A DNA stretch of 33,556 nucleotides, from the NCBI GenBank assembly GCA_021324635.1, contig JAJPIS010000053.1, positions 1-33,556 on the forward strand, in the 5' to 3' direction. The notes below the pieces were generated by a model. It was not told the DNA's origin and ran no database searches. It was given only the letters and a program-made list of their open reading frames with translations. Below, one piece after another: positions 1-33,556 of the stretch (within the stretch, counting starts at the first letter, position 1; every line of letters starts with the position of its first letter). The position numbers were made by a program, and so were the translations under genes. This stretch comes from Gemmatimonadota bacterium. GTDB lineage: Bacteria; Gemmatimonadota; Gemmatimonadetes; Gemmatimonadales; Gemmatimonadaceae.

Positions 1-198
1 GCGGCCCGGGCGCCGGCGCTGGCGGCGCACCCCGGGGGGCGCCGAGGGGTCCGCACGGCGGCGGAGGCGCTGGTGGAGGGGGCGGGCGGGGCGGGCGGGG
101 CGGGCGAGGCAGCCGGGGCGGCGGGCGAGGCGGACGGTGATGCGGCCGATGACGCGGCCGGGGTGACGCGAAACCCCTACCGCGGTCTCCCGCGATAG
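1..198 (+). CDS. Possible C-terminal end of an unidentified gene (partial)
   Basis: Frame 1 is open from the window edge to a TAG at 196-198 and gives 65 residues. The first 26 or so look like an ordinary helical C-terminus (Ala, Arg and Leu with spaced charges). The rest is a Gly/Ala/Glu/Asp tail encoded partly by a G-rich repeat. Such Gly/Ala tails occur in other proteins of this window, which mildly supports coding. Too little is present to assign a family; a glycosyltransferase-type tail was considered but cannot be shown. In DNA this GC-rich an open frame of this length can arise by chance. Confidence 0.3.
   Translation, partial: AARAPALAAHPGGRRGVRTAAEALVEGAGGAGGAGEAAGAAGEADGDAADDAAGVTRNPYRGLPR
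82..106. repeat. G-rich 9-bp repeat at the window's left end
   Basis: The unit CGGGCGGGG recurs about three times, the last copy imperfect. Runs of three to four G separated by single C make a G-quadruplex possible on the plus strand. In frame it would encode Gly-Ala-Gly repeats. Confidence 0.6.
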
Positions 199-202
199 GG
201 GT
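173..202. repeat. 13-bp inverted repeat over a stop codon
   Basis: The arms 173-185 (ACCCCTACCGCGG) and 190-202 are complementary at 12 of 13 positions, with a 4-nt loop TCTC. The right arm contains the TAG that ends the partial frame at 196-198. No T-run follows, so it is not a classic intrinsic terminator. A transcript end hairpin is still the simplest reading. Confidence 0.6.
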
Positions 203-285
203 CGGAGCCCGACTCCGTCCTGCGTGCCGTCAGGCGTTGCAGACCGAAGCCGGACAGCGTCGCTGAATCCGACGACGGCCTGGAC

Positions 286-309
286 GACTCTGGCACTGAC
301 TCTGGCACT
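286..309. repeat. Perfect 12-bp tandem duplication
   Basis: GACTCTGGCACT occurs twice head to tail at 286-297 and 298-309, about 107 bases upstream of the AraC-type gene. It could be a paired protein-binding site or a simple slippage duplication. The rest of 199-415 shows no convincing promoter. Confidence 0.7.
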
Positions 310-415
310 AATGTAAGCCACGCCTCCGCCTGGCCTGTCACGCAGTCGGCGGTTCGGTGTCACGATCTGCGACGGTGGTCGCCAACCGTGACGGGCTCGA
401 CAGGACTCGCGTCCA

Positions 416-1426
416 GTGGGCATGGGCGTGATCGTGACCCTGCTCCCGCAACCGGGGCGGCTCCAGCGACTTCGGGCCGCCATCCGCGACCGCCACACGC
501 TCATGACGTGCGAGGACTGGAGCGCGGTCACGCGGACGTGCGAGACCGAGCCGGTCCATCTGGCGGTGCTGGATCTCTATGCCGACGGGCCGGCGAACTT
601 CGAGCGAGTCCGTGTCCTGAAGCTTCGATTTCCGCGGGTGGCGCTCATCGCCTACGTGAGCATCAACACGGAGCGGGCGCGCGACATGTTCGACGCCGGA
701 CGGTGCGGCCTGGACGGCCTGATCGTGGCCGACCTGGACGACGCCCCGGCGACGCTGCTCCTCCATGTCGAGAAGGCGGAAGCACGCAGCGTCGCCAGCG
801 TCCTGCGGCCCGCGATCGCCGGGCTCAAGCCGACCGTTCGCGATGCGGTGCTGGCTTCGGTCACGCGAGCGCACGAGCGGCTGACACCGGAGGCGTTCGC
901 CCGGCTGCTCGCCGTCCCGCGGCGCCTCCTGACCCGCCGGCTGACGGAGGCCGGCTTCCCCGCCCCGCACCGGCTTCTCACCTGGGGCCGCCTGATCGTC
1001 GCCGCCCACATGCTGGAAGACGAGCATCGGAGCGCCGACGGTGTGGCCCAGGTGCTCGACTTCCCCTCGGGGAGCGCCTTCCGGAACACCTGCCAGCGGT
1101 ACCTCCACGCCACGCCGCAGCAGATCCGCGATCGGGGTGGCGCCGCCCACGTGATCGCCATCTTCATGGCCGAAGTGCGGGGCCGTGGCGCCACGGCCGG
1201 CCCGGGACCCTCGGCCCCGACCGAGCCGAACGGGAACGGTGAGGACCCGACCGAGGATCGGGCCGCCGGGCACGGCGGGCACCCGGTCCACGCGGTTTAC
1301 CCGGCCCACCCGGTCCACCCCGGCCAGGCCCCCCGGCGGACGCCCGCCCGACTGGCGGCGATCGGCGGCCCGTTCCCCGGCCCGGGCGCGGGCGGGACGG
1401 ACGGGGGCTCGCCGGACGAGAGCTGA
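416..1426 (+). CDS. Pseudo-receiver / AraC-type DNA-binding regulator
   Basis: Residues 40-120 resemble a response-regulator receiver fold: a hydrophobic strand leads into Asp53 (VLDLY), and later strands follow the receiver pattern. The conserved Lys near the end of the domain is absent (LIVADLDD), so phosphorylation is doubtful. Residues 150-243 are an AraC-type double helix-turn-helix, including a LTRRLTEAGF helix and the typical end FRNTCQRYLHATPQQIR. The last 90 residues are Pro/Gly-rich with five His (286, 289, 292, 298, 301) in GHGGHPVHAVYPAHPVHP. The GTG start at 416 has a weak AGGA at 402-405; ATG 422 is an alternative. It probably regulates transcription, with unknown targets; the downstream coaE region is one candidate because of the 10-bp array at 1477. 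Confidence 0.8.
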   Translation: MGMGVIVTLLPQPGRLQRLRAAIRDRHTLMTCEDWSAVTRTCETEPVHLAVLDLYADGPANFERVRVLKLRFPRVALIAYVSINTERARDMFDAGRCGLDGLIVADLDDAPATLLLHVEKAEARSVASVLRPAIAGLKPTVRDAVLASVTRAHERLTPEAFARLLAVPRRLLTRRLTEAGFPAPHRLLTWGRLIVAAHMLEDEHRSADGVAQVLDFPSGSAFRNTCQRYLHATPQQIRDRGGAAHVIAIFMAEVRGRGATAGPGPSAPTEPNGNGEDPTEDRAAGHGGHPVHAVYPAHPVHPGQAPRRTPARLAAIGGPFPGPGAGGTDGGSPDES

Positions 1427-1476
1427 GCCAGCGGCCGCAGCGGCGCCCGCGCCCGCCGGGACCGCCACGGCGGAGC

Positions 1477-1526
1477 GCATCCGAACGCATCCGAGTGCAT
1501 CCCGGCACAGCCGAGCACATCTGACG
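1477..1526. repeat. Degenerate 10-bp phased array upstream of coaE
   Basis: Five consecutive 10-bp units can be read: GCATCCGAAC, GCATCCGAGT, GCATCCCGGC, ACAGCCGAGC, ACATCTGACG. The first two differ at two positions and the later ones drift. A 10-bp period places every unit on the same face of the helix. It lies in the 271-nt gap between the regulator and coaE. Function is unknown; the rest of that gap shows nothing else clear apart from an AT-richer TAGATT at 1550-1555. Confidence 0.55.
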
Positions 1527-1697
1527 CGGGCGTAAACGGGCTGGTGGTGTAGATTATGTCCCGGCGCCGTCGATCCGCCCCGGCCGTTGTCTCCAGAAGT
1601 CACGCCGGGTGGACGTGCGCGCCCTCGCCGGCGCGCGCGGTCGGCAGGGAGCGTGGCGGCGAGCAGTGCCTTCCATCACCCGGCACCGAGGAATCCT

Positions 1698-2327
1698 GTG
1701 ACGCTGGTCGTCGGCCTGACGGGAAATATCGCCAGCGGGAAATCGACCGCCGCCGGGCGACTTCGAGCGTTGGGCGCGACGGTCATCGACGCGGACGTCC
1801 TCGCCCGACAGGCGGTCGAGGCGGGTACCCCCGCCCTCCAGCGTATCGCCGAGCGCTGGGGCGCGGACGTCATCGCGCCGACCGGCGTCCTCGACCGGGC
1901 GGCGCTCCGACGCCGCGTCTTTCACGATCACGAGGAGCTCGAGGAGCTCAACCGGATCGTGCATCCCGCCGTCACGCGCCTCCGCGACGAGCAGGTGGCG
2001 CAGGCACGCGCGCGCGGCGAGCGCGTGATCGTGTGCGATATTCCGCTCCTGTTCGAGCGGCGGCTGGTCGATGAGTTCGATCGCATCGTGCTCGTCGACG
2101 CGCCACGACCGCTCCGCCTCGAGCGTCTCGTGCACGATCGCGGATTGCAGGAAACCGAGGCGCTCGACATGATCACCGCGCAGATGCCCGCTGAGCTCAA
2201 GCGTGCGCGTGCCGACTTCGTCATCGACAACACCGGCACGCTGGCCGATCTCGACGCCAGGGTGGACGAGGTGTGGGCGGAGCTCACGCGCGAGGCCGAT
2301 CACCTCCCGGCGCCGATGACCGCCTGA
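1698..2327 (+). CDS. coaE: Dephospho-CoA kinase
   Basis: It phosphorylates the 3'-hydroxyl of dephospho-CoA with ATP, the last step of coenzyme A synthesis, in the cytosol. The P-loop GLTGNIASGKST is at residues 6-17, followed by VIDAD at 29-33, the VHPAV segment, VCDIPLLFE and the C-terminal QMPAELKRARADFVIDNTG, all typical of CoaE. The length of 209 residues matches the family (about 200). I chose GTG 1698 because the family begins a few residues before the P-loop. A longer frame from 1587 adds an Arg/Ala-rich stretch with no family support. gcvH follows 32 nt downstream in the same direction. Confidence 0.93.
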   Translation: MTLVVGLTGNIASGKSTAAGRLRALGATVIDADVLARQAVEAGTPALQRIAERWGADVIAPTGVLDRAALRRRVFHDHEELEELNRIVHPAVTRLRDEQVAQARARGERVIVCDIPLLFERRLVDEFDRIVLVDAPRPLRLERLVHDRGLQETEALDMITAQMPAELKRARADFVIDNTGTLADLDARVDEVWAELTREADHLPAPMTA

Positions 2328-2359
2328 CGCGCGTTCACGACTCGACCACTCTCCCTCGC

Positions 2360-2752
2360 ATGGCCAACATCCCTGACGACCTCCTGTACACGACCGAGCA
2401 CGAATACGTCCGCTTCACGCCCGACGGGTTGGCGGTCGTCGGCATCACCGACTACGCCCAGGGGGAGCTCGGCGACATCGTGTACGTCGAGCTGCCGAAG
2501 ATCGGGACGACCCTGGGCGCGCACGACGTGTTCGGCACCGTCGAGGCCGTAAAGGCAGTGTCGGAGCTCTTCACACCGGTGGCCGGTGAGGCCGTGGCCG
2601 TGAACGAGCGGCTCGACAAGGAGCCGTCGCTCATCAACACCGACCCGTACGGCGACGGGTGGATGATCCGGATCAGGCCGACCGCCAGCGGCGCGCAGGC
2701 ACGCCAGGGCCTGATCTCCCCGACGGAGTACGCCGCACACGTCGGAGCCTGA
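2360..2752 (+). CDS. gcvH: Glycine cleavage system H protein
   Basis: This is the lipoyl carrier that shuttles the aminomethyl group between the P, T and L proteins of glycine cleavage. It has 130 residues, the usual length. The acceptor Lys65 sits in VEAVKAVSELFTPVAGE, the GcvH form of the lipoylation loop. N-terminal YTTEHEYVRF and C-terminal NTDPYGDGWMIRI are also characteristic. ATG 2360 gives the standard N-terminus; no Shine-Dalgarno is visible. The genes for P and T proteins are not in the window; an Lpd that could act as L protein is at 25286. The next gene, 67 nt on, is a LipM-type enzyme that could modify Lys65. Confidence 0.96.
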   Translation: MANIPDDLLYTTEHEYVRFTPDGLAVVGITDYAQGELGDIVYVELPKIGTTLGAHDVFGTVEAVKAVSELFTPVAGEAVAVNERLDKEPSLINTDPYGDGWMIRIRPTASGAQARQGLISPTEYAAHVGA

Positions 2753-2819
2753 CGGTCCGCCGGGGCGGGGCGGGGCCGACGTCCTCGACCCGACGGAGGC
2801 GGAAGACCCGGCGCCCGTC

Positions 2820-3668
2820 GTGGGCAGAGGCGATCGGCCGGGGCTGCTCGCCCGGTTTCCGCGATGGCGGGTGCTGGAGGCCGGGGCGTCCGGTGACGGG
2901 GCCGGCAACATGGCCCTGGATCACGCACTGCTCCGCCATGCCGCGGCGACGGGCGAGGCCGTGCTCCGGGTCTATCGGTGGCGGCGGCCGACGATCTCCT
3001 TTGGCCGCCACCAGCCCGCGCGCGATGTCTACGACCGGGAGCGTCTCGCGGCGGCCGGACTGGACGTCGTCCGCCGGCCGACGGGTGGGCGAGCCGTCGT
3101 GCACGACCGCGAGCTGACGTACAGCGTCGTGGCCCCGCTGTGTCCCGACGTCGACCGCGCGATCCGCGTGCGCGACCTGTACGGGTCGATCAACGGACTG
3201 CTCGTCCGTGCCCTCCGGCGACTCGGGGTCCCGGCCGCCCTGGCGGCCGGGGCCCAGAGGTCGTCCAATCGGGGACCAACCGCCGTGGGACCCACCGCCA
3301 CCCCCTGTTTCGACATCGCCACGGAAGGCGAGGTCGTGGCGCTCGGCCGCAAGCTGGTCGGCAGCGCCCAGTGGCGTGAAGGGCACGCCGTGCTCCAGCA
3401 CGGCTCGATCCTGATCGACGACGATCAGCACCGCCTGACCGCGGTGACCCGAGCCCCGACGTGCCCCGAGCCGGTCGCGACGCTCCGGAATCTCCTGGGG
3501 CGAGCGCCGGAGGTCTCCGAGATCACGGCCGCCCTGGTGCGGACACTCGGGGAGAGTCTCCCGGTCGGCACTCGACTGTCGCCGCTCGACCCGGCCCGCG
3601 AGCCGCTTCCGGAGCTCGAGATCCTTCGCGCGCATTACGCGGACGAGCGATGGACCTGGGGCCGCTGA
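2820..3668 (+). CDS. lipM: Octanoyl-[acyl-carrier-protein]:protein N-octanoyltransferase, LipM type
   Basis: It is a biotin/lipoate ligase-fold enzyme expected to move octanoyl from ACP to a lipoyl-domain lysine. Visible family marks are WRVLEAG..NMALDHALL (16-38), RRPTGGRAVVHD (85-96), Cys163 in PCFDI, GRKLVGSAQ with Lys178, LQHGSIL and a C-terminal ADERWTWGR. The Cys before FD and the QHGSI segment fit LipM (the Bacillus subtilis enzyme that acts on GcvH) better than ATP-using LplA, which lacks that Cys. Position right after gcvH supports a GcvH-directed role (inference). Residues about 143-162 are a Gly/Ser/Thr-rich insertion just before the catalytic Cys. GTG 2820 is chosen because it is the only start upstream of the conserved WRVLEAG. 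A lipoate-protein ligase or LipL-type amidotransferase remains possible. Confidence 0.82.
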   Translation: MGRGDRPGLLARFPRWRVLEAGASGDGAGNMALDHALLRHAAATGEAVLRVYRWRRPTISFGRHQPARDVYDRERLAAAGLDVVRRPTGGRAVVHDRELTYSVVAPLCPDVDRAIRVRDLYGSINGLLVRALRRLGVPAALAAGAQRSSNRGPTAVGPTATPCFDIATEGEVVALGRKLVGSAQWREGHAVLQHGSILIDDDQHRLTAVTRAPTCPEPVATLRNLLGRAPEVSEITAALVRTLGESLPVGTRLSPLDPAREPLPELEILRAHYADERWTWGR

Positions 3669-3734
3669 TCGGGGTGGGGTGCTTGCCGAGAGCCGGAATC
3701 GGCCAGCATCGTTGAACGGCGCCCCGCGCCACGC

Positions 3735-5609
3735 ATGGCAGACAGCGGCGACGCCGGCCCCGCGCCGGGCGTGACGATCGGCGGACTGGGGCCGTCGTTT
3801 GTTGCCCCTCTCCCGATTTCGATGCCGCCAGCTTCTGTCCGACCCATCGTGCCCGCGAGCTCGTGCCACCCGCGGGTCGCGTCTCCCGCTCCCCTCCCGA
3901 TCGCCCGCGCCGGTGGGCGCGCCGGTGGTCGCGCGCGCCGCGTCGTGTGCGCCGCGCTCATGGTCCTCGGGGCCGGGTGCGGTGGCAGCGGAGGGATCAG
4001 CGCCGGCCGCGCGGATGCGGGTGGCACGATCGTCGTCGCGCTGGCCGCGGACGTCAGGAACTTGCTTCCGGCGTATGCGATCTCGACCCAGGACCAGATG
4101 GTGGCCGACCTGATGTTCGACCGGCTCGCCGATCCCGGCGACTCACTCAACACGGTCGGCGACCGCGGGTTCCTGCCGCGCCTCGCCGAGCGTTGGAGCT
4201 GGAGCGCCGATTCGCTGTCGATCACCTTCCACCTCGATCCTCGGGCCCGGTGGCACGATGGCGTTCCGGTCCGCGCCACGGACGTCCGGTTCACCTACCG
4301 CCTGTTCACGGACACGACGGCGGCGGTCCCGGCCGCCTCGCAGCTCGCGGCGATCGACTCGGTGACCACGCCGGACTCGCTGACGGCGACGTTCTGGTTC
4401 AAGCACCGGTATCCCGAGCAGTTCTTCGACGCGACGTACCAGATGCACATCTGCCCGGAGCACCTGCTGCGGGGCATCCCGACGAGCGCGCTCCTCGCCT
4501 CGGCGTTCAGCAAGCACCCGGTCGGCGATGGCCAGTTCCGGTTCGCGTCGTGGACCCCGGGGTCCGCCCTCGAGCTGGTGGCCGACACCATGAACTACCG
4601 CGGGCGCCCGAAGCTCGACCGTGTCATCCTGAGCATCTCGCCCAACTACGGCGCGGCGATGGCCAAGCTGCTCGCCGGCGACGCGGACCTCTTCGAGTCG
4701 GTCCATCCCGACAACCTGAGCGAGGTGCGCCGCCGCCCCGACCTCACGACCATTCCGTACGACGATCCGTCCTACGGCTTCCTCTGGTTCAACTTGCGCA
4801 CGGCCAAGGGCACGCGACCGCATCCGCTGTTCGCCGACCGTGATCTGCGCCGCGCCCTCTCGATGGCGATCGACCGCGCCGCGATCGTGCGCAACGTCTT
4901 CGACACGCTGGCGTACGTCCCGCCGGGCCCCTTCCCGCGCGGCGCATCGAACGCCGACCCGAGCGCGCCGGCGCTTCCCTACGACACCATGCGCGCCGAC
5001 AGGCTCCTCGACTCCGCAGGGTGGCGCCGCGGCTCCGACGGCATCCGCCGCAAGGGCGCCCGTGAGCTGGCATTCACGCTCAGCGTTCCGACGTCGAGCA
5101 AGACGCGGCAGCAGATCGCGGTCCTCATCCAGGACCAACTGGCGCACGTCGGCGCGCGGGTGACCGTCGACCCCATGGAGATGCCCGTGTTGATGCAGCG
5201 CCTGGAAGGGCATGACTTCGATGCCGTCCTCCAGAATTGGCGGACGGATGGCGCGATGGACGACCTGCGGCAGACCTGGACGACGGACGCGGTGCGGCAC
5301 GGCGCGAACTACGGGGACTACGCGAACCCGACGTTCGACGCGCTCGTGGACAGCGCGCTCACGACGAGCGACCCGGCGCGCGTGCACGAGCTGCTGCACC
5401 GGGCGTACACGATCCTCGACAACGATGCGCCCGCCGTCTGGCTCTACCAGCCCCGCCTCGTCGCCGGCGTGCACCGCCGCCTGCATCACGCGCCATTCCG
5501 GCCGGACGCCTGGTGGGCGCATCTCGCCGACTGGTCGGTGCCGGTCGCTGATCGGCTGCCCCGCGACAACATCGGCCTGACGGCCCGCACCACCGCCCAG
5601 GCACAGTGA
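3735..5609 (+). CDS. Peptide/nickel-type ABC transporter substrate-binding protein (family 5)
   Basis: It is an extracytoplasmic binding protein of the SBP_bac_5 (DppA/OppA) family that captures oligopeptides or similar ligands. Marks are RWSWSADSLSITFHLDPRARWHDGVPVRATDVRFTYR (family signature, around residues 150-190), LRRALSMAIDRAAIV and the long C-terminal lobe. A hydrophobic stretch ending in MVLGAGCGG puts a possible lipid-anchor Cys at residue 82; the box is imperfect because -3 is Gly. From ATG 3735 the signal would lie unusually far in, so ATG 3822 or GTG 3849 may be the true start. It heads the dpp-like operon; permease dppB follows after 34 nt. The ligand cannot be told from sequence. 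Confidence 0.9.
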   Translation: MADSGDAGPAPGVTIGGLGPSFVAPLPISMPPASVRPIVPASSCHPRVASPAPLPIARAGGRAGGRARRVVCAALMVLGAGCGGSGGISAGRADAGGTIVVALAADVRNLLPAYAISTQDQMVADLMFDRLADPGDSLNTVGDRGFLPRLAERWSWSADSLSITFHLDPRARWHDGVPVRATDVRFTYRLFTDTTAAVPAASQLAAIDSVTTPDSLTATFWFKHRYPEQFFDATYQMHICPEHLLRGIPTSALLASAFSKHPVGDGQFRFASWTPGSALELVADTMNYRGRPKLDRVILSISPNYGAAMAKLLAGDADLFESVHPDNLSEVRRRPDLTTIPYDDPSYGFLWFNLRTAKGTRPHPLFADRDLRRALSMAIDRAAIVRNVFDTLAYVPPGPFPRGASNADPSAPALPYDTMRADRLLDSAGWRRGSDGIRRKGARELAFTLSVPTSSKTRQQIAVLIQDQLAHVGARVTVDPMEMPVLMQRLEGHDFDAVLQNWRTDGAMDDLRQTWTTDAVRHGANYGDYANPTFDALVDSALTTSDPARVHELLHRAYTILDNDAPAVWLYQPRLVAGVHRRLHHAPFRPDAWWAHLADWSVPVADRLPRDNIGLTARTTAQAQ

Positions 5610-5643
5610 CCGCCGGACCCGGCTGACCCTCGCGGGCAGGCCC

Positions 5644-6660
5644 GTGCGCTCCTTCGTCGTTCGCCGACTGGTGCAGGCGGTCACGGTTGCCGCCGCGGTG
5701 ACGACGCTGACGTTCGTGCTGATTCACCTCGCGCCCGGCGATCCGCTCGCCGGGACGATGGATGATCCCCGGATCGCGCCGAGCGTGCGGGCGCACTGGC
5801 GGCAGGTGTACGGTCTGGACCGTCCCCTCCCCGTGCAGTACGTGCGCTTCCTGACCGGGGTGGCGCGCGGCGATCTCGGGTTCTCGGTCTCCTACAACGA
5901 GCCGGTGATCGCCGTGATCCGTCGCGCGGTGCCGAATACTCTGATGCTCGCCGGCACGGCGCTCGTCCTCAGCTTTGCGGCCGGGATCCTGATCGCCGTG
6001 ATCCAGGTGCGGCGCGAGGGCACGCTGACGGATCGCGCGCTGGGGGCCATCTCGCTGGGCCTCTACTCCCTCCCCGATTTCTGGCTGGCCCAGGTCGCGC
6101 TGCTCGCCTTTTCCTACTGGCTGCCGATCTTTCCGGCTGGCGGGACGATCGATCCGGTGATCCATCCGTACCTCGGGCCCGCGGCGGCGGCCCTCGACCG
6201 GGTGAGGCACCTGGTGTTGCCGGCGGTGACGCTCGCCGCCCTCACGGCGGCCTGGATCGCCCGCTTCCAGCGGGCGGCGCTGCTCGACGTGGCGGCCGAC
6301 GACTACCTCCGGACGGCACGCGCCAAGGGACTGTCCGAGTGGACGATCCTCGTGCGGCACGCGCTCCGGAACGCGCTCCTGCCGGTGATCACCCTCTTCG
6401 GTCTCTCGCTCTCCGCTTTCGTGAGCGGCGCGGTGTTCGTCGAGAAGGTGTTCGGCTGGCCCGGCATCGGGTCGGTGGCGGTGGACGCGGTCGGCGCGCG
6501 AGATTACCCGGTGATCATTGCCTGTACCATCATTGGCAGCATCCTGGTGGCGGCGGGAAGCCTGATCGCCGACCTGCTCTACATGCTGGCCGATCCGCGG
6601 CTGCGTCGCGCCGAGGGCGATGCCGACGGTGGGGCGACTTCCGCCGTGGCCGGCGCGTGA
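5644..6660 (+). CDS. dppB: ABC transporter permease, DppB/OppB type
   Basis: This inner-membrane subunit has 338 residues and about six membrane helices. The N-terminal RRLVQAVTVAAAVTTLTFVLIHLAPGDP is the classic DppB first helix. The coupling (EAA) loop is DDYLRTARAKGLSEWTILVRHALRNALLPV. VFVEKVFGWPGIGSVAVDAV and the closing ADLLYMLADPRLR are also family-typical. GTG 5644 gives the standard N-terminus. It forms the pore with the next gene, dppC, whose start overlaps its stop codon. The name follows family resemblance; the transported ligand is not known. Confidence 0.93.
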   Translation: MRSFVVRRLVQAVTVAAAVTTLTFVLIHLAPGDPLAGTMDDPRIAPSVRAHWRQVYGLDRPLPVQYVRFLTGVARGDLGFSVSYNEPVIAVIRRAVPNTLMLAGTALVLSFAAGILIAVIQVRREGTLTDRALGAISLGLYSLPDFWLAQVALLAFSYWLPIFPAGGTIDPVIHPYLGPAAAALDRVRHLVLPAVTLAALTAAWIARFQRAALLDVAADDYLRTARAKGLSEWTILVRHALRNALLPVITLFGLSLSAFVSGAVFVEKVFGWPGIGSVAVDAVGARDYPVIIACTIIGSILVAAGSLIADLLYMLADPRLRRAEGDADGGATSAVAGA

Positions 6661-7616
6661 CGGTGACCCGGCCCAGCGAGCGGGGTGGGGCCGTATGGGT
6701 GCCCGTCGGGCCGCGGGACGCTGCGCCCCCCGAGCGCGAGCGGCGACGTCCGGCATACGGGCCCTGGCGCGCCCTGTGGCGGCGCTATCGGCGCGATCAG
6801 GGGGCGGTGGTTGGGCTCGCGGTGTTGGCCACCATCGCCGCGATCATCATTGCCGCCCCGCTCCTCGCGGCCTATCCGCCGGATGTCCCGCTCGACATCA
6901 TCGCCCTCAAGAGCCAGCCGCCGTCGTGGCTCCACCCACTCGGCACCGATCCGGTGAGCCGCGATGTGCTGAGTCGGGTCCTCTACGGCGGCCGCGTGTC
7001 GCTCGCGATCGCGGTCCTCGCGGCGCTCACCGCCGCGACCGTGGGTACGCTCTACGGCGCGATCGCCGGCTACGCGGGCGGGGCGGTCGACGCCATCATG
7101 ATGCGTGTGACCGACGCGTGTCTCTCGATCCCGCGCGTGCTCCTCCTCCTGACCGTCGCCGCACTCTGGGGCCGCCTCTCGATCGGGGGGCTCGTGCTGG
7201 TGCTCGGCTTCACCGGGTGGTTCGGCGTGAGTCGCATCGTGCGCGGTGAGGTGCTGGCCCTCCGCGATCGTGAGTGGGCGATCGCCGCTCGGGCACTCGG
7301 CGCCGGAGCGACGCGCACGCTCCTCCGGCACATCCTGCCAAATGTGGCATCACCGATCATCGTCGCGATCGCCCTCGGCATCGGCAACGTCATCCTGCTC
7401 GAGGCCGGGCTGTCGTTCTTCGGGGTCGGCGTCCAGCCGCCGCAGGCGAGTTGGGGCACGATCATGCAGGACGGCGCCGATCAGGTGCGTGCCCTCTGGT
7501 GGCTCACCGTCTTCCCGGGCCTGGCGATCGTCACGACGGTGATGGCGGTCCATGCCGTCGCCGATGGCCTGCGGCGCGCCGCCGACCCGCGATCCGGGTA
7601 CGGCGCCAGGCCGTGA
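6657..7616 (+). CDS. dppC: ABC transporter permease, DppC/OppC type
   Basis: It is the second permease subunit. An N-terminal basic stretch (WRALWRRYRRDQGAVVGLAVL) leads into the first helix, then HPLGTDPVSRDVLSRVLYGGRVSLAIAV, a DppC hallmark. The EAA loop is REWAIAARALGAGATRTLLRHILPNVASPIIV, followed by EAGLSFFGVGVQPPQASWGTIMQDG. GTG 6657 is chosen because it overlaps the dppB TGA in the tetranucleotide GTGA, and the same arrangement recurs at the next two junctions. The length of 319 residues is normal. The long open frame upstream inside dppB is out of the family pattern. Confidence 0.93.
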   Translation: MTVTRPSERGGAVWVPVGPRDAAPPERERRRPAYGPWRALWRRYRRDQGAVVGLAVLATIAAIIIAAPLLAAYPPDVPLDIIALKSQPPSWLHPLGTDPVSRDVLSRVLYGGRVSLAIAVLAALTAATVGTLYGAIAGYAGGAVDAIMMRVTDACLSIPRVLLLLTVAALWGRLSIGGLVLVLGFTGWFGVSRIVRGEVLALRDREWAIAARALGAGATRTLLRHILPNVASPIIVAIALGIGNVILLEAGLSFFGVGVQPPQASWGTIMQDGADQVRALWWLTVFPGLAIVTTVMAVHAVADGLRRAADPRSGYGARP

Positions 7617-8671
7617 CCGAGCCGCTCCTCTCGATTCGGGACCTGCGGGTGACGTTCGCGACCGACGGCGGCGTCGCTCGAGCGGTCGACGGCGTGTCGC
7701 TCGATCTGGCGGCCGGCGAGATCCTGGGATTGGTCGGCGAGTCCGGATGCGGGAAGTCGGTGACCGCCATGTCGGTGCTGCGCCTGCTCCGGCCCCCGGC
7801 TCGGATCGAACCGGGAAGCGAGATCTGGTTGGATGGCCGGGACTTGCTGGCGCTGCCGGAGCGGGCGATGCGCTCGATTCGCGGCCGGCGGATCGCGATG
7901 GTCTTTCAGGAGCCGATGACCGCGCTCAATCCGGTCCTCACGATCGGTCATCAGATCGCCGAGGTCGTTCGCGTGCACGAGCGGGCCAGCCGAGGCGCCG
8001 CCCGGGCGCGCGCCGTGGCCGCGCTCGAGCAGGTCGGCGTGCCCGACCCCGACCTGCGGGCGCGCCAGTATCCGCACCAGCTCTCCGGCGGCACGCGTCA
8101 GCGGGTGCTGCTCGCGATGGCGCTCGTGCTCCACCCGGCAGTGCTGATCGCCGACGAGCCGACGACGGCTCTCGACGTGACCGTGCAGGCGGAACTGCTC
8201 GCGTTGCTCGCCGACCTCCAGCGCCGGCTCGGAATGGCCGTGCTGCTGATCACCCACGACCTGGGTGTCGTCGCCGAGCTGGCGTCACGGGTCGCGGTGA
8301 TGTACGCCGGCCAGTTGGTCGAGGAAGCACCGGTACAGGAGCTGTTCGCGCGCGCGCGTCATCCCTACACGCAGGGGCTTCTCGAGGCGGCGCCGCGCCT
8401 GGCGCCACGGGACGGACCACACGGGAGCGGCGGACGGCACGGGGGCGGAGCAGGCCGGCTGCGCGTCATCCCCGGTACCGTGCCGCCGGCCACCGCGTGG
8501 CCGTCCGGGTGTCGCTTTCACGACCGCTGCTCGGCGGCGTGGGATCGGTGTGAGCGGGAGGCGCCGCCATCCCATGCCGTCGATGCGTCGCATCGCGCGC
8601 GCTGTCACCTGGCCGCTGAGCCCGAGCGCCGCGCCGCGCTGCCGGTCGCCCTCACGGGGTCGGTCAGGTGA
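7613..8671 (+). CDS. dppD: ABC transporter ATP-binding protein, DppD/OppD type
   Basis: This cytosolic ATPase subunit has Walker [10 protein letters not shown]-loop [11 protein letters not shown], signature LSGGTRQRV (Thr at the usual Met/Gln position), Walker [13 protein letters not shown] and H-loop ITHDLG. The C-terminal oligopeptide-transporter extension has the [14 protein letters not shown] cluster, which in relatives can hold an iron-sulfur cluster. GTG 7613 overlaps the dppC TGA by GTGA and starts the family N-terminus [14 protein letters not shown]. The product is 352 residues. A Gly-rich insertion ([11 protein letters not shown]) precedes the terminal Cys region. It should pair with DppF, next gene. 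Confidence 0.94.
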
Positions 8672-9726
8672 GCGCCGGCGCCGAGCCTCTCGTCGAGGTT
8701 CGTCGTCTGCGGAAGGTCTATGCCCTGTCCGGCCGCCTCTTCGGACGAGCGGCGGGGTCGCTGACCGCCGTCCACGACGTGTCCTTCGCGATCGCGCGTG
8801 GTGCCACGCTCGCGCTCGTGGGCGAGTCGGGCTGTGGCAAGACGACCACCGGCCGCGCGGTGCTCCGGCTCGTCGAGCCGACGACGGGGCGGATCCGGTT
8901 CGACGGGATCGACGTGCTGGCGCTCGGGCCGGCCCCGCTTCGGCGCCTCCGCCGACGGATGCAGCCCGTGTTCCAGGATCCGTATTCATCGCTCAATCCG
9001 CGAATGCGGGTGGGCGCGATCATTCGCGAGGGGCTGGTCATTCACGGGCTCGCCGAGGGCGCGGCGGCCGATGCGCGCGTCCGCGAGCTGATGGCCGAAG
9101 TGGGGCTGCGCCCGGAGCATGCGCGACTGTACCCGCACGAGTTCTCGGGCGGCCAGCGGCAGCGCGTCGGGATCGCGCGAGCGCTCGCGGTCGAGCCCGA
9201 CTTCATCGTCTGCGACGAGCCGGTCTCAGCGCTCGACGTCTCGGTGCAGGGGCAGGTGATCAATCTGCTGCTCGACCTTCAGCGCGATCGCGGACTGACC
9301 TACCTGTTCATCGCACACGATCTCGCGGTCGTGGCCCAGATCGCGACCCACGTCGCCGTCATGTATCTCGGGCGGATCGTCGAGCACGGCCCGGCGGCTG
9401 CGGTGTACCGAGACCCGATCATGCCGTACACACGCGCGCTCCTGTCCGCCGTCGCGCCACCCGACCCGACCGCCCGGCTCCAGCGACTCGCCCTCGTGGG
9501 AGACGCGCCGTCCCCGCGCGCGGCGCCGCGCGGGTGTTCGTTCTTTGCCCGCTGCCCGCATCCACGCAAGGATGCCGAGTGCACGCGGACCGTGCCCGCG
9601 CTCGAGCTCAAGGCGCCGGGGCACTCGGCGGCATGCATCAAGGAGCCGCCTCGCGCTCCGGTTGACGGCCTCATCCCTCCGCCCCTGATCCCGAGTGTGC
9701 TCGATGGCGACGACATCCACCGTTGA
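8668..9726 (+). CDS. dppF: ABC transporter ATP-binding protein, DppF/OppF type
   Basis: It is the second ATPase subunit. Walker A is [10 protein letters not shown]-loop [13 protein letters not shown], signature [15 protein letters not shown], Walker [15 protein letters not shown] and H-loop IAHDLAVV. The C-terminal [16 protein letters not shown] is the usual Cys cluster. GTG 8668 overlaps the dppD stop by GTGA. The 352-residue length is typical. The POT gene starts inside its last codons, which suggests co-transcription. Confidence 0.94.
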
Positions 9727-11146
9727 CGGCGATGTGGCCGCGGTCGCGACCGATCGGCCGCCAGCCCTCGACGACACCGCCCTGCTGGGGCACCCGCGCG
9801 GTCTCGGACTCCTGTTTCTGGTCGAGATGTGGGAGCGCTTCTCGTACTACGGGATGCGCGCGATCCTCGTGCTGTACATGGTCCACGTGCTCCGATGGAC
9901 CGACGTCGCCGCCGACAACCTGTACGGCTGGTACACCTCGCTCGTCTATCTTACGCCACTGGCGGGCGGCTATCTGGCCGACCGGTTCATCGGGACGCGC
10001 CGTTCGCTCGTGATCGGCGGGCTGGTGATCGCGGCGGGGCACTTCGTGCTGGCGACGGAGACGATCGTCTCGTTCTACCTCGGCCTCACGCTGGTGGTGA
10101 TCGGGACCGGTTTCTTCAAGCCGAACGTGTCGACCATGGTCGGCCAGCTCTACCGGCCGGGGGACGGCCGCCGCGACGCGGGGTTCACGATCTTCTACAT
10201 GGGGATCAACCTCGGCGGATTTCTCTCCCCGTTTCTGTGCGGGTGGCTGGCCCAGAGCGCGGCGTTCCGGGCCACGCTCGTCGGCGCCGGCATCGACCCG
10301 GCGCGGAGCTGGAGCTGGGGCTTCGGGGCGGCGGGAGTCGGTATGCTCGCCGGGTTGGTACTCTATATCTCCCTCCGCGACAAGTATCTCCCCGGCATCG
10401 GGCTTCCCAGCCGTGGCCCGGCGGCCGGATCCGGCCGCGGCGCGCGGGCGCCCGCCGGTCCGCTCACCCGCGAGGAGTGGCGGCGCGTCGCGGCTCTGCT
10501 GATCATGTTCTTTTTCATGGTCTTCTTCTGGGCCGTGTACGAGCAGGCGGGTAGTTCCCTCAACCTGTTCGCTGACCGGTACGTGGACCTGCACGTCGGA
10601 TCGCATCTGATCCCGTCGAGCTGGTTCCAGTCGGCGCAGCCGTTCTTCGTCATCATGCTGGCGCCGGTCTTTGCTTTCCTCTGGCGTCGGCTCCGCGATG
10701 CGAACCACGAGCCGTCGACGCCGCTCAAGATGGCGCTCGGATTGGGTCTCATCGGCGTCGGGTGCGCGTTCCTGCTCGTCGCCGGCCACGCCGCCGACGC
10801 CTGCCTCGGCGCGCGGGCCGCGACCGCCTGCGCGGTGGTGAGTCCGACGTGGCTCACGATGTTCTACCTGTTCAGCGTCCTCGGTGAGCTGTGCATGTCA
10901 CCGGTCGGGCTCTCGTACGTCACCAAGGTCGCGCCCCCGCGATACGTGGCGTTTCTCATGGGCGCATGGTTCCTCACCAACGCGGTGGGGGACAAGATCG
11001 CGGGCTCGCTCGCCGCGCTCGGCGCGCGGTTGCCGTCGCATGCGCAGTTCTTCATGATCCCGCTCGTGACGTCGCTCGTGGCCGCCGCGCTCCTGCTGCT
11101 CTGCGCCCCATGGCTCAAACGGCTGACCGGCCGCCTCGGTGACTGA
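9704..11146 (+). CDS. POT-family proton-dependent oligopeptide transporter
   Basis: It is a secondary transporter of the PTR2/POT group that imports di- and tripeptides with protons. The signature [10 protein letters not shown] (the ExxERFxYYG motif, near residue 40) is intact, and [27 protein letters not shown] and [18 protein letters not shown] follow in family order. About 12-14 membrane helices are predicted by eye. ATG 9704 overlaps the end of dppF by 23 nt; GTG 9695 or GTG 9734 are other possible starts, the last avoiding the overlap. It ends 63 nt before the convergent Omp85-like gene; a weak CGGCGCCG palindrome at 11153-11160 lies in that gap. Confidence 0.93.
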
Positions 11147-11209
11147 CGCGCACGGCGCCGGCGCGACCGATGCCAAGGACGGCCGGCACACGACGGACCC
11201 CCTCCGGCG

Positions 11210-13042
11210 CTACTGCGGCGGGTAGTCGAAGATGGCCGTCGGCGTCGTGTGCGCCCGGGCGCGCGCGAGGTCGCGGGGCTCGAGGTAGAAGGGTGCCCCG
11301 GCGTCGGTCGATGAGAACCTGACCTCGAAGCGGGCGTTGGGGTCGTGCGTCACCGGGACGGCGAAATCGACACGCCAGAGATGGCGTGAGTGGACCGGAA
11401 CACCGACCAGGACCCCGAGCCCGACGCCGACGGCGGTCGGGGAGTTGACCCCGAACGGCACGCCCTGCGCCCAGATCCGCCCGACGTCGGTGAAGGTCGC
11501 GAGCCCGAGCTCGGCGAGCGATTTCACCGGCCCCAGGCGCCACCGCTCCTCGAATCGCGCGACGCCACGCTCACCCCCGGCGGCCAGTGAGCCGTGATAT
11601 CCCCGCACGCCACCTCGGACGTCGGAGAGCGTCAGTACGAACGGGAGCCGCTGATCGACCCCGAGAGAGTACTCCGTGCTGGCGATGAACGTGTGGGCGT
11701 CGGCGAGCCGCCAATACCAGGCGAGTCGACCGCCGAGGAGGATGTCGTCCCACACCGCGGTGTTGAAATCCCGGCGTGCCTCGGCCCGAACGCTGGCGGC
11801 CAGGAGGTAACGCTGAGACCCCGTGCCGATATACAGCCCGGACGCGAGCAGGGCATCCCGTGTCACGGAGCCGAGCACACCGAGGCTCCGCCCGGCGACG
11901 ACCCCGACCTCGGTACCGAGCGTGATGTCCTGCTCGCCGCTCAGCGCGTCGAATCCGGAGACGCGGATGAACCGGACATCGCGCACGCCGAGGATGGCGT
12001 TGAGGCGGGCGGCGCGGAGCGGAGCGTAGCGCGCGACCAGCGCGAGATTGGTGTCCGGACGGACGCCGCCGCTGTCGGAAAGGAAGATCGGGCGCGTCCC
12101 CGGCTCATCGCGCTCCTCGGAGACCGAGAGTCCGAAGAGCGCCAGGTGGCCCGGCCCGCCGCGGACGCGCGCCAGACCGCCGACTTGCAGGAAGTGTCGC
12201 GAGAAGTCGAGGGTGACCGGCTCGCCCGTCGCCGTACTCGGAAAGGGGACGTAGGCCCGCAGCTCGCCGGCATCGACAATCCAGCCCAGGCGCTGAAGAT
12301 CGGTGAAGAACGGATGGACCAGCGTGGCCGACCAGTAGCCACCGAGGACGTCCCGGTCGCCCTGGACGGTCAGCTCGTACGGGCGTCCGGCGAACTGATA
12401 GTCCGTGATCCGGCCGGCGTAGCGGTCACGCAGCCCCAATCCGTTGGCCCAGGTCCCGACGACGCTGATCCCCTGGCCGGCCAGGTTCACATCCCCGAGA
12501 CGTCCCCCGATGACATGCGGCGCCGCGCCGCGCGCCGTGACCCCAGCCTGGAGCGAAAAATCGTCGGCCGTGGTGACGACCGCCCGGATGCCGCCCGCGC
12601 CGTCGTCGTAGGTCGTGACCCGCACCTCGGCGAGGAAGGGCTGAGCGCGGAGGATGCGCTCCGATTCCGCCCGCCGGAGCTCCGTGCACGGCTGCCCCTC
12701 GTGCAGTGCCAGGAAGCTGCGGAGCACGCCGGGCCGCGTCACCGCGTGGGTGGCCGTGAGCGCGCGCGCGAGCGGCCGCCACTGGCCAGCCACACCGGCG
12801 GAGTACGGCCCGTGCGTCCGGAACTCGATCGACGTCACCAGACGACCGTCGCAGGGCGCCACGACCCGCGCCGTGTCCTGGGCGGCGCCCTGCGCCGTGT
12901 CTCCCGCCGTGTGTCGCGCCGTCCCTGACCCCGTGTCTCGCGGCGCGCCGGATGCCCCGACGGGCGCCGCGACGGGCGCCGGCTGTGCGCCGCCCGGGGA
13001 GACGGCGGAGGTCAGCGAGACAACGAGCGCGGCGACGAGCAC
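11210..13042 (-). CDS. Omp85/BamA-like outer-membrane surface antigen
   Basis: The protein of about 610 residues has a hydrophobic signal-like start (LVAALVVSLTSAVSPGGAQ), an Ala/Thr/Asp low-complexity stretch (about 25-60), a POTRA-like region (VTSIEFRTHGPYS to RVTTYDDGAGGIRAVVTTADDFSLQ) and a long stretch of alternating beta strands. It ends with the Omp85 pattern of RGYHGSLAAGGERGVARFEERW and repeated Gly/aromatic strands, consistent with an outer-membrane barrel. It is shorter than BamA and has at most one or two POTRA-like domains, so it is probably a specialised member and not BamA itself. The only usual start codon is GTG 13042, which leaves the signal peptide without a basic residue; see the finding on ATC 13064-13066. 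Confidence 0.72.
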   Translation of the reverse strand: MLVAALVVSLTSAVSPGGAQPAPVAAPVGASGAPRDTGSGTARHTAGDTAQGAAQDTARVVAPCDGRLVTSIEFRTHGPYSAGVAGQWRPLARALTATHAVTRPGVLRSFLALHEGQPCTELRRAESERILRAQPFLAEVRVTTYDDGAGGIRAVVTTADDFSLQAGVTARGAAPHVIGGRLGDVNLAGQGISVVGTWANGLGLRDRYAGRITDYQFAGRPYELTVQGDRDVLGGYWSATLVHPFFTDLQRLGWIVDAGELRAYVPFPSTATGEPVTLDFSRHFLQVGGLARVRGGPGHLALFGLSVSEERDEPGTRPIFLSDSGGVRPDTNLALVARYAPLRAARLNAILGVRDVRFIRVSGFDALSGEQDITLGTEVGVVAGRSLGVLGSVTRDALLASGLYIGTGSQRYLLAASVRAEARRDFNTAVWDDILLGGRLAWYWRLADAHTFIASTEYSLGVDQRLPFVLTLSDVRGGVRGYHGSLAAGGERGVARFEERWRLGPVKSLAELGLATFTDVGRIWAQGVPFGVNSPTAVGVGLGVLVGVPVHSRHLWRVDFAVPVTHDPNARFEVRFSSTDAGAPFYLEPRDLARARAHTTPTAIFDYPPQ

Positions 13043-13071
13043 GAGAGCGCAGGCTCCGCGGTCGATCGGCT

Positions 13072-13077
13072 ACCTCC
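13072..13077 (-). promoter_or_regulatory. Strong Shine-Dalgarno (GGAGGT) for the Omp85-like gene
   Basis: On the minus strand GGAGGT lies 29 nt before GTG 13042 but only 5 nt before an in-frame ATC at 13066-13064. The site is one of very few clear Shine-Dalgarno sequences in the window, and its position does not fit the annotated GTG. Confidence 0.5.
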
Positions 13078-13105
13078 GGAGGTGTGAACGCATGGCCGCG
13101 AACGA

Positions 13106-13111
13106 TATATT
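13106..13111 (+). promoter_or_regulatory. Candidate -10 box for the C26 hydrolase gene
   Basis: TATATT stands out in GC-rich surroundings and ends 9 nt before the ATG at 13121. If it is the -10 element, transcription would start within a few bases of the ATG and the mRNA would be leaderless or nearly so. No good -35 is seen (GTGAAC at 13084 is weak). Confidence 0.45.
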
Positions 13112-13120
13112 CCTCGCACG

Positions 13121-13903
13121 ATGCCACGCCACCCCGATCGCTCGGCTCCCGGGCCGCTCGTCGCGGTCACGGCCACCATCCACAATGACGACGACGGGGT
13201 GGCGCGCGTGCGCCTCGGGGCAGCGTATCTTCGCGTCATCGAGCGCGCGGGGCTGACGCCGGTCGTCGTGCCACCGTTCGCGGGGACCCCCGACGCGGTG
13301 GCGGCCGCGGTTGGGCGAGTCCTGGACGCGGTCGACGGGCTGGTCCTCACCGGTGGCGAGGACGTGGAACCGGCGCGGTACGGCGCGGCGCCCAGTCCGC
13401 ACATTCAGAAGGGCACCCCCGCGCGCGACGCGACCGAGCTGGCGTTGGTCGAGGAAGCTCGGCGTCGCGCGCTGCCGACGCTGGCGATCTGCCGCGGCGT
13501 GCAGGTACTCAACGTCGCCCTGGGCGGATCCCTGATCCAGGACATCCCGACCGAGCGCCCCGGATCCCTCGACCACGACCCCGATCTCGCGCGCGATGTG
13601 CGCACCCATCCGATCCGAATCCTCCCCGGCTCACGGACCTCGGCCGCCCTCGGCACGGACGCCCTCCAGGTCAATTCCGTTCATCACCAGGCGGTCGACC
13701 GCATCGCGTCGGGCCTGGTGGTGACGGCGACGTCGCCCGACGGGATCGTGGAGGGCGTCGAGACGCCCGCCGACGATCCCTGGTGGGTCCTCGGCGTGCA
13801 GTGGCACCCGGAGGAATTCGTCGCCGACGTTCATGCCCCGGACCACACGCTGTTCGCCGCGCTCGCCGCCGCGCTCGCGCTCGGGGCGGCCGTTCCGCGC
13901 TAG
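13121..13903 (+). CDS. Gamma-glutamyl-GABA hydrolase-like protein (peptidase C26, class-I GATase fold)
   Basis: The family includes PuuD, which cleaves gamma-glutamyl-GABA to glutamate and GABA. The protein has DGLVLTGGEDVEPARYG (70-88), nucleophile Cys124 in LAICRGVQVLNVALGGSLIQD, His184-region NSVHHQAVD, and the catalytic pair His229/Glu231 in GVQWHPEE. The length of 260 residues is normal. The substrate is not fixed by sequence; other C26 members act on other gamma-glutamyl amides. Its TAG (13901-13903) overlaps the opposite-strand TAG of the DUF1634 gene in the tetranucleotide CTAG. It diverges from the Omp85-like gene across 78 nt. Confidence 0.9.
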   Translation: MPRHPDRSAPGPLVAVTATIHNDDDGVARVRLGAAYLRVIERAGLTPVVVPPFAGTPDAVAAAVGRVLDAVDGLVLTGGEDVEPARYGAAPSPHIQKGTPARDATELALVEEARRRALPTLAICRGVQVLNVALGGSLIQDIPTERPGSLDHDPDLARDVRTHPIRILPGSRTSAALGTDALQVNSVHHQAVDRIASGLVVTATSPDGIVEGVETPADDPWWVLGVQWHPEEFVADVHAPDHTLFAALAAALALGAAVPR

Positions 13904-14313
13904 GCCCGCCCCCAGAGGAGCCCGTAGAGCAGCAGGCAGAGCACGAGCAGGGTGATGGCGACGTAGAGTCGGTCGCGCTTCAGCACGAAGACGACGACCG
14001 TCAGCGCGACGCGGGCGACCGGCGTGGCGATCAGCAGGACGAGGCCGAGTTGCACGACGGCCGCGCTGTCGAGGCGGAGCGCGCCGCGGACGATCGGCGC
14101 GAGGCCGTCGAGCGTCGAGCGCTCCGGGTGAAAGTGTCGGAAGTCGGCCGGCGCGCCGCCGCTCCGCGCGAGGAGGGCCACGGCGCCGGCGAGGACGACG
14201 GCCGCGGCGGCGAGGACGCCGGCCTGTAGCAGCCGGCCGATCCACTGGTCGACCTTCGTGTCGCTCCACCGAGAGGGCGCGGGTCGGACGACCTCGCGGG
14301 CCTCGGTGATCAC
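13900..14313 (-). CDS. DUF1634 membrane protein, partner of the TauE-type permease
   Basis: This 137-residue protein has three predicted membrane helices (around residues 30-50, 85-105 and 115-135) and the DUF1634 pattern DQWIGRLLQAGVLAAAAVVLAGAV, FRHFHPE, and LDSAAVVQLGLVLLIATPVARVALTVVVFVLKRDRLYVAITLLVL. Family genes commonly sit next to TauE/SafE permeases, as here. GTG 14313 overlaps the permease TGA by GTGA. The stop codon overlaps the convergent C26 gene in CTAG. Molecular function is unknown; an accessory subunit of the permease is the usual inference. Confidence 0.85.
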   Translation of the reverse strand: MITEAREVVRPAPSRWSDTKVDQWIGRLLQAGVLAAAAVVLAGAVALLARSGGAPADFRHFHPERSTLDGLAPIVRGALRLDSAAVVQLGLVLLIATPVARVALTVVVFVLKRDRLYVAITLLVLCLLLYGLLWGRA

Positions 14314-15146
14314 AGGGCCGACCCCACGCCCTTGTACAGCATCTCGATCGCGAGCACGACCACGACCCCAGTGAAGAGCAGTCGGAGCCACCGTGTGTTC
14401 GCCGCGCCGAGGATGCGGGCGCCGAGGAGGGCGCCGGCCAGGACGCCGAGCATCACGGGAAAGGCCACGGCCGGTACGATGTAGCCGCGGTGGAGGTATA
14501 CGCCGGCACTCGCCGCCGCCGTCACGCCGATCATGAAGTTGCTGGTCGTGGTGGACACCTTGAACGGCAGCTTCATCGTCCGATCCATGGCGAGCACCTT
14601 GAGCACGCCGGAGCCGATCCCGAGCAACGCCGAGAGGATCCCGGCGGCGAACATCAGCGCGAATCCGCCGGGGACGTTCTGCACCGCATACGATTGGAGC
14701 CCCGCCGCGGTGGGAAAGGTCGAGTCCAGGCGGAGGCGCACGGCCCATGGGTGCGGCGCGGCGATGACGATGTGGTCCGCGTGGGATTGGAGGGAGCGGT
14801 ACGCCGTATAGAGCAGGACGAGCCCGAACAGCACCGCCAGGGCGCTCGTCGGGATGATGCCGGCCAGCGCGGCCCCCGCGAGCGCTCCGACGGTCGTCGC
14901 GACCTCGAGGAAGATGCCGGCCCGGACATTCGTGTAGCCCTCCCGCACGTACGCGGCGGCCGCGCCCGATGACGTCGCGATCACCGAGACGAGCGACGCC
15001 CCGATGGCGTAGTGGAGGTCGACGTGGAAGAGCAGCGTCAGCATCGGGACGACGACGATCCCGCCGCCCAGGCCCGTGAGGGCGCCCAGCAGCCCGGCAC
15101 CGAAGGATCCCAGCGCCACCCACCCCGCGAACGCCAGGATGGTCAC
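14310..15146 (-). CDS. TauE/SafE-family (TSUP) anion permease
   Basis: The product is a 278-residue inner-membrane transporter. It shows the duplicated TSUP pattern: GLLGALTGLGGGIVVVPMLTLLF near the N-terminus and FAAGILSALLGIGSGVLKVLAM in the second half, with about eight membrane helices in total. Family members move sulfite, sulfoacetate, taurine-derived sulfonates or other organic anions; which one cannot be told here. GTG 15146 is the first start that gives the conserved N-terminal helix. It lies 58 nt downstream of the unrecognised gene at 15205-15936, so the three minus-strand genes may be one operon. Confidence 0.9.
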   Translation of the reverse strand: MTILAFAGWVALGSFGAGLLGALTGLGGGIVVVPMLTLLFHVDLHYAIGASLVSVIATSSGAAAAYVREGYTNVRAGIFLEVATTVGALAGAALAGIIPTSALAVLFGLVLLYTAYRSLQSHADHIVIAAPHPWAVRLRLDSTFPTAAGLQSYAVQNVPGGFALMFAAGILSALLGIGSGVLKVLAMDRTMKLPFKVSTTTSNFMIGVTAAASAGVYLHRGYIVPAVAFPVMLGVLAGALLGARILGAANTRWLRLLFTGVVVVLAIEMLYKGVGSAL

Positions 15147-15204
15147 GGGCGCGAGATCCGCGGCCCGGGCACCGTCTTCACCTCATGGCGGCCGGCCGCG
15201 ACCC

Positions 15205-15936
15205 TCAGCTCGCCTCGCGCCAGCGGCCCTCGTCGCGCACCTGGCGCATCAGGCGATCGGGTGAGTGCCACTTCGGGAAGAGGTATGCGTCGCTCACGCG
15301 GTTGAGGGCAATCCGGAGGGTCCCGAACCGCTCGGCGGCGGCGGCAAAGAGCGCCGCCATGCCGTGCTGGACCGCCAGTTGGTGGGCTGCCGCGAGCGCG
15401 AACCCGCGGCGTCCCATCTCCTCGTAATAATCGAGATCCGGTGCGCCGCGGCGCCAGCGCCGCCCGCTGATGTAATCGGGGAACAGGCCGCTCAGCCAGA
15501 GGGCGTAGTTCCCGAGGTGGGCGCGGACGAGAAACGTGCGACGCGGATCCTGCCCCTCGACATCGCGGCCGATGGTCGCCAGTGCGTCGTAGCACTCGTC
15601 GTCGGTCTCGGCGATCCGCGACGCCCGGTCCCGCAGCCCGAAATGGAGCAGAATCGCGGCCACGTAGTCGGCCAACATCCGATCCTGCTCGCCGACCGCC
15701 CGCAGCGCGTCACGCACCACGACATAGGCGAAGAGCGGATACGACGCGTTCGCCCCCTGCCGCGAGTCCATCAGCGCGCCCAGCAATCGCGGGTCGTCGA
15801 GCAGCTCATCCAGTCCCCGGTCGCGCAGCGTCGCCTCGGCGCGCTCATAGTCGGCCGTCGACTCGCGCCCGAGGAGGCGGAGCACGAGCTGCGCGTCGTC
15901 CCGCCGGAGTTGCCGTCGCACATTCGCCAGGATCAT
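15205..15936 (-). CDS. Conserved-looking protein of unknown function
   Basis: I do not recognise this 243-residue protein. It is soluble by composition and mostly helical, with no signal peptide. It has aromatic-rich patches: HLGNYALWLSGLFPDYISGRR, then PDLDYYEEMGRRGFALAAAHQLA and NRVSDAYLFPKWHSPDRLMRQV. ATG 15936 is fixed by a textbook AGGAGGT 5 nt upstream (15942-15948), rare in this window. It is first of a possible minus-strand operon with the TSUP permease and DUF1634 gene, and diverges from the glycosyltransferase across 249 nt. Coding is supported by the start site, the composition and the absence of a better frame. Confidence 0.75.
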   Translation of the reverse strand: MILANVRRQLRRDDAQLVLRLLGRESTADYERAEATLRDRGLDELLDDPRLLGALMDSRQGANASYPLFAYVVVRDALRAVGEQDRMLADYVAAILLHFGLRDRASRIAETDDECYDALATIGRDVEGQDPRRTFLVRAHLGNYALWLSGLFPDYISGRRWRRGAPDLDYYEEMGRRGFALAAAHQLAVQHGMAALFAAAAERFGTLRIALNRVSDAYLFPKWHSPDRLMRQVRDEGRWREAS

Positions 15937-15941
15937 CGATG

Positions 15942-15948
15942 ACCTCCT
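15942..15948 (-). promoter_or_regulatory. Consensus Shine-Dalgarno AGGAGGT
   Basis: AGGAGGT on the minus strand is 5 nt from ATG 15936 and decides that start over longer open frames that run to 16173. Most other genes in the window lack such a site, so this gene may be translated at a higher basal rate. Confidence 0.85.
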
Positions 15949-16185
15949 GCATCGATCAGTGTCACGCTTCACTCTGGTAATACACCGAGTGTGCCAGACC
16001 GGGCCGGGCCGGCCCCATTCCTCTCTTCGCGACGATTCGGTCGCGCGGAGCGAAACACGACGCGCGGACCGGGGTAAGCACTCGGGATGCGAGAGTGCTG
16101 ACGGCGGCCCGCCTCGGGAGCAGTCGCGCTCGGTGCGGGTGCGAGGGTGGCAAATCACACGCGGGCGCGGCAAACTTCACGGGCG

Positions 16186-16938
16186 ATGATCTATATTGGC
16201 ATTCCGGTCCATGACGAAGCGCCGACCATCGGCGTTCTTCTGTGGCGGATCCGAAAGGTCTTTCAGGACTTCAAGCGCGAGTACGAGCTCATCGTCTACG
16301 ACGATGCCAGCACCGACGCGACGCCGGAGGTCCTTCAGCCGTACACCGAGGTACTGCCGCTGACGGTGATCCGGGGCGCGTCACGGATCGGGTACGGCGG
16401 CGCGCTGGACGCGCTCTGTCGGGCGGCCGCGCGCCGCACCCGGTACGCTCGGCGCGACGCGCTGGTGACGATGCAGGGCGATTTCACCGATCAGCCCGAC
16501 GGAATCCCCGAGCTGATCAAGCGGTTCGAGGGGGGCGCCGACGTGGTGGTGGCCGAGCAGCCACCGAGCATGGGCGGCCCGACTCCCGTCCGCCGGTTCC
16601 GGCGGGTCGCACCGATCGTGCTCCGGCCGTTCGTGCGCGTTCCGGGCATCGGCGATCCGTTCGGCTCGTTCCGGCTGTATCGCATCTCGGTGCTGCGCGA
16701 GGCGGCGAAGGCCGGGGAAGGGCCCGAGGCGCCGCTCGTTCGGAGCACCGGGTGGGCCGCCAACGTCGAGCTCCTGCTCCGGACCAGCGCGATGGCCCGT
16801 CGGGTCGAGTCCGTGCAACTCGCGCCACGCTACGACATCCGCCTGCGCGCGAGCCGGGTCCGACCCTGGGCCGACGCGCTGGCGGTGTATCGGTTCGCTC
16901 GGGCGGCGCGCTCCCTGCGGCCGGCGCGGGCGCAGTGA
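16186..16938 (+). CDS. Family-2 glycosyltransferase
   Basis: It is a GT-A-fold transferase that moves a sugar from a nucleotide- or lipid-linked donor. The start IYIGIPVHDEAPTIGVLL is the GT2 nucleotide-binding strand; YDDASTDAT has the Asp39-Asp40 pair; MQGDFTDQPD holds the DxxD metal-site equivalent (usually a DADLQ-like segment). The 250-residue length means a lone catalytic domain with no membrane helices, like enzymes related to dolichol-phosphate-mannose synthase. ATG 16186 gives the family N-terminus. The DUF3108 gene overlaps its stop by GTGA. Acceptor and donor are unknown. Confidence 0.88.
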   Translation: MIYIGIPVHDEAPTIGVLLWRIRKVFQDFKREYELIVYDDASTDATPEVLQPYTEVLPLTVIRGASRIGYGGALDALCRAAARRTRYARRDALVTMQGDFTDQPDGIPELIKRFEGGADVVVAEQPPSMGGPTPVRRFRRVAPIVLRPFVRVPGIGDPFGSFRLYRISVLREAAKAGEGPEAPLVRSTGWAANVELLLRTSAMARRVESVQLAPRYDIRLRASRVRPWADALAVYRFARAARSLRPARAQ

Positions 16939-17927
16939 ACCGGCGCGGGACGGTCCGCGCCGGCGCGGCGTTCGCCTGCCTCGCGGCGTCGGCGTTCGCG
17001 GGTCGGGCCGGAGCGGCGCAGAACGCGCCGGCGATCCCGACGGCGAGCGCGGCCGGTGCGGGTGGCGCGGCGGCGGACGCCGCCGACACGGCGCCCGCCT
17101 TTCCGTTCTCGGTCGGGGAGCACCTGACCTACGACGTGAAGTTCGGCATCGTCCACGTCGGGAGCGGCACCCTCGAGGTCGCGGGGGTGGAGCCGCTGCG
17201 CGGGCGGGACGCGTTCCACACCGTCTTCCGCATCAAGGGTGGGACGATCTTCTACCACGTGAACGACACGCTCGAGAGCTGGTTCGACACGCGCACGATG
17301 GCGTCGCTCCGGTTCGCGCAGCATCTCGACGAAGGGGGAAAGGTCCGCGAGCGCGACTACGAGATCTACCCCGACCGCGCGAATTTCGTGCTGAATCGGA
17401 AGCCGCCGCAGCCGTCGGTGCCGGACCCGCTCGACGACGGCTCGTTCCTGTATTTCGTGCGCACGCTCCCGCTCAACGTCGGGGACACGTACACGTTCAA
17501 CAAGTACTTCAACCCGAAGGCGAACCCGGTCACGATCCGCGTCCTGCGCCGGGAGCGGATCCAGGTGCCGGCGGGCACGTTCAACGCCGTCGTCGTGCAG
17601 CCGATCATCAAGACGAGTGGCATCTTCTCGGAGCATGGCGAGGCGCAGGTCTGGTTCTCGGACGATTCCTCGCACATCGTCCTGCAGATGAAGTCGAAGC
17701 TGAGCTTCGGCTCGCTCGATCTGTACCTGCGTGACTACCAGCCCGGGCGCGGCCCGGCCGCGAACCGCGTGGCCGAAGCGGCCGGCGACACGGGGGCGCG
17801 AGCGGCGCACGCGGCGCACGGGGCCGGCAGCGCGAGAGCCGGGGGCGGGGCCGGAATCGAGGGTGACAGCACGCCGACGGCGGCCCGCCCGTCGGGCGCA
17901 CCCCCGCCGTCGACGAGCCCACGCTGA
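16935..17927 (+). CDS. DUF3108 envelope protein
   Basis: An N-terminal signal peptide (NRRGTVRAGAAFACLAASAFAGRAGA) is followed by FPFSVGEHLTYDVKFGIVHVGSGTLEV, the start of the DUF3108 domain, a beta-rich periplasmic fold. Further family pieces are FRIKGGTIFYHVNDTLESWFD and VPAGTFNAVVVQPIIKTSGIFSEHGEAQVWFSDD. The last 60 residues are a Gly/Ala/Pro tail. GTG 16935 overlaps the glycosyltransferase stop by GTGA. The function of DUF3108 is unsettled; linkage to a glycosyltransferase hints at an envelope polysaccharide or lipid role (inference). Confidence 0.85.
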   Translation: MNRRGTVRAGAAFACLAASAFAGRAGAAQNAPAIPTASAAGAGGAAADAADTAPAFPFSVGEHLTYDVKFGIVHVGSGTLEVAGVEPLRGRDAFHTVFRIKGGTIFYHVNDTLESWFDTRTMASLRFAQHLDEGGKVRERDYEIYPDRANFVLNRKPPQPSVPDPLDDGSFLYFVRTLPLNVGDTYTFNKYFNPKANPVTIRVLRRERIQVPAGTFNAVVVQPIIKTSGIFSEHGEAQVWFSDDSSHIVLQMKSKLSFGSLDLYLRDYQPGRGPAANRVAEAAGDTGARAAHAAHGAGSARAGGGAGIEGDSTPTAARPSGAPPPSTSPR

Positions 17928-17936
17928 GCCCACGCT
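17915..17936. repeat. 11-bp tandem duplication at the DUF3108 stop codon
   Basis: GAGCCCACGCT occurs twice head to tail (17915-17925 and 17926-17936). The first copy carries the start of the TGA stop. Because 11 is not a multiple of 3, it changes frame across the junction. It looks like a recent slippage event in the leader of the next gene. Confidence 0.75.
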
Positions 17937-18033
17937 GAGCGACCGCCCGGCATCCTCCGGAGCCCCACGTGAGGCCGACCTCCGTGGGGTCCGCACCGTC
18001 CCGATCGTCCAGCGGCCGGCCAAGGTCCGCGCG

Positions 18034-18939
18034 ATGGAGTTCGCCCGACCGCCCGGGGACGACGGTGCTGCCACGATCGGCGACTTCCTCGACTCGTTGC
18101 CCGACATCCTCGTCGCCCGCGATTTCCGCGCGGTGGTGGCGGCGATCGTCGCCGCCCACCGGGCGGGCCGCGCGGTCCTGGTCATGCTCGGCGGTCACGT
18201 GGTCAAGACGGGGCTCACGCCGCTCCTGATCGACCTGCTCGAGCGCCGGGTCGTGACGCAGGTCGCGATGAACGGCTCGGCGGCGATCCACGACTACGAG
18301 ATGGCGCGGTTCGGGGCGACGTCGGAGGACGTGGCCGCCGGGATCCGGGACGGCACCTTCGGGATGGCCGAGGAGACGGGGCGCGGCATGAACGAGGCGT
18401 TCGTTGACGGAGCGGCACGGGCCCGGGGGATGGGCGAGGCCATCGCGTGCGCGCTGAGCGCGACGCCCGGCCTGGCGCACCCGGAGCTGTCACTGCTCCT
18501 GGCCGCCCACCGGCTCGGCGCGCCCGTCACCGTCCACGCGGCGATCGGAGCAGAGGTCATCCACCAGCACCCGGCGGCGAATGGCGCCGCGATCGGCGAG
18601 ACGAGTCACCGCGATTTCCGGCGGCTCGCCGCGGGGTTGAGCGGGCTCGATGACGGTGGCGTGGTGCTGAATATCGGGAGCGCCGTCATCATGCCCGAGG
18701 TCTTTCTCAAAGCGCTCACGGTCGCGCGAAATCTGGATCACGGGCGGCCGACGCGATTCGTCACTTGCGACTTCGACATGCAGCGACACTATCGCCCGAG
18801 GGTGAACGTCGTCGAGCGGCCTACCCAGGGGGGCGGTCGCGGCTACGAGATCACCGGGCACCACGAGATCATGGTGCCACTCCTGGCGTGGGCGGTCGTG
18901 GACGCGCTCGGGCGGCGCGAGGAGCCGGGCGGGGCCTAG
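18034..18939 (+). CDS. Conserved protein of unknown function, possibly deoxyhypusine-synthase-like fold
   Basis: The protein of 301 residues is soluble, with well-formed motifs: VLVMLGGHVVKTGLTPLLIDLLERRVVTQVAMNGSAAIHDYEMARFGATSEDVA, FGMAEETGRGMNEAF, HAAIGAEVIHQHPAANGAAIGETSHRDF, VVLNIGSAVIMPEVFLKAL and ITGHHEIMVPLLAWAV. The order GL..LI..L....V......G..A..HD.E loosely recalls deoxyhypusine synthase; this is a weak resemblance, not an assignment, and the active-site Lys region is not evident. ATG 18034 is the first usual start, but the upstream frame VRTVPIVQRPAKVRA also reads like protein, so translation may begin earlier. Its TAG overlaps the convergent small membrane gene in CTAG. Confidence 0.75.
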   Translation: MEFARPPGDDGAATIGDFLDSLPDILVARDFRAVVAAIVAAHRAGRAVLVMLGGHVVKTGLTPLLIDLLERRVVTQVAMNGSAAIHDYEMARFGATSEDVAAGIRDGTFGMAEETGRGMNEAFVDGAARARGMGEAIACALSATPGLAHPELSLLLAAHRLGAPVTVHAAIGAEVIHQHPAANGAAIGETSHRDFRRLAAGLSGLDDGGVVLNIGSAVIMPEVFLKALTVARNLDHGRPTRFVTCDFDMQRHYRPRVNVVERPTQGGGRGYEITGHHEIMVPLLAWAVVDALGRREEPGGA

Positions 18940-19160
18940 CAGCCCGATCCGGAGAAGCGGGTGCGGAGCCGCCGAGCGGTCTCGGGACTCACGATCCGGA
19001 TCACGACGTATACGATCACGCCGATGATCAACACCTTGATGGCGAGCCCGAGCACCCACATGGCCGCGCCCATCATGAAGCCGAACAGACTGAACACCGA
19101 GCCCAGCAGGAAGATGCCGAGCAGGGCGAAGACCCCAAGGGTGAACACAGTACGCAGCAT
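18936..19160 (-). CDS. Small membrane protein, unknown function
   Basis: It is a 74-residue protein with two membrane helices, VFTLGVFALLGIFLLGSVFSLFGFMMGAA (about 5-33) and WVLGLAIKVLIIGVIVYVVIRIV (about 36-58), then a basic C-terminal tail ending in SPETARRLRTRFSGSGC. ATG 19160 starts right before the first helix; an extension to 19208 adds an unconvincing segment. Its stop codon overlaps the opposite-strand gene by CTAG. I do not recognise the family. Helix content and strand alternation make it a credible gene despite its size. Confidence 0.7.
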   Translation of the reverse strand: MLRTVFTLGVFALLGIFLLGSVFSLFGFMMGAAMWVLGLAIKVLIIGVIVYVVIRIVSPETARRLRTRFSGSGC

Positions 19161-19443
19161 GGCGGAAAGCTCGAGTCCAGAGTCAGCGATCCATACGGGC
19201 GGTCCCACCGCAATGTTTCAGCCTGGCCACACACCCGCCGATCCCTCACCCGGCGCTCCGGCGAGCGTGCCAGGGGGCGCTCTGGGGGGCGTTTCGGAGG
19301 GCGCCGTTCAAGATACAGCCGGCGACCCAGCCGGCGAGGCGCCCGGCGGACCGGCCCGGCAGGGAGGCGACCCGCCCGGGCGGCCCGGGGCGGTGCCGGC
19401 AGCGGCGGCGGGGAGGGCGGGGAGCGCGGGGAGCGCGGCACCG
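19161..19443. other. Divergent spacer or thiO N-terminal extension, GC-rich
   Basis: This 283-nt stretch separates the small membrane gene from the conserved part of thiO. A frame open from ATG 19213 into thiO would encode a Pro/Gly/Ala-rich segment of about 77 residues with no family match. I see no clear promoter; GATACA near 19312 is the only AT-richer hexamer. It is either untranslated leader or a low-complexity N-terminal extension. Confidence 0.5.
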
Positions 19444-20580
19444 GTGGAGCAGCAACGGGCAATCGGGCGGGTCGCGGCGGGGGGCGGGCGTCCCGACGTC
19501 ATTGTCGTCGGCGCGGGCGTGATCGGCCTCTCGTCGGCGCTCGCGCTGGCGGACCGTGGGGTCCGGGTCTGCATTGTGGGCGAGACGAGGGCGGGCGAGG
19601 CGTCCCCGGCCGCCGCCGGGATCCTGGGCCCGTCACTCGAGGATACACACGGCGCGCGCGTCCCGTCCGCCGTCGAGCGGTTCGCCCTGGCGGCGCGCGA
19701 CCGCTACGTCTCGTTCCTCGCCGACCTGTTCGACCGATCGGGGGTTGCGGTCCCCCTCAATCGGCTCGGGATGCTGGAGATCGCGACCGACGACGCGGGC
19801 GCCGACGCCCTGCGCCAGCGTCGGCACGGGGAGTGGCTGGACCCACCGCGCCTGGCGGCGCTCCAGCCGGGACTCGACCGTGCGGTCGGGGGGCTCTACT
19901 TCGAGCACGACGGCGCGGTCGACAATCTCGCGCTCCTGCGCGCGCTCGCCGCCGCGGTCGACTGCTCATCGCGCATCGTCCAGTTCGAGGCCACGGTGAC
20001 GTCAGTCGCGATCGACGCCACTCAGGTGAGGTGCACTACAGGCGCGAGCGGCGAGGCGTACGAGGCCGCGCGCGTCGTGCTCGCGGCGGGCGCGTGGGTG
20101 GCGCAGATCGCCGGGCTGCCCCGCCGCATACCGGTCGAGCCGCTCCGGGGGCAGATGTTCTCGATCGGCGCCGAGGGTGGCGCGCGTCTTCGGCATGTGG
20201 TCTACGGGCCGGGGGTGTACCTCGTGCCGCGTGGCGATCGGGTGCTCGTGGGGGCCACCCTCGAGCGAGTCGGCTTTGATCCGACGACCACGCCATCGGC
20301 GCTCGCCGAGCTACGGCGGGCCGGCGCGGCCGTCTGGCCCGCCATCGGCACGACGCCGATCGCCTCGTCGTGGGCGGGGCTGCGCCCGGCCACGCCGGAC
20401 CTGCTTCCCATCATCGGCGCCGATCCGGACTGGCGCTCGGTGGTCTACGCCTGCGGTCATTCGCGGAACGGCATCCTCATGGCACCGCTGACCGCCGACT
20501 GCGTCGCGGCCACGCTCACCGACAGCGCAGTCTCGGCCGACATCTCGCCCTTCCGGATCGACCGTTTCGACGCCCGGTGA
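19444..20580 (+). CDS. thiO: Glycine oxidase ThiO (FAD-dependent)
   Basis: It oxidises glycine to the imine, the precursor of the thiazole of thiamine in organisms that lack ThiH. The dinucleotide fold DVIVVGAGVIGLSSALALADRGVRVCIV begins about residue 18. Other family marks are ASPAAAGILGPSLE, PRRIPVEPLRGQMFSI, LVPRGDRVLVGATLE, SSWAGLRPATPDLLPIIG and GHSRNGILMAPLTAD. GTG 19444 gives 378 residues, close to the known ThiO length (369 in B. subtilis); ATG 19213 would add a low-complexity extension. Related D-amino-acid oxidases cannot be fully excluded. The lipA gene follows after 135 nt with its own apparent promoter region. Confidence 0.82.
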   Translation: MEQQRAIGRVAAGGGRPDVIVVGAGVIGLSSALALADRGVRVCIVGETRAGEASPAAAGILGPSLEDTHGARVPSAVERFALAARDRYVSFLADLFDRSGVAVPLNRLGMLEIATDDAGADALRQRRHGEWLDPPRLAALQPGLDRAVGGLYFEHDGAVDNLALLRALAAAVDCSSRIVQFEATVTSVAIDATQVRCTTGASGEAYEAARVVLAAGAWVAQIAGLPRRIPVEPLRGQMFSIGAEGGARLRHVVYGPGVYLVPRGDRVLVGATLERVGFDPTTTPSALAELRRAGAAVWPAIGTTPIASSWAGLRPATPDLLPIIGADPDWRSVVYACGHSRNGILMAPLTADCVAATLTDSAVSADISPFRIDRFDAR

Positions 20581-20632
20581 CCGGCCGCACCCGCACCGTA
20601 CGGGCACCGGATGGGCATCACACGGACGCGGG

Positions 20633-20644
20633 GACATCGATGTC
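20633..20644. promoter_or_regulatory. Perfect 12-bp palindrome upstream of lipA
   Basis: GACATCGATGTC is its own reverse complement, flanked by GG on the left and GCCCC on the right, so an imperfect longer hairpin is possible. It lies 30 nt upstream of the candidate -10 box at 20674 and is a plausible operator. Confidence 0.5.
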
Positions 20645-20650
20645 GCCCCT

Positions 20651-20679
20651 ACGCGACGTCGTTTCGCGTCCGGTATATT
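20651..20679 (+). promoter_or_regulatory. Candidate lipA promoter with overlapping inverted repeat
   Basis: TATATT at 20674-20679 is the best -10 candidate. Just upstream, ACGCGA (20651-20656) and TCGCGT (20664-20669) form a 6-bp inverted repeat with a 7-bp spacer covering the place of the -35. A protein bound there would be expected to affect polymerase. The leader to ATG 20716 would be about 30 nt, pyrimidine-rich and without a Shine-Dalgarno. Confidence 0.45.
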
Positions 20680-20715
20680 TCGCCGGTCACCTCTCCTCTC
20701 GAGCCGCTGCACGTC

Positions 20716-21633
20716 ATGCCGGATACGCTGTACCAGATCATGGGGCGCCACCGGGCCGACCCGCTCCCCGAGCGGAAGCCCTCGTGGCTGAAGGTTCGGG
20801 CGCCGGGCGGGCCGAACTACGTCCGGCTGAAGTCGCTCCTGCGCGACCTCGATCTGCATACGGTCTGCGAGGAGGCTCACTGCCCCAACGTCGGCGAGTG
20901 CTGGGAGCACGGCACGGCGACGTTCATGATCCTGGGGGACGTGTGCACGCGGAACTGCGCCTACTGCGCCGTCGCGCACGGACGGCCTCCGACGTACGAC
21001 GTGGCCGAACCGGCGCGCGTCGCGCGGGCGGTGGCCGAGCTGGGCCTCCGGCACGCGGTGATCACGTCGGTCGATCGCGATGACCTGCCGGACTTCGGCG
21101 CGTCCATCTTCGCCGAGACGGTGCGGCAGATCCACGACCGGCTCCCGGACTGCTCGGTCGAGGTACTGGTCCCCGACTTTCAGGGTACCGAACGCTCGAT
21201 CCGGACCGTGCTCGAGGCACGGCCCCAGATCTACAATCACAACACCGAGACCGTGCCGCGGCTGTACAAGCGCGCCCGCCCCGGCGGGCGCTACCCGCGG
21301 GTGCTCGAGATCTTCCGGGTCGCGAAGCGCATCGCGCCCGACGTGCCGACCAAGACCGGGATCATCCTGGGGATGGGGGAGACGATCGAGGAAGTGGTCG
21401 CCGTGATGCAGGATCTCCGGGGCGTCGATGTCGACATCCTGACCCTGGGCCAGTACCTCCAGCCCTCGAGCGCGCATCTGCCGCTCGACCGCTATTACAC
21501 GCCGGCCGAGTTCCGAGCGCTGTACGACATCGGTATGGGGATGGGCTTTCGGCACGTCGAGAGCGGTCCGCTCGTGCGGTCCAGCTATCACGCGTGGGAG
21601 CAGGTGGAGAAGGCCGCGGCCCACGGGACATGA
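20716..21633 (+). CDS. lipA: Lipoyl synthase
   Basis: It is a radical-SAM enzyme that inserts two sulfurs into octanoyl groups on lipoyl domains. The auxiliary cluster ligands Cys51, Cys56 and Cys62 form the C-x4-C-x5-C pattern in CEEAHCPNVGEC. The radical-SAM cluster ligands are Cys77, Cys81 and Cys84 in CTRNCAYC. The C-terminal RSSYHA holds the Ser ligand of the auxiliary cluster. The length of 305 residues is typical. ATG 20716 gives the normal short N-terminus MPDTLYQIMGRHRADPLPERKPSWLKVRAP; the upstream open frame runs through the promoter region. It heads a run with the pyruvate dehydrogenase genes. Confidence 0.97.
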   Translation: MPDTLYQIMGRHRADPLPERKPSWLKVRAPGGPNYVRLKSLLRDLDLHTVCEEAHCPNVGECWEHGTATFMILGDVCTRNCAYCAVAHGRPPTYDVAEPARVARAVAELGLRHAVITSVDRDDLPDFGASIFAETVRQIHDRLPDCSVEVLVPDFQGTERSIRTVLEARPQIYNHNTETVPRLYKRARPGGRYPRVLEIFRVAKRIAPDVPTKTGIILGMGETIEEVVAVMQDLRGVDVDILTLGQYLQPSSAHLPLDRYYTPAEFRALYDIGMGMGFRHVESGPLVRSSYHAWEQVEKAAAHGT

Positions 21634-21651
21634 CCTGTCGATGACCCGCCC

Positions 21652-22761
21652 ATGACGCGCACGCGCTCCGCCGGCCCTGCCCCGCAGGCCCTTGCCCCGC
21701 AAGCCCCGCCGGCAGCGGCCGCCGCCACCAACGGCGCGCCCGCCGGTGGGCCGTCCGGCGACCGGGGGCTGCACCGGCACCTGCTCCGTGAGATGCTCCT
21801 TCAGCGGCGCTTCGAGGAGCGATGCGCGGAAGCCTACGCGCTGGGTAAGATCGGGGGCTTCTGCCACCTCTATATCGGTCAGGAAGGGACGGGGACCGGC
21901 GCCATCTCGGTGCTGCGTGACGACGACTACGTGATCACGACCTACCGCGATCACGCGCAGGCGATCGCCCGCGGGATCCCGCCGCGGGCGGTGATGGCGG
22001 AGCTGTTCGGCAAGGCCACCGGATGCTCGCACGGGAAGGGCGGGTCCATGCACCTGTTCAGCCGCGAGCGGAACTTCCTCGGTGGTCACGGCATCGTGGC
22101 CGGCAACATCCCGATCGCGACCGGCGTGGCGTTCGCGATCAAGTACCGGGGCGGCGACCAGGTGTGCCTCTGCTTCTTCGGCGAAGCGGCGGTCAACAAT
22201 GGGGCGTTCCACGAGGCGCTCAACATGGCGGGCCTCTGGCGGCTCCCGGTGATCTACATCATCGAGAACAACCGCTACGGCATGGGCACGGCGCTCGAGC
22301 GCGCCTCGGCGATCAACGACATCGCCGAGCGCGCCCGCGCCTACAACATGCCGCGCTCCGTCGTCGACGGGCAGGATGTGCTGACGGTCCGCGCCGTCGT
22401 GGGCGAGGCGGTCGAGCGGGCGCGGCGCGAGCAGCTCCCGACGCTGATCGAGGCGCGGACCTACCGGTTCATGGGGCACTCCATGTCCGACGCCGTGAGT
22501 GGCACGTACCGGTCCAAGGCCGAGCTGGAGGAGCACCTCAAGCGCGATCCGATCGCGCTGCTGCGCGCCCGCATGCACGAGCGCGGCGAGATCACCGACG
22601 AGGAGGTCGCGCAACTCGACGCCGAGGTCCGCGCCGTGTGCGAGGATGCATGGCAGTTCGCGGACTCGAGCCCCGAACCGACGCTCGACGCGCTGACGAG
22701 CGATGTGACCGCCGAGACGGAATCGACAGCGGGCGCGCCCATCGCCGCGGCCCGCAGCTAG
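21652..22761 (+). CDS. pdhA: Pyruvate dehydrogenase E1 component, alpha subunit
   Basis: With PdhB it decarboxylates pyruvate using thiamine diphosphate and transfers acetyl to the E2 lipoyl arm. Marks are GGFCHLYIGQE, TYRDHAQAIARG, GCSHGKGGSMHLF, NNGAFHEALNMAGLWRLPVIYIIENN (ends in the NN of the cofactor motif at 206-207) and the phospho-loop region YRFMGHSMSDAVSGTYR. The cofactor motif normally starts GDG; here residues 177-179 are GEA. Residues 1-37 are an Ala/Pro/Gly-rich extension. An acetoin or branched-chain dehydrogenase is less likely given the neighbours. It starts 18 nt after lipA, and pdhB follows after 7 nt. Confidence 0.93.
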   Translation: MTRTRSAGPAPQALAPQAPPAAAAATNGAPAGGPSGDRGLHRHLLREMLLQRRFEERCAEAYALGKIGGFCHLYIGQEGTGTGAISVLRDDDYVITTYRDHAQAIARGIPPRAVMAELFGKATGCSHGKGGSMHLFSRERNFLGGHGIVAGNIPIATGVAFAIKYRGGDQVCLCFFGEAAVNNGAFHEALNMAGLWRLPVIYIIENNRYGMGTALERASAINDIAERARAYNMPRSVVDGQDVLTVRAVVGEAVERARREQLPTLIEARTYRFMGHSMSDAVSGTYRSKAELEEHLKRDPIALLRARMHERGEITDEEVAQLDAEVRAVCEDAWQFADSSPEPTLDALTSDVTAETESTAGAPIAAARS

Positions 22762-22768
22762 CCCGGCC

Positions 22769-23752
22769 GTGGCAGTCGTCACGTACCGCGACGCCCTCAA
22801 CCAGGCGCTCCGCGAGGAGATGGAGCGCGACGAGCGCGTCTTCCTGATGGGCGAGGAAGTCGCCGTGTATCAGGGCGCCTACAAGGTGTCGAAGGGACTG
22901 CTCCAGGAGTTCGGGGACCGGCGCGTCATCGACACGCCGATCACCGAGCTGGGGTTCGCCGGGGTCGGCGTCGGCGCGGCGATGGTCGGGCTTCGCCCGG
23001 TCGTCGAGTTCATGACCTGGAACTTCGCCGTGCTCGCGCTCGACCAGGTGGTCAACAGCGCGGCCAAGATGCTGTACATGTCCGGCGGGCAGTTCCCGAT
23101 CCCGATCGTCTTCCGCGGCCCGAGCGGCGCCGCGCTTCAGCTCGCGGCGCAGCACTCCCAGGCGTGGGAGTCGTGGCTGATGCACATCCCGGGACTCAAG
23201 GTCGTCACTCCCGGAACGCCGGCCGACGCCAAGGGGCTGCTCAAGAGCGCGGTCCGCGACGGGAACCCGGTCCTCGTGCTCGAAGGCGAGATGCTGTACA
23301 ACACCCGGGGCGAGGTACCCGAGGGCGAGCACGTGGTCCCGATCGGCGTGGCCGAGCTGAAACGGGAGGGCGAGCACTGCTCGCTCATCACCAACGGCAA
23401 GATGGTGCTGGTCGCGCTCCAGGCCGCCGATCAGCTCGCCAAGGAGGGGATCCGCATCGACGTCGTGGATCTCCGCACCGTGCGCCCGATGGACGTGGCG
23501 GCGATCACGGCGTCGGTCCGGAAGACGAACCGCGCGGTCGTGCTCGAGGAGGGCTGGGAGGTGTGCGGCATCGGCGCGCAGGTGGTGGACTACGTGCAGC
23601 GGGAGTGCTTCGACGACCTCGACGCTCCGGTGCTGCGCGTCCATCAGGTCGACACGCCGATGCCGTACGCGAAGAATCTCGAGCGCGCGGCCAAGCCCGA
23701 TGCGGCGAAGACGATCGCCGCCATCAAGCGCGTCCTCTATCTCGATTCGTAA
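22769..23752 (+). CDS. pdhB: Pyruvate dehydrogenase E1 component, beta subunit
   Basis: This is the transketolase-like beta subunit of E1. Visible family segments are TYRDALNQALREEMERDERVFLMGEEV, the strand ITELGFAGVGVGAAMVGLRPVVEFMTWNF, LAAQHSQAWESWLMHIPGLKVVTP and the C-terminal TNRAVVLEEGWEVCGIGAQVVDYVQRECFDDLDAPVLRV with a closing DTPMPYAKNLE. The 327-residue length is normal. GTG 22769 is chosen because it follows the pdhA stop by 7 nt and yields the family N-terminus. No Shine-Dalgarno is visible; translational coupling to pdhA is likely. Confidence 0.95.
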   Translation: MAVVTYRDALNQALREEMERDERVFLMGEEVAVYQGAYKVSKGLLQEFGDRRVIDTPITELGFAGVGVGAAMVGLRPVVEFMTWNFAVLALDQVVNSAAKMLYMSGGQFPIPIVFRGPSGAALQLAAQHSQAWESWLMHIPGLKVVTPGTPADAKGLLKSAVRDGNPVLVLEGEMLYNTRGEVPEGEHVVPIGVAELKREGEHCSLITNGKMVLVALQAADQLAKEGIRIDVVDLRTVRPMDVAAITASVRKTNRAVVLEEGWEVCGIGAQVVDYVQRECFDDLDAPVLRVHQVDTPMPYAKNLERAAKPDAAKTIAAIKRVLYLDS

Positions 23753-23788
23753 CCCCGTACCGCGACCCGCACCGCCGACCCTCAGCCC

Positions 23789-25231
23789 ATGGCAACGAAG
23801 GTGTTCATGGAGGCGCTCTCGCCCACGATGGAGGAAGGGCGCCTCGTCCACTGGCACAAGGCCGAGGGCGACGCGGTCTCGAGCGGCGACGTGCTCGCGG
23901 AGGTGGAGACGGACAAGGCGGTGATGGAGCTCGTCGCCCGCGGGGATGGGGTGCTCCGCAAGCGCCTGCTCGGCGAGGGGGAGACGGCTCCGGTCGGCCA
24001 GCTGGTCGGCGTGATCGCGGCCCCGGACGAGAGTATCGACGCCCTGCTCGCGTCGTCGCCGGTGCCCCCGGCCGCCGTCATCGCCCGCACGACGGAGACG
24101 GCCGGGGCGAACGCCATTCCCCGGTCCGCGCCCGAGTCACAGGGGGAAGCGTCGGTCCCACCGCAGCAGAAGGCACCGGCCGTCGATCGCCAACTGATGG
24201 GCGCGGCCGGCCCCCAGCCGGCGCGGCGCGCGGCGGCCGGTCCGGTGACGCCCCCGCCACCCCCGCCACCCCCGCCACCCCCGGCACCCGCGCCGCTCTC
24301 GCCGGCTGCGCAGCCGGCCGGCGGCGGGCGCCCGCCCGGTCCGGCAGCTTCCGGCGCGGGCGGACGCGTCCTCTCCTCACCGCTCGCGCGACGGCTCGCA
24401 TCGGCGCGGGGGATCGATCTCCGAGGGGTAGCCGGCAGCGGCCCGAACGGGCGCGTCGTCAAGCGTGACGTCGAGTCGGCCCCGGCCCCCCGCACCGAGG
24501 CCGCGCCGGCGGCGGCCGGGCCGGCGCGGGTCATCCCGGCCGAGGGGGACTATCACGACGTCCCGCTGACGCAGATCCGGAAGACGATCGCGAAGCGACT
24601 CGCCGAGTCGATCGGCCCGGTCCCGACGTTCTACCTGACGGCCGATTTCGATCTCGAGCGGATCGTGGAGATGCGCGAGGCGATGGCGGGGCAGGGCGCG
24701 GAGTACCGGGTGTCGATCAACGACATCCTGCTCAAGGCCGTGGCGACCGCGCTCGCGCAGCACCCCGAGGTGAACGCCCATTGGATGGGTGACCACATCC
24801 GCTACTTCAATCGCGTGCACCTCGGAATGGCGGTCGCGGTCGAGGACGGGCTGATCACGCCCGTCATCACCGACGCCAACCTCAAGGGGTTGCGCGAGAT
24901 CGCGACCGAGTCGCGGGCGCTGGCCGAGCGGGCCCGGGCGCGCCGCCTCACGCCGGCCGAGTACACCGGGGCGACGTTCTCCGTCTCGAACCTCGGGATG
25001 TTCGGCATCGAGGATTTCACGGCGATCATCAATCCGCCCGAGGCGGGGATCCTCGCGATCGGCGCGGTCGAGCCGCGGCCGGTGGCGGCGCCTGACGGCA
25101 CCGTGACGGTGCGCCGACGGATGCGCGTCACGATGAGCTGCGATCACCGCGTGATCGATGGCGCGACGGGCGCCCGGTTCCTTCAGACGCTGCGCCGGCT
25201 GGTCGACACTCCGCTGCTGATGGTGTTCTGA
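23789..25231 (+). CDS. pdhC: Pyruvate dehydrogenase E2, dihydrolipoamide acetyltransferase
   Basis: It is the core of the complex and transfers acetyl to CoA. Domain order: one lipoyl domain (1-80, acceptor Lys43 in VETDKAVMELVARGDG), a long Ala/Pro linker including 11 consecutive Pro coded by a 9-bp repeat, an E1/E3-binding domain (LSSPLARRLASARGIDLRGVAGSGPNGRVVKRDV, near 195-230), then the catalytic domain with His453 in SCDHRVIDGATGARFL. At 480 residues it is a standard single-lipoyl E2. A 36-nt gap separates it from pdhB. LipA and LipB made in the same run would lipoylate Lys43. Confidence 0.95.
   Translation: MATKVFMEALSPTMEEGRLVHWHKAEGDAVSSGDVLAEVETDKAVMELVARGDGVLRKRLLGEGETAPVGQLVGVIAAPDESIDALLASSPVPPAAVIARTTETAGANAIPRSAPESQGEASVPPQQKAPAVDRQLMGAAGPQPARRAAAGPVTPPPPPPPPPPPAPAPLSPAAQPAGGGRPPGPAASGAGGRVLSSPLARRLASARGIDLRGVAGSGPNGRVVKRDVESAPAPRTEAAPAAAGPARVIPAEGDYHDVPLTQIRKTIAKRLAESIGPVPTFYLTADFDLERIVEMREAMAGQGAEYRVSINDILLKAVATALAQHPEVNAHWMGDHIRYFNRVHLGMAVAVEDGLITPVITDANLKGLREIATESRALAERARARRLTPAEYTGATFSVSNLGMFGIEDFTAIINPPEAGILAIGAVEPRPVAAPDGTVTVRRRMRVTMSCDHRVIDGATGARFLQTLRRLVDTPLLMVF
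24251..24286 (+). repeat. 9-bp tandem repeat coding the E2 polyproline linker
   Basis: CCCCCGCCA is repeated three times, then once with one change (CCCCCGGCA). Each unit encodes Pro-Pro-Pro. Copy number is expected to vary between strains by slippage, changing the length of the linker between the lipoyl and E3-binding domains. Confidence 0.8.
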
Positions 25232-25234
25232 TCA

Positions 25235-25272
25235 CCCTTCTCCTTCCCCCTCCCCCTCCCCCTCCCCTCTCC
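25235..25272 (+). repeat. 38-nt homopyrimidine tract between pdhC and lpd
   Basis: The plus strand has 38 consecutive C/T bases, with five-C runs separated by T. The minus strand therefore has several G runs (a possible G-quadruplex), and the plus strand could form an i-motif. It fills most of the 54-nt pdhC-lpd gap and leaves no Shine-Dalgarno for lpd. Confidence 0.75.
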
Positions 25273-25285
25273 ACTCTCTGCTCCC

Positions 25286-26719
25286 GTGGCCTCATACGAC
25301 GTGATCTTCATCGGCGGCGGCCCCGCCGGATACGTGGGCGCGATCCGTGCCGCCCAGCTCGGGCTCACCGTCGCCGTGGTCGAGCGCGAGGGGCTCGGCG
25401 GCACCTGCGTCCTGTGGGGCTGCATCCCCGCCAAGTCGCTGCTCGAGAGCGCGGCGCTCGCCACTCGCGTGCGCCACGCCGCCGACCACGGCATCACGAC
25501 CGGGGAGTTGCGGTTCGACTTCGCGCCGGCGATGAAGCGCTCGCGCGCCGTGAGCGCCCAGAACTCGAAGGGAGTCGAGTTCCTCTTCAAGAAGAACAAG
25601 ATCACGTGGATCCGGGGTGAGGGGAGGATCACCGCCCCGACCGCCGTCACGGTCACCGCCGGCGGCACCTCGGAGCGGCACGAGGCGAAGCGCGGGATCG
25701 TGATCTCGACCGGATCCCGCGTGCGTGGGCTGCCGTCGGCGGGGCTTCCACTCGACAAGAAGACCGTCCTCTCGTCCGACGACGTGCTCGTCCTCGAGCG
25801 CGCCCCCAAGACGATGGCGATCGTCGGCGCGGGGGCCGTCGGGTGCGAGTTCGCCGATGTCTTCAACGCCTACGGCACCCAGGTCACCCTACTCGACGTC
25901 GCGCCGACCATCCTGCCGCTCGAGGACGGCGACCTCTCGGCGGAGCTGACGCGCTCGTTCAGGAAGCGGAAGATCGACGTGATCGCCGGGGCGACTGTCC
26001 GGGACGTCAAGGTCGGTGCGGATGGCGTCACCTTCTCGGTGGCGAGCGGAGGCGGCGGGTCGGCGCCGGGGGCGGGGGCGGAGGCGGGGGCGCAGAAGCT
26101 CACGGTGGAGAAGGTGCTGGTCGCCGCGGGGCGGGCGCCGAACGTCGAGGGGCTGGGGCTCGAGGCCGTCGGGGTCGCGCTCACCGATCGGGGCTTCATC
26201 CGCATCAACGAGCGGATGGAGACGTCGGCGCGGGGGATCTACGCGATCGGCGACGTCGCCGGCCCCCCGATGCTCGCTCACAAGGGGCAGCGCGAGGGTG
26301 TGGTGGTGGCCGAGATCATCGCCGGGCACCAGCATCATCCGGTGAACTACGGCAACATCCCGAACGCCACCTACTGCCACCCCGAAGTCGCGTCGATCGG
26401 CCTGACCGAGGCCGCGTGCAAGGATCGGAAGCTGGAGTACAAGGTCGGGAGGTTCCCGTTTTCGGCCAACGGCCGGGCCCGGACAGCCGGGGAGACGGAG
26501 GGGTTCGTGAAGATCATCCGGGACGCCAAGTACGGTGAGATCCTGGGCGCGCACATCATCGGCGCCCACGCGACGGAACTGATCCACGAGCTGGCGGTGG
26601 CCCGCGAGAACGAGTTCACGGTCGAGGAGGTCGACCTCGCGATCCATGCGCACCCGACGCTGTCGGAGGCGATCGCCGAGGCGGCGCTCGACTCGATGGG
26701 ACGCATGATCCATGCGTGA
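25286..26719 (+). CDS. lpd: Dihydrolipoamide dehydrogenase (E3)
   Basis: It reoxidises the lipoyl arm of E2 (and of GcvH) with FAD and NAD+. The FAD fold is VIFIGGGPAGYVGAIRAAQLG (residues 7-27). The redox disulfide Cys41-Cys46 sits in GGTCVLWGCIPAKS. The NAD fold is MAIVGAGAVGCEFADVF, and the active-site pair His456/Glu461 is in HAHPTLSEA. At 477 residues it is full length. Residues about 252-271 are a Gly/Ala-rich insertion (GGGGSAPGAGAEAGA) in a normally short loop. GTG 25286 gives the family N-terminus and follows a homopyrimidine tract. Confidence 0.95.
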   Translation: MASYDVIFIGGGPAGYVGAIRAAQLGLTVAVVEREGLGGTCVLWGCIPAKSLLESAALATRVRHAADHGITTGELRFDFAPAMKRSRAVSAQNSKGVEFLFKKNKITWIRGEGRITAPTAVTVTAGGTSERHEAKRGIVISTGSRVRGLPSAGLPLDKKTVLSSDDVLVLERAPKTMAIVGAGAVGCEFADVFNAYGTQVTLLDVAPTILPLEDGDLSAELTRSFRKRKIDVIAGATVRDVKVGADGVTFSVASGGGGSAPGAGAEAGAQKLTVEKVLVAAGRAPNVEGLGLEAVGVALTDRGFIRINERMETSARGIYAIGDVAGPPMLAHKGQREGVVVAEIIAGHQHHPVNYGNIPNATYCHPEVASIGLTEAACKDRKLEYKVGRFPFSANGRARTAGETEGFVKIIRDAKYGEILGAHIIGAHATELIHELAVARENEFTVEEVDLAIHAHPTLSEAIAEAALDSMGRMIHA

Positions 26720-26746
26720 TCTCGCGCATGATCCAGGCATGGTCCA
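26702..26746. repeat. Overlapping small hairpins at the lpd-lipB junction
   Basis: GCATGATCCA occurs at 26703-26712 and 26726-26735, and a variant GCATGGTCCA at 26737-26746. CGCATG (26702-26707) can pair with CATGCG (26711-26716), and the same CATGCG can pair with CGCATG at 26725-26730. The two stems are mutually exclusive. The first overlaps the final codons of lpd. Confidence 0.5.
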
Positions 26747-26768
26747 CGGATGAACCCGACGGGGCGCG

Positions 26769-27449
26769 GTGCGTGAGCTCTGGGTGACCGACCTCGGTCG
26801 GATGCGATACGGCGAGGCGCTGGAGCTCCAGCGCGCGGTCGCGATGGAGCGCATCGCGGGTACGGTCCCCGAGGACGTGCTGTTGCTCGTCGAGCATCCG
26901 CCGGTCATCACGTTGGGCCGGAGCGCCAAGGCGGATCACCTGTTGGCCTCGCCCGCGCTGCTCGCCGCGCGCGGCGTCGAGCGATTCGAGGTCGAGCGCG
27001 GCGGGGACGTGACGTTCCACGGCCCCGGGCAGCTCGTGGGGTACCCGATCCTCGACCTGACGCGTCACCGCCAGGACCTGCACTGGTATCTCCGGCAGCT
27101 CGAGGGAGCGCTGATCGATGCCCTCGCGGTCATCGGGGTGCCGAGCGAGCGCCGGGCCGAGGGCACGGGCGTCTGGACATCGACGGGCCGCAAGATCGCC
27201 TCGATCGGCGTGCACGCCCGGCAGTGGGTGACGTGGCACGGCTTCGCCCTGAATGTGTCCACCGATCTCGCCTACTTCGACCTGATGGTGCCCTGTGGCA
27301 TCGCCGGGGTCGAGATGACCTCGATCGCCCGCGAGTCGGGCGTGGAGCCGGAGGCGTCGAAGGTGGCCGAGACGGTCGTCGAGGCGCTCGCGGCGCGCTT
27401 CGGGCTCGCGCCGGTCCGGCACGAGCTGGCCGCCGCCGAACGCCGGTAA
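26769..27449 (+). CDS. lipB: Octanoyl-ACP:protein octanoyltransferase LipB
   Basis: It transfers octanoyl from ACP to the lipoyl lysine, the first committed step before LipA. The signature RGGDVTFHGPGQLVGYPILDL is at residues 77-97, catalytic Lys142 is in GRKIASIGV, and catalytic Cys176 is in VPCGIAGVEMTS. The 226-residue length is standard. GTG 26769 begins the typical ELWVTDLGRMRYGEALELQ. It lies 49 nt after lpd and 6 nt before the helicase gene. A second octanoyltransferase of the LipM type is at 2820. Confidence 0.96.
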   Translation: MRELWVTDLGRMRYGEALELQRAVAMERIAGTVPEDVLLLVEHPPVITLGRSAKADHLLASPALLAARGVERFEVERGGDVTFHGPGQLVGYPILDLTRHRQDLHWYLRQLEGALIDALAVIGVPSERRAEGTGVWTSTGRKIASIGVHARQWVTWHGFALNVSTDLAYFDLMVPCGIAGVEMTSIARESGVEPEASKVAETVVEALAARFGLAPVRHELAAAERR

Positions 27450-27455
27450 GACTTC

Positions 27456-29609
27456 GTGTCGGGCCTCAACCCGGCGCAGGAGGCCGCCGCGATCCACGGC
27501 GACGGTCCGCTGCTCATCATCGCGGGCGCCGGAACGGGGAAAACGCGGACCCTGGTGCACCGGGTCGCGCACCTCATCGAGCGCGGGGTGCGACCGGAGC
27601 GGATCCTGCTGCTGACGTTCACGCGGCGGGCGGCGCAGGAGATGCTGGGCCGGGTCGAGCGGATCGTCGGCCCGTCGGGCCGCAAGGTACAGGGCGGCAC
27701 ATTCCACGCGACCGCCCACCGGCTCCTCCGCCGCTTCGGTGCGGCGGCGGGACTCCCGAGCGACTTCACGATCATGGATCAGGAGGACGCGCAGGATCTC
27801 ATGCACCTCTCGCGCGTCCAGCTCGGCTACGGCGAGCGGTCGAAGCGGTTCCCGAAGAAGGAGACGCTGCACTACGTGTACTCGCGTCACGTCAACACCG
27901 AGCTCCCGGTGGCGACGATCCTCGCCGAGGAGTTCGCCGCGTTCCGGGAGTACGTGGTCGACATCGGCCGCATCTTCGCCGACTACACGCAGCGGAAGGC
28001 CGCCCGGAACCTCGTCGACTACGACGACCTCCTGCTCTTCTGGGCCGCCCTGCTGGAGGGCCCGCCCCGGCCGGCGGGCGACGGGGTGCAGGGCGTGGGG
28101 GGCCACGCCGACGCCGGCCCCCACGCCGGGGCCGGTCACGGCGGCGAGGTGGCCGATGGCGAGCCGCCGGCCGGCTGGCCCCTGGGGGCGCGGATCGCGG
28201 CTCTGTACGATCACGTGCTGGTCGACGAGTACCAGGACACGAACACGCTTCAGGCGCGGATCCTCCGCGGGCTGTGCCGCGGGCACCGGAACGTCACCGT
28301 GGTCGGGGACGATGCGCAGAGCATCTACTCGTTCCGCGGGGCGAGCTTCCGCAACATCCTCGACTTCCCGCACCAGTTCGAGGGGACCACGGTGGTGACG
28401 CTCGAGCAGAACTACCGGTCGACCCAGCCGATCCTCGACGCCACCAATTGCCTGATCTCTCGCGCGCGCGAGCGCTACAGCAAGGTCCTGTGGACGGCGC
28501 GGGGCGGGGGCGAGCGTCCGTGGCTCGTGACGGCACGCGACGAGGAGGAGCAGACGCGGTTCGTGGTCGACCGGATCCTCGAGCTGTACGAGGGCGGGAC
28601 GCCGCTCCGCGAGATGGCGGTGCTCTTCCGCGCCGGCTACATGTCGGCCGCGCTCGAGATCGAGCTCGCGAACCGGAAGATCCCGTTCGAGAAGTGGGGC
28701 GGGTTGCGCTTCCTGGAGGCGGCGCACGTCAAGGATGTGCTGGCCTTCCTGCGGGTGATCGAGAACCCGCGCGACGAGGTGAGCTGGTACCGGATCCTGT
28801 CACTGCTCCCGGGGATCGGCGACCGGACGGCGCGGGCCGCGATCGCCGCGATGGCGCAGGCGGCGTGGGAGTCGGCCGCGTTCGCCCGGTATGTGCCGCC
28901 CGCCCGGGCGCGTGCGGCCCACGCGGCGCTCGTCGGGCTGCTCGAGACGCTCCGCGGCGAGGGCGCGGCGGCCGCCGCGGGTGGCGACGAATCGGACGGG
29001 CGGCCGGTGAGTGCGGAGATCGCCCGGGTTCGGCGCCTCTACGACGACATCCTCCGCGAGCGATACGATCGCGCCGAGCCGCGACTCGCCGACCTCGATC
29101 AGTTGGAGACGATCGCGGGCGGCTACCCGAGCCGGTCGGCGTTCCTGTCGGCGCTCGCGCTGGAGCCGCCGACGAACACGCACGACCTCGCGGTCGGCGA
29201 CCACGAGGACGAGGATGTGCTGGTACTCAGTACGGCCCACTCGGCGAAGGGTAAGGAGTGGGATGCCGTGTTCCTCGTCTGGGCGGTCGATGGATGGTTC
29301 CCGACGTCGCGGGCGCTCAACGATGAGGCGGGGCTGGAGGAGGAGCGGCGACTCATGTACGTGGCGCTCACGCGCGCGCGACACCATCTCACGGTCGTCT
29401 ATCCGCTCCAGGTGTACGGCAGCCGCCGCGGGGCGGATTACTCGATCGACCAGCTCTCACGGTTTCTCGACCGCGGGGTGCGGGCGACGATGGAGCGCGT
29501 GGTGGTGGGCACGCCGACACCCGAGCCGGGCACGCGTGCGCCCGCCGGCGAGCCGGCGTTCACGACGATCGATCTCCGCGCGCTCATGCGCGAGCGGTTC
29601 AGCGGGTGA
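27456..29609 (+). CDS. UvrD/PcrA-family superfamily-1 DNA helicase
   Basis: It unwinds DNA 3' to 5' with ATP, in repair or replication restart. Helicase motifs in order: Walker A AGAGTGKT (23-30), motif Ia LTFTRRAAQEM, motif II DEYQD (Asp257), motif III VVGDDAQSIYSFRGA, motif IV EQNYRST, motif V TAHSAKGKEWDAVFL and motif VI EERRLMYVALTRAR. At 717 residues it is near PcrA length. Residues about 202-243, between the domain-1 segment DYDDLLLFWAALLE and motif II, are a Gly/His/Ala-rich insertion absent from typical relatives. GTG 27456 is 6 nt after lipB, which suggests read-through from the lipoate operon. Confidence 0.94.
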   Translation: MSGLNPAQEAAAIHGDGPLLIIAGAGTGKTRTLVHRVAHLIERGVRPERILLLTFTRRAAQEMLGRVERIVGPSGRKVQGGTFHATAHRLLRRFGAAAGLPSDFTIMDQEDAQDLMHLSRVQLGYGERSKRFPKKETLHYVYSRHVNTELPVATILAEEFAAFREYVVDIGRIFADYTQRKAARNLVDYDDLLLFWAALLEGPPRPAGDGVQGVGGHADAGPHAGAGHGGEVADGEPPAGWPLGARIAALYDHVLVDEYQDTNTLQARILRGLCRGHRNVTVVGDDAQSIYSFRGASFRNILDFPHQFEGTTVVTLEQNYRSTQPILDATNCLISRARERYSKVLWTARGGGERPWLVTARDEEEQTRFVVDRILELYEGGTPLREMAVLFRAGYMSAALEIELANRKIPFEKWGGLRFLEAAHVKDVLAFLRVIENPRDEVSWYRILSLLPGIGDRTARAAIAAMAQAAWESAAFARYVPPARARAAHAALVGLLETLRGEGAAAAAGGDESDGRPVSAEIARVRRLYDDILRERYDRAEPRLADLDQLETIAGGYPSRSAFLSALALEPPTNTHDLAVGDHEDEDVLVLSTAHSAKGKEWDAVFLVWAVDGWFPTSRALNDEAGLEEERRLMYVALTRARHHLTVVYPLQVYGSRRGADYSIDQLSRFLDRGVRATMERVVVGTPTPEPGTRAPAGEPAFTTIDLRALMRERFSG

Positions 29610-29700
29610 ACCGCGGGTACGGAAGGAACAGCATGGAAGGGACGGCGGGATCGGGTGCCGCCCCGGCATCGGTGCGGGTACAGGGAGCGGGCGGCGCCGG

Positions 29701-29750
29701 GGCGATCGGCGCCGTGGCGATCGGCGCCGTGGCGATCGGCGCCGTGGCGA
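29701..29750. repeat. 15-bp tandem repeat between convergent genes
   Basis: GGCGATCGGCGCCGT is repeated three times exactly, followed by 5 bases of a fourth copy. Each unit contains the palindrome CGGCGCCG. It sits in the 145-nt gap between the helicase gene and the convergent methyltransferase gene, just past both stops. It may serve as a bidirectional transcript end or simply be a slippage-prone repeat. The frame GAIGAVAIGAV read through it has no coding support. Confidence 0.8.
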
Positions 29751-29754
29751 CTGG

Positions 29755-30633
29755 TCAGGGGAGGCGGAGGGCGCGGGCCAGGCTGGGGGGATCGACGAGA
29801 CCGTGGGGGATGAGGGTGCGCCAGAACTTGTACGCCCACTTGTCCGCGCCGTGGAGCCGGATGAGCTTCTCCTGGCCGAATTCCGCCTTGCCCCGCGCGG
29901 CGATCGGGATGAGGCGCCGCAGCGGGAGCGCGAGCGCGACATGCTGGAGCCGGCGGGTGAGGGCTCGGCCGGCGTGCGGGCGGTACTGGGCCCAGGCGAT
30001 CGAGCCGCTGAAGCCGGCCGGGCCGAAATCGGGGCTCGCCAGCACCTCCTGGTCGAACACGCGGAGCGTGCCCTCCCAGGTGCCGAGGACATCGTGCATC
30101 GCCACGATCGCACCCGGCGCGAGGCGCGGCGTGAAGAGCCGCACGTCGGCGCGGGCGCCCTCGTAGCTGTGGTCCCCGTCGATCCAGAGAAAGCGGATCG
30201 GATCCCGCCAGTCGCGGGCGACGTCGCAGGAGTAGGCGCGTCGCGGCTCGACGGCGTCCCGTACGCCCGCGCGCTCCAGATTGGCGAGGAACTCGTCGAA
30301 CGTCGTCTCCTGCTCGCGGAGCACCGGATCGGTTGGCGATGGACAGGTATGCGGATCGATCGCGATCACCGGACCGAGATCGTAGTGCCGGGCCACGTAG
30401 GCGAGACCGACGGTCGACCGGCCCCTGAAGCTTCCGATCTCCACATTCGCCCCGTCGGCCGGGGCGAGCGCGATCGCCGCCATGATGAAGCGGGCCTCGC
30501 GCTCGGTGAGGTATCCCGGGGTCTCGCGGACGCGCGCCCAGGCCGCGGCCATGACGTACCCCAGGTCGGGCGGCGGTGCGCCGCGTACGCGGACCAACGG
30601 TCGGCCGGCGATGGCAGCGTCGATCACGGCCAT
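29755..30633 (-). CDS. Class I SAM-dependent methyltransferase
   Basis: The SAM-binding motif NVEIGSFRGRSTVGLAYVARHYDLGPVIAIDPHT shows the glycine-rich loop and the acidic end of strand 2. IRFLWIDGDHSYEGARADVRLFTPRLAPGAIVAMHDV is the strand-4/5 region of the Methyltransf_24 group, seen near sugar- and envelope-modifying genes. ATG 30633 gives 292 residues and lies 10 nt after the aminopeptidase stop, so the two minus-strand genes look like one operon. A longer frame to 30765 overlaps the upstream gene without motif support. The substrate is unknown. Confidence 0.85.
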   Translation of the reverse strand: MAVIDAAIAGRPLVRVRGAPPPDLGYVMAAAWARVRETPGYLTEREARFIMAAIALAPADGANVEIGSFRGRSTVGLAYVARHYDLGPVIAIDPHTCPSPTDPVLREQETTFDEFLANLERAGVRDAVEPRRAYSCDVARDWRDPIRFLWIDGDHSYEGARADVRLFTPRLAPGAIVAMHDVLGTWEGTLRVFDQEVLASPDFGPAGFSGSIAWAQYRPHAGRALTRRLQHVALALPLRRLIPIAARGKAEFGQEKLIRLHGADKWAYKFWRTLIPHGLVDPPSLARALRLP

Positions 30634-30643
30634 AACATAGTGA

Positions 30644-31771
30644 TCAGCGAGGCGGCGGGTGAGCCGGCTCACGCGCCGCCTCGCGCACGGCGCCGAGCGG
30701 GTCCCGGGGGTGGGCGCGGGCCAGGGCGATGATCCGCGCCACCGCGCGCCGCAGGTCGTGACCACTTGCGTCGTAGATCGCGTCGAAGTCGTCGAGACCG
30801 GTGAGATAGACGCGTCGGGCGAGCAGGGCCGCGTTGTCGAGTCGGGCGCGCGCGAGGGCCGCGGCCGGGATGGTGCGCACGCGCGCCGGCACCGAGTGTC
30901 GGAGCGAGTCTCGCGCGAGCGCGAAGATGCTGTCCCGGGCCGCCAGGCGCGCGGCGCGGGAGGCCGAATCGTCGCCGGGACGTGCCCGGAAGGCCGAGTC
31001 GAGGGTGACGTACACCCACGTCCAGAAGCGCCCGAGCGTCTTCTCGTCCGCCCAGCGCTCGTCCATCGTCCGGACGGCGGCCGTGTCAGCGCGGGCGCGG
31101 AAGAACGCGGCCGCCCCGCGGGCGCCCACGAAGTTGGCGAACGATTCGTTGAAGCTCGCCTGGCCCGGCGCGTAGTAGGTGTTGTGCGTGAGCTCGTGGA
31201 TGACGGTGTTGGCGAGGTCGAGTGAGTCGGTGCGGAGGGATGTCGAGACGAGCGGATCGTTGAACCAGCCGAGCGTGCTGAAGGCCGGCGAGGGGCGGAC
31301 GAAGGCGTCGTAGCCGGCGGCCCGCATCTGCGCCGCCGTGCGGACGGCGGCCGCGAAGTCGAAGTATCCCTTGTACGGCACGCGCCCGACGATCGGGAAC
31401 CACCAGGTGAGCGGCCGCAGGCGGTCGCGGTAGGCGCCCGAGAGAACGAGGACGAGCGTATCGTGCGGGAGCACCGAGTACATGGTGAAGCTGCGCTTGA
31501 CCCGCAGGCCGATGGAGTCGGCGGCGAAGCGCCGGGCCCCCTCGACCAACTCGAGCTGCGCCCGCGTGTGGGGGCTCGTAGCGGGGTCCGCGATCACATC
31601 GGCGATCGGGCGACGCCGCGCGAGGATGCGCACCTCCTCCCAGGCGGCGCGGGCGACGTAACGGACCGTCGGGCTCAGCAGCGACACGCCCACGGCGAGC
31701 ACGCCGACGCCGAGCGCGATCAGCGCCGCCGTGCCACACCCGCCGGCACCGGGCCGTCCGCTAGGGCGCAC
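30644..31771 (-). CDS. Putative zinc aminopeptidase (DUF/Aminopep family)
   Basis: The protein has 375 residues. An N-terminal membrane helix (GTAALIALGVGVLAVGVSLLSP, about 13-34) suggests export or anchoring. The metal site HELTH is at 192-196 with the third ligand Glu209 in NESFANFVG, a gluzincin-type arrangement. Upstream KGYFDFAAAVRTAAQMRAAGYDAFVRPSPAFSTLGWFNDP is typical of the family annotated as predicted aminopeptidase. GTG 31771 is 46 nt from the divergent dnaE start. The final 13 codons form one arm of a 38-bp palindrome. Substrate specificity is not known. Confidence 0.85.
   Translation of the reverse strand: MRPSGRPGAGGCGTAALIALGVGVLAVGVSLLSPTVRYVARAAWEEVRILARRRPIADVIADPATSPHTRAQLELVEGARRFAADSIGLRVKRSFTMYSVLPHDTLVLVLSGAYRDRLRPLTWWFPIVGRVPYKGYFDFAAAVRTAAQMRAAGYDAFVRPSPAFSTLGWFNDPLVSTSLRTDSLDLANTVIHELTHNTYYAPGQASFNESFANFVGARGAAAFFRARADTAAVRTMDERWADEKTLGRFWTWVYVTLDSAFRARPGDDSASRAARLAARDSIFALARDSLRHSVPARVRTIPAAALARARLDNAALLARRVYLTGLDDFDAIYDASGHDLRRAVARIIALARAHPRDPLGAVREAAREPAHPPPR
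30647..30684. repeat. 38-bp near-perfect palindrome at an operon junction
   Basis: The arms 30647-30665 and 30666-30684 match at 18 of 19 pairs with no loop; the core GTGAGCCGGCTCAC at 30659-30672 is perfect. It lies within the last codons of the aminopeptidase gene, ending directly before its stop codon, 13 nt upstream of the methyltransferase ATG. As RNA it would form a very stable GC hairpin. No U-run follows it on the minus strand. Confidence 0.85.
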
Positions 31772-31802
31772 CGGCGCCCTCCCCCGCCCCAGTCGCGATG
31801 GC

Positions 31803-31808
31803 TAACTT
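31803..31808 (+). promoter_or_regulatory. Candidate -10 box of dnaE
   Basis: TAACTT ends 9 nt before the ATG at 31818, the same spacing as TATATT before the gene at 13121. It would give a leaderless or near-leaderless dnaE mRNA. The surrounding ATGGCTAACTTGCAAAACCC is less GC-rich than its neighbours. No -35 is recognisable. Confidence 0.4.
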
Positions 31809-31817
31809 GCAAAACCC

Positions 31818-33419
31818 ATGGGCTTCGTTCATTTGCACTGTCATTCCGAATATTCGCTCCTCGACGGCGCAAATCGGATCGACCACCTGATCGCTCGCGC
31901 GCTCGAGCTCGAGCAGCCTGCCCTGGCGATCACGGACCATGGGAACATGCACGGCGCCTGGGAGCTCCAGGAGAAGGCCAAGAAGGCCAGGATCAAGCCG
32001 ATCATCGGGATGGAGGCGTACGTCGCGCCCGGCGACCGCCGGCTCCGGCAGCGACCCGCTCCCGGCGCCAAGCCCTACTTCCACCTCGTGGTCCTGGCCC
32101 AGAATGCGACCGGGTACCAGAACCTCGTGAAGCTCTCCTCGCTCGCCTACCTCGAGGGCTTCTACACCAAGCCACGGGTCGACCGCGAGCTCCTGGCCCG
32201 CTACGGCGAGGGCCTCATCATCTCGTCGGCGTGCATGGCGGGCGAGGTGGCGATGCATCTCCAGGCAGGGGATGTGCAAGCGGCGCGGGAGGCCGCCTCC
32301 TGGTACGCGAACGCCTTCCCGAATCGATACTACCTGGAGGTCCAGGCGCACGACACGCCCGGGCAGCGGGAGCTGAACGACCGGATCTTCGCGCTCGGCG
32401 CCGAGCTCGGGCTGCCGGTGATCGCGACCAACGACGCGCACTTCCTCCGACGGGAGGACCACGACGCGCACGATGTGCTGCTCTGCATCGGGCTGGGGAA
32501 AGACCGCGCGGACTCCGATCGCATGCGTTACGACGGCGGGCTCTACTTCAAGAGCGCCCCGGAGATCGCCGAGCGCTTCCCAGACCACCCCGAGGTCCTC
32601 GAGAACACGCTGCGGATCGCCGACTCGGTGGACGTGCCGTTCTCGAAGACGTACCGGGTGCCCTCGTTCCCGCTGCCGAGCGGCGTCGCGACGGAGAACG
32701 AGTTGCTGGTGCAGCTCGCGGAGGCGGGCGCGCGCGAGCGGTACGGCGACCCGCTCCCGCCGGCCGCGCGCGACCGGCTCGACTACGAGCTCGGTGTGAT
32801 CACCAAGACCGGGTACGCCGGGTACTTCCTGATCGTCGCCGATTTCATCCGGGCAGCGCGGGACCGCGGGATCCCGGTCGGGCCGGGCCGCGGGTCGGCC
32901 GCGGGGTCGCTCGTCGCCTACGCGCTCCGCATCACGAACGTCTGCCCGCTCCGGTTCGACCTGCTGTTCGAGCGCTTCCTCAATCCGGAACGCGTCTCGA
33001 TGCCGGACATCGACGTCGACTTCTGCTTCGAGCGGCGGGGCGAGGTCATCGAGTATGTCCGGCAGAAGTACGGCCGTGACTCGGTCGGCCAGATCGTGAC
33101 GTTCGGCACGCTCAAGTCGCGCGCCGCGGTGAAGGATGTCGGCCGAGCGCTGGGGTTCACGCCGGCAGAGACGGACGCGCTCGCGAAGCTGATCCCCAAC
33201 CAGCCGAACTACTCGCTGACGGTCCAGGAGGCGACGCAGCAGATCTCGGAAGTGCGGCGGTTGTACGACAAGGACGACCGCTATCGGCAGCTCCTCGACT
33301 ATGCGATCGCGCTCGAGGGCCTGTCACGTCACTCCGGGGTCCACGCCGCCGGCATCGTGATCGCACCGGGCCCGCTCGACGAGTATGTGCCGGTCTTCAC
33401 GACGACGACCAAAGGCTAG
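31818..33419 (+). CDS. dnaE: DNA polymerase III alpha subunit, N-terminal part (frame broken or incomplete)
   Basis: It is the replicative polymerase subunit. The PHP domain starts at GFVHLHCHSEYSLLDGANRID and continues through TDHGNMHGAWELQEKAKKARIKPIIGMEAY. The polymerase part has GYFLIVADFIRAARDRGIPVGPGRGSAAGSLVAY and PDIDVDF (near residue 396), with two of the three catalytic Asp. The frame ends at TAG 33417-33419 after 533 residues of the usual 1,100-1,200. The third catalytic Asp (in the FLGL segment), the fingers and all C-terminal domains are missing. A G-rich repeat follows directly. A frame shifted by one base stays open to the window end and reads as Gly/Ala/Val repeats, so the stop may be a sequencing error in a repeat. 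The gene probably continues past the window. Confidence 0.9.
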   Translation: MGFVHLHCHSEYSLLDGANRIDHLIARALELEQPALAITDHGNMHGAWELQEKAKKARIKPIIGMEAYVAPGDRRLRQRPAPGAKPYFHLVVLAQNATGYQNLVKLSSLAYLEGFYTKPRVDRELLARYGEGLIISSACMAGEVAMHLQAGDVQAAREAASWYANAFPNRYYLEVQAHDTPGQRELNDRIFALGAELGLPVIATNDAHFLRREDHDAHDVLLCIGLGKDRADSDRMRYDGGLYFKSAPEIAERFPDHPEVLENTLRIADSVDVPFSKTYRVPSFPLPSGVATENELLVQLAEAGARERYGDPLPPAARDRLDYELGVITKTGYAGYFLIVADFIRAARDRGIPVGPGRGSAAGSLVAYALRITNVCPLRFDLLFERFLNPERVSMPDIDVDFCFERRGEVIEYVRQKYGRDSVGQIVTFGTLKSRAAVKDVGRALGFTPAETDALAKLIPNQPNYSLTVQEATQQISEVRRLYDKDDRYRQLLDYAIALEGLSRHSGVHAAGIVIAPGPLDEYVPVFTTTTKG

Positions 33420-33422
33420 GGC

Positions 33423-33468
33423 GGGGGTGGGGGTGGGGGTGGGGGCGGGGGCGGGGGCGGGGGCGGGG
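33423..33468 (+). repeat. Hexameric G-rich repeat at the dnaE break
   Basis: GGGGGT is repeated three times and GGGGGC four times, ending in GGGG. This is a strong candidate for a plus-strand G-quadruplex and a place where polymerases and assemblers fail. It begins 4 nt after the dnaE stop. Confidence 0.85.
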
Positions 33469-33524
33469 CGAGCACTGGCGGCGGTGCCGCGGCGGGGGGG
33501 GTGGGTGCGCCGAGGCTCGGGGGC

Positions 33525-33556
33525 GAGCGAGCCAGCGAGCGAGCCAGCGAGCGAGC
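33525..33556. repeat. 12-bp tandem repeat at the window edge
   Basis: GAGCGAGCCAGC is present in two full copies and a partial third copy that runs off the window. In the shifted dnaE frame it would encode a Ser-Glu-Pro-Ala repeat. It resembles a repeat at which an assembly stopped. Confidence 0.75.

Follow-up and report, generated by a model that had tools for sequence, protein, structure and literature searches.

A near-perfect palindrome at the coding end of an aminopeptidase gene in a Gemmatimonadota genome, considered as a candidate U-less 3'-end hairpin

Why should a protein-coding gene run into a near-perfect palindrome and stop directly behind it? The question is raised by an aminopeptidase gene in the window, by which I mean the whole stretch of 33,556 nucleotides analyzed here, taken from the Gemmatimonadaceae MAG of a soil bacterium. 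The final 38 nt of the sense codons of this gene are an inverted repeat, the TGA follows immediately, and the next gene, encoding a methyltransferase, lies on the same (minus) strand. The answer I favor, at a probability of about one half, is that the palindrome is an I-shaped (U-less) RNA hairpin at the 3' end of the aminopeptidase transcript, which lowers transcription into the methyltransferase gene, shields the message, or does both. The features of the region are listed in Table 1.

Table 1. Features of the palindrome and its neighborhood (positions are those of the window).
Feature	Position	Strand	Remarks
Near-perfect palindrome / RNA hairpin, 38 bp	30647..30684	minus	16 bp + C-C mismatch + CCGG loop
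Hairpin 3' arm in minus-strand transcript	30647..30665	minus	ends directly before TGA
Hairpin 5' arm in minus-strand transcript	30666..30684	minus	
Aminopeptidase gene, 375 aa, PF10023 (E 8.9e-81)	30644..31771	minus	domain residues 38-354
Methyltransferase gene, PF13578	29755..30633	minus	downstream of aminopeptidase; start uncertain (ATG 30633 to TTG 30597)
UvrD-type helicase gene	27456..29609	plus	convergent neighbor of aminopeptidase in relatives
dnaE-type gene, PHP + DNA_pol3_alpha domains	31818..33419	plus	divergent upstream neighbor

The two 19-bp arms adjoin with a spacer of 0 and pair at 18 of 19 positions, the sole mismatch falling at arm position 12 (G:G on the plus strand, C:C on the transcribed minus strand), and the bases flanking the palindrome on its outer sides are unpaired. 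Remeasurement thus agrees exactly with the extent, arms, single mismatch and absence of a loop described in the initial annotation, which was also right that the arms encode a peptide: REAAREPAHPPPR, the last 13 residues of the aminopeptidase. Folded as minus-strand RNA, the sequence has a predicted energy of -32.3 kcal/mol, a value reached by none of 200 shuffles of the same RNA (mean -17.0 kcal/mol, sd 2.6), and with its loop of 4 nt it is the stable, short-looped stem expected of an I-shaped hairpin. The 10 nt on the 3' side of the stem, TGATCACTAT, contain 4 T and so make up no U-tract; the RNA continues as UGAUCACUAUGUU, and the T-rich tract of an L-shaped terminator is missing. A scan of positions 29000-32500 for consensus terminators returned nothing, and neither a classical terminator nor a promoter was found there. 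It is not a known Rfam RNA either: the search of 29500-31900 gave 0 matches at or above the gathering score, the best of those overlapping the palindrome, both on the plus strand, being mir-6794 (30.7 of 74 bits) and symR (27.9 of 61 bits).

How surprising is such a structure in DNA of this composition? Hairpins were scored as matches minus twice the mismatches, with a loop of 0-8 nt, in the window together with 40 other stretches of its genome, 638,636 bases in all. The palindrome scores 16 and is the strongest inverted repeat that the scan found in the window. None of 12 order-3 Markov copies of the 638,636 bases contained a hairpin that reached 16, and 12 codon-shuffled copies of the 554,046 coding bases (about 6.6 Mb) contained one between them. 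From that single event one expects about 0.005 such hairpins per 33.5-kb window, and coding sequence alone would supply about half a hairpin in a genome of 4.09 Mb. The description of the arms as far beyond chance therefore holds for one window taken by itself and is weaker for a scan over many windows, because about 0.5 would be expected per genome from coding sequence.

The codons that make up the palindrome look poorly coding. By a codon score trained on this genome, the 13 codons have a mean log-odds of -0.40, as against 0.27 for the gene body, and windows scoring that low are found in 22 of 11,377 gene-body cases and 16 of 465 gene-end cases. The match to PF10023 is over before the palindrome begins in codon 363, and tblastn alignments to 81 loci of relatives end at residues 360-371 in 50 of them, reaching 374 at most. 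On these three grounds (low codon score, domain end, alignments that mostly stop short) the hairpin is probably not there for the sake of the tail peptide, which would be its read-out.

The most serious rival is that the palindrome has no function. It would then have arisen by mutation, through a fold-back template switch or through drift in a tail free of constraint, or else be a chance match in DNA that is very GC-rich. Near-perfect arms with no spacer between them are a possible trace of a template switch, the palindrome would be tolerated because the C-terminal tail is unconstrained, and the one equal hairpin in some 6.6 Mb of codon-shuffled sequence, or roughly half of one over the coding part of a genome of 4.1 Mb, does not put chance out of reach. 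I regard this account as a real but less probable possibility. The position of the palindrome, abutting the stop codon from its upstream side, speaks against it, and so does the behavior of other strong hairpins in the genome.

Hairpins as strong as the palindrome are not rare in this genome: there are 30 in the 638,636 bases sampled, and 21 of them carry the core of a dispersed repeat family, which the palindrome lacks (membership was assigned by the core string). Of the 30, 11 come from the first batch of stretches (282,183 bases), the family accounting for 6, and 18 from the second (322,897 bases), the family accounting for 15; the second batch is biased towards repeats because its stretches were picked for carrying another repeat. 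The window has 1, outside the family. Only 2 of the 30 lie within called genes, the palindrome and a hairpin at 13751-13790 of stretch L127, which has perfect 17-bp arms and lies 139 nt from the called start of its gene. That second case could be a wrong gene start or an internal element.

The repeat family itself consists of dispersed perfect palindromes of the form GGTGCCAGGGGCAATCGC ... GCGATTGCCCCTGGCACC in the genome (G000), for example at L153 18818-18856, L155 8422-8460 and L139 16147-16187. The core is GGTGCCAGGGGCAATCGC with its complement; the half-site has 79 matches in the genome at up to 2 mismatches (38 forward and 41 reverse), and the arms vary together, as GGTGCC/GGCACC, GGTGTC/GACACC and GGTACC/GGTACC. 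In both places that were read, the family occurs among GTAGGGGCGGCATTCATGCCGCCCGC repeats. A different repeat lies within the window at 29656-29696, between the ends of the methyltransferase and uvrD genes, as a diverged copy of a sequence with at least 40 further matches in the genome; some of these matches are paired at a spacing of about 45 bp, and some lie at the ends of contigs. Adjoining it, at 29692-29750, is a 15-bp tandem repeat of 3.9 copies.

Once the family is set aside, the remaining long hairpins are far commoner than in shuffled sequence, and they tend to gene ends. At scores of 14 or more, 10 of 16 non-repeat hairpins (the palindrome included) lie within 60 nt of the 3' end of a gene, and the same holds for 11.2% of 20,000 places taken at random and for 26% of the 2,888 among these that are intergenic. 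At 13 or more, 8 of 21 lie between convergent genes, an arrangement that makes up 67 of the 475 neighboring pairs. The distribution around stop codons was counted in bins of 30 nt, a hairpin between two convergent genes being counted for both. In the 0-60 nt past the stop, non-repeat hairpins of score 9 or more number 27 at the 134 convergent stops (against 22 in the other 18 bins) and 18 at the 337 codirectional stops (against 66). With the threshold raised to 11, the same bins hold 15 at convergent stops (6 elsewhere) and 2 at codirectional stops (18 elsewhere), and at 13 they hold 10 (3 elsewhere) and 1 (7 elsewhere). The peak of strong hairpins in the sampled genome is thus a property of convergent junctions only. 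The bins from -60 to 0 are at about background, and the palindrome, whose center lies 22 nt upstream of the gene end (-22), falls outside the 0-60 nt peak. The hairpins near stops are U-less: those scoring 11 or more (21 entries, 17 of them distinct) are followed by 0-4 T in the next 10 nt, and among the gene-end hairpins listed at 14 or more none has over 4 T in the next 8-10 nt. A second codirectional junction with this same arrangement was seen at L161 16818-16848, where a weaker hairpin (score 11) ends 1 nt before a TAG.

The census cuts both ways. A genome with many more long hairpins than shuffled sequence, lying preferentially at gene ends, argues against the account without function; the lack of any concentration of strong hairpins at codirectional gene ends argues for it, as does the fact that the palindrome is unique, not conserved, and situated in a variable tail.

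These last points come from comparison with other genomes. The palindrome is single-copy and lineage-specific. At up to 3 mismatches it occurs in 1 of 60 genomes of relatives and in 1 of 395 genomes of the phylum, both times the genome from which it comes, and no second copy was found in that genome, in the 59 other relatives or in the 394 other genomes of the phylum (the two sets overlap). The further genomic copies that the initial annotation had suggested looking for are accordingly absent at that threshold, and a mobile repeat or widespread site, of which many copies would be expected, is set aside on the same count. The aminopeptidase itself is widespread, being present in 139 of 149 genomes searched. 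Its 81 loci in relatives form two sets, of 29 (a set of 30 less the window itself) and 52, with several genomes in both and some loci cut by contig ends. Neither the 10-bp core of the palindrome nor the peptide is found in any of the 81, the stop codon being in reach in 77, and with 0 of these 77 gene ends carrying either one, the palindrome is ruled out as a conserved element of the aminopeptidase gene. The tails of two relatives of the same genus are unrelated to the palindrome-bearing tail. It had been proposed to weigh conservation of the palindrome against that of the peptide, with relatives that keep the peptide alone counting against a role; relatives turn out to lack both, which is neither case.

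A hairpin of a different sequence might nevertheless recur at the same place. Of 82 loci, 20 were dropped as duplicates, cut or mis-ended, and in the 62 kept, the interval from -60 to +120 around the aminopeptidase stop has a hairpin scoring at least 9 in 6 loci, this one included, whereas control stretches inside the gene gave 1 and 0 of 62. At a score of 12 or more only two of the 62 loci remain, the window and L014 (G082:C106). The latter, from another genus, has a much longer inverted repeat 42-114 nt past the aminopeptidase stop, with 36-nt arms and 5 mismatches.

The gene order around the palindrome is also peculiar to this genome. In the 81 loci of relatives, uvrD lies in the flank in 38, convergent and downstream in all 38, dnaE lies beside the aminopeptidase gene in 50, and the methyltransferase gene is in the flanks of 0. 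Conversely, among 28 methyltransferase loci, only the one in the window has an aminopeptidase gene alongside. Judged from the sequences of relatives, the old gene order is dnaE - aminopeptidase - uvrD and the methyltransferase an addition in this lineage, since relatives show the two neighbors and in no case the methyltransferase. A chimeric contig at the palindrome is unlikely, because uvrD (38/81) and dnaE (50/81) adjoin the aminopeptidase gene in relatives as well. The idea that the methyltransferase is a phage or plasmid gene was not borne out: the matches were all distant, and none covered more than about half of the query. Gene content at the aminopeptidase/uvrD junction (29610-30643 in the window; G001:C50 and G002:C40, that is L121 and L122) varies within the genus. 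The same-genus genomes have an acetyltransferase-type gene there (PF00583 in G002, a similar ORF in G001), and in G002 about 20 kb separate uvrD from the aminopeptidase gene.

For the reading as a U-less 3'-end hairpin this history matters in two ways. Before the methyltransferase arrived the junction was, by the 38 of 38 uvrD-holding loci, convergent, which is the commonest setting of such hairpins in this genome, and the palindrome may date back to that state. The junction is now codirectional, however, where strong hairpins show no pile-up past the stop. Also to be counted against this reading are the position of the palindrome outside the 0-60 nt peak, the empty scan for consensus terminators, the small number of aminopeptidase loci with a hairpin (6/62), the presence of other sequence at the site in genomes of the same genus, and the circumstance that a ribosome terminating at the stop codon would sit on the 3' arm.

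Because U-less hairpins are in surplus at gene 3' ends in this genome, the palindrome most likely acts on the end of the message or on the gene that comes next, and it is on that footing that I infer an action of the palindrome on RNA. The mechanism might run as follows. As polymerase exits the aminopeptidase gene, the hairpin would fold and cause pausing with partial termination, and/or it would stop 3' exonucleases. It would thereby set the end of the aminopeptidase message and limit read-through into the methyltransferase gene now lying behind it. Its location inside an open frame would come about if a poorly constrained C-terminal tail reads into the hairpin and stops directly behind it. 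The initial annotation had offered much the same alternatives, an RNA hairpin that protects upstream mRNA or blocks the next gene, and the hairpin part of that proposal fits the surplus at gene ends; as a whole the proposal is partly supported. The protective half of the reading is weakened by a cyanobacterial study (PMC7406221), in which transcripts had longer half-lives when their terminators carried a U-tract than when these were U-less.

A different kind of action on the second gene would depend on ribosomes. Here, ribosomes finishing the aminopeptidase would open the hairpin and couple translation to the methyltransferase, and without them the hairpin would block the second gene. The layout invites the idea: the hairpin ends at the stop, the ATG at 30633 lies 10 nt past the TGA (13 nt past the palindrome) without a Shine-Dalgarno-like motif, and close codirectional pairs are common in the sample, 47 of 337 being 0-15 nt apart. 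In a longer fold a second small stem forms just past the palindrome, with this ATG in its loop region, but the fold as a whole is ordinary for its composition (z -1.45). The methyltransferase start is moreover uncertain, because the frame shows a weak coding signal up to about residue 61 and its alignments with homologues start near residue 64. The ATG at 30633 is the gene caller's codon-based pick; GTG 30627 and TTG 30597 are possible too, so that the distance of 13 nt given in the initial annotation agrees with the gene caller for the first of these and could be as much as 49 nt for the last. None of the three has a clear Shine-Dalgarno motif, which says little, because only 103 of 497 called starts in the sample have one. 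(A start inside the palindrome, at GTG 30672 with GAGG before it, found no support, its coding score being near zero and no listed homologue matching before residue 49.) Finally, conservation lends the switch no support, because the gene pair was seen in this genome only among the loci examined. I consider it improbable, and think no better of a stricter variant, a ribosome-gated polarity element embedded in the coding region, which would fold only when no ribosome occupies the end of the aminopeptidase gene, the methyltransferase being expressed only while the aminopeptidase is translated; that, too, seems a rather poor prospect.

The near-exact two-fold symmetry over 38 bp, at a junction of variable gene content, might suggest a site acting as DNA, whether the operator of a dimeric regulator, a recombination site or a cruciform. 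This is very unlikely, given that the site lies at the end of a coding region and has no second copy, at up to 3 mismatches, in any of the genomes compared, and for the protein-bound cruciform of the initial annotation nothing was found in favor. Least credible of all is a copy of a dispersed, REP-like palindromic repeat. The genome does have a family of this type, whose hairpins have arms of 16-19 nt, but the single-copy palindrome lacks its core, and not one of the 22 family hairpins comes within 60 nt of the 3' end of a gene.

It remains to set the hairpin beside known systems. REP and BIME elements are palindromic hairpins near gene ends that could shield upstream mRNA. The palindrome resembles them as a palindromic hairpin near a gene end and differs in being single-copy and coding and in lacking the core that marks the repeat family of this genome. 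With L-shaped (Rho-independent) terminators it shares a GC-rich hairpin at a gene end; what it lacks is the U-tract. A literature search on Gemmatimonas and transcription terminators found no paper, and the closest parallels come from mycobacteria. TtsaD, a U-less hairpin in the alr-groEL1 operon of M. tuberculosis, terminates in vivo to a degree comparable to reference terminators in mycobacteria, and when reversed does nothing significant, according to PMC5335608. That paper also describes the evidence on I-shaped terminators as contradictory and cites the M. bovis polymerase as one that did not terminate without a U-tract. For mycobacteria, a review (PMC12288462) places I-shaped terminators within 50 bp downstream of stop codons and describes Rho-dependent termination as dominant there.

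Against this background the palindrome taken alone is ordinary, and its worth is that of a well-formed added case of a U-less gene-end hairpin. The surplus of such hairpins in a Gemmatimonadota genome, mainly at convergent junctions, bears on how transcripts end in GC-rich bacteria. The palindrome is unlike TtsaD and other I-shaped terminators in that its stem stands in the coding tail, ahead of the stop codon. It is like them, as far as they are described in PMC5335608 and PMC12288462, in being a GC-rich, U-less stem-loop at a gene end followed by a codirectional gene, in a GC-rich genome.
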